From contig CALFBP010000007.1 in NCBI GenBank assembly GCA_937951625.1, positions 1 to 64,000 on the forward strand: 64,000 nt of DNA. The letters run 5' to 3'. Positions 1-64,000 of this stretch are shown in pieces. Numbering within the stretch: the stretch's first letter is position 1; each line of letters opens with the position of its first letter. The position numbers and the translations under genes were made by a program. The DNA comes from an uncultured Thermoguttaceae bacterium. GTDB taxonomy: Bacteria; Planctomycetota; Planctomycetia; Pirellulales; Thermoguttaceae. The notes under the pieces are model-generated. The model searched no databases, had not been told where the DNA came from, and saw nothing but the letters and a program-made list of their open reading frames with translations.

Positions 1-214
1 AGAAGTTTTCCACGAAAAAACCCATTGCACCAATCCGACAAATTCGCCGCAGTTTCTCCCCACTTGCACCCGATCAACTGGAGCAGGGCCGCTAAAAAGT
101 TCATCAAGCACGTGAGTGCATTAACAGCACCCATACCATCACAAGTGACGGAACATCTCGTCCGCACTCCGTTCCCGGCCCACCCATCGCCCGTGGGGAT
201 TGCGGTGCGATGAG

Positions 215-1183
215 CTATGGTAACGACACCGATTCGCCGCCATCAATCGAGGCGACGGCCCGAAAAACGCCCAATTCGATAGTTTCCGAGAGGAACCTGA
301 CGGCCCCATCACCCAAAGCGAATTGAACCCCCCCCGGGTGCAGGCTGTTGAAATTCAGTCGTTGATCCCACGGTACGCTGGTCGTCGAACGCGGATTGGT
401 CCGATTTAGGGGAATTGCCGCCGAAACACAGCACGCCATTGAGTGCGCCCAAGTGTAGGTTCCAGGAAAGTCGGAGACGTAGTTTTGATTGAACGCCACC
501 TCGCCGATCGCCAGCGTGTTGCTCAGTCCATCGGTGACAGAGGCAGTGGATCGAGGCTTGCGCATGCTGTACCAGTAATACAGCCCATTGTTGTCCATAA
601 AAGAGTCCGCGACCGGCCTGTCCCATCCGGCGGTGATGACCGTGTTATTCGCAAATGCTCCCCAATCCCAGTCGTTTCCTGCGACACCGCGATAATTTGA
701 TCGGGCAACAGAAATTCCGCCGGAGATATAAATATTGTTCTCAGTAACCACCGGGGGTGCAGGATCGCTGGGACACAAAAACGTTCCGATCACGGTAGCC
801 AACAGGCCGCTGTCCGCCAGCGAGATGTTCCCTTGCCGCGCGCGGTCGTAGATAGCCGTCTGCTCAATGTAGGGCAGAATCCGCATCCAATGGCTCCAGC
901 ATCGCGATGTTTGGGTATACCCACCCAAGTTGAAGGGGTCCCCGTAGCCACCGTACCAATTGACAGGAAAACAACGATAGCTGTCGTGATAATTGTGAGT
1001 CGCCAAGCCTAGTTGCTTGAGATTGTTCGTGCATTGACTCCGCCGTGCCGCTTCCCGGGCCGCTTGAACCGCCGGCAACAACAAGGCAATCAGAATGCCG
1101 ATGATCGCGATCACCACCAACAGCTCGACGAGGGTAAACCCCGGCGACGAAAACCGATAACGCGCGAGCCTCGCTCTCTTCAT
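215..1183 (-). CDS. DUF1559 domain protein with type II pseudopilin N-terminus
   Basis: The 322-residue product starts with a short basic segment and then a prepilin-type signal, [19 protein letters not shown], in which cleavage and methylation would follow the Gly. The hydrophobic helix continues into the [14 protein letters not shown] motif typical of planctomycete DUF1559 proteins. The C-terminus carries the family's HPGG...DG motif ([17 protein letters not shown]). The ATG is preceded by AGGAGGG at good spacing. Such proteins are expanded in Planctomycetota and are presumed to be pilin-like or cell-surface, but the role of this copy is unknown. It lies 109 bases downstream of a GntR-type regulator on the same strand, so regulation by that protein is possible but only inferred. 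Confidence 0.93.
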
Positions 1184-1292
1184 GACTGATCCCTCCTAAA
1201 CAAAAGAAAAGACACAACCACACGGACCAACGTATGTTTCACGAAACCTCACGGACGATGTCTGAGGTTGATCATGATGCGGGAATGCTCGG

Positions 1293-2009
1293 TTACAACG
1301 CATTTTTTGGCAACTCTGTATCGGCCATGGCCAGGGTGGATCGCATTTGGGCCCGAATCATGGCACGCGCTGCCTCCACATCGCGGTCACGGATCGCGCG
1401 AACCAATTCGCGATGCTCCCACGCAACGCGATCTGCCACGTCGCTACCACCAACCGTGGGCGCTATTTGAAAGAAACGGACCAACACTTGTTGCATCCCA
1501 GCAATCAAACGCGAGCCAGTCATCTGCAAAATCTGGCTGTGAAAAGTCATGTCCAGCTCCACGCATCGGGCCGAATACGGATCTTTCCTCAATTCCCCCT
1601 CGAACTCCCGTTGGACGGCCTCCAGCCGATCGATCTGCTCATCCGAGGCGGCGCGAATCGCCAATTCTACGGCGCCGATTTCCAGTGCGTATCGAAGCAA
1701 CCCCACTTCGCGCCAGTCTTCGGAGGAACTGGCCAACGACGGCAGGCTGTGCGCGAACAAGCGGATGGGATCAGGACGTCGAACATAGAGCCCTTTCCGC
1801 TTACGTCCCTCCAAGATGCCCAGGGCCTGCAACTGGTTGAGCGCCTCCCGCACCACCGTTCGCGAGGCGTCGTACTCCTCGGCCAATTGCGCCTCCGTCA
1901 TGAAGAAGGCACCATCCGGCACTCGTTCCGCCTGAATACGTTCGCGGATTCGCGTGGCCAGCACGTGAGCTTTCGTCGAAATGCGCTTTCGATCGCTAAC
2001 AATTCCCAT
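1293..2009 (-). CDS. GntR family transcriptional regulator, FadR/FCD type
   Basis: The 238-residue product has an N-terminal winged helix-turn-helix (about residues 12-75, with TEAQLAEEYDASRTVVREAL as the recognition region) followed by an all-helical FCD effector domain (about 85-230). Candidate FCD metal ligands are visible in LDMTFHSQIL and in the WEHRELVRAI helix. The ATG has a strong GGAGGT five bases upstream, and a sigma70-like promoter lies directly before it. FCD regulators usually repress genes for sugar-acid or organic-acid catabolism in response to the substrate. No catabolic operon adjoins it; the nearest downstream gene encodes a DUF1559 protein. Its ligand cannot be named. Confidence 0.93.
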   Translation of the reverse strand: MGIVSDRKRISTKAHVLATRIRERIQAERVPDGAFFMTEAQLAEEYDASRTVVREALNQLQALGILEGRKRKGLYVRRPDPIRLFAHSLPSLASSSEDWREVGLLRYALEIGAVELAIRAASDEQIDRLEAVQREFEGELRKDPYSARCVELDMTFHSQILQMTGSRLIAGMQQVLVRFFQIAPTVGGSDVADRVAWEHRELVRAIRDRDVEAARAMIRAQMRSTLAMADTELPKNAL

Positions 2010-2030
2010 TTTTTACCTCCAATGTATTAA

Positions 2031-2060
2031 ATTCTAATCGAAACCCCATAAAACAGTCAA
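2031..2060 (-). promoter_or_regulatory. Predicted promoter of the GntR-type regulator
   Basis: On the minus strand TTGACT (2060-2055) and TAGAAT (2036-2031) are separated by 18 bases, and the start codon lies 22 bases beyond the -10. A small inverted repeat, ATTA-N5-TAAT, overlaps the -10 and could be an autoregulatory operator, but it is too short to be convincing. Confidence 0.5.
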
Positions 2061-2568
2061 TAAAATACCACTTTTTCTCGAGGGCCCCAGCAAAGCGTTT
2101 ACCAGTCTGCTACGTCTAAACCGACGCTGGATTACTGCCCAAATTGCTGTAATGGCATTTCCTAGTTTTCCCAGATTCGCAATTGGCGGCTTCCCCCATT
2201 TCCTCGGTTTACCTCCTTTGTAAGAGGACTCTGGGATTTTCCCACTCAGTGGTGCTCGCAGGCTTCTGCGGCATCCTGATCGTGTTGGCCGAATACGGTC
2301 CCGGTTAGTGATTTCGACCCGCGACAAAACATGCTGTTAGAAAGCGCGTGTGCCACTGGCGTCTTCTCTTGCAGTTCAATTGCGTGCAAGGGTACCGTGG
2401 CTAGCTTGTCCAGACGGGCGAAAACGTGGTGTGAGGACGCTGCCTGGGCGAAGAAAAACGGACTTCCCTGCTCCGGTCGACGTTTTCGCGTGATCGGTAG
2501 GATGTGGGCATGTCGCAAACCGCCTGAGCCATCGAAGCCAACAGGGCCCATACGTTTTCAACTGAGGC
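2061..2568. other. Intergenic stretch, no gene recognised
   Basis: About 500 bases between the GntR promoter and the integrase remnant. Open frames of 60-130 codons occur on both strands, but none shows recognisable motifs, a convincing ribosome-binding site or family similarity. It may be the further-decayed N-terminal part of the recombinase gene that follows. Confidence 0.5.
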
Positions 2569-2883
2569 GACGCGACGATGCCGCTGTTTCACAAGCTGAC
2601 CGACCGTCTGCAAGCAAAGGCCCTAGTCAACAGCAACTTGAAAGCCCGCCAGCATTCCGGAACGTGACAAGCCAGCGCGGACACTGGAGGTTCACGCCCT
2701 CCGAGGTACTCTCGGCACGCTGTTGAACAAGAACAAAGTATCCCCCCGATCGGCCAAGCGGCCACGCGTCACTCGAAACGTGACTTGATTTTGAAGGTTT
2801 ACACCGACTTGAAGTCTTTGGACGTAGCTGCGCCGATAGAATCGCTTCCAAATCTCCCGCTCACTGGGGATATTGAACGGTAA
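2569..2883 (+). pseudogene. Decayed tyrosine recombinase (integrase), C-terminal remnant
   Basis: Three consecutive reading-frame fragments together reproduce the C-terminal half of a planctomycete phage-type integrase. The first, around 2569-2650, reads DATMPLFHKLTDRLQAKAL. The second, around 2651-2750, reads ASIPERDKPARTLEVHALR followed by GTLGTLLNKNKVSPRSAK, which is the box II HxLR motif with its usual continuation. The third, around 2757-2883, reads RHSKRDLILKVYTDLKSLD and ends near SLPNLPL, the usual end of the fold with the catalytic Tyr in VYTD. Frame shifts separate the fragments and no start codon or N-terminal domain is recognisable. The remnant reads towards the 3' end of tRNA-Asp, the usual orientation for an element integrated at a tRNA gene. 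Confidence 0.75.
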
Positions 2884-3057
2884 GCGATCGTCAGAAAGAC
2901 AACCGGGATCGACGATTTGAGGGCTCCCGAGTTTGCACCAAAGTTTTCACCAACCACTTGCGCAACGCGTTTAAAACGGTCGTTTGCCAACACGTTGTCA
3001 GGCGAATTAAACAAACCCCCCGTGCCGACACACTTGACATAAGTGCTTACTCTGGCG

Positions 3058-3097
3058 AAAAAAAGAACCCGCTGACCGGGGCTGTCAGCGGGTTCTT
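3058..3097 (-). terminator. Rho-independent terminator of tRNA-Asp
   Basis: A perfect 14-bp stem (3063-3076 with 3084-3097) closes a 7-base loop and is followed on the minus strand by a run of seven T (3064-3058). It starts five bases after the tRNA 3' end. Confidence 0.9.
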
Positions 3098-3101
3098 CGA
3101 G

Positions 3102-3175
3102 CGAGGGCGACGGGACTCGAACCCGCAACCACTGGATCGACAGTCCAGTACTCTAACCAATTGAGCTACGCCCCC
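3102..3175 (-). tRNA. tRNA-Asp (anticodon GTC)
   Basis: The minus strand folds into a complete cloverleaf. The acceptor stem is GGGGGCG with CGCCCTC (one G-U pair), the D-stem is GCTC/GAGT, the anticodon stem is CTGGA/TCCAG around loop CTGTCGA, and the T-arm is GCGGG-TTCGAGT-CCCGT. The anticodon is GTC and the discriminator base is G, the aspartate identity base. CCA is not encoded. The gene abuts its own promoter and terminator, and an integrase remnant lies beyond its 3' end. Confidence 0.96.
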
Positions 3176-3192
3176 GACCTCGAAAGTCCCTA

Positions 3193-3220
3193 ATTATACT
3201 TTACGCCGACCTGCCCGCAA
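3193..3220 (-). promoter_or_regulatory. Predicted promoter of tRNA-Asp
   Basis: On the minus strand a perfect TATAAT (3198-3193) lies 16 bases after TTGCGG (3220-3215) and 17 bases before the tRNA 5' end. Confidence 0.6.
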
Positions 3221-4015
3221 GGGCTCGCAATTCTCTGTTTCGTGTTGGGGTGTTGGGGTGTTATCTTCCAGGATAACCCGAAGCAAAACACGGTCAATCG
3301 ACTCTGTTGTTTCGACTTTGCGACCATCACTGCTAGAGACTAGTCGTCATCGAATTCCAGTGTCCCGCCGGTATGTTCTCACAACCCCCCCTCGCGTGGG
3401 AAATGTTTGTGCTCCGCCAAGGTCGATCTTTTCGTTCGGTTCTTAGAGCTTATCCCACAACCTCCCCTCTCCCGCTCGCGAAAGAGGGGTTGGGGGTGAG
3501 GATAACTGCAAGGCAGGCGTTTTTCCCGTCGTCTGCAAAGATCTTGGGCCCTCACCTCGACCCTCTCCCGTGGGGAGAGGGGACTTTTGGGATAAACACG
3601 TAATGACCATTTGTTGGCCAGGCGGTGGCTTAGTTTCCGGCCCGTTTTCGGGCAGAAGCATGTATCTTGTCGCCTTTTGACCCGACGGGGATGTTTTCAT
3701 TCTTCCAGTGTCGCCGCGGAAATGGGATTAATCCCCGCAAAGGGTAATCATTCTTTCTGCAACCTCGCCGCTCGATGCCAGGGGGCAGACGAACCGTGCA
3801 GTCTATGTTCTCACCGAGCTTTACTGTATCGCTTTCCATTTCCATGCCCATCCTGTCGAATTGGGGATGGCTGCTTCGCACGGCGTGCTGACCGGCTTGC
3901 CGCAATAGGTACTTGACGGGTGGCGGCGTCTTGGCCACGATGGGCGGCAGTTCTTTGTGGGGAAACGTCAGGGACGTTTGCAACGACAACTCAGCAGGGG
4001 AAGGACAGTCGGGCC
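3221..4015. other. Intergenic stretch containing a dispersed repeat
   Basis: About 800 bases between the tRNA-Asp promoter and rhaB. Apart from the 144-base palindromic repeat listed separately, I see no gene: the open frames here are short, lack family motifs, and several run straight through the repeat. Confidence 0.6.
3451..3594. repeat. Dispersed 145-bp palindromic repeat, copy A
   Basis: First of three copies in the window; the others are at 24035 and 46336. Each begins TATCCCA followed by CCTCCCCTCTC and ends GAGAGGGGACTTTTGGGATA or a near variant, so the ends form an imperfect inverted repeat of about 20 bp. Inside are two further hairpins built from CCCCTCTC/GAGAGGGG and a conserved core containing GCAAGGCAGGCGTTTTT. 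All copies are intergenic and encode nothing, as expected for a small non-autonomous MITE-like element. Confidence 0.85.
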
Positions 4016-5512
4016 ATGGCGGAGAAGGCGTATCTAGCGGTGGATATCGGTGCTTCCAGCGGTCGGCATGTGGTCGGGCGATTCGATGGGAAACGGCTGT
4101 CCCTGGAGGAGGTCTATCGGTTCGAAAACGGCCCGGTGGAAGTCCTGGGAAGCCTCCACTGGGATTTGCTCGGGCTATGGTCTCAGGTGAAGAGCGGGTT
4201 TCGCGCGGCGGCCAGTCGCGGCGGGCCGGTCGCCTCGGTGGGGGTGGATACTTGGGGCGTGGACTTCGGCTTGCTGGGCCGCGGCGACGTGCTGTTGGGG
4301 AATCCCTACCATTACCGCGACAGCCGCACCAACGGGATGCTGGAGAAGGCGTTTTCCCTGGTGCCCCGGGAGGAGATCTTTCGGCACACCGGCCTTCAGT
4401 TCATGCAGTTCAACAGCCTTTACCAACTCTTGGCCATGAAAATGGCCCAGTCCCCTTTATTGGAGGCCGCGAAGAGCTGGCTGATGATGCCCGACCTGTT
4501 CCACTGGCTTCTGACGGGGCAAAAAACCAATGAATTCACCAACGCCACAACGAGTCAATGTTACAATCCGCTTCAGGGTGGTTGGGCTCAGGAACTGCTG
4601 GCGAAGTTCGGTTTGCCTGCTGAAATATTCGGCCCGATTTCGCCGCCGGGAACGGATTTGGGCCTGCTCCGGGCCAGCGTGGCCGCGGAGACGGGACTGA
4701 GCGGCACTCGCGTGGTGTTGCCGGGTACCCACGATACGGCCAGCGCCGTGATGGCCGTGCCTGCCGCCAGCCGCCCGGGCCAGCGGCCCGATTGGTGTTA
4801 CATCAGCTTGGGCACGTGGGCCTTGTTGGGCATCGAGTCGCCTCAACCGGTGGTAACCGACAAGGTGCTTCAGTTGAATTTCACCAACGAGGGCGGAGTT
4901 GGCAACACCTATCGCGTGCTCAAGAACATTTGTGGGTTGTGGCTGGTGCAGGAATGCCGCAGGGTGTGGAACCAAGCGGGCCGGAACTTCGGCTGGGAGG
5001 ACCTGAACCAACTGTCGGCCGCCGCCAGGCCCCTGGTTGCCTTCATCGATCCGGACGCCCAGGATTTTCTCGCGCCCGACGACATGCCCGAGGCCATCCG
5101 CGCCTTCTGCCGCAAGACCGGCCAGACGGTCCCGGCCGACGAGGGCGCTGTTGTCCGCTGCGCGATCGAGAGTCTGGCGATGAAGGTCCGGCATGTGCTT
5201 GGGATGTGCGAAGAGCTGGCGGGCGGGCGGATCGAAACGATCCACATTGTCGGCGGCGGGACGAAGAACCGTCAGCTCTGCCAGGCCACGGCCGACGCTT
5301 GCGCCCGACGCGTCGTGGCCGGACCCGTCGAAGCCACCGCCACCGGCAACCTGATGATGCAAGCGGTGGCCGCTGGCGACGTCCAGACCATTGCCGAGGC
5401 CCGCGAGGTCGTTCGCAACAGCTTCCCCGTCGAGGAATATACGCCCCGCGACACCGCCGCTTGGGATGAGGGGTATGCGCGATTTGTGAGGTTGCTCGAC
5501 AGGAAAACGTAA
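4016..5512 (+). CDS. rhaB: Rhamnulokinase (FGGY carbohydrate kinase)
   Basis: The 498-residue protein is an FGGY-family sugar kinase most like L-rhamnulokinase, which phosphorylates L-rhamnulose at O1. The N-terminal ATPase fold begins AVDIGASSGRHVVGRF, and VGVDTWGVDFGLL carries the sugar-binding and catalytic Asp region. GTHDTASAV opens the second domain, and the adenosine motif THIVGGGTKNRQLCQ lies near the C-terminus. The start is placed at the ATG at 4016, because GGGGAAGGA lies just upstream and homology begins at once; an upstream in-frame start would add 32 unrelated residues. An oxidoreductase gene follows on the same strand. Rhamnose isomerase and aldolase genes are not in the window. 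Confidence 0.93.
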   Translation: MAEKAYLAVDIGASSGRHVVGRFDGKRLSLEEVYRFENGPVEVLGSLHWDLLGLWSQVKSGFRAAASRGGPVASVGVDTWGVDFGLLGRGDVLLGNPYHYRDSRTNGMLEKAFSLVPREEIFRHTGLQFMQFNSLYQLLAMKMAQSPLLEAAKSWLMMPDLFHWLLTGQKTNEFTNATTSQCYNPLQGGWAQELLAKFGLPAEIFGPISPPGTDLGLLRASVAAETGLSGTRVVLPGTHDTASAVMAVPAASRPGQRPDWCYISLGTWALLGIESPQPVVTDKVLQLNFTNEGGVGNTYRVLKNICGLWLVQECRRVWNQAGRNFGWEDLNQLSAAARPLVAFIDPDAQDFLAPDDMPEAIRAFCRKTGQTVPADEGAVVRCAIESLAMKVRHVLGMCEELAGGRIETIHIVGGGTKNRQLCQATADACARRVVAGPVEATATGNLMMQAVAAGDVQTIAEAREVVRNSFPVEEYTPRDTAAWDEGYARFVRLLDRKT

Positions 5513-5625
5513 CAACCAAGGCGACAGGTCCGCGATCGTGCCCTCGATTTGCCCGCGCATGTCGGGGCCAGGCGGCCTGTCTTTTCGTCCGCTCTACCCG
5601 TTCGCTGCTCATCAGGAGTTAACCA

Positions 5626-6672
5626 ATGATCAACGTGGGAATCGCTGGAATCGGGTTCATGGGGATGATTCATTACCTGGCCTACCAGAGGCTGAAGGGG
5701 GTCCGCGTGCGGGCGATTTGCGAGCAAGATCCCGTGCGCCTGGCTGGGGACTGGCGTTCGATCAAGGGCAACTTCGGCCCGCCCGGCCAAAAAATGGACC
5801 TCCAAGGTGTGGCCCGCTATTCCGATCTCAAAGAACTCTACGCCGATAGCAGCCTGGACCTGATCGACGTGTGTTTACCGCCGTCGCTCCACGCGGAGGT
5901 GGCGATCGAGGCGTTGCGGGCCGGGCGGCACGTGTTCTGCGAAAAGCCGATTGCCCTGACCCCCGGCGACGCCGATCGCATGGTCAAAACCGCCAAGAAG
6001 GCCGGCAAACTGCTGATGATCGGACATGTGCTTCCCTTCTTTCCCGAGTATCGGTTCGCCTATCAGACGATTGTTTCGGGCAAGTACGGGAGGGTCTTGG
6101 GGGGGTATTTCAAGCGGGTGATTTCGGACCCCACGGCCACGGGCTGGCTGCCGCACTTCTTCAGCCCGACCGTTTGCGGCGGCCCGATGATCGACCTCCA
6201 CATCCACGACGCTCACTTCATTCGGCTGGTTTTCGGGATGCCGAAATCAGTATGCACGGTGGGACGGATGCGGGGCGAGGTAGCCGAGCTGTTCACCACC
6301 CAATTTCGCTGCGGCGATCCCGCCCAGTTCGTCACCGCCACCAGTGGCACGATCGCCCAACAAGGGCGTCCTTTTACGCACGCTTATGAAATCTACTTGG
6401 AGCGGGCCACGTTGTTGTTCGATTCGGGCATCGGCAAGCCTGGGGCCAGTATTCCGGTCACGGTGTTGACGAACGAGGGCCGCGTGCTGCACCCCAAGCT
6501 CGGTTCCGGCGATCCGGTCGATGCCTTCGTGGCCGAAATCCAAGAGGTGCTCCGCTGCGTGCGGAGCAACACCCCCTCCGCGCTTTTGGACGGCCATTTG
6601 GCCCGCGATGCCCTCGTCCTGGGTTATCGCCAAACCGCGTCGCTGGCCAAGGGCCGCGAAGTGCGCGTCTAG
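5626..6672 (+). CDS. Gfo/Idh/MocA family NAD(P)-dependent oxidoreductase
   Basis: The 348-residue protein has an N-terminal Rossmann fold (residues 1-125) with the nucleotide loop GIAGIGFMGMIHYLAY and the family motif HVFCEKPIALT, whose Lys is the usual catalytic/structural residue. A C-terminal alpha/beta substrate domain follows, with GGPMIDLHIHDAHFIRLVFG giving the active-site Asp and His. There is no export signal, so it is cytosolic. An AGGAG lies seven bases before the ATG. It is 113 bases downstream of rhaB and probably co-transcribed, so a deoxysugar or related substrate is plausible. The substrate cannot be read from sequence. Confidence 0.93.
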   Translation: MINVGIAGIGFMGMIHYLAYQRLKGVRVRAICEQDPVRLAGDWRSIKGNFGPPGQKMDLQGVARYSDLKELYADSSLDLIDVCLPPSLHAEVAIEALRAGRHVFCEKPIALTPGDADRMVKTAKKAGKLLMIGHVLPFFPEYRFAYQTIVSGKYGRVLGGYFKRVISDPTATGWLPHFFSPTVCGGPMIDLHIHDAHFIRLVFGMPKSVCTVGRMRGEVAELFTTQFRCGDPAQFVTATSGTIAQQGRPFTHAYEIYLERATLLFDSGIGKPGASIPVTVLTNEGRVLHPKLGSGDPVDAFVAEIQEVLRCVRSNTPSALLDGHLARDALVLGYRQTASLAKGREVRV

Positions 6673-6735
6673 GTCGAAGGGTGTCGGCCGCTTGGCGGCA
6701 AGCGGCGGCAGAGCGGACCATTGCCCGACGGCGGA

Positions 6736-9700
6736 TTACTCCAACCCGAAGGCGCCCGCGGTCGGGATGCGGGCGCCACCCGCTTGGCCCAATCGGGTCT
6801 TGGGGAGGAAACGCGGCTCGATGGAGAACGAAGCCCCGTAGCTGCCCCGGCTTACGTCGGCATGGAAACCGGCGCTGACGAGGAACGATTCGCCAATCCG
6901 CGTGATCGTGAAGTTTTCGCCGATGTTCCCTTGGCGGCGGAGATCGACCGAGGCGCTTAAGGCCGAGACCCACTTCGGGCTCATGCGGTAGCTGTACGAG
7001 GCCGAGAGCACGGTGTTGCTGATCGGGCCGTCGAGCACATTCACCCCGAGGTACAGCCCGCTTTTCGGCGGGCGATCCAGAAATCCGCCCACGCTGATGA
7101 TTCGCTGGCCGTCGTGGAAGAAATCGAAAATCCCGCTCGAAAGCAGGGCAAAACGGTCGCCGACTTGCCACCGGGCGTCGTAGTCGAGTAGGCCGATGGC
7201 CTGGCCGAAGTTGTCGCGGTCCTTGTCGGGGAAGAAGACGATGTTGGTGTCCAAGGTGATCCAGTCGATGATCCGCATCTGGTCGGGCGCGCCGCGTTTG
7301 GTCTGCCAGCGGTGACGCATGCCGAGACGGAACGCCGTGAGATCGTCGGCGATCTCGCTGCTGGGAGCCGTCACCCAACCGGCCATCCCCGTGCGCAGGG
7401 CATAAAATCGTTCGTCGAAGGTGAGGGGGATCGCGGGCGAGGGCGGGAAACTGCCGATGGGGGCCGGAAACGTGTTGGGCACGAAACGGCGGCGGAAGGC
7501 CTCGATGCTATCGTCATCCAACGGATCGTAAAGCGGCAAGCGGGTCATGTCGCGATTGGCGTCGGAGTAGGAGAACTCGGCGTCGAAAACGACCTTGTGG
7601 GCCAGGCCGTGGAGGTTCCAAAGGATGCTCTCCACGTCGGGGTTCACCCGCCACATGGGCACACTCGCCCGCACCCCCACTTGTCCAAACAGCCGGTCCA
7701 ATGGCTGACCGTTCAGGTCTTCGCCCCAGTGGCCGAACTCGCCTAAGGCATAGGGCACGAACTTCACCACGCCGAGCTGGAGGGGCAGATCGATTTCGTG
7801 TCGGGTGACGAAGCGTTCGCCGCGGGCCACGACCGGATTGCCCGCCGCATCGGTTTCCCAAGGTAGGAAGCGGAACTTCGCGCCCGGGTCTTGGGGCGGC
7901 GCCGGTGGGGCGAGCGTGTGAAACTGACCATAGCCCACACTGGAGTGTTCGTACCACGTGAAACGATCCCAAAGGAGCGACTGGCCCAGCCAAAAGTGGT
8001 CTGCCCGAGGAAGCCAGTCGGTCTGTGTAAAGAAGTCGTTTACCCGCACGTCGGCCGTGATGCTCCAGGCGGTGTTGTCGCGGATTCGCTTCAACTCCAG
8101 GCCCGTGCTCAGGTCCTTCATCTCGTACCATTCGCGCTCGTAGTATTGCTCCAAGAAATTGCGGTCGCTAATCAGGCCGACCTCGGCGGACAACTGGATG
8201 TCGCCCGGCAGAATCTGCCGATGCTGACCGAACAAACGGTAGCGATAGCTCCGCTCGGCGGGCACACCCATGCGGTCCAGTCCCAAGTCATCGTCGCCGT
8301 GGTCCTGGATGCCCCAATAATCCCAAAGTCCAGCGGCGGGCCCGGCCAAGCCTAGGAACCCCTCGCGGTTGTAAGAGAACTTCGTCCCGTGGCCCAGCCC
8401 ACGCTTGCTCAGATAGTCGAGGCTGGCGTCCCACTCCGTGCCTTCTGGCGGGCTGCGGAGACCGAGGATTTGATACATGTTCAAATCGACCAAGGCTTGG
8501 AGACCGAAGACGTTGTCGTGCCGCATGCGCACGCGTCGCACATAGAGCGTCGGGTCGTCCAGATTCGTGGCGAAGGTCGGCCAGTAGAAAACCGGCAAGT
8601 CGTCGATGAACAGAAAGCTGTTTTCCGCCGTGGCGAAACGATACGGCTCCATAGCGAGATCGCCGGTCGCTGGGTCGATGAGCGGGGCGCCGGTAACGGG
8701 ATCGACCCGCGGTGTTTCCCGATCCTCGAATCGCACGCTCCCCGCTTGAAGGCGATAGCTGGGCCGGCCCATCCGGCTTGACGTCACGTAAGCATTCTGG
8801 GCGTAAAACTCGTCCTGGCTGAGCTGTTGAATCCGCTCAGCGCGGAGACGCAACAAGCCTTGATACTTTGGCACCGGGGTAAGGATCTCGGCGCTTAGCA
8901 CCGTACCCACCTGATTGGCCACGTCGTAGTACATGCGTTCCGCCTGAATGATGCGCTCACCTTGGCGGAAGACGATGTTTCCCTCCATGTAGATTTCCAA
9001 CGGGACGTTGTTCGGCTGAAGCCGGTTGCCCTGCAAGTCGGGTTCGTCGATCCCGGTGGTCCAGATCACCATTCGGTCCGCGGAGATGTCGATGGTGCCC
9101 ACCGGGGTCGAGCGGAGCGCTTGGGGGATGTCGGGTCGGTCGGGAAGCGAAAGCCCCTCGATGATCAGATTCACTCCCGAGGTGATGACGGCGACCCATT
9201 GGTTGGTCTGCCGGTCGGGAAACCACTGGACTTGCGTGCGCACGTCGCTACGGGGAAAGGCGCGGAGTCGCCGCGTGCCCGGCGGAAGGTCGGTCGGCGG
9301 GGGCGGCGGCAACGGTGAGACGAATTGCACCGCTTGGACCAGACCGGCCGCCGCGTCGCGATGCGCCATGCCCCGCTCATAGATCGGCGGCGGGGTTTGA
9401 GACGCAGGATTTGTTTGAACGGCCCGAACCTCGATCGTGTCCATCGTGGCCAAGCGGCCAAACCAAGTCTGGTCGTTGAGCCGGGTGTGGCGTCCGGCCT
9501 GTCGACGCTCCACCCGCACGTTGCCTTCCAGATAGGCTAGGACCTTGCGCGGTCCGGCTTCCACCAACCCCTGCTGCTCGATCCAAAGGACCGCCTCGTC
9601 CGCCGTAATCGTGTCTGTACCTTGAGCGATCCGGCAATCGCCGCGAAGTACCCAAACTTCGTAACTGCCTTGAGTCCATTGCGTCGCCGCTTGACTGGAG

Positions 9701-9828
9701 ACGAAAATCGGCTCCCTTGGGTTCGAAGGCGGGAGATCCACCTCGGCCACCGCGAGGCTGCCAGACCAGGCAACCACGATTCCCGCCAACAACGCAAGCC
9801 TTGTCAGCGTCCGGCAGCCTCCGCGCAT
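6736..9828 (-). CDS. lptD: LptD/OstA-like outer-membrane protein
   Basis: The product, 1030 residues from this start, has an N-terminal signal peptide (LTRLALLAGIVVAW, cleavage near LAVA-EVDL). Next come OstA-type beta-jellyroll segments (for example GDCRIAQGTDTITADEAVLW and ADRMVIWTTG), then a long beta-rich C-terminal half consistent with an LptD barrel. LptD inserts lipopolysaccharide into the outer membrane. Homology supports the ATG at 9828 rather than an upstream in-frame start at 9993, because the signal peptide begins there. A strong promoter lies about 190 bases upstream. The C-terminus converges on the oxidoreductase gene. Sequence outside the OstA repeats is divergent, so the exact cargo is uncertain. 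No other lpt genes are present. Confidence 0.8.
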   Translation of the reverse strand: MRGGCRTLTRLALLAGIVVAWSGSLAVAEVDLPPSNPREPIFVSSQAATQWTQGSYEVWVLRGDCRIAQGTDTITADEAVLWIEQQGLVEAGPRKVLAYLEGNVRVERRQAGRHTRLNDQTWFGRLATMDTIEVRAVQTNPASQTPPPIYERGMAHRDAAAGLVQAVQFVSPLPPPPPTDLPPGTRRLRAFPRSDVRTQVQWFPDRQTNQWVAVITSGVNLIIEGLSLPDRPDIPQALRSTPVGTIDISADRMVIWTTGIDEPDLQGNRLQPNNVPLEIYMEGNIVFRQGERIIQAERMYYDVANQVGTVLSAEILTPVPKYQGLLRLRAERIQQLSQDEFYAQNAYVTSSRMGRPSYRLQAGSVRFEDRETPRVDPVTGAPLIDPATGDLAMEPYRFATAENSFLFIDDLPVFYWPTFATNLDDPTLYVRRVRMRHDNVFGLQALVDLNMYQILGLRSPPEGTEWDASLDYLSKRGLGHGTKFSYNREGFLGLAGPAAGLWDYWGIQDHGDDDLGLDRMGVPAERSYRYRLFGQHRQILPGDIQLSAEVGLISDRNFLEQYYEREWYEMKDLSTGLELKRIRDNTAWSITADVRVNDFFTQTDWLPRADHFWLGQSLLWDRFTWYEHSSVGYGQFHTLAPPAPPQDPGAKFRFLPWETDAAGNPVVARGERFVTRHEIDLPLQLGVVKFVPYALGEFGHWGEDLNGQPLDRLFGQVGVRASVPMWRVNPDVESILWNLHGLAHKVVFDAEFSYSDANRDMTRLPLYDPLDDDSIEAFRRRFVPNTFPAPIGSFPPSPAIPLTFDERFYALRTGMAGWVTAPSSEIADDLTAFRLGMRHRWQTKRGAPDQMRIIDWITLDTNIVFFPDKDRDNFGQAIGLLDYDARWQVGDRFALLSSGIFDFFHDGQRIISVGGFLDRPPKSGLYLGVNVLDGPISNTVLSASYSYRMSPKWVSALSASVDLRRQGNIGENFTITRIGESFLVSAGFHADVSRGSYGASFSIEPRFLPKTRLGQAGGARIPTAGAFGLE

Positions 9829-10020
9829 ACGACCATCAGCAACGCGCGGCGACCACGCGGCGCGCAATGTTATGGTTGACCTGACTGGCCGGTTTGGAGT
9901 GGACAGACCCGTCGTCCTTGCCTCCCGGGATCGGCGACGAGCTTCTAATCCCGGATGTCTGCCATTTGCAATGCGAAAGTGATTGGAACCCAAAGGGATC
10001 CGTCCCCATGGGCGTCGCAG

Positions 10021-10049
10021 ATTATAGGAGTCCCGGGGCAGTGAATCAA
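10021..10049 (-). promoter_or_regulatory. Predicted promoter of the lptD-like gene
   Basis: The minus strand has TTGATT (10049-10044), a 17-base spacer and a perfect TATAAT (10026-10021). Transcription would start near 10014 and leave a leader of about 185 bases before the ATG at 9828. This is one of the best sigma70-type promoters in the window. Confidence 0.7.
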
Positions 10050-10083
10050 GCCGGGTTCAGCAGACGGAATATGACTATAACTA

Positions 10084-11373
10084 TTATTTCCGTAAGACCT
10101 TACGGCGATTTGTAAGATCCCAGAGGACCCTCGTTCCGGCGGCGGCGAAGGCGGCGATGGCGGGCATCAGCGGCGCTCGCATCCTCATGTCGGTCCAGTA
10201 CAACGTATGGACTGCGGTGAAGCATACCACAAGAAGCAGGCATGAAACCCACCCCAGGGAGCTGGGGTCGCGCCACCTGCGCGCTGCAACCGATGCCCCG
10301 ATGACGGCGAGAGCGAGGACGGTCGTGTACCAAATGCCAACGGCGTAACGACTAAGACGCCGTGCCATCGATTCCTCGGCGACGGTTTGGTGTGGCAAAG
10401 GGGAAAACAGCCTCCCAATTCGGACGAGGCAGGCGTAGCAGAACATTTCAGGTTCGTTGCGGATCGCTTGGATGGCTTTGGCATAGGCAAGCCGATCGGC
10501 GTGAATCTCTTCCCGGGGACTACCCCGGGGCATTTCGGCCGACCATTGGCGGTCCAAAGCATCGCTTCTCCAAACCGTTCCCCAAGGGGCGCGGCGGAGG
10601 TGTTCGTAAAAGAAGGGGTTGTTCGCCAGCAGGAGGGTGTAGCCGCCGTGGGTCGTGGTCACGATGGGGCGTCCAAAGTGGATTTGATTTCGTACGGCCC
10701 AAGGAGACACGACCACCGCCACGGCGCCAACGAAGGCCAGACTCAGCCGCGCCTTGGCCATCGCGGCGGGTTTGGCGACGAGAAACAGCAGCCCCGCGGC
10801 GCAGGCCCAGGGCAGAAACGTAGGCCGACAGAGAATGGCCAAACCAGCGAAGGCCCCCGCGGCGAGGGCGTGGACCACTCGGTCACTCCGTCCCGTTTGG
10901 GCAATCCAAACCAGCGAGGCCACGGCCAAAAAGGCCGCTAGCGTCTCGGTCATGACGAGGGCGGACTGGGCCAGGAGAATCGGATCCAACGCCACCAGCA
11001 ACGCGGCCCACCATGCCCAGCGTTCCAGGCCGCAGGTCCGCCCAAGCCGGTAGGTGAACCAGACCGTCGCCAAGCCCAAGGCCACGTGCAAGGCTCCTAT
11101 CGCCAATCGACTGTTGGATGCCATCGCCACGCAGGGGACGAGCAGCAGCGGATACAAGGGGGGCCGGTAGGCGGTGGGCGAGTCGTGGTTCCCGAACGTC
11201 TGGTGCTGGACGAGGTTTTCCGCAATCGCGCGGTAGCCGTCGGGATCGGCCGCCAGCGCGTCTGGCCAAAGCACCAGGCTCACGGTACGGACGATGATCG
11301 TAGCTAGAAGCAGCGCGAGCGTCGTTCGTTTCTCTAACAATCCTTGGGTAGGCAAGGGACCGTCTTTAGACAA
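10084..11373 (-). CDS. Membrane glycosyltransferase, GT39/ArnT type
   Basis: The 429-residue protein has about ten predicted transmembrane segments. Its first periplasmic loop carries the acidic motif ADPDGYRAIAENLV, at the position of the catalytic DD/DE motif in polyprenyl-phosphate-dependent glycosyltransferases (PMT/ArnT superfamily). A further motif, YRPPLYPLL, follows. Such enzymes move a sugar from a lipid-phosphate donor to protein or lipid A at the outer face of the cytoplasmic membrane. The first possible start is a TTG without a clear ribosome-binding site, so the start is uncertain. It is followed on the same strand by the lptD-like gene 255 bases away, which has its own promoter. 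Confidence 0.85.
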   Translation of the reverse strand: MSKDGPLPTQGLLEKRTTLALLLATIIVRTVSLVLWPDALAADPDGYRAIAENLVQHQTFGNHDSPTAYRPPLYPLLLVPCVAMASNSRLAIGALHVALGLATVWFTYRLGRTCGLERWAWWAALLVALDPILLAQSALVMTETLAAFLAVASLVWIAQTGRSDRVVHALAAGAFAGLAILCRPTFLPWACAAGLLFLVAKPAAMAKARLSLAFVGAVAVVVSPWAVRNQIHFGRPIVTTTHGGYTLLLANNPFFYEHLRRAPWGTVWRSDALDRQWSAEMPRGSPREEIHADRLAYAKAIQAIRNEPEMFCYACLVRIGRLFSPLPHQTVAEESMARRLSRYAVGIWYTTVLALAVIGASVAARRWRDPSSLGWVSCLLLVVCFTAVHTLYWTDMRMRAPLMPAIAAFAAAGTRVLWDLTNRRKVLRK

Positions 11374-11424
11374 GGGTGCGTCGCGTCGTGCGCTTCGTGG
11401 TGAACCACGAACGGGCCGATTCGC

Positions 11425-13908
11425 TCATTGCGGGTGCAAGGAATACAAAAGAATGTTGATGGCGATCCGGGCGGCGTCTTGACGTACATAGCCCCGACAT
11501 TCGATCGTGTCTTGCTTCTCCAAGGCGCAGCTCAGGTCCACGGGAGAGAAGATCACCGCGTAACGGTTACCCAGTTTCAGACCTTCAAGTTCCGGCGGTC
11601 CCTGACGTTCCAAGGCCCTCAATGGCTGGTTTCCACCGCGCTGCTGGGGATCCTTTCGCGTGACGGTGGAGAGATCGAATCCGCCAAAGGCGGGAGTCAA
11701 CAAGGGATCGCCGACCGGAATCGTCTTCAACGGGGCGTCGGGAAAAATGGCCTGCATCTCGCGGCGGAACGACTCGCTGAACGCCCCGTTGGCGCAGATC
11801 GCATTGGCGAACAGCGTACCGCCGCGCTCGAGGAAGATCTTGAGTTGCTTGCGTTCCGCTTCGGTCAAACGAAAGGCATTCCGCCCGTGCATGAACACCA
11901 AGTGATGCTCGAACAACCCAGGATCGGTGATTGGCAAGTCCTCGACCTCGGCTTTGAAGCGGGTTTTCAAGGCCGTGGCAGCGGCCTCGGCCAAATTGAC
12001 CAAGGCTCGCGGCGCCGACGCGCAGCCGCCGGGGTGGCGGAGGTTGGCGATGCGGATCGCGCCGCGGTCGATCGGGTCGCGGCTGCTCTCGTCCTGACGC
12101 AGATCGAACGCCACCTCCTTGGTCTGCAACTGTCCGCGGTTGGTGGCGTAGGCCAACACGTTGATGCCAATGGTCAATCCGCCCTGGATTTGATCCTGGA
12201 CGACAGGGCTGTACTTTGTTTCCCGGCCGGGACGCGACAGTTCCCAGAGGCACGAGAGCGGGGCCTGGACCTTAGTTCCAGGGCCTGGCGGCGGGGCATA
12301 AACCACGCTGGTGCGGCAGCCGAACTCGATACCCAACAAGGGGCGGAGCTGCGCGGGATCGACGAGTTCCTCCGCCCGCCAGATCGGATGTTCTGGCGGC
12401 AGGACTTCCAGGCGATACTCGGCCTCGGGGAACACCCGCCGCATCAGTTCGCGGAATCCCTCGTCGAACGCAGCGCCGCCGCACTGGGCCTCGGCAAAGA
12501 GGAACCCGCCGCGGTCGAGGTAGTCGCGGATTTTCTTGGCAAGCTCTTGTTGTTGGTTGGGGTCGTCGGGCAGGGGGCTGTTGGCGCCGCAATAGAACAA
12601 CACCGGCGACTGGCCGAGGTCCTCGACGCTGGCCTCGCGGATGTCGGTCACCTGCCAGACAAGGTCTTTTTTCCACCGCGTTTCCACGTAGCGGGTCAGA
12701 TTGGCCACGTCGCTGCGGTGCCGATTCCAGTCCTCGCCTCGCCCGTGCTTGACCTTGGAGATCAGCACGGGCCAACGCCCCTTGGAAAGAAACAAGAGGG
12801 CAAAGCTGGTGGCGATGCGGGGGTCGCCCTCGATCGGGCCTACTTTGCTTGACCAGTGGTCGGCCAAGTCGCCTTTCATCTTGATCAGCGCGTCGGCCCC
12901 CTCGCGATACCAGTCGTGCTGGCCGATGAACCGCCGGGCAGTGAGTCGTCCCGCCCGCTCCAAACCGTAAAGGTAGTACATCAGCCAGGTGTTGATCGGC
13001 GAGCCGGGATTGTGCGTGACGGAAAAATGGTCGCCCAACCATTTCAAGCCGCGCTGCACGCGGTTTCCGTCCGATTCGCCCTTGGAGCAACACGTGATAC
13101 GGTCTCCGTCCACCGAGGCATCGGCGTTTTCCACGCGATCGGCGGTGATCACCAGGCAGGCGATGCCCGCACAGGTCATGCTGCCTGTGCCACTCACGCC
13201 CTTCTTATAGCCCCATGAACCATCCGGGTTCTGGTTGTCCTCCCAATAGGCCTTGGCCAGTCGCCAGGTCTGGGCGCTGACGGCCACACCGGCACGTTCC
13301 GCCTCGTGCAGGGCCAACACGGCGAATTGGCTGTTGGAATTGTCTGGCTCGCTACTGCGGAGGTCGTAGCCCCATCCGCCTTTGCCCCCTCGGTCCCGAG
13401 TGATCTGGGCCTCCTGAAGCCATTTCACGTTTCGGGTAACCAGGGGCAAGTCGGTCTTTTTGCCGGCCAGGCAGAAGGCCATGGTCTGTAAGCTGGCGGC
13501 GTAGGTCCGCTCGGGCTGGATTTTGCGAAGAACGTTAAGGGCGCGGCGAATGGCATCGTCGTCGGGGTCCACGCCCGAGTTTAACAGGGCCAAGGTGCAT
13601 AGGGCGGTAATTCCGCCCATCTGGGAGGGATATTCCGCCCAACTGCCGTCAGCCCGCTGCTGCCGCTTCAGGAACGCCACTCCCCGCTCGATGGACTGGC
13701 GGACCTGTTCGGCCGTGATCTGCCCCGCAGTCGGCCTCACGATCCCTAGCACGAGAAAAATCGGCAAAACCAAAACGATGATTCCGCGAGCGAAACTAAG
13801 CCGTGCCCGCGGAAGATCGATTGGTAAATCGAAGGCTATTTTGCCTCGTTGCACGTTTAGAGAGCTGGGGAAAGGACTGAGCAAAGTTCGACTCCGGTCT
13901 TCGTCCAC
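11425..13908 (-). CDS. DUF4159 protein fused to a terpene-cyclase-like toroid
   Basis: The 827-residue protein has a hydrophobic signal (GIIVLVLPIFLVLGIV, about residues 43-60). An alpha-toroid region (about 65-330) of prenyltransferase/squalene-cyclase repeats follows, for example GVAFLKRQQRADGSWAEY and NQNPDGSWGY. Two DUF4159 modules complete it (about 400-610 and 615-827), each with a flavodoxin-like core such as RDYLDRGGFLFAEAQCGG and KIFLERGGTLFANAICANG. DUF4159 proteins accompany MoxR and von Willebrand-domain genes in planctomycetes, and here the gene is divergent from moxR. The first available start is a GTG at 13908. The toroid lacks the DxDD catalytic motif of squalene-hopene cyclase, so an enzymatic terpene role is unlikely. 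Function unknown. Confidence 0.85.
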   Translation of the reverse strand: MDEDRSRTLLSPFPSSLNVQRGKIAFDLPIDLPRARLSFARGIIVLVLPIFLVLGIVRPTAGQITAEQVRQSIERGVAFLKRQQRADGSWAEYPSQMGGITALCTLALLNSGVDPDDDAIRRALNVLRKIQPERTYAASLQTMAFCLAGKKTDLPLVTRNVKWLQEAQITRDRGGKGGWGYDLRSSEPDNSNSQFAVLALHEAERAGVAVSAQTWRLAKAYWEDNQNPDGSWGYKKGVSGTGSMTCAGIACLVITADRVENADASVDGDRITCCSKGESDGNRVQRGLKWLGDHFSVTHNPGSPINTWLMYYLYGLERAGRLTARRFIGQHDWYREGADALIKMKGDLADHWSSKVGPIEGDPRIATSFALLFLSKGRWPVLISKVKHGRGEDWNRHRSDVANLTRYVETRWKKDLVWQVTDIREASVEDLGQSPVLFYCGANSPLPDDPNQQQELAKKIRDYLDRGGFLFAEAQCGGAAFDEGFRELMRRVFPEAEYRLEVLPPEHPIWRAEELVDPAQLRPLLGIEFGCRTSVVYAPPPGPGTKVQAPLSCLWELSRPGRETKYSPVVQDQIQGGLTIGINVLAYATNRGQLQTKEVAFDLRQDESSRDPIDRGAIRIANLRHPGGCASAPRALVNLAEAAATALKTRFKAEVEDLPITDPGLFEHHLVFMHGRNAFRLTEAERKQLKIFLERGGTLFANAICANGAFSESFRREMQAIFPDAPLKTIPVGDPLLTPAFGGFDLSTVTRKDPQQRGGNQPLRALERQGPPELEGLKLGNRYAVIFSPVDLSCALEKQDTIECRGYVRQDAARIAINILLYSLHPQ

Positions 13909-14066
13909 GGGTGGACGTTCCCCATAAGTATATTACAATTCGTAAGTTAAACGATAGGCGATGGTCCAGGAACCCGCCTCGGCTTCTGGCGGCAAAACCG
14001 GACAGAAAGGATGCGCCGGCGGGGCGGCATGTTGTTTGTGGTCTGGTAACCGCAAGGAGTCTGAGT

Positions 14067-15092
<1,026 letters not shown>

Positions 15093-15181
15093 GCCGCCGC
15101 GAGGCTCGACCGGCGCAGGGTTCGGCGTCCTCGGCTCGTGAGGCTTATGCCTTGCGGGGCTTCCGCGCCTTGAACTTCGAG

Positions 15182-16060
15182 TCAACCATCCAATCTGGGA
15201 CGGCGCGAAAATCTACCGGAATCGCGGAAACGTGCCTGACCTTGGGTGGACGAAGCAACGCGGCCGAGAAGCTGGTCGATCAGGCCCTCGGCCTCGTCGG
15301 TAATTTGAGCGATCCGCAACATCCACGGCGAGGGAACGGTACCGAGTCCGTCAAACACTTCGGCCGGGAAGCACGTAAGGATGCTGGCCGCGATTTTGGC
15401 GTTCAGATCGGGATTCGGACTTAACGGCTCGAGCCATTCGCGGAACGACGCCTGCAAGGAGGCAAGCACCAAAGGCCAGGCGAATCGCCCGCCTTCGCTG
15501 TGCAACTGTTGCACGAATTCTTGGGCGAAGTCCCGGGCCCGATCCGGTTCCACGGCGAACTCGCAAACGTCGAAGTCCATCGCCAAGCGTCCCACGAGCA
15601 AATCCGTCCAGCGTTCCGACCGCCGCCGCAGGGAGTCTAACCGCAGCGACTCCTCCGGCGTCAGGCCCGAATGGTTGACGAGGATCGTTAGCACGCGATG
15701 ACGGGCTTCGATGTGGCCGATAAGTACGCTGCGGGCCACCGGTTCCATCTCATCGACTCCGAAGGCACGATCGTAGGCGCGCATGGCTGCGGACCACACC
15801 CGGGTCAACACTTCGCTCGCCAAAATTTCCTCCAAAACCCCACGAAACAAGCGATGCTCCGCTGAGTTCGGTTTCATGACGCCCGACTCCATCCAGCCAG
15901 AAATCCGCTTGAGCGAGCGCCCCCAGCGATCCAGACGGCTCTTCGAGGCCGTCCAGTAGGCCTCCACACTCTGCTCAGAAACTTGGTCCCGCAAGCGAAG
16001 CAAGACCGGGGCATGTGCGGCAACAACAGCAGCGAGGTCGACCAATTCGCGGGCGTGCAT
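15182..16060 (-). CDS. Hypothetical helical protein
   Basis: The 292-residue protein is mostly helical by composition, with no signal peptide, membrane segment or recognised motif. It starts MHARELVDLAAVVAAH and contains several Arg/Trp-rich stretches such as SRLDRWGRSLKRISGWM. The ATG lacks an obvious ribosome-binding site. It converges on the MoxR gene with 89 bases between the stop codons. I do not recognise the family. Codon use looks like that of its neighbours, so it is probably real. Confidence 0.7.
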   Translation of the reverse strand: MHARELVDLAAVVAAHAPVLLRLRDQVSEQSVEAYWTASKSRLDRWGRSLKRISGWMESGVMKPNSAEHRLFRGVLEEILASEVLTRVWSAAMRAYDRAFGVDEMEPVARSVLIGHIEARHRVLTILVNHSGLTPEESLRLDSLRRRSERWTDLLVGRLAMDFDVCEFAVEPDRARDFAQEFVQQLHSEGGRFAWPLVLASLQASFREWLEPLSPNPDLNAKIAASILTCFPAEVFDGLGTVPSPWMLRIAQITDEAEGLIDQLLGRVASSTQGQARFRDSGRFSRRPRLDG

Positions 16061-16790
16061 GGCAGATCGATGAGTTGTGAGAAAGTGGGGTCTGCGGGCA
16101 GGAAACTCGCGGACCCAGCCTCGTCCTATTTTCCAACAGTTGTATGGGACTCATGAGGTGGCAAAGCCCATGCCACCAAACTTTCTCAGCCGACGAAAAT
16201 CTCCGCTCAATTTCCTCAACACCAAGCGGCGCCAGAGGGTTACAGCAGATGCGAACCACGAATCGAGGATCTTAAGGGCTGTTCGAATGTTGGGCTTTCT
16301 CAACAAGCGGTATCGATCCCCCTCAACAATTGCGATGCGATTTTGACACACTCAGGACGATCGATCGCTCTGAAGATCGCCCGAAACATTGTCTTCCACT
16401 TTGATCCGTGTTCACTGGGTCGCACCCCAACTTGGACAATAGAACCGGGCGAGAAGACCTCAAGTCGGAGCTAAAACGTACCCTACCGAAGGCCCAATAG
16501 ACCACCTCGAAGAGGTGTATTAAACTAAACTGAACGAGGGGTGCTAAATTACGCAATCCGCAAAGTCAGCGACGTTTAAATGGTTTTTTGTCCTTTTTCA
16601 AAACAAAACTCGACACGGTTTATCGTCTTTCGGTTAGAATCAAGTATGAGGGAGGTAAGAAGAAAGTCGGCAAACCGGAACTAGAGAAGCGTGAGGCTTT
16701 CCAAGGTCAACGGGGACGTGAACATTCCAGGGCCAGTGGCATTCGCGTCTAGCCGACTTCCAAAGGTTAGCTAACCCATTGGGTGACGCG
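16061..16790. other. Intergenic stretch, no gene recognised
   Basis: This 730-base gap has lower GC than its flanks. It contains a hairpin with stem GGTGGCA/TGCCACC at 16158-16177, without a T-run, and a GGGAGGT-like sequence near 16650. No open frame has recognisable similarity. It may hold the promoter of the zinc-ribbon gene that follows. Confidence 0.5.
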
Positions 16791-17111
16791 ATGAAGTGTC
16801 CAAACTGTCTGGGGCACGACCGGCTCTATCGAGTCCCCAGCGAGTTGCCGTGGTATCTCTTTCCCCTGCGATTGTTCTTCGTTCGAATCCATTGCGACTG
16901 TTGTCTGATCTCGTTCTACCGCTTCCGGCCCTATCACCGTTTGTTGGAAGCATTGAATCGCAGGAATAAGAACGAGCGGTGTGCTGGGCGGGCAACATCC
17001 AGACGCGGGACGGGGTATTGGTCCTCTAGCAAGCCCACGGATGAGATCACGTCTTCAGAAAAGCAACGGGCGAAAACCTTGAGCCAAGGACAGGTCGGCT
17101 GTCGATCTTGA
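16791..17111 (+). CDS. Small zinc-ribbon-like protein
   Basis: The 106-residue product begins MKCPNCLGHDRLYRVPSE, has a hydrophobic stretch (WYLFPLRLFFVRIHC), and then CDCCLISFYRFRPYH. The two Cys pairs are spaced as in the short CxxC...CxxC zinc-ribbon proteins found in many planctomycetes. The C-terminal 40 residues are low-complexity and basic. An in-frame TTG at 16779 is an alternative start. The last 65 bases overlap the 3' end of the convergent DUF1501 gene, which lowers confidence in the C-terminal part. Confidence 0.55.
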   Translation: MKCPNCLGHDRLYRVPSELPWYLFPLRLFFVRIHCDCCLISFYRFRPYHRLLEALNRRNKNERCAGRATSRRGTGYWSSSKPTDEITSSEKQRAKTLSQGQVGCRS

Positions 17112-18324
17112 GCCATTCGTCTAACAGCGTGGCGTAGACGCGACGGAAATCGGTGTGGGCCCGCTGGCCATTGCTCTCCAGGTCGTCCAACCGAGGGTGT
17201 TGCCCGATCAATCCGCCGCGAACCTTTCCGCCCACGACGAACAGCGGCTGGGCCGAACCGTGGTCCGTGCCGCGACGACCGTTTTCCGCCACGGTGCGGC
17301 CGAACTCGGAGAAGGTCATCAAAAGCACCCGATCCAGGAGCCTGTCCCGCTTCAGGTCGTGGACCATGGCGGCGATCGATTCGGAGAGTTGCTCCAGCAG
17401 GGCGCCGTGATTGAGGGCTTGGCCCGCATGGGTGTCGAAACCGCCTGGTTCGTCTCCGCCCAGCTCGGCGTAAAAAATGCGGATTCCCAGATGGGCGCGG
17501 ATGAGCTGGACAATGGTCCGCAGCGTGGCCGCGAACTGGAAGCGTGGGTAGTCGCCGGCCGGAGCCTTCGTGGCTGCTTCAACTTGGCGGCTCGTGGCCC
17601 TCGCAGCCAACGCCACCCTTTGGACGAATGGAAGCAAATCGTGTGCGGGCGATGAGCCGGCGGTCTTCTGTTGGAAAGGGGCTCGGTCGGGCGAAGAAGC
17701 CTCGGCGTGGGGCGTCTCGGGCGGGACCTGGCCATCATCCCCTTGCAGCCCGTACTGATCGAGCGATCGGACCCAAGGCACGATCGCCCGCTCGGCATTC
17801 ATCGCGAAAGGCCGAGGGATTTGGCCCACGTAGACCGCAGGCACGCGAGCCGCCTCCGGCTGATAGATCTGATCCACCGCCCGGCCAAGCCAGCCGGTCT
17901 GGGATGCGTCGGGCCGGAGGTCGGCGCTCTGCCAGACGCGCATCGCATGAGGGTGGTCCTGGTTTGGATTCGGATATCCCACGCCGTGAAGGACTCCTAG
18001 CAACCCTTCTTGATAGAGTTTGTAGAATCCCGGCATTTGGGGGTGGAAGCCGAAATCGCCGTCGAGTTTGTGCAGCTTTTCGGCTGAAAGGCGGAGCGTG
18101 GGCCGGTTCTTGGCATACAAGTCGTCCCGAAACGGAACCACCGTATTCAGACCGTCATTGCCTCCGGCAAGCTGCACAACGATCAGAATCGTGTCGTCTT
18201 GCGGGGGTTGCGTCTGAGCCGCCGCAGCGGTTCGGGCGAGGAAGCACGGGACGCTCGCGCTGGCAGACACCAAGGCGGAGGTGCCGAGGGATTGCTTCAG
18301 AAAATCGCGGCGGGAAAGCGACAT
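17047..18324 (-). CDS. DUF1501 domain protein, Tat-exported
   Basis: The 425-residue protein starts with a twin-arginine signal (MSLSRRDFLKQSLGTSALV), so it is predicted to cross the cytoplasmic membrane folded. The DUF1501 core resembles the alkaline-phosphatase/sulfatase fold, with VVQLAGGNDGLNTVVPF near the N-terminus and TFSEFGRTVAENGRRGTDHG towards the C-terminus. AGGAG precedes the ATG. It lies nine bases downstream of the DUF1800 gene. This pair is a hallmark of Planctomycetota and related phyla and is presumed to act together on the cell surface. The substrate is unknown. Confidence 0.94.
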   Translation of the reverse strand: MSLSRRDFLKQSLGTSALVSASASVPCFLARTAAAAQTQPPQDDTILIVVQLAGGNDGLNTVVPFRDDLYAKNRPTLRLSAEKLHKLDGDFGFHPQMPGFYKLYQEGLLGVLHGVGYPNPNQDHPHAMRVWQSADLRPDASQTGWLGRAVDQIYQPEAARVPAVYVGQIPRPFAMNAERAIVPWVRSLDQYGLQGDDGQVPPETPHAEASSPDRAPFQQKTAGSSPAHDLLPFVQRVALAARATSRQVEAATKAPAGDYPRFQFAATLRTIVQLIRAHLGIRIFYAELGGDEPGGFDTHAGQALNHGALLEQLSESIAAMVHDLKRDRLLDRVLLMTFSEFGRTVAENGRRGTDHGSAQPLFVVGGKVRGGLIGQHPRLDDLESNGQRAHTDFRRVYATLLDEWLKIDSRPVLGSRFSPVAFLKT

Positions 18325-18333
18325 GGCAGACTC

Positions 18334-19713
18334 CTAGGCCAACTGGAACTCAGGCAACGTGACGACGACGTGGGCCAAGGTGCGGACTCCTTGCGAAGGA
18401 TTGGCCTTGGCCGAGTCGGCCCGGGCAGTTGCCCGACTCCATACCTCGCGCGATGCAGGACTCAGGTCGCCTTGGAGGTACAGGTCGGCGAGAAACCGGC
18501 CTACCGCCTCGAACGCAGAACCCCCTCGCTTTCTGGCGACCGCCCAAGGATCGAGCTTGCCGCCGTAGGGCCCCGCCGTTGAAAAAAGCGCCCAAGCCAG
18601 ATTATGGCGGCGAATCCAGGTCGCGTCGGTAAGCCATGTGCTTCCGCCAATCCAGCCCTTGGTCGTTGGCGGATGACACAGGTCTTGCCCCAGTTCGGCC
18701 AATTCGTGTCCCAGCGGCTCGGCGTTGACCACGGTCTCCATCCCGCGCACGATGCCCACGGCGAATTCGACGGGGCTCTTGATCCGCTGGCGATACGCCA
18801 GGTTTGAGAAAAACAAATTGGAACGCAGCATGGTGCCGACTACTTTGGCGATGTCATGTTCGCTTGCGAACCCGGCGACCAAGGGTTCAAGCAACGAATC
18901 GCTGGGCGGCTCGGTCTCGGAGATGAACCAACGGTATAGTTTGGCCACCACCCGGCGGGCGGTCGAAGGCTGGGCCAGGGCGATCTTGACCGCGTCGTGG
19001 CCGTTCCAAGGTCCCTGTCGGCCGAGGATCTTTTTTGCTCCGTCATCGTGTTCGCGCTCCACGTAGCGGAGACGATGGCGGACCACCATGAACCCGGTGA
19101 AGGCGCGGGCCACGCCCTGGACGTCGCTTTCCGAGTAATGCCCCGGCCCCACGGTCAACTCCTCCAGAAACGTCCGGCCGAGATCGAGACTGGGTTGGGC
19201 CTTACGATTGGCTCCTCCGCTTAAGGCAAGGAGCATCGCGGCATCGTGGACCGCGGCGTCGAGCAACTGGTCGAACTGCCCCAAGGCGTGCGCACGGAGG
19301 AGTTGCAAGTGTTCCGCGAGCGACAGGGCATGGGTAGGGCGATTCCGCGGGATGGCCAGGTGGTTATGCCAGAAGAGGGTCATTTTTTCCAACAGGGGGT
19401 GCGGCGACTCCATCATCCGTCGCAACCACCAGACCCGCAGGCCATCCGTCGATTCTGCCTCCGGATCGATGGACCGCTCGAATTCGTCGTAGAGGCGGTT
19501 GAACGCGGCCACGTCATCCTCGGGGCGGAGCAGCCTCTCCACCGTTTTTGCAGGGCCGTCGCGGAGGGCTTGTTGAAGCTGAGGCCAGGTGGCCCCAAAG
19601 CCCGCCCGGCGAAAGAGGTGGCCCGCAAGGCGGAGGTCCCAGGGACGCTCCGCGTCGGGCTGATAGGCCGCCCAGGCCCAAGCCGGATCGATGTTTTGCG
19701 GGTCAAGCAACAT
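18334..19713 (-). CDS. DUF1800 domain protein
   Basis: The 459-residue product matches DUF1800: HLFRRAGFGATWPQLQQAL near the N-terminus, then MTLFWHNHLAIPRNRP, QFDQLLDAAVHDAAMLLAL, and VQGVARAFTGFMV. The start is the ATG at 19713, which has TTTGGAG upstream and where similarity begins; the open frame extends 137 codons further upstream without similarity. It precedes the DUF1501 gene with a nine-base gap, so the two are surely co-transcribed. No classical signal peptide is visible, and the protein may be co-exported with its Tat-dependent partner. Function unknown. Confidence 0.93.
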   Translation of the reverse strand: MLLDPQNIDPAWAWAAYQPDAERPWDLRLAGHLFRRAGFGATWPQLQQALRDGPAKTVERLLRPEDDVAAFNRLYDEFERSIDPEAESTDGLRVWWLRRMMESPHPLLEKMTLFWHNHLAIPRNRPTHALSLAEHLQLLRAHALGQFDQLLDAAVHDAAMLLALSGGANRKAQPSLDLGRTFLEELTVGPGHYSESDVQGVARAFTGFMVVRHRLRYVEREHDDGAKKILGRQGPWNGHDAVKIALAQPSTARRVVAKLYRWFISETEPPSDSLLEPLVAGFASEHDIAKVVGTMLRSNLFFSNLAYRQRIKSPVEFAVGIVRGMETVVNAEPLGHELAELGQDLCHPPTTKGWIGGSTWLTDATWIRRHNLAWALFSTAGPYGGKLDPWAVARKRGGSAFEAVGRFLADLYLQGDLSPASREVWSRATARADSAKANPSQGVRTLAHVVVTLPEFQLA

Positions 19714-19787
19714 GGGCAATCTCCAAAGGAGGCCACCGCTTCCGCGGTCATCGCGTGCGTTGGGCCGCCGGACGCCTCGCCTGCCGC

Positions 19788-21536
19788 CTAAGGATTCAGC
19801 GTCATTACTAGCTTGGCCTGGAGCTGGTCGTGTTGCTGCCCTAAGGTGAAGGTCGCCTTGCCCAACAACTTCACCGCGCCCAACAGCAGGTCGATATTGT
19901 TTTCCGCCTCGCCTTGGCTGATACCTTTTTCTAAAACGTTTTGCCGCACCAAAGCGTGGCGGTTGGCCCCGAGGATCGACGCCAAGTGCGTGGCGTTGAC
20001 TTCGACCAGGCTGTCCGTCTCGTGCAGGGCCTTGGGCAGGGCCGCCATCTCTTTCTTGAGGGTGTCGATGAGGTCGCGGGTCAGGCTTTCCGCCGAACTG
20101 ATGACCACGTTGTCGCCCAGGCAAGCCAGACTGGGGCGGAAGTTGTAGCGTAGCGGCAAGGGGCCTTTCTCCGCATCCCGAGGTTTGCCCAAGTAGGCCA
20201 CCGTGTAGCGAACCTCGTTGTAGGTCGGCCGATCCAAGATGAAGCCCGGCGCCCCCTTCTGGCCGCTAGTGAAGCTGACCAAACCGACCGCCTTCTGGAA
20301 CGCCTCTTCCATAAGCTCGGCCGCTTCGTTCGGCCGCCAGACCTTCAACACCAAGGCGAAGGCAGGAAGCTGGACCTGCGGGACGCCGATTGCGGGATCG
20401 AACTTCTGTTCGGCAACGACGAAGCGGATTTCAGGCCGAAACTGCGAGAGCACCTCATCGGTCAAATCCCGGCCACTGAAAAAAATGCCCATCATGTTCT
20501 CGAAGAAGATCAGCCCCGAAGTGCGTTCCGGGAACAGCTTGTCTTTTGCCGCGTAAAAACCGTGCAGATCGCGGTACAAGCTCATGCCCGCGATCCGTCG
20601 GGGCACGGCCAGGTTGGGCAGGGCGCCTGCATCGGGCTTTTCGGACCGGGCAAATGCCGCCAGTTCCGAGTTCTTGGACACCTTGCCATCCAAGGTGGTC
20701 TGAAGCGAAAGCGTCTGCTCATCGATTTTCAAGGCCAGGGCCATCCAGTTCGACTGGCGCAAGGCATCGATCACTCCGGCAAGCAGCAGCGCGGCGACGG
20801 GATTCGTATTCTTTTCCAGGCCCGCTTGCACGCCTGGCAGTTGCTTGACGATCCCCAGATTCACGTAAGCCCTGGCCGCCGCCTCCTCGCCCGCCGCCTT
20901 CTTCGCGGCCTGATACGCAGGCAGGGCCAGCAGGCTTTGGCCTTCTGATCCGGACTTCGTGTCCAGGACCGCCTTCAGCCCTTCCGGCTTGCTGGCCGCA
21001 ATGAACCTCCCGCCCAGCACGGTATGGACTTGGCCATCGGCGAGTTCCCAGCACGTGGCGCCCTGATACTCAGTCGATTTGACCTGATTCGCCGTGTCTA
21101 GTTTCGCCAAGCCAATCAACAACCCGTGGAGCTGGTCCAGCAGCTTGGCGTCCTCGGCGTCGATGATCAGCAGGACCACCCCTTTGGAAGTGATGGCCGC
21201 CGTTACCCCACCACCAGTCAACTTTTTGAGCGCAGTCTGCCAGTCCGTGCCAAGTTGCGTCTCCAGGAAATGAACGCCTGCTTGAAACTTGAGAAAATTG
21301 GGCTGAAGCGCCGCCTGCTTAAACAACGGATGGTGCGTTACAGTCTCGGTGAGCTTCGACTCCAGGGCCAAATGCAACACGTCCTTGGGGCGGGTGATTT
21401 CCAGGATCGCCACCGTATCACGCGGAATCCATCGCGCGGTAGGAGGGTTTCCGTTAGCCAAAATTGCACGGGCATCGATCCCGCACACGGCTACCAAGGC
21501 AATTCCAATCGTGATGCTCGTGATTCTGCTAAGCAT
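19788..21536 (-). CDS. Exported protein of unknown function
   Basis: The 582-residue product has a signal peptide (ITSITIGIALVAVCGIDARA) and no other membrane segment. Features include ARWIPRDTVAILEITRPKDVL after the signal and repeated alpha/beta segments such as DAEDAKLLDQLHGLLIGLAKL, as in large planctomycete exported proteins related to DUF3352-type sequences. The start is placed at the ATG at 21536, with GGGAG seven bases upstream; an in-frame TTG lies 11 codons earlier. The gene ends 74 bases before DUF1800 on the same strand, suggesting a three-gene unit. No catalytic motif is recognised. Confidence 0.8.
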   Translation of the reverse strand: MLSRITSITIGIALVAVCGIDARAILANGNPPTARWIPRDTVAILEITRPKDVLHLALESKLTETVTHHPLFKQAALQPNFLKFQAGVHFLETQLGTDWQTALKKLTGGGVTAAITSKGVVLLIIDAEDAKLLDQLHGLLIGLAKLDTANQVKSTEYQGATCWELADGQVHTVLGGRFIAASKPEGLKAVLDTKSGSEGQSLLALPAYQAAKKAAGEEAAARAYVNLGIVKQLPGVQAGLEKNTNPVAALLLAGVIDALRQSNWMALALKIDEQTLSLQTTLDGKVSKNSELAAFARSEKPDAGALPNLAVPRRIAGMSLYRDLHGFYAAKDKLFPERTSGLIFFENMMGIFFSGRDLTDEVLSQFRPEIRFVVAEQKFDPAIGVPQVQLPAFALVLKVWRPNEAAELMEEAFQKAVGLVSFTSGQKGAPGFILDRPTYNEVRYTVAYLGKPRDAEKGPLPLRYNFRPSLACLGDNVVISSAESLTRDLIDTLKKEMAALPKALHETDSLVEVNATHLASILGANRHALVRQNVLEKGISQGEAENNIDLLLGAVKLLGKATFTLGQQHDQLQAKLVMTLNP

Positions 21537-22043
21537 GACCAATCTCCCGACAAGGCCGAGGTTTTTCAATGTTGCCAGTAAAAGTCACGCGCGGCGGTTT
21601 TTCTGAAAATTCATGACTTAACGCGAAACGATGGCCCAGGGTTCGATCTCAAATTCAACGACGACGCCTGATGATGGATCAACCCCAACCGAGCAGCCCC
21701 AATTGCTTTTAAAACCCAGCTTTCCAGCTGGCCACTTCCCCGTTCTCGAGAGGGGCCAGGAACGCTGTGGGGAATTTTATCCATTCGCCTTCAGGTTTTG
21801 CATCAAAGTCGGAGGATTCGGCCTTCGTCGTACGAATCCCCCTCCCTCAACGTATTCGCCGACGAAAAGACAATCTTGGGCCCCGCCTCAAAAAACCACT
21901 TAAACCATCCGCGAAGAGGAAAGTCTGTTGACGGCGAACCTGAGCCCGTTTTAGCGTTCCATGCATTCGAAATTCGTCACTAAACACTTACGAAGAGGCG
22001 GCTACCTTTTTTAGGGGGTTGGGAATCAGCCGCAAGGTTGCAG
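21537..22043. other. Intergenic stretch between divergent genes
   Basis: About 500 bases separate the start of the exported-protein gene from the cimA promoter. No open frame here shows similarity. A run near 21915 resembles the conserved 5' motif of RNase P RNA by a few bases, but the rest of that RNA is absent. Confidence 0.5.
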
Positions 22044-22072
22044 TTGACAAGCTCGACAAAGGGGCGTATGGT
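22044..22072 (+). promoter_or_regulatory. Predicted cimA promoter
   Basis: A perfect -35 TTGACA (22044-22049), a 17-base spacer and TATGGT (22067-22072). Transcription would start near 22079, leaving a leader of about 226 bases before the cimA start codon. Confidence 0.65.
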
Positions 22073-22124
22073 TTAGGGTCGATGACCCAGAGGGCGAATG
22101 CATTCCCTGGGCAAAGGCTTGGCG

Positions 22125-22208
22125 ATGCTCGAGTTTCCTCGAAAGTCGATGATCGGCGGTGATCTCGGCGCGAAGGGCGCCGGGATTGGCGGGCTGATTA
22201 TTGGCTGA
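22125..22208 (+). CDS. Putative leader peptide of the cimA attenuator
   Basis: An ATG with AAAGG seven bases upstream opens a 27-codon frame within the cimA leader. The peptide is rich in Ile and Leu (four Ile, three Leu) and ends Gly-Ile-Gly-Gly-Leu-Ile-Ile-Gly-stop, with the adjacent ATT-ATT codons at 22197-22202. The stop codon falls immediately before the first arm of the antiterminator hairpin. This is the arrangement of leader peptides in classical amino-acid attenuators. A second in-frame ATG at 22149 would give a 19-residue version. Isoleucine is the end product of the citramalate route, so Ile codons are the expected control codons. Confidence 0.55.
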   Translation: MLEFPRKSMIGGDLGAKGAGIGGLIIG

Positions 22209-22262
22209 GGGCCTCGAGGGCATCGACTGGCCGTGCGACCGAACTAGTCAGCCCTGAGGCCC
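22209..22262 (+). promoter_or_regulatory. Putative antiterminator hairpin in the cimA leader
   Basis: GGGCCTC-GA-GGGC (22209-22221) can pair with GCCC-T-GAGGCCC (22251-22262). The stem can extend inwards through GACT (22225-22228) with AGTC (22246-22249). Its 3' arm is the same sequence used as the 5' arm of the terminator hairpin, so the two structures exclude each other. A ribosome at the leader-peptide stop codon would cover the 5' arm and favour the terminator. Confidence 0.5.
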
Positions 22263-22292
22263 AACGCGGCAGCAGGGTTTTTTTGTTTTTTT
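22252..22292 (+). terminator. Putative intrinsic terminator (attenuator) before cimA
   Basis: CCCTG (22252-22256) pairs with CAGGG (22273-22277) and GCC (22259-22261) with GGC (22268-22270), with a symmetric AG/AG internal loop and a six-base loop. A T7 run (22278-22284) follows at once, then G and another T7. The cimA ribosome-binding GAGG starts three bases after the T-tract, so termination here would shut off the gene completely. Confidence 0.6.
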
Positions 22293-22304
22293 GCGAGGCT
22301 CATC

Positions 22305-23921
22305 GTGCGGCGCATCGAAATCTACGACACCACGCTCCGCGACGGAGCACAAGGCGAAGGGATCAGTTTCTCGCTTCAGGACAAGCTCTTGCTTACCCAA
22401 CGGCTCGACAGCCTAGGCTTCGATTACGTCGAAGGCGGCTATCCGGCGTCGAACCCCAAGGACAGCGAGTATTTCCAGCGCGTCCGGGAATTGGACCTTC
22501 AGCACGCCCGAGTCTGCGCGTTCGGCATGACGCGGCGCAAAGGTACCGCCGTGGAACAAGATAGCGGCGTTTCAGCTTTGTTGGCCGCCAACACGGGAAT
22601 CGTGACTATCGTGGGCAAGGCCTCGGCGTTCCAAGCCGTCGAGGTGATTCGCACAACGCGGGAGGAAAATCTGGAGATGATTGCCGAGACGATCGCCCAC
22701 GTTCACGCGGCAGGCCGCGAGGTGATCTTCGATGCCGAGCATTTCTTCGACGGGTGGAAGGCCGAACCCTCCTACACGCTGCAAACCATTCGTACCGCGG
22801 CCGAGGCCGGTGCCCGCACGATCGTCCTTTGCGACACCAACGGCGGCAGCATGACCGAGGAAATCGCCGCCGGTACTCGAGCCGCCATCGAGGCCTTGCG
22901 GTCCAACGTGCCGGTGGGCATCCACTGCCACAACGATTGCGGCCTGGCCGTGGCCAATTCCCTGGCGGCGGTCGATGCCGGTGCGGATCACGTCCAAGGC
23001 ACGATCAACGGTTTTGGTGAGCGGTGCGGCAATGCCGATCTGCTCGTAGTAATTGCCAACCTGGCGCTCAAGAAGAAAGGCTACCGCGTGCTCTCGCCTG
23101 ACGCGCTGGGCTATCTGACCGAACTCTCACGATACGTTTATGAAATGGTCAACATGAATTTTCCCTCCCGGCAGCCGTATGTCGGATTAAGCGCCTTCGC
23201 GCACAAGGGCGGGATGCACGTCAGCGGATTGGCCCGAACCACGGCCAGCTACGAACACATCGATCCGGCCTTGGTCGGGAACGAACGCAGGATTTTGGTC
23301 AGCGAGCTGTCGGGCCGCTCGAACATCGTCGCCTTGACCACCAAACACAACATTCAAAACGATCCTAAGCTCATGGATCGGATTCTGGCCAAAGTGGTAT
23401 CGAAGGAGCACGCGGGCTATCAATTCGAAGGCGCTCAGGGATCGTTCGACCTGCTGGTGAAGGAATGCGCCGGCACGTTCCGACCTCACTTCGAGCGACT
23501 CAGCTACCGCGTCAACATCGAGACCGAATCGGACGGCCGGATCACCTGCGAGGCCACCGTGAAGATCCGCCTGGGAGACGTGATTCGCCATGAGGTGGCC
23601 GAAGGCGACGGGCCGGTCAACGCCCTCGATGCCGCCCTGCGCAAGGCCCTCAACGGTTTCTTTCCCAACCTGCGGCAAATGCAACTGGTGGACTACAAGG
23701 TCCGCGTCATCAACTCCCAGGCGGGCACGGCGGCGGGGGTCCGCGTGGTGATCGAAAGCCGCGACAGTGGCGATGTTTGGGCCACCGTGGGCGTCAGCGA
23801 AAACATTATCGAGGCAAGCTGGCTCGCCTTGGTCGATAGCTACGAGTACAAGCTCTGCAAAGACGAAGAACAGGCCGCCAGGCTCGCCCCCTCAGTCCAA
23901 CAGGACCTTCAAACTGCATAA
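22305..23921 (+). CDS. cimA: (R)-citramalate synthase
   Basis: The 538-residue enzyme condenses pyruvate and acetyl-CoA to (R)-citramalate, the first step of the threonine-independent route to isoleucine. The HMGL-like TIM barrel (about 1-280) opens with the signature IEIYDTTLRDGAQGEGISF and contains GIHCHNDCGLAVANSLAAV with the metal-binding HxH-type residues. The C-terminal LeuA allosteric domain (about 400-535) contains YKVRVINSQAGTAAGVRVVIE. Length and the sequence after DTTLRDG fit the CimA/LeuA-paralogue group rather than LeuA itself. The start is a GTG with GAGG six bases upstream. It stands alone behind the leader described separately. Confidence 0.92.
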   Translation: MRRIEIYDTTLRDGAQGEGISFSLQDKLLLTQRLDSLGFDYVEGGYPASNPKDSEYFQRVRELDLQHARVCAFGMTRRKGTAVEQDSGVSALLAANTGIVTIVGKASAFQAVEVIRTTREENLEMIAETIAHVHAAGREVIFDAEHFFDGWKAEPSYTLQTIRTAAEAGARTIVLCDTNGGSMTEEIAAGTRAAIEALRSNVPVGIHCHNDCGLAVANSLAAVDAGADHVQGTINGFGERCGNADLLVVIANLALKKKGYRVLSPDALGYLTELSRYVYEMVNMNFPSRQPYVGLSAFAHKGGMHVSGLARTTASYEHIDPALVGNERRILVSELSGRSNIVALTTKHNIQNDPKLMDRILAKVVSKEHAGYQFEGAQGSFDLLVKECAGTFRPHFERLSYRVNIETESDGRITCEATVKIRLGDVIRHEVAEGDGPVNALDAALRKALNGFFPNLRQMQLVDYKVRVINSQAGTAAGVRVVIESRDSGDVWATVGVSENIIEASWLALVDSYEYKLCKDEEQAARLAPSVQQDLQTA

Positions 23922-24034
23922 AGGCCTGTGGGGGGCCTGACGCTTCACGACGGGAGGCGGATGGTCAGCCACGATTTCCTCTCAAGCCCCCGGCTTAGTG
24001 CCGCCCCCCGCCGCAACCAAACGGGCTCAGGGCC

Positions 24035-24179
24035 TATCCCAGAACCTCCCCTCTCTTGCTCGCGGGAGAGGGGTTGGGGCTGAGGGCAAGTGCAAGGCAG
24101 GCGTTTTTTCCCGTCGTTCGTAGCGACCTGAGGCCCTCACCCTGACCCTCTCCCAGGGTGAGAGGGGACTTTTGGGATA
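24035..24179. repeat. Dispersed 145-bp palindromic repeat, copy B
   Basis: Second copy of the element described at 3451, lying between the cimA stop and the 3' end of the next gene. It has the same TATCCCA...GGGATA ends and the same core, with scattered substitutions (for example the central part differs from copies A and C), so the copies have diverged since they spread. Confidence 0.85.
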
Positions 24180-24299
24180 GGCTTTTAAACGGACCACGTT
24201 CCGTCGTGGCCGGAAATGGGCAAAAACGCGCGGACGCGACGGCCCGCGCCCTCCAACGCCCGATCGGCTCGGCCTTGGCTCCTTGGCCACCGTGGGCAT

Positions 24300-24554
24300 C
24301 TACAGCGGTGGATTGCGGGCGAAGTCGAACCCCGCCTCTTTCAACGCCGCCTCCACCTCTTTGCGACTTGGCAGCTTGTCCTCGTGGTACACAATGCCCC
24401 AGAAAACGCAATACGTGCCTTGGACGTGCAGGCCCGTCGCCACCGGAGCCACCGTGAGTTTCGGATTGAGTCGCGCCATGAGATGCCGGATGGGATAGAA
24501 CTCGTTTTCGTCGCGAACGGAAAAGGCCTTTGGCAATTCCACTTGAACTCTCAT
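24300..24554 (-). CDS. Small hypothetical protein
   Basis: The 84-residue soluble product starts MRVQVELPKAFSVRDE and contains HLMARLNPKLTVAPVATG. The ATG at 24554 has GGAGGAG nine bases upstream, strong support for the start and for the gene being real; the open frame extends ten codons further upstream without a better site. The C-terminal half (SRKEVEAALKEAGFDF) is probably a helix. I do not recognise the family. Confidence 0.72.
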   Translation of the reverse strand: MRVQVELPKAFSVRDENEFYPIRHLMARLNPKLTVAPVATGLHVQGTYCVFWGIVYHEDKLPSRKEVEAALKEAGFDFARNPPL

Positions 24555-24772
24555 CGCTGCCCTCCTCCACGCGAAGTATAGCAAGCCGACGATTTGGGCA
24601 ACAGCAAGCCGCAGGGCGATCCCGCCTCGCGGCGGTTCATGCCCAGTCGGAGGCGGCTTGAGTCGAGCAGCCGCCTTGAAGCTTGTTGGTCCAGCGGCTA
24701 GGCTGTGTGCCAGAGGGAGTCCGCCATACGAGACCCACTGGCTGGTTGTGCCTCAAACAAGGAAACACGAAT

Positions 24773-27088
24773 ATGAGATGCTGTTGGCGACGTGGAACAG
24801 GATGCGGATGGCTGCTTTGGGCGCTGGCGGGCAGCCTTGCCGCGGCTGCTTGGGGCGTTGAAGCGGCGGCCGCGGCGGCCGACGGCCAGCCGCTGGAGGG
24901 AACGGCGAAACTCGACTGGTCGGGCGATATCGCCTCGCGCCTGGTCGATTCGGTCGACCGGTTCTTGCTCCACGAGATCGAAAAATCGGTCGAACTCCGC
25001 GCTCGATATTGGCATCGCGATTTTTCTGCGGCGGAGAAGTATCAAGCCTCGATCGAGCCAAATCGAAAACGTCTGGCCCACGTCCTCGGCGTTCGCGATC
25101 CGCGACCCGTCGAGGTGCGTTTCACGTGGGTGACCACCTTGGACGCCCTGACCGACGTGCAAGCAAAGGAGGGATTCCGCGCGGTTGCCGTGCGCTGGCC
25201 AGCCTTCCACGATGTCCACGGCGAGGGGATTCTTTTGTTGCCGCCGGAAGGCAAGCCGCGGGCGTTGGTTGTAGCGATTCCTGATGCCGATCAATGGCCC
25301 GAGACCCTAGCCGGACTGAGCGACGCACCAGCCGAGGCAGCCTTCGCCCGGCGTTTGGCCGACAGCGGCTGCATGGTCGTCGTCCCTGCGCTCATCAATC
25401 GCGCGGTAACCCATCGCAAACTCTCCAACCGTGAATTCCTCTATCGCGCGGCCTTCGAGATGGGCCGGCATATCATCGGCTATGAGGTGCAAAAGGTGCT
25501 GGCCGCCGTGGCGGCATTGCGGGCCGCCGGGGGACACGATGCCCGCGTCGGTGTCATCGGTTGGGGCGAAGGCGGTCTGCTGGCGCTTTATGCAGCGGCC
25601 GTGGAAACGCAAATCGACGCCGTCTGCGTCAGCGGCTACTTCGATTCGCGGCAGAACCTTTGGCAGGAACCCCTCTACCGCAACGTGTTCGGCTTGCTGG
25701 AGCAATTTGGCGACGCGGAAATAGCGTCGATGATCGCCCCGCGGCCTCTGTTCGTGGAAGCCGCCAAGGGACCGGAAGTAGTGGTACCACCGGGCACAGG
25801 TGGCGGGCCAGGGAGGCTCACGACACCAAAGCTGGAGGATGTGCAACGCGAGGTCCAACGGGCCCGAAGCCTCCTTCAAGGGCTCACTCCTCCTCCGCGG
25901 ATCGAGCTGATCGTCAGCGGCGATGGGTCGGGCCCGCCCGGAACCGAAAAGGCCCTCAGCGCCTTTCTCGACGCCCTGATCCCTGACACAAAACTCGCCC
26001 CCCAAGGCCCCCCGCCGAAACTCGCCCCCTGCCCCGACACTCCCGAGTCGCGGCACCAGCGGCAAATGCACGAACTCGATCGCCACACGCAATGGCTCCT
26101 CTCCGAAAGCCCTTACGTCCGGCAGGAATTCATGAAGAAGCTCGACACCAGCTCGCTGGAAACATTCCAGAAAACGGCCGAGTGGTACCGCGACTTTTTC
26201 TATAACGAGGTCATCGGCCGGTTCGACATCAAGCCGCTGCCTTTCAATCCTCGCAGCCGTAAGGCATACGACATGCCGAAGTGGTTGGGTTACGAAGTCG
26301 TGCTGGACGTGTTTCCCGACGTGTTTGCTTATGGCATTTTGTTGGTGCCCAAGGACATCCCTGCGGGCGAGCGACGGCCGGTGGTGGTGTGCCAGCACGG
26401 TCTGGAGGGACGGCCCCAGGAGGTCGTCTCTGGCGACCATCCCGCCTACCACGACTTCGCGGCGAAGCTGGCCGAACAGGGCTTTGTGGTCTTCGCCCCG
26501 CAAAACCTCTACATCTTCCAAGACCGTTTCCGCACCTTGCAGCGCAAGGCCAATCCCCTCAAAAAAACCTTGTTTTCCATCATCGTTCCACAACATCAGC
26601 AGATCGTCGATTGGCTTGGCACGCTGCCCTTTGTGGATCCCAAGCGGATCGGATTCTACGGCCTTTCCTATGGCGGCAAGACGGCCATGCGCGTGCCGGC
26701 GTTGGTGAAGAACTACTGCCTGTCGATCTGCTCGGCCGACTTCAATGACTGGATCTGGAAGAACGCCTCGACCCGCGCGCCGTACAGCTACGTCTGGACT
26801 GGTGAGTACGAGATCTTCGAGTTCGACCTGGGCAACACCTTCAACTACGCGGAGATGGCGGCCCTGATCGCCCCGAGGCCGTTCATGGTCGAGCGGGGAC
26901 ACTTCGACGGCGTGGCCCCGGACGAGGCCGTGGCCTACGAATACGCCAAAGTCCGCCACCTTTACGCCGCGAAACTCGGGATTGGCGACCGGACCGAGAT
27001 CGAGTGGTTCGTCGGTCCCCACACCATTCACGGCCAGGGAACTTTCACGTTCCTGCGAAAACACCTCAACTGGAACCCGAAACCCTAG
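24773..27088 (+). CDS. Exported double alpha/beta-hydrolase protein
   Basis: The 771-residue product has a signal peptide (LLWALAGSLAAAAWGVEAAA) and two alpha/beta-hydrolase domains. The C-terminal one (about 490-765) has the nucleophile elbow GLSYGG (Ser632), an acid region in FDGVAPDEA and a His in GPHTIHGQG, so it looks catalytically competent, like acetylxylan esterases or dienelactone-hydrolase relatives. The N-terminal one (about 110-390) has GWGEGG at the elbow (from residue 263), where Ser is replaced by Gly, so it is probably inactive. The start is the ATG at 24773 with AAGGAAA upstream; the open frame begins 30 codons earlier. The substrate is probably an acylated polysaccharide. 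Confidence 0.85.
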   Translation: MRCCWRRGTGCGWLLWALAGSLAAAAWGVEAAAAAADGQPLEGTAKLDWSGDIASRLVDSVDRFLLHEIEKSVELRARYWHRDFSAAEKYQASIEPNRKRLAHVLGVRDPRPVEVRFTWVTTLDALTDVQAKEGFRAVAVRWPAFHDVHGEGILLLPPEGKPRALVVAIPDADQWPETLAGLSDAPAEAAFARRLADSGCMVVVPALINRAVTHRKLSNREFLYRAAFEMGRHIIGYEVQKVLAAVAALRAAGGHDARVGVIGWGEGGLLALYAAAVETQIDAVCVSGYFDSRQNLWQEPLYRNVFGLLEQFGDAEIASMIAPRPLFVEAAKGPEVVVPPGTGGGPGRLTTPKLEDVQREVQRARSLLQGLTPPPRIELIVSGDGSGPPGTEKALSAFLDALIPDTKLAPQGPPPKLAPCPDTPESRHQRQMHELDRHTQWLLSESPYVRQEFMKKLDTSSLETFQKTAEWYRDFFYNEVIGRFDIKPLPFNPRSRKAYDMPKWLGYEVVLDVFPDVFAYGILLVPKDIPAGERRPVVVCQHGLEGRPQEVVSGDHPAYHDFAAKLAEQGFVVFAPQNLYIFQDRFRTLQRKANPLKKTLFSIIVPQHQQIVDWLGTLPFVDPKRIGFYGLSYGGKTAMRVPALVKNYCLSICSADFNDWIWKNASTRAPYSYVWTGEYEIFEFDLGNTFNYAEMAALIAPRPFMVERGHFDGVAPDEAVAYEYAKVRHLYAAKLGIGDRTEIEWFVGPHTIHGQGTFTFLRKHLNWNPKP

Positions 27089-27143
27089 CAACCAGCGTTA
27101 CTTGGCGTCAAACGACGGTTGAACCATCCGAGGAGCACGATTC

Positions 27144-27248
27144 ATGAATGCGAAGCGGCGAACGGGGGCGAGTCTGTGGCTTGTCGCGTTGTTGGCGGCT
27201 TGGAGCGCGCGGGATGTCGTGGCCGAGTCGGCCGGCCCGCTGGCCTGA
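27144..27248 (+). pseudogene. Signal-peptide stub of a lost gene
   Basis: An ATG with GAGGAG upstream opens a 34-codon frame, MNAKRRTGASLWLVALLAAW followed by SARDVVAES, then a stop at 27246. This is a complete start signal and signal peptide with no mature protein. It lies 55 bases after the hydrolase gene, so the rest of a second exported-protein gene was probably deleted or lost by frameshift. The following sequence shows no continuation that I recognise. Confidence 0.45.
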
Positions 27249-28049
27249 GACACCCTTCGGGCGGGTACTGCCGGAGTGGGGTCCGTTTTGGCTCCACAGC
27301 CGGCTCAGGTCCGCAGAGTCTGGAGTCGTGGGGAACACCACGGTTGAAAGTTCTGTCGACAGTCAACGCGATTTCCCCTGGGCTGATGTCGTTACGTATT
27401 TTGGCTCCGAAAGTCCCCCGCCATTCACATTCCTAGACATGCCAGCAGTGGCCCCCGCGCCTTTCGTCGTACGATGCAGGGGATTGTTTCGCCGCCATTT
27501 AAGCCTTTGAGTCAGCCGTTGTAAGAAGCCCCGACCGATAGCCATGCAAGTTAAAACCAGTCGCGACCACCCACGCAAAAAACAAGCCAAGCCCCCAGGC
27601 ACACCGACGATCGTGAACGCAACCCGATCGCAAATCAACCTAGCCCGACAACTCAAAATCGTCCAACGAAGGTGAACGGCGTCGAGCGGCACCCGTGCCA
27701 TGGCACCCAGCTTTCGATCGAGTGGGTTTCCTGGTGGATGGAGCGGACGGGGACAGATTCAGATGGGCTTAGTCCCCGATTAATCGTAAGCACCGATGCG
27801 ATTCTCGTCGACATCGCTCCATGAGCTCCGCGATCTACCGAGTCGCATCTTTGGGAGCATAAAGGGGTCAGAACGCTTTTTACGGCCAACTCTAGAAGCC
27901 TGGCGAATTGCGTGGAGGGAGCGAAGGCACTCCTGTCGCGCGGAGCGTGCTCGCGACCGTTGTGATCAAGCCAGCCGCCAAGCCTGCCTACGGTTCTGAC
28001 CAACAGCAAAAAGCAAGAACACTGGGGCGTGGGAAAATCGTCCTCGCTG
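27249..28049. other. Non-coding, repeat-littered stretch
   Basis: About 800 bases without a recognisable gene. It contains a half-copy of the CCAGCAGTG hairpin sequence (27442-27450) and one arm of the AAAGGGGTCAGAAC repeat (27861-27874). Open frames on both strands have no family similarity. It looks like degraded accessory DNA. Confidence 0.55.
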
Positions 28050-28077
28050 TTGACTTTCAATTGCAGATGCATACAAT
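28050..28077 (+). promoter_or_regulatory. Predicted promoter of the flavoprotein/FeoB-like cassette
   Basis: TTGACT (28050-28055), a 16-base spacer and TACAAT (28072-28077), 35 bases before the ATG of the flavoprotein gene. I could not find a clear Fur- or Zur-type palindrome around it. Confidence 0.5.
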
Positions 28078-28112
28078 GTGTGCGATTTCGATCAAGACGA
28101 GAGCCAAAGAGT

Positions 28113-29240
28113 ATGAAGGCCAGTCAGCGATATCGCGATGTGATCGTGGTAGGGGCGGGTGCAGCGGGGGTTGGCGTATCCGTGACGCTGAAACATGTCG
28201 GTGTTAAAAATTTTGTGGTTTTGGAGCGGAGCGAAGTGGGCGCTTCGTTTCGCCGTTGGCCGCGGCAAATGCGGTTCATCAGCCCGTCTTTCCCAAGCAA
28301 TAGTGTGGGAGTCCTCGACTTGAACGCCGTGGCTATCGGCACTTCGCCTGCTTACTCCCTGGGTTGCGAGCATCCGACGGGTGAGCAGTATGCCCGGTAC
28401 TTGAAAGCGGTAGCTGATTATTTTGAATTGCCGGTGCGTTTGGGAGTCGATTTGCAGCGTTTGGAGTACGTGGCGGCGGAAGACATGTTTCACTTGCAAA
28501 CAAAGCAGGGGACATGGCGATGCCGTTTCGTGATTTGGGCCGCGGGCGAGTTCCAATATCCGCGACTGGTTACGTTTCCGGGCGCTGAACTGGGAATTCA
28601 CAACGCGGCAGTGTCGTCCTGGACCGATTGGCCGGGCGAGGAGGCGGTGATCATCGGCGGCTATGAAAGCGGCATCGACGCGGCCGTTCATCTTGTGCAA
28701 TCGGGGCGTCGCGCGATCGTGTTGGAGCGGCGACCGCTATGGGATTCGAAGGAATCCGATCCCAGCGTGACCCTCTCGCCCTTTACGCGGGAGCGGTTGG
28801 AAGCGGCGTTAGCGACGGGCCGGTTACAGTTATGCGGCGGCGTGGAAGTGAAGAAGATCGAGCGTGTGGCCTCTGGATTCGCGGTGATGGGGAATGACGG
28901 AAGCCGTTACATCACCTCATCGCCACCGATTTTGGCGGTCGGTTTCGAGGGCAGCCACCGGATGCTCGCCGGTTTAGTGGAGCCGCGCCCCGACGGCTTT
29001 CCCCTATTGACCGACAGCGACGAATCGACCTGCGTGCCAGGCTTGTTTCTGGTCGGCCCGATGTTGCGTCATGGGAATCATGTCTTCTGTTTCATTTATA
29101 AGTTTCGCCAACGCTTTGCCGTCGTCGTGCAGACGGTATGCAACCGCCTCGGATTGGATGCCTCGCCATTGGAAGAATACCGGAGGTGGGGAATGTTTCT
29201 CGACGATTTATCGTGTTGTGGCCAGGAGTGTGTTTGCTGA
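28113..29240 (+). CDS. FAD/NAD(P)-binding oxidoreductase with C-terminal Cys cluster
   Basis: The 375-residue protein has an FAD-binding Rossmann motif VIVVGAGAAG (GxGxxG at 14-19) and a second nucleotide motif VIIGGYESG, as in flavin-containing monooxygenase and thioredoxin-reductase-like proteins. VGASFRRWPRQMRFISPSF follows the first motif. The C-terminus is CCGQECVC, four cysteines in eight residues, which is unusual and suggests metal binding or thiol redox. The start is the ATG at 28113 with AAAGAG upstream. It is the first gene of a cassette with a FeoB-like transporter and a HisI-like protein. A metal-reductase role is an inference from that context only. Confidence 0.82.
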   Translation: MKASQRYRDVIVVGAGAAGVGVSVTLKHVGVKNFVVLERSEVGASFRRWPRQMRFISPSFPSNSVGVLDLNAVAIGTSPAYSLGCEHPTGEQYARYLKAVADYFELPVRLGVDLQRLEYVAAEDMFHLQTKQGTWRCRFVIWAAGEFQYPRLVTFPGAELGIHNAAVSSWTDWPGEEAVIIGGYESGIDAAVHLVQSGRRAIVLERRPLWDSKESDPSVTLSPFTRERLEAALATGRLQLCGGVEVKKIERVASGFAVMGNDGSRYITSSPPILAVGFEGSHRMLAGLVEPRPDGFPLLTDSDESTCVPGLFLVGPMLRHGNHVFCFIYKFRQRFAVVVQTVCNRLGLDASPLEEYRRWGMFLDDLSCCGQECVC

Positions 29241-29398
29241 TCCCCCCACGATACCGCTGACTAAGCCTCCTTCATTCTCTTGACAATTAGATTGTTCGTG
29301 CTGATCGACTCTGCCGGTGTCTCGAGCCAGCCCCCATTTTGCTTTCGCCAAGAGGTTCTCCAGAGTCGTTTTTCAAGAGCGTTCGAGGGCTAGCCTAA

Positions 29399-31063
29399 AT
29401 GTCAGAGCACCGGAGCGCCCCCGTTTCCAGCGAAATCGTGGTGGTGGGGGGGGAGAGCGTCGGCAAATCATGCTTAGTGGCGGGGCTCACGGGCAAGTGG
29501 CCAGTGAGCCTCAACTACGGTGGCACCACGGTCTCGGTTCAATCCTATTCGGACGGAGTTCGACGTTGGATCGATACACCCGGGGTTTCGAACGAAATCG
29601 ATGCCCAGACCACAAAGCTCGCTTTAGACGCCATGGCCGCCCAACAGACCATGGTGGCGGTAATTCAGGCGACGAGTCTCCAAGAAGATTTGTCCTGGTT
29701 ACTACCTTTGGTGGCCGGTAAGCGAGGCGCAATCGTCGTCACGTTTTGGGACTTTTATCAAGGCCAAGCGGAAGCCGAAGCATGCCTGGGTCGTTTGGAG
29801 GCATCGCTGGGTGTGCCAGTCATTCCCGTCGACGCGCGGCGGTTGACGCCAGCGGATCGGCAGCGGATCGTCAACGCCGTGGAGTCGCCTGGTATTTTCG
29901 CTGAGAGCGTACAGCTAGAGCGGGCTTACCTGCCGCGGCCGACCCAGCGCTGGGGAATGTTCGACGTTCCCGGCATAGCTCCGCTTGCGGCCCTTACGCT
30001 CCTCTTAGCGCCCACAGCGTTGGGCGTCTGGAGCGCTAACAATTTCGCGAAATGGCTGGATCCCGTGTTTCGCGAGCAGATCGCTGGCCTCCTCGATCGC
30101 GTTTCCGCCTGGCCGGGGCCTTGGAGTCATATTTTCGCCCGCGAATACGGTTTGCTCGCCATGCTGCCCTTTCTTCTCCTTTGGGCTCTTCCCACGGTAT
30201 TAGTATTTTCCGTGATCCTCGCCCTGTTCAAAGCCAGTGGACTGATTGACGGGATTTCCTTTGCGCTCCACCCGTTACTTCGCCCCTTCGGGATTGGAGG
30301 CCGGGATTTAGTTCGCATCGTTATGGGTTTCGGGTGCAATGTACCAGCGGTCATCAATAGCCGGGCGTGTTCCGTTTGCTCGCGGGACGCGTGCGTCTCG
30401 GCGATCTGTTTCGGGTCGGCTTGCTCATACCAACTCCCGGCCACGCTCGCGGTTTTCGCGGCAGCGGGCATGCCGTACCTCGTCGTTCCCTATCTTTTAG
30501 CTATCGTGGTCACGACGCTGGTTTATCTCCGCGTGACGTTTGGGCGACAAACGCGGCGAGTCACTGCTCAGGCGGTCATGCGACGAAACCCTCTCCAGTT
30601 CCCAGCCCCCTGGGCGGTTTTGCGAGAGATCGGAACTGCCATCGGCGAGTTTTTCCGCATGGCCATGCCAATCTTTATTTTGGTTTGTGCGCTGGCCGGG
30701 CTCGCTCAGTGGCTGGGTCTGATCGAATGGCTGGTACGAGGACTTGCGCCGGTGATGAAACTCCTGCACCTCCCGGGCGAGGCCGGTCTGGCTGTCGTCC
30801 TCGGATCAGTCCGCAAAGATGGGATTGCGATCGGTCTTTTGAACGCGAATTGGACACAGCTTAAAATTCCCATCGATACTCCCTGGCAGGTTCTAACGAT
30901 CACCTATCTCGCCAGTGTATTCACCCCCTGCATGGTCACCCTGATGACGGTGGGCCGCGAGATGTCCTGGCGCTTCGCGGCACAATTGGCGACCCGACAA
31001 GTGCTGTTCGCCACCTCCTCCTCGTTGCTGATCGCCTGGATTGGGCGGCTGCTTTCGACTTGA
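29399..31063 (+). CDS. Divergent FeoB-like metal transporter
   Basis: The 554-residue protein has an N-terminal G domain (about 10-165) with G1 GGESVGKS and G3 DTPG; the G4 position reads TFWD instead of NxxD. A membrane region with two Gate-type halves follows. The first contains GFGCNVPAV, a FeoB hallmark, and then five Cys with CxxCx4Cx4Cx4C spacing (about 323-340), ending CSYQLP where FeoB has SCGARLP. The second half has VRKDGIAIG where FeoB has VAKEVVVG. It is shorter than usual FeoB (about 700 residues). It is probably a divalent-metal importer of the inner membrane; iron is not assured. HisI-like starts seven bases after it. Confidence 0.85.
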   Translation: MSEHRSAPVSSEIVVVGGESVGKSCLVAGLTGKWPVSLNYGGTTVSVQSYSDGVRRWIDTPGVSNEIDAQTTKLALDAMAAQQTMVAVIQATSLQEDLSWLLPLVAGKRGAIVVTFWDFYQGQAEAEACLGRLEASLGVPVIPVDARRLTPADRQRIVNAVESPGIFAESVQLERAYLPRPTQRWGMFDVPGIAPLAALTLLLAPTALGVWSANNFAKWLDPVFREQIAGLLDRVSAWPGPWSHIFAREYGLLAMLPFLLLWALPTVLVFSVILALFKASGLIDGISFALHPLLRPFGIGGRDLVRIVMGFGCNVPAVINSRACSVCSRDACVSAICFGSACSYQLPATLAVFAAAGMPYLVVPYLLAIVVTTLVYLRVTFGRQTRRVTAQAVMRRNPLQFPAPWAVLREIGTAIGEFFRMAMPIFILVCALAGLAQWLGLIEWLVRGLAPVMKLLHLPGEAGLAVVLGSVRKDGIAIGLLNANWTQLKIPIDTPWQVLTITYLASVFTPCMVTLMTVGREMSWRFAAQLATRQVLFATSSSLLIAWIGRLLST

Positions 31064-31070
31064 CATCGGC

Positions 31071-31442
31071 ATGTTAGATGATTGTCTTTGCGTCTGGGGT
31101 CTGACGGATGAACGAAAGGAGGAGGCCTTAAAGCAAACCTTGACGCGCAGGGAAGCCGTGTACTGGAGTCGCAGTCGGCAACAGTTGTGGCATAAAGAGG
31201 CCACGAGCGAGCTGGTACAAAAAGTCTGCGAGGTCCGTCTCGACGACGATCAAGATTGCCTCTGGTTGCGGGTCGAAGGAGGCGCGAGCTGCCACGTGGG
31301 TTACCGGAGCTGCTTCTACCGACGCATCGCACTGTGCGAACGAAAAACGGACAACCCACCCCTATTGGAATACGCGGAGCAGGAGAGAGTGGTCGATCCG
31401 AAAATCAAGTTCGGCGATGCACCGAGCCCTACGCGCCTTTGA
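31071..31442 (+). CDS. hisI: Phosphoribosyl-AMP cyclohydrolase (HisI) paralogue
   Basis: The 123-residue product matches HisI from KEEALKQTLTRREAVYWSRS and RQQLWHKEATSELVQKV to CHVGYRSCFYRR. HisI opens the purine ring in histidine synthesis and uses zinc bound by three Cys. Two are present (C74 and C81, spaced seven apart). The third, normally in the DCD motif, is replaced by Asp (D58-D59-D60), although a Cys occurs at 63. The N-terminal strand is also shorter. It starts seven bases after the FeoB-like gene and so is translationally linked. HisI paralogues are known in zinc-limitation (Zur) regulons. It could also be the sole HisI of the cell. Confidence 0.8.
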   Translation: MLDDCLCVWGLTDERKEEALKQTLTRREAVYWSRSRQQLWHKEATSELVQKVCEVRLDDDQDCLWLRVEGGASCHVGYRSCFYRRIALCERKTDNPPLLEYAEQERVVDPKIKFGDAPSPTRL

Positions 31443-31647
31443 AGCCGCGATCGCGAATTCAACGGCTTTGCCCGACTGTTGCTGGCCTTGACGGGGTGAT
31501 CGCGGCGGCAATGCGATTGCTGGAAACGCCCTTTATGCACAGGCGCCACCCGGCCTGTTGAAAAAACAGCGCGGCCACCGTCGATTCGATTGCTGGAATC
31601 CGTTAACTATTAAGGTAGGTTCGGCAGGTCGATGACGGAGAAGGCCC

Positions 31648-33903
31648 ATGAGACTCGTCGCGAGCATTGGTGTGGCGCTAGCCCATTTTTTGGCAATCCT
31701 TTCTCATGCGAGTTCAGCCCAAGGGGGGGCTGAGGACGGTAGGGGGGTACTGGAACGACGCACGATGCCTTTCCAAGGCAGGCAGCGCACGTTCTACATC
31801 TATTCGCCCTCGAGTCAGACCACCCAAACGGTACGACCCGTCGTTTTTCTGCTGCACGGCGGAGGCGGGGCTGATGCTCACGAGATGGCAAAACGCACGG
31901 GCATCCAATCCATCGCGGATCGGGAGGATTTCTTGGTTGTTTACCCGTATGGCGTCGACGGGCAGTGGAACGACGGCCGGGGGAAGACATTCCGACGCGC
32001 GGAGGACAACACCGACGTCGATGACGTGGGATTCATTTCCGCGATCCTCGACGACTTGATCCGATCGGGAAGCGTCGATCGACAGCGGATTTACGTTGTG
32101 GGATTGTCGAACGGTGGGATGATGACCTACCGGTTGGGGATCGAATTGGGCCACAGGCTCACGGCAATTGCCGCGATCATTGCCAATCTTCCTGCAAATC
32201 TGGCAGGCAAGAAGCCGGTGCGGCCAATTCCCGTGCTCATCATGAACGGAACCGCGGATCCGATGATGCCTTGGAATGGCGGACCGGTCCGTGTGCTGGG
32301 GAAAGAGTATGGAGAGGTCCTCTCTACCGCCGCGACGGTGAAATACTGGGTACAGGCGGCGGGCCTGACAGGACCGCCGGAAACGAGGAGACTCGACGAC
32401 CGATCGTCGGACGACCGCTCCTTCGTGGAAATCGAGGCGTATCGGCGACCGCAAGACGCGTTGGAGGTGGTGTTATATCGGGTGGTCGGCGGGGGCCACA
32501 ATCTCCCCGGCGGCCAGACTCCCGATCGTCCTCTGCTGCTGGGGCCTAAAAACATGGATATCAACGCCATGGAAGAGGTCTGGGCTTTTTTCCAGAGACA
32601 CGGCCCTACAGCGCCGACCGAACTGACTAAAGTCGGCCAGGCCCCACCAAGATGGACAACCAAGATCGTGCAAATAGGCGATCCCAAGGCCAGCTACTTG
32701 AATGTCGAATTCACGGCGGACGGCCAATATATGGTCTGGTTCGAAGGTCAGTTCCCTAGCGCGACCCACGGCACCGTCTGGCACTGCGGCGTGGATCCAA
32801 AGACCGGAAACCTGATTCCCGAAGATGGCCGGGGATTCCGGGCCTTCGAATCCACGTCGTGGGCGCGGGCCAATCCCGGCTACGACGCCCAAGGCGCCTA
32901 TTATGTGGGCGCAGATCGCGAGGGGAATCTACTCCTGGTTCGTCCGGTGAGCGCCCGGGAAGGTCGGATCACGCGCTTGGCGACTCCTCCGGACCGGCGG
33001 CGGCGAGCGATCTATCCCACTAATCTTCCAGACCGGCAGGGAGGATTCGTTTTCTTCATTCAGAATGAGCGCACACCAGGGGCAGGCACCCGACTCAACG
33101 GCAACTCTTGGGTGGAGCTGCAATACTTCGATCTTGCAAACCCCAAGTCGATTCACGTGATCGAGCGTCAGGAAGTGCCTCCCCGGGGCTTTGCCCCCAT
33201 GGATTCGGGCTTCGCACGTTGGATGAGGTCGCGCCCCTTGCTCACCTTCGGGTCGATGGCGAAAAGCGGTATAGTGGAGGTGCGCGGTTTCGATGCCGAT
33301 CATCCCGAACGTGGGGCGCACGATGTCATCGTCGACGGCCACAACAAGATCGATCCTTTTGGGGCCCGACTGGGCGATTGCGAGTTCATCTTCGCGGGGA
33401 TCGATGCTACAGCGACGAGTCATATCTATCGCCGCTGCGCGGAGCAACGGGAGGAGAAGCCTTTTACCCTGTGGAAAAAACTTGCCCCCGAAAAGAGCCG
33501 CCTTGCCAAACCAAGCCTGGCGCAATCCCATGAGCCGTTCGTCTTCAAGCAGACCCTATACACAGTTTATCAGGTCAACGAGCAGGGGGCGGGCTTCTTT
33601 GATACAACTTTTCGACAACCCGGCGAAATCTGGCTGGCCGACCTTACATCCGACCCTATCCAGCAATGGCGAGTGGCGCCGGCCGATACGGCGCTCGTTG
33701 CCGAGCCTGAGCCGTTGGTCGTTGGCGACCGCGTTTGGATATTCTATAACCAACTTCTGTTCGACGATCCTAAGTCCACCGACGAGAGTGGATCGCCGCG
33801 GATCGAATCGCGGAGCCGGTTGGGATTGAAAGTAGAATCGCGCCGCCTCCCGCGTTTCGCCCTTTATCGCGTTGATTTATGGCCCCAGACCGCCCAGAGA
33901 TGA
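31648..33903 (+). CDS. Exported PHB-depolymerase-type esterase with extra domain
   Basis: The 751-residue product has a signal peptide (about 1-27). An esterase domain of the LpqC/PHB-depolymerase type (about 40-310) follows: oxyanion region VVFLLHGGGGAD, nucleophile elbow VGLSNGGMMTYRL, an acid in MNGTADPMMPWNG, and His in GGGHNLPGG. The remaining 430 residues are beta-rich with propeller-like segments such as YLNVEFTADGQYMVWFEGQ. The ATG has GGAG upstream. Such esterases release feruloyl or acetyl groups from plant or algal polysaccharides. Its neighbour is a sulfatase, in line with polysaccharide breakdown. A strong terminator lies about 100 bases after the stop. Confidence 0.87.
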   Translation: MRLVASIGVALAHFLAILSHASSAQGGAEDGRGVLERRTMPFQGRQRTFYIYSPSSQTTQTVRPVVFLLHGGGGADAHEMAKRTGIQSIADREDFLVVYPYGVDGQWNDGRGKTFRRAEDNTDVDDVGFISAILDDLIRSGSVDRQRIYVVGLSNGGMMTYRLGIELGHRLTAIAAIIANLPANLAGKKPVRPIPVLIMNGTADPMMPWNGGPVRVLGKEYGEVLSTAATVKYWVQAAGLTGPPETRRLDDRSSDDRSFVEIEAYRRPQDALEVVLYRVVGGGHNLPGGQTPDRPLLLGPKNMDINAMEEVWAFFQRHGPTAPTELTKVGQAPPRWTTKIVQIGDPKASYLNVEFTADGQYMVWFEGQFPSATHGTVWHCGVDPKTGNLIPEDGRGFRAFESTSWARANPGYDAQGAYYVGADREGNLLLVRPVSAREGRITRLATPPDRRRRAIYPTNLPDRQGGFVFFIQNERTPGAGTRLNGNSWVELQYFDLANPKSIHVIERQEVPPRGFAPMDSGFARWMRSRPLLTFGSMAKSGIVEVRGFDADHPERGAHDVIVDGHNKIDPFGARLGDCEFIFAGIDATATSHIYRRCAEQREEKPFTLWKKLAPEKSRLAKPSLAQSHEPFVFKQTLYTVYQVNEQGAGFFDTTFRQPGEIWLADLTSDPIQQWRVAPADTALVAEPEPLVVGDRVWIFYNQLLFDDPKSTDESGSPRIESRSRLGLKVESRRLPRFALYRVDLWPQTAQR

Positions 33904-34001
33904 ACGGCGTTTATCTGCTGGCCGAACCGTTCCCCCAGAGAGACCTGCCGTCACTAAACAGACTTCAATCGGCCTTGGTGGTAAAGGTTGTGGTTTCCCT
34001 A

Positions 34002-34049
34002 CGTCGGCTGCTTGCCAGGTTGCCGCTCGGTGGCAGCCGACGTTTTTTT
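34002..34049 (+). terminator. Rho-independent terminator after the esterase gene
   Basis: CGTCGGCTGC (34002-34011) pairs perfectly with GCAGCCGACG (34033-34042), followed directly by seven T (34043-34049). The 21-base loop is longer than usual. It ends the esterase transcript before the sulfatase gene. Confidence 0.75.
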
Positions 34050-34237
34050 GGGGTGCGGCCTTAACTCGGAGTTGCCTCTTGGTTACACTTCCGTGACGCG
34101 GAATGTGACAAGAGGGTTTCGGGCGCGATATCCGCAATTTGTCCAGAGCCGACGGAGTCCTATGTTTTGTCCCCCGATTGCCCGACGGCGGGGTTCCCAT
34201 GGCCTGGTCTAGCCAGAGTGGAATCGCGGAGGTCTGT

Positions 34238-35896
34238 ATGTCCGCACGACGAATTTCGCTTGGGATTCTAGTCGCCGGGGCAGCGTGTCTTGCGGGTCGG
34301 TGGCTGGATGCGGCGGAGGCGACCAGGCCGAACATCGTGGTCGTCCTGGCCGACGATCTCGGATATGGCGATCTGCACTGCTACAACCCCCAACGCGGCA
34401 AGATCCCCACCCCGAACCTCGACCGTTTGGCCTCGCAAGGGATGCGGTTCACCGACGCGCATTCTTCGTCGGGCGTGTGTTCGCCATCGCGTTACACGCT
34501 GCTTACGGGCCGCTACCATTGGCGCACTCGGTTGCAGACCGGCATCGTCGACGTCTTCGGCGAACCACTCATCGCGCCCGACCGCCTCACCATCGCGAGT
34601 CTAGCGCGGCAGCGCGGTTACCGCACTGCCGCGATCGGCAAGTGGCACCTCGGCTGGGACTGGCCCATCGAGCCCAGCCAACGCCCCTTCATCCAAGGTG
34701 TGAGCCAACCGGGCAAGGTGGAGGACGCGCCTTTGGCCACCGCAGAACATCGGGCGGTGTGGCGTGAGGTCTTTTCCAAGCCGATCGGCGGGGGGCCGAC
34801 CACGCGGGGCTTTGATCACTATTTCGGCACCGACGTGCCCAATTGGCCACCCTATTGCTTTATCGAAGACGATCGGACGGTTGGGATCCCCACGCAGTTC
34901 TTGCCATCGGAAAACTTCCAACATCATTTGGCCACTCTTCAAGGGCCGGCGATCGAAGGGTGGAAGCTGAATGAGATTCTCCCTGCACTGGCCGATCGTG
35001 CCGTGGCCTTTATCATGGAATCGGCCAAGAGCACAGAGCCATTTTTCCTTTACCTGCCGCTTACATCGCCACACACGCCGCTGGCGGTCAACGAGCCTTG
35101 GCGCGGCAAGAGCGGATTGAACACCTATGCCGATTTCGTGATGGAGACCGACGCGGCGGTGGGCCGCGTGCTCGAGGCCATTGACAAAAGCGGCGCCGCC
35201 GAACGCACTTTGGTCGTGTTCACCAGCGACAACGGCTACGCGCCGTACATCGGCGTAGCCGATCTGGAAGGCAAAGGGCATTACCCAAGTGGGCCCCTCC
35301 GCGGATACAAAGGCGATGCCTGGGAAGGCGGGCACCGAGTGCCCTTCGTGGTCCGTTGGCCGGGCGTGGTCCAGTCCGGCAGCGTCTGCCATCAGCTCGT
35401 GCATCACGCTGACCTAATGGCCACGCTGGCTGAGATTCTCAACGTCAAATTGCCCGACAACGCCGCGGAAGACAGCTTCAGCCTGCTGCCACTGCTGCGA
35501 GGCGAGGACAGAGCGGTCCGCGAGCACGCCGTCAGTTGCGCCGTCAACGGCATGCCTGCGTTGCGCAGCGGTCCGTGGAAACTCATTTTAGGACCGGGCG
35601 GCGGCGGCTTCCTCCGCGGTCATGAAACGCAGGGAGTGCAACTCTACAACCTCGCAGAAGACCTCGGCGAGACGAACAACCTGGCAGCCAAGGAGCCGGG
35701 CCGTGTGGCCGCGATGCAGGCATTGATGGAGGAGCTGATCGGTAACGGCCGGAGCACCCCGGGCGCGAAACAGAAAAACGACGTGGAGGTACGACGCTTT
35801 CCTCGCGAACCCGTGCGCCCCCATACGCCGGCCAAAACCGGGGGTGTCGCAAAGGGGTCAGAACTATTTTCTGCCAAGGCAGGTGAGGCAAAATAG
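34238..35896 (+). CDS. Sulfatase (formylglycine-dependent, exported)
   Basis: The 552-residue product has a signal peptide (LGILVAGAACLAGRWLDAAE) and a sulfatase fold. Asp39-Asp40 in VVVLADDLGYGD bind the calcium, and the formylglycine motif CSPSR begins at Cys81. TSDNGYAPY and KGDAWEGGHRVPFVVRWPG mark the second metal region. The start is the ATG at 34238 with GGAGG five bases upstream; an upstream frame adds 33 residues without similarity. The last 15 or so residues are encoded by one arm of a palindromic repeat (35850-35910), and the stop TAG lies in the other arm. The original C-terminus was therefore replaced by an inserted repeat. Confidence 0.92.
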   Translation: MSARRISLGILVAGAACLAGRWLDAAEATRPNIVVVLADDLGYGDLHCYNPQRGKIPTPNLDRLASQGMRFTDAHSSSGVCSPSRYTLLTGRYHWRTRLQTGIVDVFGEPLIAPDRLTIASLARQRGYRTAAIGKWHLGWDWPIEPSQRPFIQGVSQPGKVEDAPLATAEHRAVWREVFSKPIGGGPTTRGFDHYFGTDVPNWPPYCFIEDDRTVGIPTQFLPSENFQHHLATLQGPAIEGWKLNEILPALADRAVAFIMESAKSTEPFFLYLPLTSPHTPLAVNEPWRGKSGLNTYADFVMETDAAVGRVLEAIDKSGAAERTLVVFTSDNGYAPYIGVADLEGKGHYPSGPLRGYKGDAWEGGHRVPFVVRWPGVVQSGSVCHQLVHHADLMATLAEILNVKLPDNAAEDSFSLLPLLRGEDRAVREHAVSCAVNGMPALRSGPWKLILGPGGGGFLRGHETQGVQLYNLAEDLGETNNLAAKEPGRVAAMQALMEELIGNGRSTPGAKQKNDVEVRRFPREPVRPHTPAKTGGVAKGSELFSAKAGEAK

Positions 35897-35910
35897 TTCT
35901 GACCCCTTTG
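35850..35910. repeat. Palindromic repeat with 21-bp arms
   Basis: AAAGGGGTCAGAACTATTTT (35851-35870) is perfectly repeated in inverse at 35890-35909, and one more base pair closes the stem. The 19-base loop holds a smaller hairpin, CTGCC-AAG-GCAG. One arm recurs at 27861, and a diverged arm appears at 36341. It resembles REP/BIME-type sequences moved by RAYT transposases, but no such transposase is in the window. Confidence 0.85.
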
Positions 35911-35972
35911 TGGGCCACTCGTAAGACGCGACATGTCGCCGAGTTGACCTACTCGATCCAGGGGATCGCGCT

Positions 35973-36392
35973 ATGAGCGCTCGCCTCTCCGCCGTGCTCA
36001 TCGTCAAAAACGAGGCCGACAACATCGTCGCGTGCCTCGAATCCGTGACCTTCGCCGACGAGATTGTGGTCGTGGACGCGGGCAGCACGGATACCACGCG
36101 GGAACTCGCCGCCCAGTACACCGACAAAATCTATGTCCACGCCGACTGGCTGGGCTATGGCGTGCAACGTCAGCGCGCCCAAGCCCATGCCACGGGCGAG
36201 TGGATCATCATGATCGACGCCGACCAGCGCGTCACCGCGGAATTACGTGAGGAGATTCGCGGGGTCGGATCGTGTAGTTCCAGTCACCGGAACATACTTC
36301 CGGGTGACATACTTCCGGGTGACAGTAAAAGTAATTTGGGCCACAATAAGGGGTTAGAGCTATTCGCTCTTAATTATTTCACCGTAAAATAG
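35973..36392 (+). pseudogene. Truncated family 2 glycosyltransferase
   Basis: The first 97 or so residues are a typical WaaE/KdtX-like GT2 start: [39 protein letters not shown], and the metal motif IDADQRV. After ELREEIRGV, similarity stops and about 40 unrelated codons run through repeat sequence to a stop. Normal members are about 250 residues long, so more than half of the catalytic domain is lost. Two tandem 15-base units (36293-36322) and a diverged arm of the AAAGGGGTCAGAAC repeat lie at the break. The truncated protein should be inactive. Confidence 0.8.
36293..36322. repeat. Tandem duplication of a 15-base unit
   Basis: CATACTTCCGGGTGA occurs twice without a gap at the point where the glycosyltransferase reading frame loses similarity. 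It marks the edge of the repeat-derived segment that broke the gene. Confidence 0.8.
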
Positions 36393-37002
36393 GTTGGACG
36401 CCTTGGTTATCTTAGACCGTGCGTGTCGCTCCTAACTTCAAGCAGCAACGCACGTAAGCGAAATCGCCTGTCGCACCAAGATCGCTTTTTGCTATCATTG
36501 GGGTTAGGGGCGTTGGTTGGTAACCAAAACTAAGACACACTGCTGGACAAGCCAGCAGTGGTGCCCCGCAGGGGTTGGTGGGCCGCTTCCTGCCGCCACG
36601 ACCTGCGGGACCGCGAGGGTGGCGGTTGAAACTCCAGGTCGGGTTACTCCATCCTGTGGGTCCGCCCACCACCGTCTTTACCATCCGCAACGCCCTTGCT
36701 TTCTCCGTCCTTCGTCTACTTCTTTGCCCTCGACTGTAATTACCAAGGCGGCAGTTGTCTTGCCTCCTGTTGGTACGGAGGGGATGAACGGTCCCAACAG
36801 GTGCCAGAAGATGTTGCCGACAAATCGCCACGGAATTGATCAGAGCGATTGACGCCCGGCAAATGACCTATTAGGCTGGTAACACGTTGCGATGGTTACA
36901 CCCCCCGATTCAATGGGTTAATCGATGGTTACCGCAGGTTCGCCCGACTTCGAGGCCTGCGCACACCGACTAACGTTGCAATCCCATTTTTTGGAGCCCG
37001 TT
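36393..37002. other. Non-coding stretch with repeats
   Basis: About 600 bases between the truncated glycosyltransferase and the response regulator. It holds the CACTGCTGG hairpin (36538-36560) and an inverted pair CCTGTTGG/CCAACAGG (36766-36773 and 36794-36801). No open frame shows similarity. Confidence 0.55.
36538..36560. repeat. CACTGCTGG hairpin repeat, copy 1
   Basis: CACTGCTGG-ACAAG-CCAGCAGTG forms a perfect nine-bp stem with a five-base loop, followed by GTGCCCC. An identical hairpin with the same loop lies at 46527-46549. Only the right arm occurs at 27442. Confidence 0.8.
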
Positions 37003-37635
37003 ATGAGCATACGACTCCTAATCGCCGACGACCATGAAGCGGTTCGCCTCGGCCTGGTGAATCTTCTGGCAGGCACGGATGTTGAAATCGTCGCCCAAGC
37101 GGCTTCGGGCAAAGAATGCCTCAAACTTGCCGAACAGACGAAGCCGGATGTCGTCCTTCTGGACGTACGCATACCCGACGGAGATGGGTTCCAGGTCCTG
37201 AAGAAACTGCGGCAGAAGGTGCCGGACAGCAAAGTGGTAATGCTTTCTCACCACGACAACCCGACCTACGTAGCGAGGTCGGCTATTTGGGGGGCGAGTG
37301 ATTATGTCCTCAAGGGCTCGGGGCGACAAGCGATCCTGGACGCAATTGTAGCGGCGGCGTCGGGCCAGGCGCCGTTGGCCAACGGCGAGCTTGGCCGAAT
37401 GGTCAAGGTCCTGAACAATCAGGAAGCGGTGGATGACGATCAGGCCTCCCTCACCCGGCGCGAAACCCAGTTGTTGCGTCACTTGGCCTTAGGTTTGAGC
37501 AACAATGAGATCGGCCGGTCTCTGGCAATCAGTGTTGAAACCGTCAAGGAGCACGTTCAGAACGTGTTGAGGAAACTGGCGGTCAAGGATCGGACCCAGG
37601 CCGCTGTTTGGGCTGTTCGCAAGGGCCTTGTTTAG
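37003..37635 (+). CDS. NarL/FixJ-type response regulator
   Basis: The 210-residue protein has a receiver domain (about 1-120) with the phosphoacceptor Asp in VVLLDVRIPDGDGFQ, the acidic pair in LLIADDHEAV and Lys in DYVLKGSG. A LuxR-type helix-turn-helix (about 145-205) follows: LTRRETQLLRHLALGLSNNE then VETVKEHVQNVLRKL. The start is the ATG at 37003 with TTTGGAG seven bases upstream; an upstream frame adds 26 residues without similarity. No sensor kinase is adjacent, so this is an orphan regulator. Its target genes are unknown. Confidence 0.93.
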   Translation: MSIRLLIADDHEAVRLGLVNLLAGTDVEIVAQAASGKECLKLAEQTKPDVVLLDVRIPDGDGFQVLKKLRQKVPDSKVVMLSHHDNPTYVARSAIWGASDYVLKGSGRQAILDAIVAAASGQAPLANGELGRMVKVLNNQEAVDDDQASLTRRETQLLRHLALGLSNNEIGRSLAISVETVKEHVQNVLRKLAVKDRTQAAVWAVRKGLV

Positions 37636-37985
37636 AGGCTGGGCTCTTGGATCCATGGATCGTTTCTCTTTTCTCTCGCGCTTTCGAAACGGGGGTGGGC
37701 AGAGGGAAACTCCGATTACCACCGAACTTTTCCAGTCTTTTCCGTCCCTTCGACTCCCACCACGCTCCGCCCAAGAGGGTACGCTGGGGATAGATCTTTC
37801 TCTCCACTTCCGTGCGGGAAACGCCACCGTCTGGCGAAGGCCTGGGCGAAGAACGACTTGCGAGCAGCTCAGGGACAAGCGGCCACCATTGCCGTAAATG
37901 TTTTCACGACAGAAACTGCCGGCCGAACTCAAGATTTCTTGGTGATCACCCCCAGGAGGCGTGTCGGCGATGGACCAACAGGCTC
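37636..37985. other. Intergenic stretch, nothing recognised
   Basis: About 350 bases between the stops of two convergent genes. No terminator-like hairpin, repeat or credible reading frame was seen. Confidence 0.5.
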
Positions 37986-40484
37986 TCAATCATCCGCCGA
38001 GCCGCGGCGGAACCATCTCAGGACGGCGACGATGTTCGAGAAATCGTCGGTCCAGATGCCCACCTTCGGATCATAAGGGATGGGCTTCCAATTGGAATCG
38101 GAGTTCGCCAACGAACCTAGTCGCTTTTCGTCTCGCACCAGGATTACCCAGTCGGAGGCGAATTTGCCTGCTGCCTCTTCCTCGTCCGTGACTGTATCGT
38201 CGCAGCGGCGGCAGACCAATCCCAGCTCGTGGGCCAGGTTGCCCAGCACTGGCGCCAGGCTAAGATGGCGGTTGGAAATGTGTACCAGCAGAATGCCGTT
38301 GGCCGCGAGCTTTTGGAAATACAGCTCGATTGCCTGTCGAGTGAGCAAGTGGATCGGGATGGCGTCGGAGCTGAAGGCGTCGACGATGAGGAGGTCGAGG
38401 CTGGCGGGCGGGACTTTTTCGTCGTCCTCCAAGGTAATCCGGGCATCGCCCAACTCGATCCTCACATCCACTCCGTTCGCCCGGGCGTCGTTGACCCAAG
38501 TGAACAACTGCGCGGCGTGCGCCACGCGGACGATCATCGGATCGATCTCGAAATAGGTCAAGCGTTGTCCCGGCTTGGCCCAGGCGGCCGTGGTTCCGGT
38601 GCCCAACCCGATCACGCCGATGTGCTTGGTCTGGACGGGATCCGTGAGGTTCTCGAAGACCTGGCCCACCGGCCCGGTGCGGAAATAGTAGGTGATCGGC
38701 TCCCGGCCTTTTTTGGCTTCCAACCAACGGAGGCGCCGGTCCGCGACATCCTCCTCCAGCTCCGCCCACTGCGCGCCGTGATTGGTGGACCCGTGAACCA
38801 ATGTGTGTTCGATCCGCTTGGCGCCGTTCTCCAAGTCGGTGACGTACTCGCGGACGCGAATCACTCCAAAAAAGCTGCGATCCTCGTAAATCGTGTTCGA
38901 GTTCGAGCCGAACAACGTGAGTTTGGCCACCAGCACCACGGCCACGCCGAATCCGAACCGTACCGGCCTGTTCTGGAAGGCGAATGCCACCAGCGCGCCG
39001 AGTGCCAAAATCGCCATCTCCGCGTTGACACGCCATTCGCCCGCCCCGATCCATTGCCACGCTTGTCCACCGAACCAGGCCGGGATATGGTTGACCCAGA
39101 GGAGGTGCTCCCGGGTCCATTCCAAGACCGCGTTCAAGCCTGCCAACCAGTTCAGCCAGTCCCAGGCGTAGTCCCATCGCTCGGCCCCGAACCACGTGGG
39201 CACGTCGTTGAGGCCATCGCGGTGGTAGTACAGGGCGTGAAGGACCTGTAATCCGAACAACAGGAGCATGGGGAGCACGAGATCGAGCCAGCGGGCGACG
39301 GCCGGCCGCTTGGGAGGCTCGGGCGTCGGGCGCAACATGCAAGCCGCTGCCACCACCAGCGGATACTCCCATACCTCCCGGAAAATCAACGGCGCCACCA
39401 AGGCGTTGAACAGCCCTCCCAGCACTCCCCCGACCGACATCCAAATGTAAAACTCCGTCAGGTGCGAGGCCGCTGGGCGCGATCGAGCCAACTCGCCGTG
39501 ACACACCATGCTGGTCACGAAAAAGGTGGCCAGGTGAAGCAAAACCAGCCACTGCATCCAGGAGGCCGTAGTACGGAAAAACACGATGGCCAGCACAAGC
39601 ACCAAGAATGGTTGAAGCCGCACCATCCAGGTGTGCGGCAAGATCGTCCTTCGGGCGAACACCAGCACGAAGGTCAAGAGGTACAACGCCAGCGGAATGA
39701 CCCAGAGCAGCGGGAAGGCGGCGATGTCGGTCGAGATGAACGTGGTCACGCCCAAAAGCAAACTCGAAGGCGCAAACGCCAGGGCGAGCCACCTCATGCG
39801 GAGGGCGAAGCTCGGCACGGCCCTTGCCGCAGGGTTCTCGAAGTCGGCAGGCGCCGCGTCTTCGGAGGGCTGGGCCAGGGCCGCCATGCCGCCGCCCGGC
39901 GAACGCCAAAGGACCCACGCACAAGCCGCCGTCAAAACCATCAACGCCCCATAGCCCACCGCCCACCAATACGCCTGCGCGGCCAGCGGCAGGTAGGGTT
40001 CGATCACCAGCGGGTAACCGAGCAAGGCGGCCATGCTTCCCAAGTTGCTGGCGGCGTAGAGGAAGTATGGATCGCGAGCGGAGGGGTGGCCGGTGTCGGC
40101 AAACCAGGCTTGCAACATCGGCGCGCTGGCCGAGACCACGAAGAATGGCAGCCCTACTGTTGCAGTCATCAGCAGCAGAAGCCAGGGGATCGGGTTCTCA
40201 CCGCCGGGCGGCCCCCCACTTCCCAGCCCGATCGGCAACACTAGCCACGGCAGGCAGAGCACGGCCAAATGGACCAGGGCTTGGCGGCGCGTCCCTAACC
40301 ACTGCGTTGCGAGATGGGCGTAGACGTAGCCCCCCAGCAACACCGCCTGATAAAACACCATGCACGTGTTCCACACCGCCGGCGTGCCGCCCAGCCGAGG
40401 CAACACCATTTTGGCGAACATCGGCTGAACGACAAAAAGCAAACTCGCGCTGACCAGAAGCGTGAAGGCAAACAACCACTGCAT
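37986..40484 (-). CDS. Membrane protein fused to spermidine-synthase-like domain
   Basis: The 832-residue protein has an N-terminal half with about a dozen membrane segments, beginning WLFAFTLLVSASLLFVVQPM and MVLPRLGGTPAVWNTC, typical of the transporter-like part of these fusions. The C-terminal half (about 540-830) is a Rossmann methyltransferase-type domain like spermidine synthase, with IGLGTGTTAAWAKPGQRLTY and the Asp-rich LDLLIVDAFSSDAIPIHLL. The start is the ATG at 40484 with AAGGA upstream. Such fusions are common in Planctomycetota. Whether they make polyamines is not established, since the aminopropyl-donor residues are not clearly conserved. Confidence 0.88.
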   Translation of the reverse strand: MQWLFAFTLLVSASLLFVVQPMFAKMVLPRLGGTPAVWNTCMVFYQAVLLGGYVYAHLATQWLGTRRQALVHLAVLCLPWLVLPIGLGSGGPPGGENPIPWLLLLMTATVGLPFFVVSASAPMLQAWFADTGHPSARDPYFLYAASNLGSMAALLGYPLVIEPYLPLAAQAYWWAVGYGALMVLTAACAWVLWRSPGGGMAALAQPSEDAAPADFENPAARAVPSFALRMRWLALAFAPSSLLLGVTTFISTDIAAFPLLWVIPLALYLLTFVLVFARRTILPHTWMVRLQPFLVLVLAIVFFRTTASWMQWLVLLHLATFFVTSMVCHGELARSRPAASHLTEFYIWMSVGGVLGGLFNALVAPLIFREVWEYPLVVAAACMLRPTPEPPKRPAVARWLDLVLPMLLLFGLQVLHALYYHRDGLNDVPTWFGAERWDYAWDWLNWLAGLNAVLEWTREHLLWVNHIPAWFGGQAWQWIGAGEWRVNAEMAILALGALVAFAFQNRPVRFGFGVAVVLVAKLTLFGSNSNTIYEDRSFFGVIRVREYVTDLENGAKRIEHTLVHGSTNHGAQWAELEEDVADRRLRWLEAKKGREPITYYFRTGPVGQVFENLTDPVQTKHIGVIGLGTGTTAAWAKPGQRLTYFEIDPMIVRVAHAAQLFTWVNDARANGVDVRIELGDARITLEDDEKVPPASLDLLIVDAFSSDAIPIHLLTRQAIELYFQKLAANGILLVHISNRHLSLAPVLGNLAHELGLVCRRCDDTVTDEEEAAGKFASDWVILVRDEKRLGSLANSDSNWKPIPYDPKVGIWTDDFSNIVAVLRWFRRGSADD

Positions 40485-40776
40485 GGGAGGGTCCTTAAAC
40501 GATGGTCGGCCGGCGGGAGAATCCACGGAGGAGCCCATTGAGTCCGCTACCGGACGCAAACGTCGGCTGCGCACAAAGCAGGCTTAACGCGGTTGGCGAG
40601 CCGCGGCAACACACAACCGCTGGAACCACGTTAACATGGCTGCCTGGATTCACAAAAGAATAGCTTATGGTCGCGGTCGAAAGATGATAGCCAATCAACC
40701 GAGAACTCAGGGGCAGAGGCTAAGCCACAGAAGACCCCACACAATGGGGGTTAGCGATCTGCACCACAATCGGCTC

Positions 40777-41823
40777 CTAACGCGGTTGACGAACGGTCTC
40801 CATGCGCCCGAAGACCATCCTCCCGGCACTGGTCTGCAATACGCTGGTCACGGTAATTTGGACCACTTGATTGATATAATCGCGCCCCGATTCGATCACC
40901 ACCATCGTGCCGTCGTCCAGATAACCGACGCCCTGTCCGGGTTCCTCGCCGGGTTTGACGATGCGGACCTCCAACCGCTCACCGGGCAAGAAGACGGGCT
41001 TAAGGGCGTTCGCCAAGTCGTTCAGGTTGATGACGCCGACACCGTGCAAGCGGGCCACTTTGTTCAAATTGTAGTCATTGGTGATCAGTTTTCCTTCTAG
41101 ATGCTTGGCCAGCGAGACCAAACGGAGATCGACGCTCTGACCGGCAAACTCGGGCAAATCGCGGTCGTAAATCTCCAGATCGACCTTGGGGTTGTTCCGC
41201 AGCTTATTGAGGATGTCCAGCCCGCGCCGCCCCCGACTGCGCCGCAGCCGGTCGGAACTGTCGGCGATGGCCTGAAGCTCCGTGATCACGAACCGCGGCA
41301 TGATGAGTTGGCTGTCCAACACGTCGGCTTCCACCACGTCGGCGATCCGGCCATCGATGACCACACTGGTGTCGAGAATGTACGGCCGCCTCCCCTTGAC
41401 TTCCTTGGAAAACTCGACGTACGGGATCACGAAACGAAAGTCATTCTTGGTCTGGATCAAGAAACTAATGCACAGATAGCAGAGCACGGCCGCGAAGATC
41501 ATTTGCACGATCTCCTTGACCCGATTCGCTTGCCAATCGCCGCCGGGCGCCGTCGAGAACAGGGGGGCCATCGCCAAGCCGGCGACATAGGCCAAGAACA
41601 ATCCCACGATCAAACCGAAATAGACCGCCGAGATCGTGTCGAGCTTCTTCTGGCGAGTGAACACATCGGCGGCAATCACCCCGCCCGCCAACAACAGCAC
41701 GCCAAAAAACACGACCCAAGGAAGCCAAGGCATGTCCTGCGGCAACAGGCCCGAAGTGATGATGACCACGGCCAAGCCAATGGCCACCATGAGGAACACG
41801 CTGCGAAGGACAATCAGCGCCAT
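40777..41823 (-). CDS. Membrane-anchored PIN-TRAM domain protein (YacL type)
   Basis: The 348-residue protein starts with four membrane segments (about 1-120). A PIN nuclease domain (about 145-265) follows, with acidic residues in ILDTSVVIDGRIADV, FVITELQAIAD and LITNDYNLNKVA. A C-terminal TRAM RNA-binding domain (about 280-340) contains GEEPGQGVGYLDDGTMVVIE. Proteins with this order are known as YacL/PilT-like and are thought to be RNases. The ATG has no strong ribosome-binding site. It is 103 bases downstream of the HIT gene on the same strand. Confidence 0.92.
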   Translation of the reverse strand: MALIVLRSVFLMVAIGLAVVIITSGLLPQDMPWLPWVVFFGVLLLAGGVIAADVFTRQKKLDTISAVYFGLIVGLFLAYVAGLAMAPLFSTAPGGDWQANRVKEIVQMIFAAVLCYLCISFLIQTKNDFRFVIPYVEFSKEVKGRRPYILDTSVVIDGRIADVVEADVLDSQLIMPRFVITELQAIADSSDRLRRSRGRRGLDILNKLRNNPKVDLEIYDRDLPEFAGQSVDLRLVSLAKHLEGKLITNDYNLNKVARLHGVGVINLNDLANALKPVFLPGERLEVRIVKPGEEPGQGVGYLDDGTMVVIESGRDYINQVVQITVTSVLQTSAGRMVFGRMETVRQPR

Positions 41824-41926
41824 GGAAACTTACCCCCTCTCCAAGAGGAATACCCACGCGAAAACGTCGATTCTAGTCCTCTGGAACTCGATTGGGAAGG
41901 CAACCCCCTCAAAAAGATGGATTCCC

Positions 41927-42505
41927 CTACTGAACATCGTGTCCACCACGCGGCGTTCCAGGGGCTCGTTCCATCGCGGCTATCGCCTGGACCAACGTCT
42001 CGCGGAGTTCTTCAAGGGCCTGGGGGATCACTTTGACCGAACCGATCGTCAGCATGAAATTGGTATCGCCGTTCCATCGGGGTACGATGTGCCAGTGCAA
42101 ATGTCCGGGCACCCCGGCGCCTGCCGCAGATCCAAGGTTCAACCCTAAATTAAAACCCTCTGGATGAAGGACTTGCTCCAGTAATCCAACCATCTTTATG
42201 ATCATTTGCAAGATCGCAGATTGCTCCTCTGCGGAGAGTTCGTCCAGCCGGGCACAATGACGTCGCGGCGCTACCAGCAAATGCCCGTTGTTGTACGGAA
42301 ACCGATTGAGCATCGCCAGCGCCAAATCCCCGCACTCAACCACGTGTCGTGTTGGGTTCGTCCAATCCACGGCGCTCTGACACAAAAAACAATGCGGGTC
42401 GGCGCCTGGGAGGAAACGGAGAGAGGTTACATCGGGCGACACATCGGTTGCAGACTGTTTGAGGTAGCTCAGCCGCCACGGCGCCCAAAGCTGTTGGAAA
42501 GACAC
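41927..42505 (-). CDS. HIT family nucleotide hydrolase
   Basis: The 192-residue protein contains the histidine triad GHLHWHIVPRWNGD at its active site, plus LFLC-type motifs such as CFLCQSAVDW and LLVAPRRHCARLDEL. HIT proteins of this branch cleave diadenosine tetraphosphate and related nucleotides with AMP release. The start is a GTG (SFQQLWAPWRLSYL follows, the usual family beginning). GGAG lies ten bases upstream. The PIN-TRAM gene follows on the same strand. Confidence 0.92.
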   Translation of the reverse strand: MSFQQLWAPWRLSYLKQSATDVSPDVTSLRFLPGADPHCFLCQSAVDWTNPTRHVVECGDLALAMLNRFPYNNGHLLVAPRRHCARLDELSAEEQSAILQMIIKMVGLLEQVLHPEGFNLGLNLGSAAGAGVPGHLHWHIVPRWNGDTNFMLTIGSVKVIPQALEELRETLVQAIAAMERAPGTPRGGHDVQ

Positions 42506-42875
42506 GACTTATGTTCTCCACTATGCTTCTGTTGCAAGCCATTGCTTACGTGGGAGTTTAAGCCACTCGCCGGGTTAGTGCAAGCAAAACAACGAGGCAC
42601 GCATGGTGTGGTAATTTCCCCTTTCAAGTTGGGAAGCTTTTTCGGACGAAATAATCTGGGGCGATTTTTCTAAAAATGCCGTTTTCCCCATCCTCGATCC
42701 CGACCGTAACGGATGCGCCCTCCAAAAGGTGGTTTAAGGGAAGCGGGAAAGGAAGCGTACTCAGGCTGTTGCTGCTAAAACGGACATATCCCTTTTCGTA
42801 AACTTTGTAGCGAAAAGGGGAAAGCCCCCGTGAACGGTCGAGAAAGAAAGTCCAGCGGGCGGGACCCAAGCGAAC
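42506..42875. other. Divergent intergenic region with an inverted repeat
   Basis: This 370-base region holds the promoters of the HIT and scpA genes. CCCTTTTCG (42790-42798) and CGAAAAGGG (42811-42819) form a perfect nine-bp inverted repeat with a 12-base spacer about 57 bases before scpA. No reading frame of note. Confidence 0.5.
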
Positions 42876-43697
42876 GTGGCTACCGATTTTCGCATCGAAC
42901 TGGACATTTTTCGGGGGCCGCTCGACCTCCTCCTTTACCTTGTACGCAAGGAAGAAGTGGAGATTACTGAAATTCCCATCGCCAAGATTACCGAACAGTT
43001 CCTTCAATATCTGGAAGTGTTGAAGGAACTAGACCTCGACGGGGTGGGCGAGTTCCTTGTCATGGCCAGCGCCCTGGTCGAAATCAAATCGCAACACGTC
43101 TTGCCGCGGTGTGACGAAGTCGAGGAGGGGCTTGAGGACCCGCGAGAGGAGCTGGTCCAGAGGTTGCTTGAATACAAGAAATACCGGGATGCAGCCAGCT
43201 TGCTCGAAGAGCAGAGTCGGCAGTGGCAACTCCAGTGTCCCCGCCTGTCGCCGGACATTTCCCCCCGCGTTCGGGACATTGCCGAGGAGCCGATTCATGA
43301 GGTCGAGCTTTGGGACTTGGTGAGTTCCTTCGCGCGGATCCTTCGCGAGAGGGATTTGACCAAGCCCTCCAACATCGTGTACGACGAGACGCCGATCCGC
43401 GTTTACATGATGAAGATTCGCTCGCAACTCGAAAAGAGGGAGCGACTTGCATTCAGCGAGCTGTTCCCTGGGGCAGTCCACCGATCAACGCTGGTGGGGA
43501 CGTTCCTGGCAGTGCTGGAACTTGTTCGCCATCAGCAGGTGCTGGTGGATCAAAAATCGCTTTTTGACGAAATTTGGATTCTTTTGCGACCCGACTGCTC
43601 CGCACCGCTAGACCTTTCCCGAGTGGACAATTACGATCACGCCCATGCTGAAAGATCAACCGATCCACTCGATCACGCACAAGAACCTCACCATTGA
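42876..43697 (+). CDS. scpA: Segregation and condensation protein A
   Basis: The 273-residue protein is the kleisin subunit of the SMC-ScpAB condensin that organises and segregates the chromosome. The N-terminal SMC-neck-binding domain reads FRIELDIFRGPLDLLLYLVR, followed by EVEITEIPIAKITEQFLQYL and EFLVMASALVEIKSQHVLP. The C-terminal winged helix (about 180-255) binds the SMC cap. The start is a GTG. scpB usually follows scpA but here the next gene is an RNase Z-like hydrolase, which overlaps the scpA 3' end by 53 bases. The SMC gene is elsewhere. Confidence 0.94.
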   Translation: MATDFRIELDIFRGPLDLLLYLVRKEEVEITEIPIAKITEQFLQYLEVLKELDLDGVGEFLVMASALVEIKSQHVLPRCDEVEEGLEDPREELVQRLLEYKKYRDAASLLEEQSRQWQLQCPRLSPDISPRVRDIAEEPIHEVELWDLVSSFARILRERDLTKPSNIVYDETPIRVYMMKIRSQLEKRERLAFSELFPGAVHRSTLVGTFLAVLELVRHQQVLVDQKSLFDEIWILLRPDCSAPLDLSRVDNYDHAHAERSTDPLDHAQEPHH

Positions 43698-44484
43698 GGG
43701 GTATTCCCGGGCCGCGGTGCAGACATATTGGCGGATTCCCGAGTACAAGCTCGGGTTCGACTTGGGTGCGCAACCCTGGGCCTTCATGGGCACGCCCACG
43801 TGGTTCGTCTCGCATACTCATATCGACCATCTGATCGCTTTGCCCATCTACGTGGCCCGACGTCGCATGATGCGCATGGAGCCGCCCACGATCTATCTGC
43901 CCGAGGCGGCGATCGATCCGATCCAACGCATCCTCCGACTCGTCAGCCGCTTGGACCGAGGGCGTCTGCCTTGCCAATTGATTGCGGCCCGCCCCGGGGA
44001 TGAAATCGAGTTGTCCCGGGAGTTGGTGGTTACGGTCTCGGCCACGCGCCACACCGTTCCCTCGCTGGGGTTCGTGATTTGGGAACGGCGTCGCAAGTTG
44101 AAGCCAGAATACGCCGACCTGCCTGGCACGGCGATTCGCGATTTGCGCCTCGGGGGGACGGAAGTCACGCGCGAGGTCCGCGTCCCCAAGGTCGCTTATC
44201 TGGGCGACAGTTCGCCCGAGGGACTCGACGCCTGTCCTGCCATGTTCGAGGCCGAAATCCTAATCACGGAGCTGACGTTCGTGGCCCCCAGCCACCGCAA
44301 GGAGCGGATCCACAAGTTCGGACACATGCACCTGGACGACCTTGTGGAACGCCGGGCCAAGTTGAAAAACGAATTGGTCATCGCCGCCCATTTCAGCACC
44401 CGTTACCACGCCGCCCAGATTCAACGCCTGGTCCAACGAGCCATTCCCGACATGCTCGACGGCCGCTTGCACCTCTGGATCTGA
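43645..44484 (+). CDS. RNase Z-like metallo-beta-lactamase-fold hydrolase
   Basis: The 279-residue protein has the metal motif SHTHIDHLIALP (HxHxDH), a later Asp in VAYLGDSSPEG and His in HFSTRYHAAQI, the pattern of ribonuclease Z and related cytosolic hydrolases. GTPTWFVSHTHIDH follows a short N-terminal lobe. The exosite of canonical tRNase Z is not obvious, so a tRNA 3'-processing role is likely but not sure. The ATG lies inside the 3' end of scpA (53-base overlap), pointing to coupled translation. Confidence 0.88.
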   Translation: MLKDQPIHSITHKNLTIEGYSRAAVQTYWRIPEYKLGFDLGAQPWAFMGTPTWFVSHTHIDHLIALPIYVARRRMMRMEPPTIYLPEAAIDPIQRILRLVSRLDRGRLPCQLIAARPGDEIELSRELVVTVSATRHTVPSLGFVIWERRRKLKPEYADLPGTAIRDLRLGGTEVTREVRVPKVAYLGDSSPEGLDACPAMFEAEILITELTFVAPSHRKERIHKFGHMHLDDLVERRAKLKNELVIAAHFSTRYHAAQIQRLVQRAIPDMLDGRLHLWI

Positions 44485-44669
44485 GCAAGAGGCGCCGGGC
44501 TTGGCTCGCGGAGCGCATGGGCTGTGGGGGAATGCTCGAACGAGGGCCGCTCGACGCTTGCTTGTCCGGCGGTTCCGAGGCCAGGGGTGTGCAACGCCGG
44601 CCGGGCGTCTATAATCGGCCTCTGCACGCGCGGAGGCGTGTTGGCACCAAAATCCATTGGAGAAACCCC

Positions 44670-46241
44670 ATGGGGCTTTCGAAGCGTTGCCTGACCACAT
44701 TGCTCATCTTGGCGAGTTGTCATTTCGGCCAACCGTTCAATCGCGCCAGCGCAGGGGAGTCTGAACCAGTGCGGGCCGCGATCCGCGGTATCCTCTACAA
44801 CGAGGACGACAGCCATCGGTTCATGCTCGATCCGCCTGGCAAAATGAAACCCGAGCGATTGGATCAGATCGTCGACGAGTTGGCCGATTCGCAGGTCACC
44901 GTGATGCTGATTTGCTGCAATGCGAAGACCGTAAACTTTCCCAGCGAGGTTTGGGATGTTCACTGCCGGGGTTTCGATCCCAGCAAAGACAACGATCAGC
45001 CGTACTTCGGCGACGTGCCCAAGGAAGACCGCGAGATGCTCCGACGCTGGGCGCACAATCTCAAGGTCATGCTGGACGCGGGAATCGACCCCATGCAACG
45101 GATGATCGATCGCTGCCGGCAACGCCGGATCCAACCTTGGGTGAGCATCCGCATGAACGACGTTCACGACGCGCACCTTAACCGCTCGCCCCTGCACAGT
45201 CGCTTCTGGATGGAACATCCCGAGTATTGGCGCTATCCGGATCGCTTCACCGGCTGGAACGACCGCTGCTTGAATTATGGTTTGCAGCCGGTCCGCGACC
45301 ACATGATGGCGTTGATCAAGGAACTGTGCGCGCGTTACGACATGGACGGCTTGGAGTTGGATTGGAATCGCTTTCCGCTCCATTTCCGCGAAGGCGAGGA
45401 GATCGAGCAGGGCAAGAAGCTCACCGCATGGCTGGCCGAGGTTCGCGCGGTGGTCCGCGAGGCCGAGAAGAAGTGGAAGCACCCGATCTGGCTTGCGGCC
45501 CGCGTTCCTGCCCGGCCGGAGGTCGCGCTCGGCACGGGCCTGGATGCTGTGGCTTGGGCCAGGCAAGGGCTGATCGACCACTTGATCGTCGCCCCTTTTT
45601 GGGCCACGACCGATTTCGACATCCCGGTGGAGCAATGGACGGAGCTGCTCAAGGGGACGGGCGTGGGCGTGACGGCCGGTTTGGAAATCCGCGTCCAACC
45701 CTATCCCGGCGGACCGCTGCTGGCCAACACCCCGGAACGGCGGCGCGGCGCGGCCCTGGCCCATCTCTCTAGAGGGTCGCAAGGAATCTACGTGTTCAAC
45801 TATTTCGAGCACCGGTCCGAAGCCGGCAGCGCATGGGGGCAATTACTGAAGGAAATGGGCTCGATCGAAACGCTAGCCAACAAAGACCGCAGCTACGTGG
45901 TCACGTTCGTAGACATCAGCGTCCCCGGCAAGCCCATTCCGCCGGCCCTACCCAAGCGTTTGGCTACGAAGGACTCGGCCGAGTTCAAGCTGTTCATCGG
46001 TCCCAAGCCCCTGAAGGGCTCGCGCGGCGAGGTGCGATTGACGCTCCAGCCGGAAAACGCAGGGGAATCATTGGTCGTGCGCGCGACCTTGAACGGCATG
46101 GAACCGACAAACGGCCAGACCGCGTTCTCCTCCGACGCATTCCAAGAGGGTTACAATACGATCCGCGTCACCAATGAAGGCTCATCGCCGGTTCGAGTCG
46201 AGGGAGTCGAATTGGCGATCCGCACGGTCGAGGGGTCCTGA
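44670..46241 (+). CDS. Exported TIM-barrel glycoside-hydrolase-like protein
   Basis: The 523-residue product has a signal peptide (CLTTLLILASCHFGQPFN). A TIM-barrel region (about 35-400) contains HYDMDGLELDWNRFP-like sequence (YDMDGLELDWNR), the Asp/Glu motif of glycoside-hydrolase barrels, and QPWVSIRMNDVHD. A beta-sandwich tail (about 410-520) follows. The start is the ATG at 44670, with GGAG upstream and the signal peptide beginning there; the open frame extends 197 codons upstream over the previous gene. Substrate and activity are unknown. It may act on extracellular polysaccharide. Confidence 0.82.
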   Translation: MGLSKRCLTTLLILASCHFGQPFNRASAGESEPVRAAIRGILYNEDDSHRFMLDPPGKMKPERLDQIVDELADSQVTVMLICCNAKTVNFPSEVWDVHCRGFDPSKDNDQPYFGDVPKEDREMLRRWAHNLKVMLDAGIDPMQRMIDRCRQRRIQPWVSIRMNDVHDAHLNRSPLHSRFWMEHPEYWRYPDRFTGWNDRCLNYGLQPVRDHMMALIKELCARYDMDGLELDWNRFPLHFREGEEIEQGKKLTAWLAEVRAVVREAEKKWKHPIWLAARVPARPEVALGTGLDAVAWARQGLIDHLIVAPFWATTDFDIPVEQWTELLKGTGVGVTAGLEIRVQPYPGGPLLANTPERRRGAALAHLSRGSQGIYVFNYFEHRSEAGSAWGQLLKEMGSIETLANKDRSYVVTFVDISVPGKPIPPALPKRLATKDSAEFKLFIGPKPLKGSRGEVRLTLQPENAGESLVVRATLNGMEPTNGQTAFSSDAFQEGYNTIRVTNEGSSPVRVEGVELAIRTVEGS

Positions 46242-46335
46242 ATAGGCGCGGCCCTGTTTCACGGCTCTTGCTCCGTCGGTGCAGCCAACCGCCAAGGCCG
46301 CCGCCGACAGTCGGATAGGCTTGAGGTTAAGAGCT

Positions 46336-46480
46336 TATCCCACAACCTCCCCTCTCCCGCGAGCGGGAGAGGGGTTGGGGGTGAGGGCAACTGCAAGGCA
46401 GGCGTTTTTACCCGTCGTCTGCAAAGATCTTGAGTCCTCACCCCGAGCCTCTCCTATGGGGAGAGGGGACTTGTCGGATA
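46336..46480. repeat. Dispersed 145-bp palindromic repeat, copy C
   Basis: Third copy of the element at 3451, closest in sequence to copy A. Its first internal hairpin is perfect: CCCCTCTCCCGC and GCGGGAGAGGGG form a 12-bp stem with a two-base loop. Confidence 0.85.
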
Positions 46481-46505
46481 GACACTAAGTACGGGGAGAG
46501 TAACA

Positions 46506-46670
46506 ATGACGTGGCGGGGTGGGTGGCACTGCTGGACAAGCCAGCAGTGGCGCCCACGCGAGCTGTTTTTCATTGGCCGGAAGCTGGTGCGGCGACTGGA
46601 ACTCACGGCCGCCCAAGCAGTTGCCGCCTTGCCGCAAGCGCTTTTAGCCGAGGCCGAAAAGTGGGCATAA
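46506..46670 (+). CDS. Short chimeric open frame across a repeat
   Basis: An ATG with GGGAGAG upstream opens a 54-codon frame. Its first 20 codons read through the CACTGCTGG hairpin, and the rest encodes ELFFIGRKLVRRLELTAAQA and ends LLAEAEKWA. The second half looks like the tail of a real protein with its own 5' part replaced by repeat DNA. I do not recognise the parent family, and expression is doubtful. Confidence 0.25.
   Translation: MTWRGGWHCWTSQQWRPRELFFIGRKLVRRLELTAAQAVAALPQALLAEAEKWA
46527..46549. repeat. CACTGCTGG hairpin repeat, copy 2
   Basis: Identical to the hairpin at 36538: nine-bp arms and the same ACAAG loop. GGGTGG precedes it and GCGCCCAC follows, extending partial complementarity outwards. 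Confidence 0.8.
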
Positions 46671-46892
46671 GTCAGAGTTCCGACCGAGTTCCGACCGGGT
46701 TGCGTCAGGACCTGAGCGAAAGGTACAATGGGGCAAACCATGGAGGAATCACGAAGGTCGAAAAGCACGAGTCGAAATTTTGCCTCCGCGGTGGGAAAGT
46801 GCATTAAGGATTGCCCTGAGGCTCCTTTCTCCATATCATGAGGGTTCCGAGTTCGCAAGAAGAACGGGAGGGTGGGCAGCAAGTCGGGATTT
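46671..46892. other. Upstream region of tRNA-His
   Basis: About 220 bases with a short tandem duplication (GTTCCGACCG twice near 46678-46699) and a candidate promoter. A 25-36 codon frame at 46728 has no recognisable product. Confidence 0.4.
46811..46839 (+). promoter_or_regulatory. Predicted promoter of tRNA-His
   Basis: TTGCCC (46811-46816), a 17-base spacer and TATCAT (46834-46839), 54 bases before the tRNA. A second candidate, TTGCGT with TACAAT, lies at 46700-46729. Confidence 0.4.
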
Positions 46893-46967
46893 GGTGGCTG
46901 TAGCTCAATTGGTTAGAGTACCAGACTGTGGATCTGGGTGTTGGGGGTTCGAGTCCCCTCAGCCACC
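46893..46967 (+). tRNA. tRNA-His (anticodon GTG)
   Basis: Full cloverleaf: acceptor GTGGCTG/CAGCCAC, D-stem GCTC/GAGT, anticodon stem CCAGA/TCTGG around CTGTGGA, T-arm GGGGG-TTCGAGT-CCCCT. The anticodon is GTG. An encoded G at position -1 (46893) faces C73, the hallmark of tRNA-His. CCA is not encoded. Confidence 0.96.
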
Positions 46968-46971
46968 CTTG

Positions 46972-47009
46972 GGCCGGGAGTCGCAAGGACTACTCGGCCG
47001 CTGTTTTTT
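46972..47009 (+). terminator. Rho-independent terminator of tRNA-His
   Basis: GGCCGGGAGT (46972-46981) pairs with ACTACTCGGCC (46989-46999) with one bulge and one G-T pair around a seven-base loop; a T6 run follows four bases later. Confidence 0.7.
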
Positions 47010-47182
47010 CTTGATGCCTTACGCTACGCTTTTCTTGGACGTTTGGGGTACGTTTTCAAGCATTCTATTCAAGGCAAGAGTCTGACCGCCCGAGGCGTGG
47101 CATCAACCCGGATTTTCATCCCCATCCAAGCTGGGGAGATGGCTGAGGAGGTTTTTTGGGGAATTTCGGGACGAGCGATTTC

Positions 47183-48088
47183 ATGACGCTTCCCAAATGC
47201 GAGTTGACGCGACGCGAGGCGCTCGGTCGAATCGGGGCGACCGCCACGGCCGCGCTGGTGGCCAACAATTGGGTGAAGATGAGCCAGGCGGCCGACGCAA
47301 GGCCCAAGGCGATGATTTGGGACGCGCACGGCCATCTCGGCGGGGCAAGAAGTCCCGAAGAGAGCATCGCCCGGTCGTTGCGGTACGCCGATCGAATGGG
47401 TATCGACCGGGTGGTCGTCTCGATGGGCATGTCCTTTGTTTATGATCCCTCGCCGGAGGAATTGCGACGGCAGAACGACGAGGTGTTGCGGGCGGTGCGA
47501 TTCGCGCCGGACCGGGTTTTCGGGTTCGTGTACGTCAACCCGAAGCACGTGAAGGCGAGTCTCGACGAGATCGACCGGTGTGTTCGCGACGGGCCCATGG
47601 TGGGCGTGAAGCTTTGGGTCGCGATGCGTTGCAACGAGGCGAACCTGGACCCGATCGTCCGTCACGCTGTCGAACTGAAGGCCCCGATCCTCCAACATAC
47701 CTATCTGAAAATTACTGGAAACCTGCCGGGCGAATCGACTCCGGCCGATCTGGTCGAACTGGCCCGGCGGCACCCTGATGCCTCGTTCCTGTGCGCCCAT
47801 ACGGGCGCGGATTGGGAGCGGGGGATTCGTTGGATTCGGGGGGTGAAGAACGTTTGGGCCGATGTGTGCGGTAGCGATCCCACGGCGGGCATGGTGGAGA
47901 TGGCCGTCCGCGAGCTGGGGGCCGAGCGGGTGGTATATGGGAGCGATTTTCCGGGCCGCAGTTTCGCCTCGCAACTGGCCAAGGTGACCTCGGCGAATCT
48001 GCCGGAAACGGCCCGGCGGCTGATCCTTGGCGAAAACCTCCGCCGCCTGCTGCTGCCCATCCTCACGGCAAAGGGAATTCGGGCATGA
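47183..48088 (+). CDS. Amidohydrolase-family protein, Tat-type start
   Basis: The 301-residue protein begins with a Tat-like signal (CELTRREALGRIGATATAAL) and has an amidohydrolase-2 barrel: metal motif WDAHGHLGG (HxH), a later His in FLCAHTGADWERGI, and Asp in VVYGSDFPGRS. The ATG at 47183 is used. An in-frame TTG at 47156 has AGGAGG four bases upstream and is an alternative that would add nine residues. The next gene starts inside its stop codon. Substrate unknown; related enzymes hydrolyse or decarboxylate small carboxylates. Confidence 0.88.
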   Translation: MTLPKCELTRREALGRIGATATAALVANNWVKMSQAADARPKAMIWDAHGHLGGARSPEESIARSLRYADRMGIDRVVVSMGMSFVYDPSPEELRRQNDEVLRAVRFAPDRVFGFVYVNPKHVKASLDEIDRCVRDGPMVGVKLWVAMRCNEANLDPIVRHAVELKAPILQHTYLKITGNLPGESTPADLVELARRHPDASFLCAHTGADWERGIRWIRGVKNVWADVCGSDPTAGMVEMAVRELGAERVVYGSDFPGRSFASQLAKVTSANLPETARRLILGENLRRLLLPILTAKGIRA

Positions 48089-48855
48089 TCGTCGACGTGA
48101 ATGTCAGTCTCTCGCGATGGCCGCTGCGCCGCCTGCCCTGCGATGAGACGCCTCGACTGGTGGCGAAACTGAAGGAGCACGGCGTCACGCAGGCTTGGGC
48201 GGGCAGTTTCGACGGGCTATTGCATCGCGACATCGCGGGAGTGAACGCCCGGCTGGCCGAGGAATGCCGTCGCGACGGCGAAGGGATATTGATCCCGTTC
48301 GGCTCGATCAATCCCATGCTGCCCGATTGGACCGAGGACCTTCGCCGCTGCCACGAAGACTGGCACATGCCCGGCATTCGGCTGCACCCCAATTATCATG
48401 GATACGAGTTGAAGGACCCCGTTTTTTCCGAGGTCCTCGCCCTGGCCGAGCAACGCGGATTGATCGTCCAACTCGTCGCCAGGATGGACGACGTCCGCGT
48501 GCAGCATCCCTTGCTCCGCGTGCCGGACGTGGACCTGAGACCGCTCGGCGAGCTGGTTGCGGGCAGGACGAAGCTACGTGTGGTATTGCTCAACGGTTCC
48601 GGGGCCTTGCGGGGAGAGCAACGCAAGCGCGTGGGGGCGTTGCCGAACGTATGGATGGACATCGCCACCTTGGAGGGCCTCGGTGGTGTTGGCAGCCTTC
48701 TGGAAGACGTGCCTCTGGCGCAGGTGGTTTTCGGTTCCCATTGCCCTCTTTTCAACTTCGAATCGGCCCTGCTCAAGATGCAGGAATCGGAGCTTTCCGC
48801 CCAACAGTCGGCCGCGATTTTCCATGAGAATGCCCGTCGGCTTTTAGGCAGGTGA
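48085..48855 (+). CDS. Amidohydrolase-like protein lacking the HxH motif
   Basis: The 256-residue protein has the amidohydrolase-2 fold, with SFDGLLHRDIAGVNARLAEE and GIRLHPNYHGYEL. The N-terminal strand reads MIVDVNVSLSRWPLRRLP, so the metal-binding HxH of the family is NxS here. Other ligands are also weak. It overlaps the upstream gene by four bases (ATGA), which indicates coupled translation and probably a heteromer with the first protein. An independent catalytic role is doubtful. Confidence 0.85.
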   Translation: MIVDVNVSLSRWPLRRLPCDETPRLVAKLKEHGVTQAWAGSFDGLLHRDIAGVNARLAEECRRDGEGILIPFGSINPMLPDWTEDLRRCHEDWHMPGIRLHPNYHGYELKDPVFSEVLALAEQRGLIVQLVARMDDVRVQHPLLRVPDVDLRPLGELVAGRTKLRVVLLNGSGALRGEQRKRVGALPNVWMDIATLEGLGGVGSLLEDVPLAQVVFGSHCPLFNFESALLKMQESELSAQQSAAIFHENARRLLGR

Positions 48856-49104
48856 GCCGTCGCCGCCTGGAAAACGCTCGGGTAGTGAACCGGCAGATTT
48901 GCCCGAAGGTTCGTGGCAACAGTGACCCGGGCCCATTGGCCGAGGTGGGCAGATGGCACCCCCCGTCGCCTGCCCGTTCGGGAGGTAGGCGATGGTTTGG
49001 CAGCGGGGAAGACGATGGCGAGCCGAAACGTTGGCCGCGCTCCGCCCCCCTCTCCCTACAAATCCGCTCCCACCGAACCCGAAAAGAGAGGTCCGTGACG
49101 AACG

Positions 49105-50838
49105 CTAAGCGGATTTCGCGATTTCGGGATCGGTCTCTGGGGTTTCCGGCCGCTTGGGATCGAACCACTCTTCCTTGAACTCGATGCGCATACCTTTGCG
49201 CGCGGCGATGTTGGTCGTCAGGGCGATGACCGCGTCGCCCAAGGCGACCTCGGGGCCGCAGCGGGGCTTGTTCTTGGGATCGGGGTTGCGAATGCACCAC
49301 GCCCAGTGCTCCAATTCCTCGCGGTAGCCGCGGCTGACATCGGGTCCGATGGCCGCGGCGCCTTGGGCGGCGGCATGGCCGGGGGCGCTGGCCTGGGTGT
49401 CGATGGTCGGCCCCGTCTTGCTTTCCTTGATTTCGATCCTGCTCTTCGTGTCCGATTCCTTGAAGAGCATCGATTCCTTTTCCAGTTCGAGAATCAGCGT
49501 CCCCTTGGTGCCGAAGACGATCTCGCCGTAGCCGCCAAATCCGTTGCCGTTGATCGAGGCGTAGGAAACGCCAATCTTGCGGAGGCGGCCCAAGGGATCC
49601 TTGGCGTCGTAGCCTGGGGCGGGAAATTCCAAGACGCAGTAGAGGTGGTCCTCGATCTCGCGGTCCCAATCGAACAAGGCCCGGGATCCGCCAGCGGCGA
49701 CGTTCAGTGGGTGGACGTGTTTGATCTCATTCTTGTCCTTGGCGACGGCCTCGTGCAGGGCCGCGATGAAGATGCTGGCAGCGTCCAACTGGTGGCTGCC
49801 GAGTTCGACCATCAGCCCCCCGCCGGTTCGCGCCCAAAGCCGCCAGCGAATCAACTCTTCCAGTGGCGAGGCCTGATACTTGACGTTGCCTGCCGCATCC
49901 TTGACCACCTTTTCCTCATAGCCGTACTTGGCGGCGTCGACGGTCTTGTCCCTGATCTGGGCTTCGAGCTGGGCGATTTTCTTTTGCCACTTCTCGATCT
50001 CGGCCCCCTCGGCCTTGGCGAGCTGTTTCTTCCAGTTCTCCAGGTCCTTGGCGAGTTTGTCGTCGCCCTTGTCTCCTTTGCGCGTGCCGGGGGGAAGCGG
50101 CTGAGCCCAACTGTCCTTGCCAGGCAAATTGCCACGGTGCCATTGGGCCCGGATGTAGTGCAGATCCCCGATCAATCCGTTCTTGATGATATCCTTGGCG
50201 TTGTCGTAGAGGATGTTGTAGTGGCGCTGGTGGCCCACGGCCAGGATTTTGCCGGTCTCGGCGGCGACCTTGGCCATTTCCTTGCACTCGGCCACGGTCT
50301 TGGCCATCAGTTTTTCGGTCAGCACATGCTTTCCCGCCCGCATCGCCTCGATGGCGGCCGGGGCGTGGAGGTGGAGCGGCAGGGCGATGACCACCGCCTC
50401 CACGTTCGGATCGTGAATCAGTTCCTTGTAGTCTTGGTCGTAGACTTTGACGTGGCGCCGGGCCTCGTCCTCGGTCTTCCAGCCGTACTTCGCTATCAGG
50501 CCGGGCCGGACCTTGAGTTGTGCATCGCTGTACCAGTCGCCGTGGAAAGCGCGGTGGATGTTGTAGGGACGAATGTCGGCAATGGCCACGACCTGGATGA
50601 ACTCGGGATTTACTGCGCCGAGAAGGACGCAGCCTTCGTCGCCAGTGCCGATCACGCCGATCCGCAGGGGATCGCCCAGCGATTTGCCATAACCATAGTA
50701 GAACGAGCCTAATCCGCCTCCGGCGACCAAGCCAGCGGCGATGGTTCCTTTGAGCAAGTCCCGCCGGGAAAGCCCGTAGGCGACCGCCGTATTGAAGTTA
50801 TCCTTGCCGATTTGTTTTTCCTCGGGAGTAAGATACAT
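49105..50838 (-). CDS. Gfo/Idh/MocA family oxidoreductase, Tat-exported
   Basis: The 577-residue protein has a Tat-type N-terminus (YGLSRRDLLKGTIAAGLVAG), a Rossmann fold with RIGVIGTGDEGCVLLGA, and the motif MRAGKHVLTEKLMAKTVAEC. The substrate domain has GGGLMVELGSHQLDAASIF. Between them is a charged helical insert (about residues 240-310, with KLAKDLENWKKQLAKAEGAE), predicted coiled coil. The start is the ATG at 50838; the frame extends 33 codons upstream without similarity. The next gene on the same strand, upstream, encodes DoxX. Tat export implies the folded enzyme carries its own NAD(P) across. Confidence 0.9.
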   Translation of the reverse strand: MYLTPEEKQIGKDNFNTAVAYGLSRRDLLKGTIAAGLVAGGGLGSFYYGYGKSLGDPLRIGVIGTGDEGCVLLGAVNPEFIQVVAIADIRPYNIHRAFHGDWYSDAQLKVRPGLIAKYGWKTEDEARRHVKVYDQDYKELIHDPNVEAVVIALPLHLHAPAAIEAMRAGKHVLTEKLMAKTVAECKEMAKVAAETGKILAVGHQRHYNILYDNAKDIIKNGLIGDLHYIRAQWHRGNLPGKDSWAQPLPPGTRKGDKGDDKLAKDLENWKKQLAKAEGAEIEKWQKKIAQLEAQIRDKTVDAAKYGYEEKVVKDAAGNVKYQASPLEELIRWRLWARTGGGLMVELGSHQLDAASIFIAALHEAVAKDKNEIKHVHPLNVAAGGSRALFDWDREIEDHLYCVLEFPAPGYDAKDPLGRLRKIGVSYASINGNGFGGYGEIVFGTKGTLILELEKESMLFKESDTKSRIEIKESKTGPTIDTQASAPGHAAAQGAAAIGPDVSRGYREELEHWAWCIRNPDPKNKPRCGPEVALGDAVIALTTNIAARKGMRIEFKEEWFDPKRPETPETDPEIAKSA

Positions 50839-50955
50839 GGCGTGTTGTTCCTGTGTTGGGGTTGGCGGTTTTGCTGGAAGCGGAGGCTTCGTTCCTCCAT
50901 TGGTGTGAGGGTTTTCGCGAACCCACCGGAGCTTCAAGCCTTCCGGTCCAGCGTA

Positions 50956-51948
50956 CTATTTCTCGTCGGCTGGCTTCTGCCAGGGGGCAATGAACCAGCG
51001 ATGCAGGAAGAAATCGAGTCCGCCCCACCGGCCTACGGCGGTCGTGGCCACAACGAGCAGGGCGACCATTTCGATGAAGTCTTTATTGATCAATAGGGCA
51101 TGACCGACGACGGGCGGTGCGGGGGGGTAGATCGTGGGCCAGGACGGTTGCGTGGCAACCACGAAGGCCATGAACGCCGCCCCGCCCAGGGCCGCCAAGG
51201 GCGTGAAAAACCCCAGCATCAAGCACAACCCGATTGCCGTCAGCCCGTAGGTCACGGCGAAATTGATCTGTTCACTGCGAGGCCACTTCAAGGGATTCCA
51301 GCCCAAGCCCGGGTAACCCAAGGCCCGCTGATCCTCATCCAGCAGTCGCCACAGGCCCGCCTTAAAGCCTTCGATCATGCCGTCGAGCTCCGACAGCCAG
51401 CCTTTGACCTGACGACGCAGTTCCTGTTGTTTGTCCCAAACGCGTTTCTTGTAGTACGGGGCGTTGTTGTCGCCGCGGGCCCGTTCCGCCTCGAATCGGT
51501 CCAGCGTGGCGAAGTAGGCAGCGATTTCCTCGCTGTGGTCGGCCACGTAGTTTTGCACCGAAAGCTCATACTGTTTGTGAAGCGCGTCGGCGGCCGCGAG
51601 CTGCTCGTTTTTGAGCTGGTACCGGGAAGCGAATTCCGCCTTGACGGCTTCCAGTCTCTCCAGGTGTTCCGCGGCGGCGATTTGCGGCAAGCCATTTTTG
51701 TCGCGCACCAACTCCCCCTGTTCGTCGCGCACCAATTGCAGCCGTCGCCGGCCGTCGATGTCGTCGACCATCGCGTAGAAAAACGGAGCGGCCGGTCCTT
51801 TGGCCTCCGTCAAGAACGGCTCCGCCGAAAACTCCGGATGCGTAATTTTCCATACTCCCTCATAAAGGAAGTGACACCCTAGGCTCAACCGCAAGACGAC
51901 CAGCGTCGCCACGGTAGCCCAACCAAAGCGCAAACTAGTAGAGTTCAG
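50956..51948 (-). CDS. DoxX family membrane protein with periplasmic insert
   Basis: The product, about 330 residues from this start, has a first membrane segment (ATLVVLRLSLGCHFLYEGVW), then a 170-residue hydrophilic insert with coiled-coil character (EHLERLEAVKAEFASRYQL, ELRRQVKGWLSELD), and then three more membrane segments (YGLTAIGLCLMLGFFTPLAAL and on). This is DoxX with an insert, seen in planctomycetes. AGGAGG (51960-51955) lies six bases before a CTG codon at 51948-51946, so I propose a CTG start; the alternative is a GTG at 52062 with no good ribosome-binding site. It lies 117 bases upstream of the oxidoreductase gene, probably in one transcript. Confidence 0.8.
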   Translation of the reverse strand: MNSTSLRFGWATVATLVVLRLSLGCHFLYEGVWKITHPEFSAEPFLTEAKGPAAPFFYAMVDDIDGRRRLQLVRDEQGELVRDKNGLPQIAAAEHLERLEAVKAEFASRYQLKNEQLAAADALHKQYELSVQNYVADHSEEIAAYFATLDRFEAERARGDNNAPYYKKRVWDKQQELRRQVKGWLSELDGMIEGFKAGLWRLLDEDQRALGYPGLGWNPLKWPRSEQINFAVTYGLTAIGLCLMLGFFTPLAALGGAAFMAFVVATQPSWPTIYPPAPPVVGHALLINKDFIEMVALLVVATTAVGRWGGLDFFLHRWFIAPWQKPADEK

Positions 51949-52342
51949 GGGAAACCTCCTCTCGCCAAGGGGTCCACGTGCCGCGGGGCGCCAAGAGGAC
52001 CGGGGTTCTCGGGCGTGCTCAGCGGTACAGCAAAGGGCTTGGAACGCGTCAGGCAGGAACACGCGTCGCCCATATGCAAGTTGTCCCTACGTCCTTATTG
52101 TAACCAGAATCGTAAACGATGACTACTAGCCCTATCTTACTCCATCTGCCCACCCATAGGGCGCGTGTCCGGCTTGCGGGATGGGGTCACGCGAGCCAAT
52201 CGTCGCAGGCGGGGGAGACCGGAGACGATCGCCGTGGCATCGCCACGTTGCTACCGAAGCCGCCCCGCGCGGAGGCCTTTGTTTGTTGAGGACCTTCGGG
52301 CAGAATGGTTTCAAGCCAAGCGTATCGCATGGAGCACCACCC
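51949..52342. other. Divergent intergenic region
   Basis: About 390 bases between DoxX and the dehydrogenase gene, with an AT-rich centre near 52090-52140. It must carry both promoters, but no pair of boxes stands out. Confidence 0.4.
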
Positions 52343-53347
52343 GTGAATATCGTGCTTTGTTATCCCGCCAGTCCCCAGCACATCCGCCAGATTCAGGCAA
52401 CGATGCCGGAGGCCACGGTGATCGACGCCGGCCAGGAGCGCATCGCCCAGGCCCTTTTCGAGGCCGACATTTTTTGCGGCCACGCCAAAGTGCCCGTCGA
52501 TTGGGATGGCGTGGTACGTCAGGGCCGGCTCCGTTGGATTCAGTCCTCGGCGGCAGGCATGGACCATTGCCTGGTACCCTCCGTGATTGAATCGGATGTG
52601 GTGGTCACCAGCGCGTCGGGACTGCTGGCCGATCAAGTGGCCGAGCATACGGTGGCGTTGATTACCGCCTGGTGCCGCAGCCTGCCCGACTTCTTCCGCG
52701 CACAACAACGCAAGGACTTTACCAGGCTGCCGACGCGCGACTTGCATCGCAGCACGGTGGGGATTGTGGGTTTCGGGGGGGTTGGTCGGCGATTGGCCCG
52801 CTTGCTCAGCCCCTTTCGTACCCGGATCATCGCCACCGATATGTTTCCGCTGGACAAACCCGATTACGTGCAGGACCTTTGGCCAGCCGAATGCCTGGAT
52901 CGGCTGCTTGCCGAGTCGGACATCGTGGTCCTAGCCCTGCCGCTGAACAGCAAGACGAAGGGGATTTTGGATAGCCGAGCCTTGGCTGGTATGAAACGGG
53001 ACTCGCTTTTGGTGAACGTCGCCCGAGGACCGCTGGTCGTGACGGCCGATCTGATCGCGGCCTTGCGCAACGGCCATCTTGCCGGGGCGGTGATGGATGT
53101 GACGGACCCGGAGCCTCTTCCCCCCGACAATCCCCTCTGGGACATGCCCAATGTGATCATCACCCCACATGTCGGCGGTCAAAGCAAGACCCGACAGGAT
53201 GATGTCACACGACTCTTTTGCGAGAACCTCCGTCGCTGGCGAGAAGGGTTGCCGCTGATCAACTACCTATCGGACAAGAGCTTGGGATTCCCCATTCGCG
53301 GCCCGGGAAGCGTGCTGTGGACCGATGTGGTGGAGACCTTGAGTTAG
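52343..53347 (+). CDS. D-2-hydroxyacid dehydrogenase
   Basis: The 334-residue protein has the NAD-binding motif VGIVGFGGVGRRLARLLSP and the catalytic triad: Arg in LVNVARGPLVV, Glu in DVTDPEPLPPDNPLW, and His in IITPHVGGQS. It oxidises or reduces a D-2-hydroxyacid at the expense of NAD(P). The start is a GTG at 52343 with GGAG eight bases upstream, and the family sequence NIVLCYP begins at once; the frame extends 54 codons upstream. No specificity can be assigned (glycerate or phosphoglycerate type). Confidence 0.93.
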   Translation: MNIVLCYPASPQHIRQIQATMPEATVIDAGQERIAQALFEADIFCGHAKVPVDWDGVVRQGRLRWIQSSAAGMDHCLVPSVIESDVVVTSASGLLADQVAEHTVALITAWCRSLPDFFRAQQRKDFTRLPTRDLHRSTVGIVGFGGVGRRLARLLSPFRTRIIATDMFPLDKPDYVQDLWPAECLDRLLAESDIVVLALPLNSKTKGILDSRALAGMKRDSLLVNVARGPLVVTADLIAALRNGHLAGAVMDVTDPEPLPPDNPLWDMPNVIITPHVGGQSKTRQDDVTRLFCENLRRWREGLPLINYLSDKSLGFPIRGPGSVLWTDVVETLS

Positions 53348-53547
53348 CAGACGGTCGTGCCGCGAAGCCGCCGGGATTGGCTCCATTCCTCTGGGCCCGC
53401 TGGCCGAAACTTATGGTAAGTCAGCGCGGTTCGGGACCAAAGGCACCGCCTTTCGGCCCGTCGAGTGGGAGATCGTGGCAAACCTTGCGTCCCACGGCCC
53501 CTTGCTCTTGGAACACGGACACCAGCCGCCGGTCACGGAGGACGACG

Positions 53548-54099
53548 TTGGGCATCCGTACGCGATTGAGGTTGTTTCAACTGTTCCATCTTTCCAAGCC
53601 TGCATCGGACCGTCTGATCTACCAGGCAGTTTATGCACGTCGCATCCAGAGCATCCTTGAGATTGGCGTAGGCACGGCGGAGCGTGCGCTGCGGTTGATC
53701 GAAGTGGCGCGGCAGCATTATCCGGCCGAGCAAATCCGTTACATCGGCGTCGACCCCTTTGAAGCCCGCACCTCCAGCGATGGTCCTGGGCTGAGTCTGA
53801 AACTGGCCTATCGGCAGTTGCGCGCGACCAGGGCCCAAGTTCGCTTGATTCCTGGGGATCCATTGGCGGTTTTTTCGGTTCTGGCCAACCAACTGGGGGC
53901 TGCCGACATGGTGCTCATCGCCTGGCCCATGGACCGGCAATTCCTCCCCCGCGCGGCCTACTATCTCCCCCGGATGACTCACGAGCGGAGCCTGGTGCTC
54001 TGGGAGCAACCGTCGCCCTCCAGCGTGGAGAAATCAGTCAAAGTGTTGACGCGCGAGCGGATCGAATCGCTGGCCAAGAATTTCCGCCGTGCGGCGTAG
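53548..54099 (+). CDS. Small SAM-dependent methyltransferase-like protein
   Basis: The 183-residue protein has the SAM motif I in RIQSILEIGVGTAERALRLI and the acidic residue in IRYIGVDPFEAR. The start is a TTG with GGAGG six bases upstream; the beginning GIRTRLRLFQLFHLSKPASD matches a planctomycete family. The open frame runs 110 codons further upstream over the previous gene. The fold lacks a recognisable substrate domain, so its target is unknown. It follows the dehydrogenase by 200 bases. Confidence 0.8.
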   Translation: MGIRTRLRLFQLFHLSKPASDRLIYQAVYARRIQSILEIGVGTAERALRLIEVARQHYPAEQIRYIGVDPFEARTSSDGPGLSLKLAYRQLRATRAQVRLIPGDPLAVFSVLANQLGAADMVLIAWPMDRQFLPRAAYYLPRMTHERSLVLWEQPSPSSVEKSVKVLTRERIESLAKNFRRAA

Positions 54100-54353
54100 G
54101 ACCACGCGGCGCCCCATCCGCCGGTTCTACTGAGGCTGTCCGATCGCCGAGATCAAGATCTCTAAGCACGTCCGGGCGACATGCCGCACTGCCAGGGCAG
54201 CTTTACGGCGGCGCGGCAGCGTGGTAGACTTGCCCAGGGTGCTGTTTTGCAATTTAGCGGTTAGTTTGGCTTGGACCGAATCTACGCCAAGCCGGTTATT
54301 TCCAGCCATAAACGTACTTGACAACGGGGCAGGAGGACCGAAACGACTAGCAA
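54100..54353. other. Upstream region of tRNA-Ser
   Basis: About 250 bases without a recognisable gene. A 65-codon frame on the minus strand (54127-54324) is Arg-rich, lacks similarity, and is probably spurious. Confidence 0.4.
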
Positions 54354-54383
54354 TTGCCGACTGGATGCAACTTTTTGTAGAAT
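54354..54383 (+). promoter_or_regulatory. Predicted promoter of tRNA-Ser
   Basis: TTGCCG (54354-54359), an 18-base spacer and TAGAAT (54378-54383), 13 bases before the tRNA. TTGCnn -35 boxes precede all three tRNA genes in the window. Confidence 0.45.
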
Positions 54384-54396
54384 GAAAACTACTCCG

Positions 54397-54486
54397 GGAG
54401 AGGTGGCAGAGTGGTCGAATGCGCGGGTTTGCTAAATCCGTGAGGGGCTATAAGCTCCTCCGAGGGTTCGAATCCCTCCCTCTCCG
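54397..54486 (+). tRNA. tRNA-Ser (anticodon GCT)
   Basis: Acceptor GGAGAGG/CCTCTCC, anticodon stem CGGGT/ATCCG around TTGCTAA (anticodon GCT), a long variable arm (GAGGGGCTATAAGCTCCTC) as in class II tRNAs, and T-arm GAGGG-TTCGAAT-CCCTC. The discriminator is G. CCA is not encoded. Confidence 0.96.
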
Positions 54487-54920
54487 CTTTTGGGGGATAG
54501 GCAACTTCGAATTGCGTTGCAACTCTTTGACTGTTAACGCATTGAGAACTTGATTGATTTGGAGGTTTGCGCAACTTGCTGCCTCCGTTCGTTATTTAGC
54601 GTGACCGTGCCGGATTTTGCGCGGATCTTTGAGGTGCCTCGCCGAGCCTTGCCGCCCGCTGTAGGTGGACGTGGAATGAGCGGTGGGTGACGCGGATTTG
54701 GGGCGGTGATCCGAGAGGCATGGCCCTAGAGTTTGGCGGCGACGTCTGGCCGATTGAACTGTTTGGCGGGATGTGAGGACCTGGTGCTCGACGTCCCCGC
54801 CCGTTTGTGATTGCTCAATCTCTATTGCCCGCCGCTTGGCACGAGCCTCACCCACTTTGGTTGCCCTTTCTGTCCAGACAGGGCATTGATGGGCGCTGCG
54901 ACTCTCGCCTCGCCTGGGAT
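54487..54920. other. Intergenic stretch downstream of tRNA-Ser
   Basis: About 430 bases with no recognisable gene. No copy of the tRNA 3' end was found here, and no integrase remnant comparable to that near tRNA-Asp could be read. Confidence 0.5.
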
Positions 54921-54949
54921 TTGCTCAGCGAGACGCTGGGCCGTATAAA
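54921..54949 (+). promoter_or_regulatory. Predicted promoter of the exported-protein/ABC cluster
   Basis: TTGCTC (54921-54926), a 17-base spacer and TATAAA (54944-54949), 43 bases before the ATG at 54993. Confidence 0.5.
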
Positions 54950-54992
54950 TGGGGTTGCTGAGAGTGTCCTCTCGATGCAAGGCGGCTGAAAA

Positions 54993-56378
54993 ATGAAAAG
55001 ACGCGAATCGTTCAGGCGCGGTGGCGTTCGCCAGTGTCGATGCTTTTCCACGGGCCGGGCAAAGCTGGGGGTCGTTGTGGCGGCGGTCTCCTGGGGCATC
55101 GCCTTGGCGGGCTGGGCTTGTGAAACGCCGGTCTATCGTTATGCAATGTATCGCTGGCCCCCCACGGATTATGAGGCATTTTATTTCCACCGCGGACCCG
55201 TTTCCGAAACCGATCAAACGGTTCAAGCGGCCCTCGTCGAGCGAGACAAGGAGGGGGTAGCGCCGAACCTCAGCATCACGTCGGTGGACCTCGAGCGGAA
55301 AGACGCCTTGGAGGTCCTTCCCGATTCGGTCCGGAAAATCTGGCAAGACCTCGGCGATAAGACCCTGCCGCGCTACGTGGTGGTCACCCCCTGGGGCGAC
55401 CCTCTGTTCACTGGCCCGATCGACCAGGCCGCGGCGCGGCAGATCATCGAGTCGCCGCTGCGAACCGAAATTGGCCAGCGTTTCCACGAGGGTTACGGCG
55501 TGGTGCTCTTGCTTCTGGAGGGCGACCAGGCCGAGGACAACGCGCGCATGGAGAGTGTGGCACGCCGGGTGATGTCGCTTGCCGCGTCCGGAAGACTTTT
55601 CGTTGATTCGGCCGAAGATTCGGACCAATCCCCGGCGAAAGACGATGCCGGCAGTTCGATTCCGCGCGGCGACGCCTCCCCAACCGATGGATCGGGTGGA
55701 GTGCGGGGCGCGATGCGCTTGGCGCTGCTGAAATTGAATCGCTCGAACACGGCGGAAACTTGGCTGTTGAAGTGCCTGGCCGCGATGACGCCCGACGCTC
55801 ACGATCTCAAGCCTCCGTACGAGCCGATGTTGTTTGCGATTTACGGCCGGGGCCGGGTGATGCCGCCGGGCATTGGGAAAGAGGTCACGGTCGAGAGTCT
55901 TTGCGGCTTGCTGCGATTTTTGGGCGACCGTTGCTCGTGTACGATCAAGGATCAGAACCCCGGTTTGGACTTACTCATGCGATGGGATTGGGAGGCCGCG
56001 GCGGAGCGGTTTGCCGCTGAAGAGGAGGCAAGCTCTGGCCCTCCACTCTATGCCGAAATGGCAGCGGACGGGGGCGGGCCCCTTTCGCTCAAGTCGGATG
56101 TTGCGGGTGGGGGGCCAAGCGAGGTGGCGGCCGTGGTTCCGCCGTCTGCGCCGGGGCGGGATGGGCCGGCAGCGAGCGAGCCGGCACGAACCCAGGAAGC
56201 GGCGCCCACCGCTGGCGTCGCACCACCGGAAAGCGACCTTCCAACCCAAGCCCGCAGCCCCCAACGTTTTTCCTCCCGGCAGCGATGGCAACTGGGATTG
56301 GGGTTGGCCGGAATGGCCCTCGTGGTGTTGAGCGTGGGATACATTGTTGTTCGCAGGCAGCACCATGCTTCGTCTTGA
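54993..56378 (+). CDS. Exported protein with C-terminal membrane anchor, unknown
   Basis: The 461-residue product has a signal-like segment (GVVVAAVSWGIALAGWACET, about 25-43). The middle region contains YRYAMYRWPPTDYEAFYFHR and DKTLPRYVVVTPWGDPLFTG, and a second one YEPMLFAIYGRGRVMPPG. A Pro/Ala-rich linker (about 350-420) is followed by one membrane segment (LGLAGMALVVLSVGYIVV, about 435-452). Planctomycetes often have such a protein ahead of an FtsX-type exporter. Its 3' end overlaps the ATPase gene by 14 bases. Function unknown. Confidence 0.8.
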   Translation: MKRRESFRRGGVRQCRCFSTGRAKLGVVVAAVSWGIALAGWACETPVYRYAMYRWPPTDYEAFYFHRGPVSETDQTVQAALVERDKEGVAPNLSITSVDLERKDALEVLPDSVRKIWQDLGDKTLPRYVVVTPWGDPLFTGPIDQAAARQIIESPLRTEIGQRFHEGYGVVLLLLEGDQAEDNARMESVARRVMSLAASGRLFVDSAEDSDQSPAKDDAGSSIPRGDASPTDGSGGVRGAMRLALLKLNRSNTAETWLLKCLAAMTPDAHDLKPPYEPMLFAIYGRGRVMPPGIGKEVTVESLCGLLRFLGDRCSCTIKDQNPGLDLLMRWDWEAAAERFAAEEEASSGPPLYAEMAADGGGPLSLKSDVAGGGPSEVAAVVPPSAPGRDGPAASEPARTQEAAPTAGVAPPESDLPTQARSPQRFSSRQRWQLGLGLAGMALVVLSVGYIVVRRQHHASS

Positions 56379-57120
56379 GCGCGTCGAGAAAACCTACGCG
56401 ACTTCCGCAGGCACGGTGCAGGCCTTGGCGGGGATCGACTTGGTGACGCCTCCAGGGCAGTTCCTCATCGTTCGTGGACCGAGTGGAAGTGGCAAGACGA
56501 CCTTGCTGAGCTTGATCGGCGGACTGGCCACGCCTACGGCGGGACGAGTGCAGGTGGCAGGCGAAGACGTGGCGGCCATGTCGCCGGCCCAAAGGGCGGC
56601 CTTTCGCGCCCGAACCATCGGCTTCGTGTTTCAAACCTTCCACCTCTTGCCCTACCTGGATGTTTTGGAAAATGTGGCGTTGGCCGGATTGCCGGGCCAG
56701 AGGGCCGCAGCCAGGGACCGGGCGCGGGAATTGCTCGCCCGATTCGGCCTGGATCACCGGCGAACGCATCGGCCGGGCGAGTTAAGCACGGGGGAATGCC
56801 AACGCGTGGCGATCGCCAGGGCGCTACTCAACCAGCCCTCGCTCCTGTTGGCCGACGAACCGACCGGCAACCTCGACATGGACAATGCCGCCGCTATTCT
56901 GGATTTGATCTCGCAGTACCATCAGGACGGGGGAACTGTGGTTCTGGTCACGCATCAAGACTGGGTGAGTCATTATGGCGATCGCGTCATCACGCTTCAG
57001 CGTGGCATGATCGTCCACGATAGCGGGAATGGCCTTGTCGGTCGTGCGGGAATGGCGACAATGAAGCCAGGCGGTCGAGAAACACTCAGGGGCTGCCGGG
57101 AGGAACCAGACCATGGATGA
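56365..57120 (+). CDS. ABC transporter ATPase, LolD/MacB type
   Basis: The 251-residue protein has Walker A GPSGSGKTTLLSLIGG, a Q-loop in GFVFQTFHLLPY, signature LSTGECQRVAIARAL (LSGGQ is LSTGE here) and Walker B SLLLADEPTGNLDMD, followed by LVTHQDWVSHY. It would power an FtsX-family exporter of lipoproteins or peptides. No permease gene is present in the window: its ATG lies inside the upstream gene and a CheY-like gene follows with an eight-base overlap. The start is the ATG at 56365. The C-terminal 25 residues are not conserved. Confidence 0.92.
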   Translation: MLRLERVEKTYATSAGTVQALAGIDLVTPPGQFLIVRGPSGSGKTTLLSLIGGLATPTAGRVQVAGEDVAAMSPAQRAAFRARTIGFVFQTFHLLPYLDVLENVALAGLPGQRAAARDRARELLARFGLDHRRTHRPGELSTGECQRVAIARALLNQPSLLLADEPTGNLDMDNAAAILDLISQYHQDGGTVVLVTHQDWVSHYGDRVITLQRGMIVHDSGNGLVGRAGMATMKPGGRETLRGCREEPDHG

Positions 57121-57523
57121 GCAACCGAAGGAAAGTCAAACGAATGATGTTCCACCGAAAAAACGCATTCTTCTGGTGGACGATGATCCGGAAATCGTGG
57201 AGTCGATGAGGCTCGCCTTGGAGACCAAGGGATACCAGATTCTAGTCGCGCGGGACGGCAATCAGGGGCTGGCCATGGCCGAGCGCGAGGACCCGGACCT
57301 GGTCATCCTGGATATGATGATGCCCAAGCGGAGCGGGTTCTTGGTGTTGGAGCGTTTGCGCCGGACGCGGCGCGTGCCGATCCGAGTCATCATGATCACG
57401 GCCAATGAAGGGAGTCGGCACAAAGCTTATGCGGAAATGCTAGGAGTGGACGACTACATCCGCAAGCCGTTTGCCATGGACCGATTGATGGAGAGCGTGA
57501 ACCGGTTGCTTTCGACTGATTGA
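57113..57523 (+). CDS. Single-domain response regulator (CheY-like)
   Basis: The 136-residue protein is a receiver domain alone: RILLVDDDPEIVESM with the acidic pair, phosphoacceptor Asp in LVILDMMMPKRSGF, and Lys in DDYIRKPFAM. There is no output domain. It overlaps the ATPase gene by eight bases and precedes hemQ by 39 bases. No kinase is near. It may relay a phosphate to another protein. Confidence 0.92.
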   Translation: MDEQPKESQTNDVPPKKRILLVDDDPEIVESMRLALETKGYQILVARDGNQGLAMAEREDPDLVILDMMMPKRSGFLVLERLRRTRRVPIRVIMITANEGSRHKAYAEMLGVDDYIRKPFAMDRLMESVNRLLSTD

Positions 57524-57562
57524 GGCGAGTGTCGGGTCGCCTTCAAAGGACATGTCCGTACG

Positions 57563-58438
57563 ATGATGCAGGAGCAGACCGAAGGCATTCCTGAGGCCTC
57601 GCTGCGACCTCTGCGAGGTTGGCACGTGGGCCACTACTTTTACCGTTTCGATCGCGCCCAGTTGCGGCACCTTGGGCCCAGCGAATTGAGCGACGGCTGT
57701 CTTGCGTTCGAAAGCGTGCTGGACCCGGCCGCCCCGGGCGCTCCCGCCCGATTGCAGACATTGACGATCAGCGGCCACAAGGCCGATTTCGCGTTCCTGG
57801 CCTTGGACGCGGATCCGCGGGTAGTGAACGGCATCCATCAGCGTTTGCTGGCCTGTCCGTTAGGCGCGGCTTTGACGCCGACGTGGTCGTTCATCTCGTT
57901 GACCGAGGTCTCGGAGTATCTCCCCACGCTGGAGCAATACGGCCAAGAGCTGGCGGCCAAGGGGCTGAACCCCGCCAGCGAGGAATATCAGGTGCGGCTC
58001 AAACAGTTTGAGCGGCGGCTGGAAATCATGCATCGGCAGCGCCTCACGCCCGATCTGCCCACCTGGCCGGCGGTTTGTTTCTATCCGATGAACAAACGGC
58101 GCCAACCGGAAGCCAATTGGTTTCTGCTGGATTTCGCCGAGCGTTCACGCTTGATGGGCCAACACGGCGAAAGCGGGATGAAGTTCGCGGGCAAGGTGAC
58201 GCAACTGATCACGGTCGCCTTGGGTTTGGATGATTGGGAATGGGGCGTGACGCTTTGGGCCCGCAATCCCGAGTTCCTCAAAGACATCGTGTATCGGATG
58301 CGTTTCGACGAGGCCAGCGCTCGTTACGCCGACTTTGGGCCGTTTTACGTGGGTTATCTCGCGTCGGCTTCGGAAATCTTGGTCCAATGCCGGGTTGGCG
58401 GCCGGGAGGCCCAGCCGGGCAACGGTCCACTAGGGTAG
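57563..58438 (+). CDS. hemQ: Coproheme decarboxylase (chlorite-dismutase family)
   Basis: The 291-residue protein has the HemQ fold. Tyr174 in VCFYPMNKRR is the catalytic tyrosine, and His201 in LMGQHGESGMKF is the proximal heme ligand. HemQ converts coproheme to heme b with peroxide, the last step of the coproporphyrin-dependent route. Start region GWHVGHYFYRFDRAQL fits the family. Two adjacent ATG codons make the start ambiguous by one codon. Other heme genes are not adjacent. Confidence 0.92.
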   Translation: MMQEQTEGIPEASLRPLRGWHVGHYFYRFDRAQLRHLGPSELSDGCLAFESVLDPAAPGAPARLQTLTISGHKADFAFLALDADPRVVNGIHQRLLACPLGAALTPTWSFISLTEVSEYLPTLEQYGQELAAKGLNPASEEYQVRLKQFERRLEIMHRQRLTPDLPTWPAVCFYPMNKRRQPEANWFLLDFAERSRLMGQHGESGMKFAGKVTQLITVALGLDDWEWGVTLWARNPEFLKDIVYRMRFDEASARYADFGPFYVGYLASASEILVQCRVGGREAQPGNGPLG

Positions 58439-58548
58439 CGAGGCACCGTAGCGACGCGCCCTAGCGACGCGCCCAGGCAACGTGCCGATCCTGTCGCCGG
58501 TCGTCGCGTTTCGTCCTCAGTCACCCGATGACGCGCGAAAAAGGCGAA

Positions 58549-59862
58549 TTATTCTCCGGCGGGAGCCGATTTTTCGCGCTTGGGTTTTGGCGTGAGGATC
58601 AACGTCACCGGCGTGCCTCGCGGCGGGATATGTTCGGTAAATGCCTCGAATAGCAACTCGCTGTCCGACGCCGTGCTTTGGATCGGCAAATCGATCATGG
58701 CCCCCGGAAAGTTCGACACGCAGATCAAATCGCCATCGGCGTCGGCCTGATAATAGGTCTCGCCGGTGACCGAGTTCTTTTGGAAGCGGCTGCCTGCGAA
58801 AACCCAGGGATACTCGAGGGCCTTTCCCGTCTTGACGTTGCGAACCCAGTCTTGGGCCCGGGCCGTCTGCCGCTGGCCCTGGGCATCCTTCCAGACACAA
58901 GTGATTTCGATTTCCGAACCACTGGCAGGAACATATTTGGGCCGGAATTGCACGGGCGAACCGGGCTCCGCTCCCACGGCCAACAGGGCCGCGTGGACGA
59001 ACGAGGCCTTTGTCGGTACTGAAAGGATCGACTCGTGTTCCTTCGAATTCCTCAAACAGGCGAACAACTCCAATGGCGACTGGCGTTGGCAGACGACTCC
59101 CACCAACACCACCCTGCGCTGCTCCCGGTCGATCCAGACCGGATACTTGTCGTTCAGCCGCTTGAGAGCCTCGGGCCGATCGACCAAGGGAGGGCCTAAG
59201 TCGGGCAGTTTGTCTTCCTGAGGGGAATCTTCGCGCGGCGGGATTTCGGGAAAGTCGAATTCCTCCTCCTTTGTCGAGGCCCTGGATGGAACTGGCTTAG
59301 TGGGAGCATCTGGCTTGGAATTGGCATCTGTCTTGGCCTTGCCTGGAAGATCGGGTTCGCCAGCGGCGGCCGTTTCAGTGGCCTCGCCGATCACCGAGGA
59401 AGTCGCGGACGTGAGGACCTTGCCCCGATGCACGATGGTCACCTGATGGCTCAGCTTGCCGGGCCGGGTTACGCGAAACGTCAGCCGCAGCCGCTGCGAT
59501 TCACCCGGCCGCAGGGGCTTCACGTCATGCTCGATCGGACTTGGGGCCACTGCATGGACGAGTCCCGGATCAAAATGATCGATCACCACTAAATCCATGG
59601 CCGGAGAACTTCCAGCGTTGCGAATCTCCAAGTCGAACGTCGCTTGGTTTCCCACCGTAACTTTCTGCGGACCAACGATGGTGAGTTCCAGTTGCGGTTC
59701 GGGCTTGGAGAATGCAAGTGATTCCGCCGCAGGCGCGGCCCGATCGCGGCCGAGCGGGGCCACCACACAGAAAACAAGCACGGCAATCCCAAGGACGAAA
59801 CTCGCGCGACCAGGTGAAAGGTGTCCCAGGCTACCCTGCGTTGCCCCAAAAAAGAGTTCCAT
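58549..59862 (-). CDS. Exported protein with CARDB/DUF11-like domain
   Basis: The 437-residue product has a signal peptide (ASFVLGIAVLVFCVVAP), then a beta-sandwich domain (ELTIVGPQKVTVGNQATFDL followed by EIRNAGSSPAMDLVVIDHF), typical of CARDB/DUF11 repeats. A low-complexity linker rich in Lys/Pro/Glu (about 165-230) precedes a C-terminal unknown domain (about 245-430). The start is the ATG at 59862 with AGG seven bases upstream; an ATG six codons earlier and a longer open frame (to 60084) lack a good site. Function unknown, probably cell-surface. Confidence 0.82.
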   Translation of the reverse strand: MELFFGATQGSLGHLSPGRASFVLGIAVLVFCVVAPLGRDRAAPAAESLAFSKPEPQLELTIVGPQKVTVGNQATFDLEIRNAGSSPAMDLVVIDHFDPGLVHAVAPSPIEHDVKPLRPGESQRLRLTFRVTRPGKLSHQVTIVHRGKVLTSATSSVIGEATETAAAGEPDLPGKAKTDANSKPDAPTKPVPSRASTKEEEFDFPEIPPREDSPQEDKLPDLGPPLVDRPEALKRLNDKYPVWIDREQRRVVLVGVVCQRQSPLELFACLRNSKEHESILSVPTKASFVHAALLAVGAEPGSPVQFRPKYVPASGSEIEITCVWKDAQGQRQTARAQDWVRNVKTGKALEYPWVFAGSRFQKNSVTGETYYQADADGDLICVSNFPGAMIDLPIQSTASDSELLFEAFTEHIPPRGTPVTLILTPKPKREKSAPAGE

Positions 59863-60141
59863 CGCTGACCTGCCTTGCATAGAATGAAGCACCTTTTTTC
59901 CTTGCGGCGACGCGCCATGCCAAGCGTTTCCCAAGTACTCTGCAGCCACGCGAGCGGGAGGGCGCGATCCGCTTGAGCAAGAGAGAAGCCTCGCCGCTAC
60001 TGGAGCGTAATATAAAGCACCATGCGCTGCGGCAAAAGATCCCTGTGGGCATAGGAACCGTGCCCATCGTGCGCATGGACGCAAGGAAGTCCCTCGGCGA
60101 TCGCGAGCGTGAAAAAAACCGGAGGTCGAAGCCCATAAGTC

Positions 60142-60993
60142 ATGGCGAGGATACCAACTTCCTCAACCACTTCGAGTAAAGACTGTCGGGCCGTGTTGCG
60201 CGCCGGACAGTCACCGAGCGATCCGTCCTTAGAAGTGGATTACCGTGGACGCAGCATGCAGGTCGAATTGAAAAACAGCGGTGTGGTGCTGGGGCAAGGC
60301 CTTTGGACCTGCCAGGTTCGGGAGAACGGCGCCTTGGCCCGGCAGTCCTCTGCCTGGGAACAAGTGCTCCGCGTCTGTGACGAGGGGGCCGATTATCTTG
60401 AGCTATCCAGCGAGTGGAGCGCGGGGATCACCGTGGAACGTCACGTATTTCTCGCCCCTCGGGATCGAATTCTGATCCTGGCCGACGCGGTCTTGGCCCC
60501 TCGCCTGACGGAAGTCGAATACCGTTCGCGTTGGCAGTTGGGCCCGGGCGTGGTTTTCCAAGGGGCCGAAGAGAACCACGAAGGATTTCTCGTTGCTCGC
60601 CACCGCCGCGCGTTGGTCCTCCCGCTGGCCTTGCCAGAATGGCGGGGCGAAGCGGGGGTCGGTTCGCTGGATCAAACGCAGGACCGCCTACAGCTCAGGC
60701 AGACGGTTCGTGGACGGACGCTTTTCGCCCCCTTGTTTTTCGATCTCTCCTCAGCGCGTTTCTGTCAACCGATCACGTGGCGACGGCTGACGGTGGCTGA
60801 GCGACTTCAGGCCGTGGCCGATGACGTGGCTGTGGGATTTCGCGTCCAGATCGGGAATTCGCAATGGCTCGTGTATCGTTCGCTCGCGCCCAAGGCCAAC
60901 CGCACGTTGTTGGGCCACAACTTGTCTTCGGAAATGCTGATTGCCCGATTCCACTCCGACGGTGAAGTCGAGGCCCTTTTGGAGGTCGAATGA
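60142..60993 (+). CDS. Beta-rich protein, heparinase-II/III-like C-terminal fold
   Basis: The 283-residue protein is beta-rich, with SLEVDYRGRSMQVELKNSGV, SSEWSAGITVERHVFLAPRD and a C-terminal segment VYRSLAPKANRTLLGHN. This resembles the C-terminal beta domain of heparinase II/III-type lyases without the catalytic alpha-toroid; similarity is weak. No signal peptide. Its stop overlaps the start of the Nudix gene by four bases, so the two are co-translated. Confidence 0.7.
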   Translation: MARIPTSSTTSSKDCRAVLRAGQSPSDPSLEVDYRGRSMQVELKNSGVVLGQGLWTCQVRENGALARQSSAWEQVLRVCDEGADYLELSSEWSAGITVERHVFLAPRDRILILADAVLAPRLTEVEYRSRWQLGPGVVFQGAEENHEGFLVARHRRALVLPLALPEWRGEAGVGSLDQTQDRLQLRQTVRGRTLFAPLFFDLSSARFCQPITWRRLTVAERLQAVADDVAVGFRVQIGNSQWLVYRSLAPKANRTLLGHNLSSEMLIARFHSDGEVEALLEVE

Positions 60994-61520
60994 TGCGTCC
61001 CCGCGACGATGAGGAATTGCTCCTGGAGTGCCAGATTTTCAACGTGGTCCGCAAATGGACCGAAGGCACAGACGGACGCCATCACGTGCGTCAGATCATT
61101 CGCCATCCTGGCGCGGTGGTCCTGTTGCCGCGCTTGGATGATGGGCGCGTGGTGCTGATCCGCAACTACCGCACGGCCGTGGCGCGGCATCTGCTGGAAT
61201 TGCCGGCGGGCACGCTGGAGCCTGGCGAAGAGCCGGTCCTGGCCGCGCATCGCGAGTTGGCGGAGGAGACCGGCTATCGCGCGAAATCCATGCGCTTGCT
61301 GACCTCGTTTTTCGCCTCGCCAGGAATCCTCGACGAGCGGATGCACTTGTTTCTGGCCACGGGCCTGGAGCCGGGCCCCACCGCCCTTCAGCCCGACGAG
61401 CAAATCGAAACCGTGGTGTTGCCTTGGGAGGAGGCCTTGGCCTTGGCCCGGAAGGGGCAGATCGAAGATGCGAAAACTCTAATCGGCTTGTTGTTTGTAG
61501 AGCTGTTGCGAGCTACTTGA
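60990..61520 (+). CDS. Nudix hydrolase (ADP-ribose pyrophosphatase-like)
   Basis: The 176-residue protein carries the Nudix box GTLEPGEEPVLAAHRELAEE-TGYR with the metal-binding Glu cluster, preceded by RNYRTAVARHLLELPAGT as in ADP-ribose pyrophosphatases. It cleaves nucleoside diphosphate-X compounds. The ATG overlaps the preceding gene's stop. Its 3' end overlaps the Flp pilin gene (convergent) by eight bases. Confidence 0.94.
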   Translation: MMRPRDDEELLLECQIFNVVRKWTEGTDGRHHVRQIIRHPGAVVLLPRLDDGRVVLIRNYRTAVARHLLELPAGTLEPGEEPVLAAHRELAEETGYRAKSMRLLTSFFASPGILDERMHLFLATGLEPGPTALQPDEQIETVVLPWEEALALARKGQIEDAKTLIGLLFVELLRAT

Positions 61521-61692
61521 GGACGCTTGTTTCATTCAGATTTGTCTGAATGCTGGACCACATTCCATGGGTCCGTTCTCCGAAGAGGGCCACCGATCCA
61601 AGTAAGACTAACAAGATCAAGAAGAGCAGCACCGCGTACTCGACCGCTGTGGCCCCTTGATCGTCGCAAAGAAATTGTTGCACTCGCTTCAC
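61513..61692 (-). CDS. Flp family type IVb pilin
   Basis: The 59-residue product has the prepilin-type motif DDQG-ATAVEYAVLLFLILLV: cleavage follows Gly and the fifth residue of the mature protein is Glu. The rest of the hydrophobic helix follows. The start is a GTG at 61692 with GAGG seven bases upstream; the frame extends 15 codons upstream. No tad secretion genes are nearby, so the pilin would need a system encoded elsewhere. Confidence 0.88.
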   Translation of the reverse strand: MKRVQQFLCDDQGATAVEYAVLLFLILLVLLGSVALFGERTHGMWSSIQTNLNETSVLK

Positions 61693-61729
61693 GGCAGCGC
61701 CTCGTGTTTCAGGAACGGGAACTCCCACT

Positions 61730-62761
61730 TCAAGCATAGCTTAGATTTTGGGGCAGTCGGGCCAGGACCTGGTCGAGGAACTCGGGCGATCGGGGTTCAT
61801 CGGCAGGCCGCTCGTAGTGCCACTTGCGGTGGGTGGGGACCCAACGATCCTCGGCAGGCCACGGCGCAAAAAGATTTCCTCCCAAGGCTTGCGTCAACTT
61901 GTCGGAGTTCATACATACCTTGCCCGCCCGTGGCGGGATGGGACCCGCGTGCCCCCGCGGAATCCCGAACAAACAATCCGGGTCGTACCCGCCCAGGCGA
62001 TTGATGATCTGAGCGATTTCATAGAGGCTCAAACGGCGTGGTCCCCCGGCATGATAAATCCCAGCCAAGTCCGAGGCCAGCACGGCCTCGTACACGCGGT
62101 TGAGGCAATCGACGTAGGTCGGCGTGCGGATTTCATCAATGTAGAGGGTTGCAGGACGCGACTTTTTGAATCGCGAGGCGATCCAGTCGATGGCCCCGGC
62201 ATGTCCGTTCAGGCTCCTACCCATCGGCAACGAGATCCGCAGAATGCACGCTTGGGGATCAGCCTCGAGCACGGCCCTCTCCCCAACCACCATGGTTTTC
62301 CCGTAAACCGTCACGGGATCGGGCGGATCGGTTTCCACGTAATCCTCGCCCTTGCGTCCGGAAAAGACCAGGTCGCAGGACAAATGCACCAGCCGCGCGC
62401 CCACGCGAACGGATTGCGCCAACAAGTTTTCAACCCCTTCGACATTGAGCCGCCACGCCAAAGCGGGATCCAATTCGCAGGCCTTCAGCGCGCAATTGCC
62501 CGCGCAATCCAGCACCGCGGCAAAGCCGTAGCGGTCGAAGAGCCTCGCCAAGGCGTCGCGATCCTCGGCGTTGCAGGCGACCACGCCAGGGCCCGACAGA
62601 CGCGAATCCTGTTCCTGGCGAATGCCGATCACTTGTCCGGGATAGCGAGCCAGGAAGTATCGCAGCGCGTGGTAGCCCGCCACTCCAGTGATTCCCGTGA
62701 TCAACAGCGGCAACGGCGGTCGCGGCGCGAGGGGCGCAAAACGCAGCATGGCAAACGGCAA
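61730..62761 (-). CDS. RmlD-like NAD(P)-binding protein
   Basis: The 343-residue protein is like dTDP-4-dehydrorhamnose reductase: Rossmann motif LLITGITGVAGYHALRYF, then LVHLSCDLVFSGRKGEDYVE. The catalytic YxxxK of this family is YGKTM here (VTVYGKTMVVGERAV), with Met in place of Lys. The start is a TTG with AGGAG five bases upstream; an ATG four codons later is the alternative. The change suggests altered or lost reductase activity, as in MAT2B-type homologues. Confidence 0.85.
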   Translation of the reverse strand: MPFAMLRFAPLAPRPPLPLLITGITGVAGYHALRYFLARYPGQVIGIRQEQDSRLSGPGVVACNAEDRDALARLFDRYGFAAVLDCAGNCALKACELDPALAWRLNVEGVENLLAQSVRVGARLVHLSCDLVFSGRKGEDYVETDPPDPVTVYGKTMVVGERAVLEADPQACILRISLPMGRSLNGHAGAIDWIASRFKKSRPATLYIDEIRTPTYVDCLNRVYEAVLASDLAGIYHAGGPRRLSLYEIAQIINRLGGYDPDCLFGIPRGHAGPIPPRAGKVCMNSDKLTQALGGNLFAPWPAEDRWVPTHRKWHYERPADEPRSPEFLDQVLARLPQNLSYA

Positions 62762-62791
62762 CCGGTCTCCTCGGACCGCACGGTTACGACG

Positions 62792-64000
62792 CTACTCCGG
62801 AATCGGATCGCCGCGTCGCACCGTCTGCCCTTCCCAAACGGCTTGGTCCGTAGCCTTGTCATAGGTGAGCACGCGGTGGGCGCTGCCGGGAGCGGGCGGT
62901 TCGTCGATCTTCGGCAGCCAGCGGCGGTGATCGGCGATCACCTCGGCGTACTCGGGACGCCCGGCCAGGTTGGTCCACTCGCGCGGATCGGCCTGCATGT
63001 CGTACAGCTCTTCGCTCCCGTCGGCATAGCGGATGTACCGCCATCGCTCGCTGCGGATGCCATGGTTGCCCTGGTTGTGGCTGGTGATCGCCGGACGGTC
63101 GCGCCGCGCGGCCGCGTCCCTCAGTTGCGGCACGAGGCTGATGCCCTCCAGATCGCTCCGCGGGGGCAAGCCACACAACTCGATGAGCGTCGGGTAGATG
63201 TCGAGCAATTCGGCGGGCCGCGTGCAGCGCTGGCCGGCCTCGACGCCAGGCCCGGCAAAGACCAGCGGCACCCGCGTGCTCCGGTCCCAAAGCGTGTTCT
63301 TGCCCGTGATCCCCTTTTCCCCAAGGTGCCAGCCGTGGTCGCCCCAGACCACGACGATCGTGTTTTCCGCTAGTCCGGACTGGTCGAGGGCATCGAGGAT
63401 GCGGCCGATTTGCGCATCCACGAAGCTCGTACAAGCCAGATAGCTGCGCACGAGATTGCGCCACTGGTTGTTTTCGCGGAGCCATTTCAGCCGCGGCTCG
63501 GGCAGGCTCCAGTGCAGGTACCACGAGAACCGCGGCGTGTCGTCGCGGTCGTCCTCCTGGATGAGCGGGAGCACGCTGTCGTCATCCGGGTAAAGGTCGA
63601 ACCATTTCTGCGTGGCATAGCACGGCACATGCGGCAAGAAGAACCCGGCGGCCAGGAAAAAGGGTTGGTCTTTGGGCGCCTTGCGGATTTGCTCGATCGT
63701 CCAAGTCGCCACCTGATAGTCGCCCTTGTCCTCGTCGCGGTGTGGGAAAACGCCCCAGTCCATCAGGGGATGGTTGCCCATGGGCGTGGCCGGGATCAAC
63801 TTTTTCGGCGGTTTCGCGCCGATGCCGCCGGCCGTGCCAAGGACCTGAAACTCTGGCGGGCCAGCGTTGTCCTTGCCTTTGCGTCGCGGCGGCCCGCCGG
63901 GGCCGAAGTGGTAAATCTTGCCTGTGGCCAGCGTGCGGTAACCATGCGCAGCGAAGTGCTGCGGCAAGCTGACGCGGTCACGCCACTTGGGCACGTCGCG
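62792..64000 (-). CDS. Sulfatase (iduronate-2-sulfatase-like), cut by window end
   Basis: At least 402 residues; the N-terminus lies beyond base 64000. Sulfatase features include VSLPQHFAAHGYRTLATGKI, VVWGDHGWHLGEKGITGKNT with the metal-binding Asp-His, and TRPAELLDIYPTLIELC. The overall pattern is that of iduronate-2-sulfatase-type enzymes of planctomycetes that desulfate polysaccharides. The formylglycine CxPxR motif would be in the missing part. The end is complete at 62792. Confidence 0.92.
   Translation of the reverse strand, partial: RDVPKWRDRVSLPQHFAAHGYRTLATGKIYHFGPGGPPRRKGKDNAGPPEFQVLGTAGGIGAKPPKKLIPATPMGNHPLMDWGVFPHRDEDKGDYQVATWTIEQIRKAPKDQPFFLAAGFFLPHVPCYATQKWFDLYPDDDSVLPLIQEDDRDDTPRFSWYLHWSLPEPRLKWLRENNQWRNLVRSYLACTSFVDAQIGRILDALDQSGLAENTIVVVWGDHGWHLGEKGITGKNTLWDRSTRVPLVFAGPGVEAGQRCTRPAELLDIYPTLIELCGLPPRSDLEGISLVPQLRDAAARRDRPAITSHNQGNHGIRSERWRYIRYADGSEELYDMQADPREWTNLAGRPEYAEVIADHRRWLPKIDEPPAPGSAHRVLTYDKATDQAVWEGQTVRRGDPIPE

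Follow-up and report, generated by a model that had tools for sequence, protein, structure and literature searches.

The window, a stretch of 64,000 nucleotides, covers the opening 64 kb of a 95-kb contig in a draft genome of 4.59 Mb (105 contigs, 97.9% complete). Near its start lies an intact tRNA-Asp(gtc) gene on the minus strand (3101-3175; ARAGORN; Rfam tRNA, 70.6 bits). Reading towards the 3' end of this tRNA, on the plus strand, is the C-terminal part of a broken tyrosine recombinase gene (2627-3097), present as a fragment with the HALR box (2642-2785), a fragment with the RHS and VYTD boxes (2740-2880) and an integrase-frame tail (2884-3039). We take the VYTD box to be the site of the catalytic tyrosine. 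A further plus-strand frame (2877-3161) passes through a terminator-like hairpin into the antisense of the tRNA, where it reads RRDSNPQPL. The HALR, VYTD, tail and antisense-tRNA pieces are spread over three plus-strand frames, and the integrase frame is interrupted by an in-frame stop as well as by length differences of one base. Two TTGCACCA-like repeats can be seen on the same strand at 2931-2953; they align to like repeats in relatives and are possible arm-type integrase sites. On the other side of the tRNA, the intergenic DNA at 3455-3595 holds two facing GC-rich repeats (CCCTCTCCC.../...GGGAGAGGG) that resemble dispersed repeats.

Generic databases are blank for these pieces. None of the four matched Pfam, and the VYTD piece, the one tried against NCBIfam and PHROGs, matched neither; it was also without a match among phage records. 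Profiles of the lineage itself were needed to recognize them. A protein profile built from the integrases of 16 relatives, without the window and without the distant branch L023-L025, was searched against 2810 fragments. It matches the HALR fragment at i-E 1.2e-10 (profile positions 395-432) and the VYTD fragment, taken as 2668-2880, at i-E 3e-12 (positions 430-471). The tail fragment (i-E 0.021; 9.8e-5 to one relative) and the frame that enters the tRNA (0.013) are weak matches when taken alone; the latter reaches 4.8e-11 against a homologue at tRNA-Asp, partly from the same tRNA being read in both. A DNA profile of the integrase genes of 24 public planctomycete loci, again made without the window, matches 2627-3097 (471 bases) in one collinear stretch (nhmmer, E 1.5e-58, 190 bits; next-best match in the window, 0.89). 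The best single relative, an element at tRNA-Asp (L206), is 65% identical over 526 bp. The surviving protein part corresponds to about profile positions 395-556 of 562, and the window thus keeps the last ~29% of the integrase profile, then the hairpin, then the tRNA. Upstream of 2627, neither protein nor DNA profiles matched the rest of the gene.

These results bear out the preliminary description, in which HALR and VYTD fragments of a tyrosine recombinase had been recognized in three frames facing the tRNA-Asp 3' end. It had placed the locus at 2569-3175; the tRNA end of that interval is correct, and the start shifts to about 2627, where homology begins. The profile search that it proposed as a decisive check gave a split answer, blank for Pfam, NCBIfam and PHROGs and positive for the lineage profile. 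Generic profiles alone would have led to a wrong rejection of the integrase identity, and the lineage profile is needed to recover it.

The VYTD piece also finds its counterparts in relatives. Searched against 60 of them, it has matches in 25 genomes at E up to 0.1 (best 1.4e-10), many of which sit in open frames of 540-715 aa. The relatives' intact homologues match Pfam Phage_integrase. One homologue with a long open frame lies at the tRNA-Asp of a relative (L009, G002:C115; public copy L206), a counterpart of the kind that the preliminary description had suggested looking for, and it supports the earlier idea that an integrative element, since lost, was attached here. As a source of the fragments, five further integrases encoded in this genome were considered and rejected, the best piece match being at E 0.02 in an unrelated frame. 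Elsewhere in the genome, integrase genes run towards the 3' ends of tRNA-Leu(caa) (L073, G000:C45) and tRNA-Leu(cag) (L074, G000:C93), with no meaningful match to the window pieces, and a locus beside tRNA-Lys (L026, G000:C13) weakly matches the N-terminal part of the integrase profile (0.0046). Viral contigs searched with one integrase gave nothing; a further search of viral contigs aligned nine loci, eight of which gave an integrase frame; in one, a tRNA stood where expected. Among 50,697 phage records, the relatives' integrase has no significant match at 1e-10; with the limit relaxed to E 5, the matches are weak and partial, none covering 80%. No plasmid matched at 1e-5.

The relatives show what the intact arrangement looks like. 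A genome scan returned 151 integrase relatives, of which the best 80 were kept, several of them being the public versions of loci that the relatives set already included; all of these best 80 yielded an integrase frame. The isolates matched by the scan are Aeoliella straminimaris, Rubripirellula obstinata and Botrimarina hoheduenensis. We searched for a tRNA 150 to 900 bp beyond the catalytic tyrosine, and 61 of the 80 loci have one. It lies on the opposite strand at a distance of 217-521 bp past that residue (median 298). The targets are mostly tRNA-Pro, -Ala, -Gly, -Val and -Asp, with seven other types occurring once or twice and one unassigned. In every one of the 61 loci the integrase frame stops inside or beyond the 3' end of the tRNA. 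From the tyrosine to the anticodon, this frame is open in 59/61 loci, compared to 4 and 0 for the other two frames; an overlapping set gives 15/17, compared to 2 and 0. In the first set of relatives a tRNA was found at 16/19 loci, and the frame enters it in 15/16. Because the integrase frame enters the tRNA throughout the 61 loci, the antisense tail RRDSNPQPL in the window reflects the native design of the family, which refines the preliminary description. The alternative that this tail is an artefact of decay is ruled out by the openness of the frame in relatives.

Between the integrase and the tRNA lies the hairpin (3062-3098), just downstream of the tRNA on the minus strand. It folds into 15 pairs, and on the tRNA strand a T-run comes after it; the folding energy is -26.5 on that strand and -24.7 on the integrase strand. 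The whole conserved module, consisting of the hairpin, the T-run and a AAGCACTTA block, spans 3037-3101 on the minus strand. We built a covariance model on the sequences of 12 relatives, the window not among them, and also left out L010 and L011 (whose hairpin sequence differs), L006, L008, L018, L023-L025 and two of the genome's own tRNAs. The model recognizes the window at E 5.6e-11 as carrying the hairpin module of this planctomycete integrase family. At all 17 sites tested the hairpin is stabler on the tRNA strand, and its G-U pairs fall on the tRNA strand at 16 of these sites and on the other strand at 2. A terminator-like signal follows the tRNA in 50/61 integrase loci, compared to 124/1220 single-base shuffles.

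The same model finds the hairpin at two more tRNAs of this genome, after tRNA-Ile(gat) (2.8e-17; L028, G000:C18:6511-6650) and after tRNA-Ala(cgc) (1.1e-5; L054, G000:C33:122051-122164). The element DNA left beside it is 471 bp at tRNA-Asp, 183 bp of integrase tail at tRNA-Ile and ~39 bp at tRNA-Ala, hairpin-proximal at all three. A fourth remnant, with half a hairpin and no tRNA found nearby, lies on another contig (L286, G000:C25:245-305); its match to the model, at 250-314, is weak (0.004), and nhmmer gives 5.7e-8.

Across genomes we collected 67 modules, which are all matches of the covariance model down to E 1.6e-4 and include the 12 from which it was built. An intact tRNA adjoins 47 of them: 16 have an integrase core (some broken), 27 were treated as scars, the window included, and four were set aside as too near contig ends (L120, L141, L159, L172). 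In the remaining 20, inspection by eye places a partial tRNA 3' half ahead of about 16. Six of the 27 scars keep the integrase frame open over the final 100 codons, compared to 2 and 3 for the other frames. In one relative (G018) there are seven modules, of which six stand at intact tRNAs, and a single weak integrase match (E 0.098). The retention of the hairpin in scars is suggestive, with the limit that the covariance model itself selects on the hairpin; the window was found by its integrase motifs and is thus free of this bias.

In relatives, both ends of the elements could be found. Twelve distinct elements of ~4 to 12 kb were delimited (L187, which is the same as L205, L188, L189, L190, L193, L194, L224, L225, L231, L234, L250 and L254), each with a repeated tRNA 3' half at its displaced end. 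The repeat starts at tRNA positions 24-32 in six of them (L187, L188, L189, L190, L193 and L194), which puts the crossover near the anticodon loop. The corresponding region in the window would be the anticodon of tRNA-Asp, at ~3139-3141. The HALR to VYTD boxes lie before the crossover in relatives and are kept in the integrated frame. L187 encodes, among the part of its genes that was scanned, a small terminase (Pfam 7.3e-18), a DnaB-like helicase (5.9e-17) and a primase-like protein (PHROG 8.4e-22), as well as integrase, SSB-like and HTH-regulator proteins; from this content it looks like a phage satellite or an integrative plasmid. Just outside the element in L188 (G040:C216), positions 1098-1917 of this locus crowd seven unusual tRNA predictions (Phe, Trp, three Arg, Cys and Pro) into 0.8 kb.

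The element end bears the hairpin in 11 of the 12, weakly in L254. At the displaced end it is absent from five (L193, L194, L224, L250 and L254) and present in five (L187/L205, L188 without a T-run, L189, L190 and L231); L225 has half a hairpin there, as judged by eye, and L234 has it at the displaced end only. We read the hairpin as borne by the element, at sites often reused after an earlier element; at some sites it could be borne by the site instead.

To follow the integrase frame in the circular form, the element ends were joined by script; this simulation covers relatives only, as the far end is absent from the window. Across the joined ends, the integrase frame of 11/12 elements crosses attP, as described for Mx8, running on for 56-110 codons beyond the crossover and showing a tail motif that they share. 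The exception is L189, where the frame stops 39 codons past the crossover and has no motif. The integrase core is gone from L190 and frameshifted in L194, and the tail frame alone was followed there. Another frame stays open longer after the crossover in L188 (151 vs 110 codons) and L193 (122 vs 107), so openness or length alone is a weak sign.

The tails themselves are conserved. In leave-one-out profile tests, 12 tails each scored above the best of 200 shuffles, which control composition only; these tails were picked for a visible motif and come from ten elements plus L139 and L166, with L189 and L193 not included. In six tails, the differences at first, second and third codon positions sum to 88, 80 and 175, a third-position excess that points to selection on the protein. 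A point against the circular frame is that, of 20 modules without an intact tRNA, the motif is visible by eye in 7, three of which are also among the 12 elements. In one 7-kb public contig (L242, SYJG01000487.1), an integrase frame passes over an attP-like junction; the junction has the 3' half of a tRNA-Ala, and the contig lacks a complete tRNA gene. It does not prove a free circle: its ends do not overlap, the tail is broken off by a stop, and the junction may be a decayed tandem junction.

The window itself holds one arm. It contains a single copy of the tRNA-Asp 3' end, and a search of the genome for the displaced half, the duplication that the preliminary description had hoped to find, returned tRNA genes and weak short matches, none qualifying. 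One candidate (C33:32326-32356, E 1.96) was rejected because the fetched sequence lacks a tRNA half and its match is chance-like. With no displaced half in the genome, the element here is inferred from one arm, and we class the locus as a remnant rather than an element: a tyrosine recombinase gene, broken, beside a regenerated tRNA. We consider it highly probable that 2627-3175 is attL, the integrase-side arm of an element once present at tRNA-Asp and since lost. As far as the window goes, the description of an ordinary relic is well supported.

Several other explanations can be weighed against this one. Chance resemblance or antisense noise would fit the blank Pfam result, and antisense tRNA frames look alike in any genome; the collinear DNA match refutes it, at E 1.5e-58 over 471 bases to a profile made without the window and with the next-best match at 0.89, leaving this explanation with next to no probability. 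The hairpin poses a more serious question. Terminators are common at the ends of tRNA genes, and 9 of the 35 tRNAs of this genome are followed by a terminator-like signal, three of the nine being the module. The hairpin might accordingly be the ordinary host terminator of tRNA-Asp, never carried by an element, with the integrase fragments as the only foreign DNA, and the hairpins of the same kind at 5/12 displaced ends would agree with that. Yet the same hairpin family stands beside this integrase after different tRNAs in many genera; in this genome it follows three tRNAs, and the other tRNA downstream regions examined differ. In addition, 5/12 displaced host ends lack the hairpin while the corresponding element ends have it (weakly in L254). 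We regard a purely host-derived terminator as improbable.

A different objection concerns the open frame through the hairpin and the tRNA, which could be a by-product of constraint on the DNA, no long integrase ever being made from the circle. TGCACC repeat units in both arms explain part of the peptide motif (CT.ACT), the hairpin is conserved as an RNA structure, antisense tRNA frames can stay open without being genes, and other frames are sometimes equally long after the crossover. Against this, a further motif lies past the repeats at the tail ends, is conserved in the leave-one-out tests and shows the excess of third-position change. Moreover, of the 61 loci, just 4 and 0 have the other frames open over the hairpin and the tRNA half. 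Constraint at the DNA level alone thus seems unlikely to us, a little less so than a host terminator.

We favor the explanation that the locus is the attL remnant of a family with attP inside its integrase gene, and think it very likely to be correct as a whole. An integrative element would have inserted at the anticodon loop of tRNA-Asp and later been lost. In this planctomycete family, the integrase gene would cross the hairpin and then the 3' half of the target tRNA, read antisense; in the circle it would continue into a conserved C-terminal tail, which the far end of the element encodes. Integration would swap the tRNA 3' half and the DNA following it for the element's own copy, cutting off the integrase tail and supplying a new stop in or beyond the tRNA. 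In the window, the element body and the N-terminal part of the gene would then have disappeared and the rest drifted out of frame, with the tRNA and the hairpin left intact.

Related arrangements are known. Mx8, a phage of Myxococcus, targets tRNA-Asp genes. In the Islander paper (PMC4383910), the integrases of Mx8 and SSV are said to reach across attP, and the title of a paper cited there says that integration alters the C-terminus of Mx8 IntP. By this description the planctomycete integrase resembles IntP in both respects; the difference is that Mx8 is a full phage, whereas the planctomycete elements are small, insert at many tRNA types and carry the hairpin module. In the archaeal virus SSV1, strand exchange occurs at the tRNA anticodon loop and attP lies within the integrase gene, according to a review (PMC8371274), where suicidal integrases are called exclusively archaeal. 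The family shares attP within the integrase gene with these archaeal enzymes (SSV1, pTN3 and pT26-2), as they are described there. Their integration separates the N-terminal part from the catalytic domain, which inactivates the enzyme, whereas in the planctomycete family the catalytic part stays whole on integration and the tail alone is lost, which sets it apart from suicidal integrases. Integration-dependent immunity in mycobacteriophage BPs (PMC4557955) likewise has attP inside a coding gene and an integration that changes the C-terminus of the protein; the BPs gene encodes a repressor, the planctomycete gene an integrase. The gene content of L187 fits satellites of the PICI type as far as it was scanned, and the window keeps none of these genes. 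A search of open-access literature, which most subscription papers fall outside, turned up neither the planctomycete family nor a terminator that it carries. The principle is already known; the family and its terminator feature seem undescribed.

A broader reading, which we offer tentatively and hold to be somewhat doubtful, is that these elements ferry tRNA terminators: the host would keep the hairpin as a working terminator while the integrase erodes, the three tRNAs of this genome would represent successive stages of that process, and the cut tail would signal the state of integration. For the detection of lost elements, a sequence signature is now available for those that the generic profiles tried here miss. 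If the proposed explanation is true, many Planctomycetota genomes contain a family in which integration itself edits the integrase. It further suggests that mobile elements may change where transcription of essential tRNA genes ends, and that usable parts of them may remain afterwards.

Follow-up and report, generated by a model that had tools for sequence, protein, structure and literature searches.

The window, by which we mean the whole stretch of 64,000 nucleotides that was analysed, carries on its forward strand a cimA gene preceded by a leader that encodes a short peptide and is predicted to fold into two overlapping hairpins. The gene product scored 646.7 bits against the TIGR00977 equivalog for citramalate synthase (cut-off 450). 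A first-pass annotation of the same DNA had listed a promoter, a 27-codon leader, both hairpins, a T7-G-T7 tract, and cimA, and all of these parts are present where it placed them; the basis for each is given in brackets.

22044-22072, forward strand: sigma-70-type promoter with TTGACA (22044-22049), a 17 bp spacer, and TATGGT (22067-22072) (sequence)
22113-22117, forward strand: AAAGG, a possible ribosome-binding site for the leader ORF (sequence only)
22125-22208, forward strand: leader ORF of 27 codons plus TGA (22206-22208), its peptide ending in GIGGLIIG (sequence; position and Ile content conserved)
22185-22187, forward strand: Ile codon ATT, where a stalled ribosome is predicted to leave the antiterminator arm fully free (folding, antiterminator probability 1.00)
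22197-22202, forward strand: Ile-Ile codons ATT ATT, putatively regulatory, their spacing from the arm being the conserved one (median of relatives and folding)
22209-22221, forward strand: region 2, 5' arm of the antiterminator, GGGCCTCGAGGGC (duplex energy; covariation in relatives)
22225-22249, forward strand: small hairpin within the loop that separates regions 2 and 3, present in the predicted fold of either state (folding only)
22251-22262, forward strand: region 3, GCCCTGAGGCCC, shared by both hairpins, as the 3' arm in the antiterminator and as the 5' arm in the terminator (alignment A1)
22252-22277, forward strand: intrinsic terminator hairpin of regions 3 and 4 (folding; covariation in relatives)
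22278-22292, forward strand: T7-G-T7 tract of the terminator (sequence)
22305-23921, forward strand: cimA, citramalate synthase of 538 aa with a GTG start at 22305, the putatively controlled gene (NCBIfam TIGR00977)

The leader ORF starts at ATG 22125, with an alternative in-frame ATG at 22098, and contains Ile codons at 22152, 22185, 22197, and 22200. The two codons of 22197-22202 lie at distances of 9 and 12 nt from the antiterminator arm, the median in relatives being 13. The duplex of regions 2 and 3 has a calculated energy of -27.3 kcal/mol, and the terminator stem pairs 22252-22256 with 22273-22277, plus inner pairs; within region 3, GCCCTGAGGCC is near-constant among relatives (alignment A1). 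As to the small loop hairpin, many relatives display similar short complementary stretches, e.g., CCGGT...ACCG. The leader matched no Rfam family at the gathering threshold, and a relaxed search returned only noise (E >= 2). The only Rfam matches in the window are three tRNA genes at 3102-3175 (reverse strand), 46894-46967, and 54397-54486 (both forward strand).

A scan of GTDB genomes yielded 80 related cimA loci with a protein identity of 62-79%, whose titles are those of planctomycetes with few exceptions (two read only "bacterium"). Their upstream DNA revealed the same order of leader parts, with a terminator of this kind in 66 of the 80 and the whole device in most, while in the remaining 14 the leader is missing, truncated, or different. 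Terminators were located by a mechanical search for a strong hairpin followed by a T tract, three of the 66 being assigned by eye. The leader peptides, with a median of 31 residues, end inside the antiterminator arm or just 5' of it. Of 64 loci, 54 have a promoter-like sequence (TTGACN-16..18-TANNNT) no more than 250 nt 5' of the arm; shuffled DNA gave a mean of 0.4 and a maximum of 4. Lacipirellula limnantheis I41 also has the device, its leader being MPAKQPLAMIHPMPYGVVVIGMIIRKVRP-stop. In a variant found at three loci (L053, L065, and L074), the Ile codons of the leader fall into several clusters (e.g., NIVIENIITAGIIIPVRVVSNVIIAT-stop), and the stem is of the GACCTGC type. At L049 and L054, 490-570 nt separate the attenuator from cimA downstream; the interval holds an apparent gene for a four-helix-bundle protein, so the attenuator may govern a two-gene unit there.

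The reading frame of these leaders was chosen by the position of the stop codon alone, blind to isoleucine, and 53 cimA loci met this criterion. Over the last 18 codons of their leaders, 199 codons (20.9%) specify Ile, compared with 65.4 +/- 6.7 Ile codons in dinucleotide shuffles of the same stretches and a largest value of 87 in 1000, although the shuffles were not corrected for the relatedness of the loci. In the other two frames, the common residues do not include Ile. Of the 53 leaders, 44 contain Ile-Ile and 17 Ile-Ile-Ile. Measured from its first base, the last Ile codon precedes the antiterminator arm by 13 nt (median). ATT accounts for 71% of the Ile codons in the leaders and for 24% of those in the cimA genes.

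Both helices were examined in an alignment of 46 cimA leaders. Region 2 paired better with its own region 3 (mean -21.3 kcal/mol) than with that of other loci (-18.5); for the pairing of regions 3 and 4, the means were -23.0 within a locus and -19.9 between loci, and for neither helix was the energy with the own partner equalled in 20000 permutations. The covariation score reached 0.212 versus 0.154 for the antiterminator and 0.262 versus 0.179 for the terminator, values that none of 500 shuffles attained and that lie far above those of versions slid by one to three columns. Relatedness of the sequences inflates these covariation and permutation tests. A stronger argument than the statistics is provided by triple changes across the three regions, because region 3 must fit both partners; examples are GGGCTT / AAGCCC / GGGTTT in L042 and L052, and CGACC / GGTCG / GACC in L021. 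The first-pass annotation had described region 3 as shared by two mutually exclusive hairpins, which the covariation of both helices supports, and had declared beforehand that its reading would fall if either the Ile codons of the leader peptide or the alternating hairpins lacked conservation in relatives; the aligned upstream regions conserve both. As judged from sequence comparison, the arrangement of the window leader is not due to chance, since its anatomy recurs, isoleucine is enriched, and both helices covary.

For folding, the footprint of the ribosome was assumed to end 12 nt downstream of the A-site codon's first base, and only the RNA 3' of the ribosome was used; folding of the whole leader with the ribosome masked and the 5' RNA free was rejected on account of misleading pairs across the ribosome. 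With the A-site at 22185, the predicted probability of the antiterminator in the window was 1.00, at 22197 it was 0.89, and at 22200 the outcome was mixed (antiterminator 0.46, terminator 0.56); with the ribosome at the stop codon, the terminator reached 1.00. This agrees with the earlier proposals that a ribosome finishing the peptide permits the terminator and that one stalled at 22185 leaves the arm free. Of the ATT-ATT pair, where a stall had been proposed to free the arm only partly, 22197 gave antitermination and 22200 the mixed outcome. The position conserved for sensing is that of the last Ile codons, which in the window points to 22197/22200 ahead of the lone codon at 22185.

At equilibrium, the terminator of the relatives is usually favoured even with the arm free, and only 11 of 52 switch; we therefore rejected equilibrium folding of the relatives as proof of a switch. 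Before region 4 has been made, 46 of 53 loci are predicted to form at least seven antiterminator pairs if the ribosome is stalled at Ile, and fewer than four if it stands at the stop. In most relatives, the switch thus rests on the order of synthesis. A 1:2 protector helix belongs to the trp type and is optional, not being present in every attenuator. In a crude test for such a protector or pause helix, arm 2 paired no more strongly with the upstream 78 nt than with shuffled controls (mean z 0.06; below -2 in 3 of 66). As no conserved protector helix was found, an untranslated leader should read through, an inference that is no firmer than this test.

The device would work as follows. RNA polymerase would start near 22079, and a ribosome would translate the leader peptide. 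With plentiful isoleucine, the ribosome would reach the stop at 22206 and cover region 2 (22209-22221), region 3 would pair with region 4, and transcription would end at the T tract before cimA. With charged tRNA-Ile scarce, it would stall at the Ile codons 22197/22200, or at 22185; region 2, left free, would capture region 3 once made, and the polymerase would read into cimA. The anatomy of the attenuator, its conservation, and its codon specificity emerge from the comparisons made here; that the promoter is used, that the ribosome stalls, that transcription terminates, and that isoleucine has an effect is inferred by analogy with the established trp and leu attenuators. Although it rests on no test in cells, our confidence is high that the leader of cimA acts by ribosome-mediated transcription attenuation and senses charged tRNA-Ile.

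Across the genomes of the family, the occurrence of threonine deaminase is almost complementary to that of citramalate synthase. Of 26 family genomes, 4 (G008, G009, G017, and G021) encode a threonine deaminase that passes the TIGR01127 cut-off; G008 and G021 are without cimA, and one other of the four holds only a cimA fragment. The genome of the window (G000) showed no threonine deaminase over that cut-off. CimA is likely the sole source of 2-oxobutanoate in this organism, a claim limited by the incompleteness of the metagenome-assembled genome, and such a role fits isoleucine control, which the first-pass annotation had considered logical for this enzyme.

A covariance model that spans the terminator together with the sequence 5' of it, trained on cimA leaders only, was run on the window's own genome and on 392 genomes of the phylum, and 147 genomes had a match at E <= 0.01. 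For 75 matches the surroundings were read, and tblastn identified the gene that follows as leuA in 28 cases, cimA in 17, and DAHP synthase in 13. The other 17 precede other genes, show no codon bias, and were treated as background. With the leader frame again set by stop position only, the cimA leaders contained 24% Ile, 4% Leu, and 1% Phe+Tyr+Trp, the leuA leaders 38% Leu, 3% Ile, and 2% Phe+Tyr+Trp, and the DAHP synthase leaders 38% Phe+Tyr+Trp, 1% Ile, and 4% Leu. Cognate codons totalled 322, compared with 139 +/- 19 under permuted labels (largest 211 in 10000). Examples are MNLNLLLLQLLLSTPGC-stop before leuA and MNNWQFTFGFYFTYFPSRAEDSL-stop before DAHP synthase. Leu-rich leaders of the same design precede leuA at L113, L120-L125, L127, L129, L131, L132, L134, and L136-L138, and further at L144, L146, L150, L153, L155-L157, and L160. 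CTA makes up 35% (58/167) of the Leu codons in leuA leaders versus 0% (0/314) in the leuA genes. The leader codons thus follow the downstream gene, as codon-sensing attenuation predicts and as neither a ligand-binding RNA nor a plain terminator would. The device is placed at the first committed steps of the pathways. The window's genome itself carries a second attenuator:

G000:C97:17832-17919, reverse strand: putative attenuator before DAHP synthase (L140) (model match, E 1e-7)

Its leader, MGARFAYWSRFYFPRPGRGAGGGL-stop, is rich in Phe/Tyr/Trp, and the DAHP synthase downstream passes NF006421 and TIGR01361. Unlike leuA of other families in the phylum, leuA of the window's genome (L142, G000:C53) showed no such attenuator in the 500 nt read upstream of it. 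Two weak matches in this genome were rejected as attenuators, one on contig C47 that falls within coding sequence and one on C5 without a suitable ORF. Upstream of hisG, ilvB, and trpE in the same family, only 2 weak terminator-like sites were found in 48 regions, so the device is not general for amino acid genes in the family.

Since riboswitches and T-boxes likewise have a terminator and an alternative helix as their expression platform, the leader might bind isoleucine or uncharged tRNA-Ile directly, the ORF being incidental. We regard this as highly improbable: the Rfam searches mentioned above gave no family at threshold and only noise when relaxed, the conserved core consists of the two alternative helices alone without a conserved aptamer 5' of them, and it is the in-frame codons, not the RNA, that change with the downstream gene, the codons preferred in leaders being the disfavoured ones. 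Another conceivable mode of action is on translation or via Rho, for example if the progress of the ribosome hid or exposed the cimA start or a Rho site. The window alone would allow it, as 12 nt separate the end of its terminator from the start codon and structures could touch the start region, but in many relatives the terminator is located 60-570 nt upstream of cimA, too distant to hide the start, and a T tract of at least six follows nearly every terminator hairpin. This mode, too, appears improbable.

Hairpins and short ORFs are common in GC-rich DNA, and a constitutive terminator that ends upstream transcription beside an unrelated short ORF could resemble an attenuator by chance. Next to no credence remains for such a likeness, given that the ORF has its own conserved promoter on its 5' side (54/64 loci), that the exclusive helices covary, that Ile enrichment goes far beyond shuffles, and that the codons switch to match the gene; the comparative data refute it as far as sequence can. 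A ribosome-mediated attenuator before cimA remains the preferred reading.

Beyond the single locus, we favour, with moderate confidence, the view that Planctomycetota own a regulon of leader-peptide attenuators built on one shared scaffold and placed at the first committed enzymes for isoleucine (cimA), leucine (leuA), and aromatic amino acids (DAHP synthase). Its design would be a minimal one of two helices without a protector helix, so that an untranslated leader reads through, and it would imply ribosomes closely behind RNA polymerase. With codons matched to the gene, the signal of each switch may be read from sequence, a handle where genetic data are scarce. Attenuation works only if a ribosome follows RNA polymerase closely, so the device allows the coupling of transcription and translation to be tested directly in planctomycetes. 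A physical separation of the two processes has reportedly been proposed for Gemmata by Gottshall et al. in 2014. The interest of the finding lies in a regulon across the phylum and in the coupled transcription and translation that it presupposes there, if true.

The working principle itself is already known from trp- and leu-type attenuators. Like the proteobacterial trpL, leuL, ilv, and pheL leaders, the planctomycete device has a leader peptide with codons for the end product near the switching arm, a stop codon located within this arm or adjoining it, an antiterminator and an intrinsic terminator that exclude each other, and disfavoured leader codons; leuL uses disfavoured CUA codons. It differs from the proteobacterial ilv leaders in that the device of the window governs the single gene cimA and not an ilv operon, and from trp-type attenuators in that no conserved 1:2 protector helix was found. 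A resemblance in sequence to the proteobacterial leaders would not be expected.

A literature search limited to open-access papers found no description of a planctomycete attenuator, nor of a cimA attenuator. The first-pass annotation had known of no such device in this phylum, which holds within that literature; the device is, however, not a lone one but one of a family. Leader-peptide attenuation is hereby extended to a phylum for which no description was found and to citramalate synthase as a target. A "Rhodopirellula-1" RNA motif has been listed as a candidate cis-regulatory RNA for Planctomycetes and Proteobacteria in the portion of the source available to us (PMC2864571); it is absent from Rfam, and on that partial basis identity with the cimA device is neither claimed nor excluded. 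The Firmicute hisS/hisZ leader peptides, with His codons and a terminator, demonstrate that such peptides may arise beyond Proteobacteria and Actinobacteria, outside of which the same paper of 2010 stated that no leader-peptide system was known until then (PMC2965389); unlike the planctomycete device, they govern aminoacyl-tRNA synthetase genes.

Corynebacterium glutamicum, which belongs to a different phylum, has attenuators in the leaders of ilvBNC, leuA, trpE, and aroF (aroR), and cimA is not among the targets reported (PMC4046766, PMC11802643). Its ilvBNC and trpE have leaders, whereas ilvB and trpE of the window's family are without terminators, apart from the 2 weak sites in 48 counted together with hisG. 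In its leaders of leuA, with Leu codons, and of DAHP synthase, with Phe-Tyr-Phe, the same two partner targets are found as in the planctomycetes (PMC4046766, PMC11802643).
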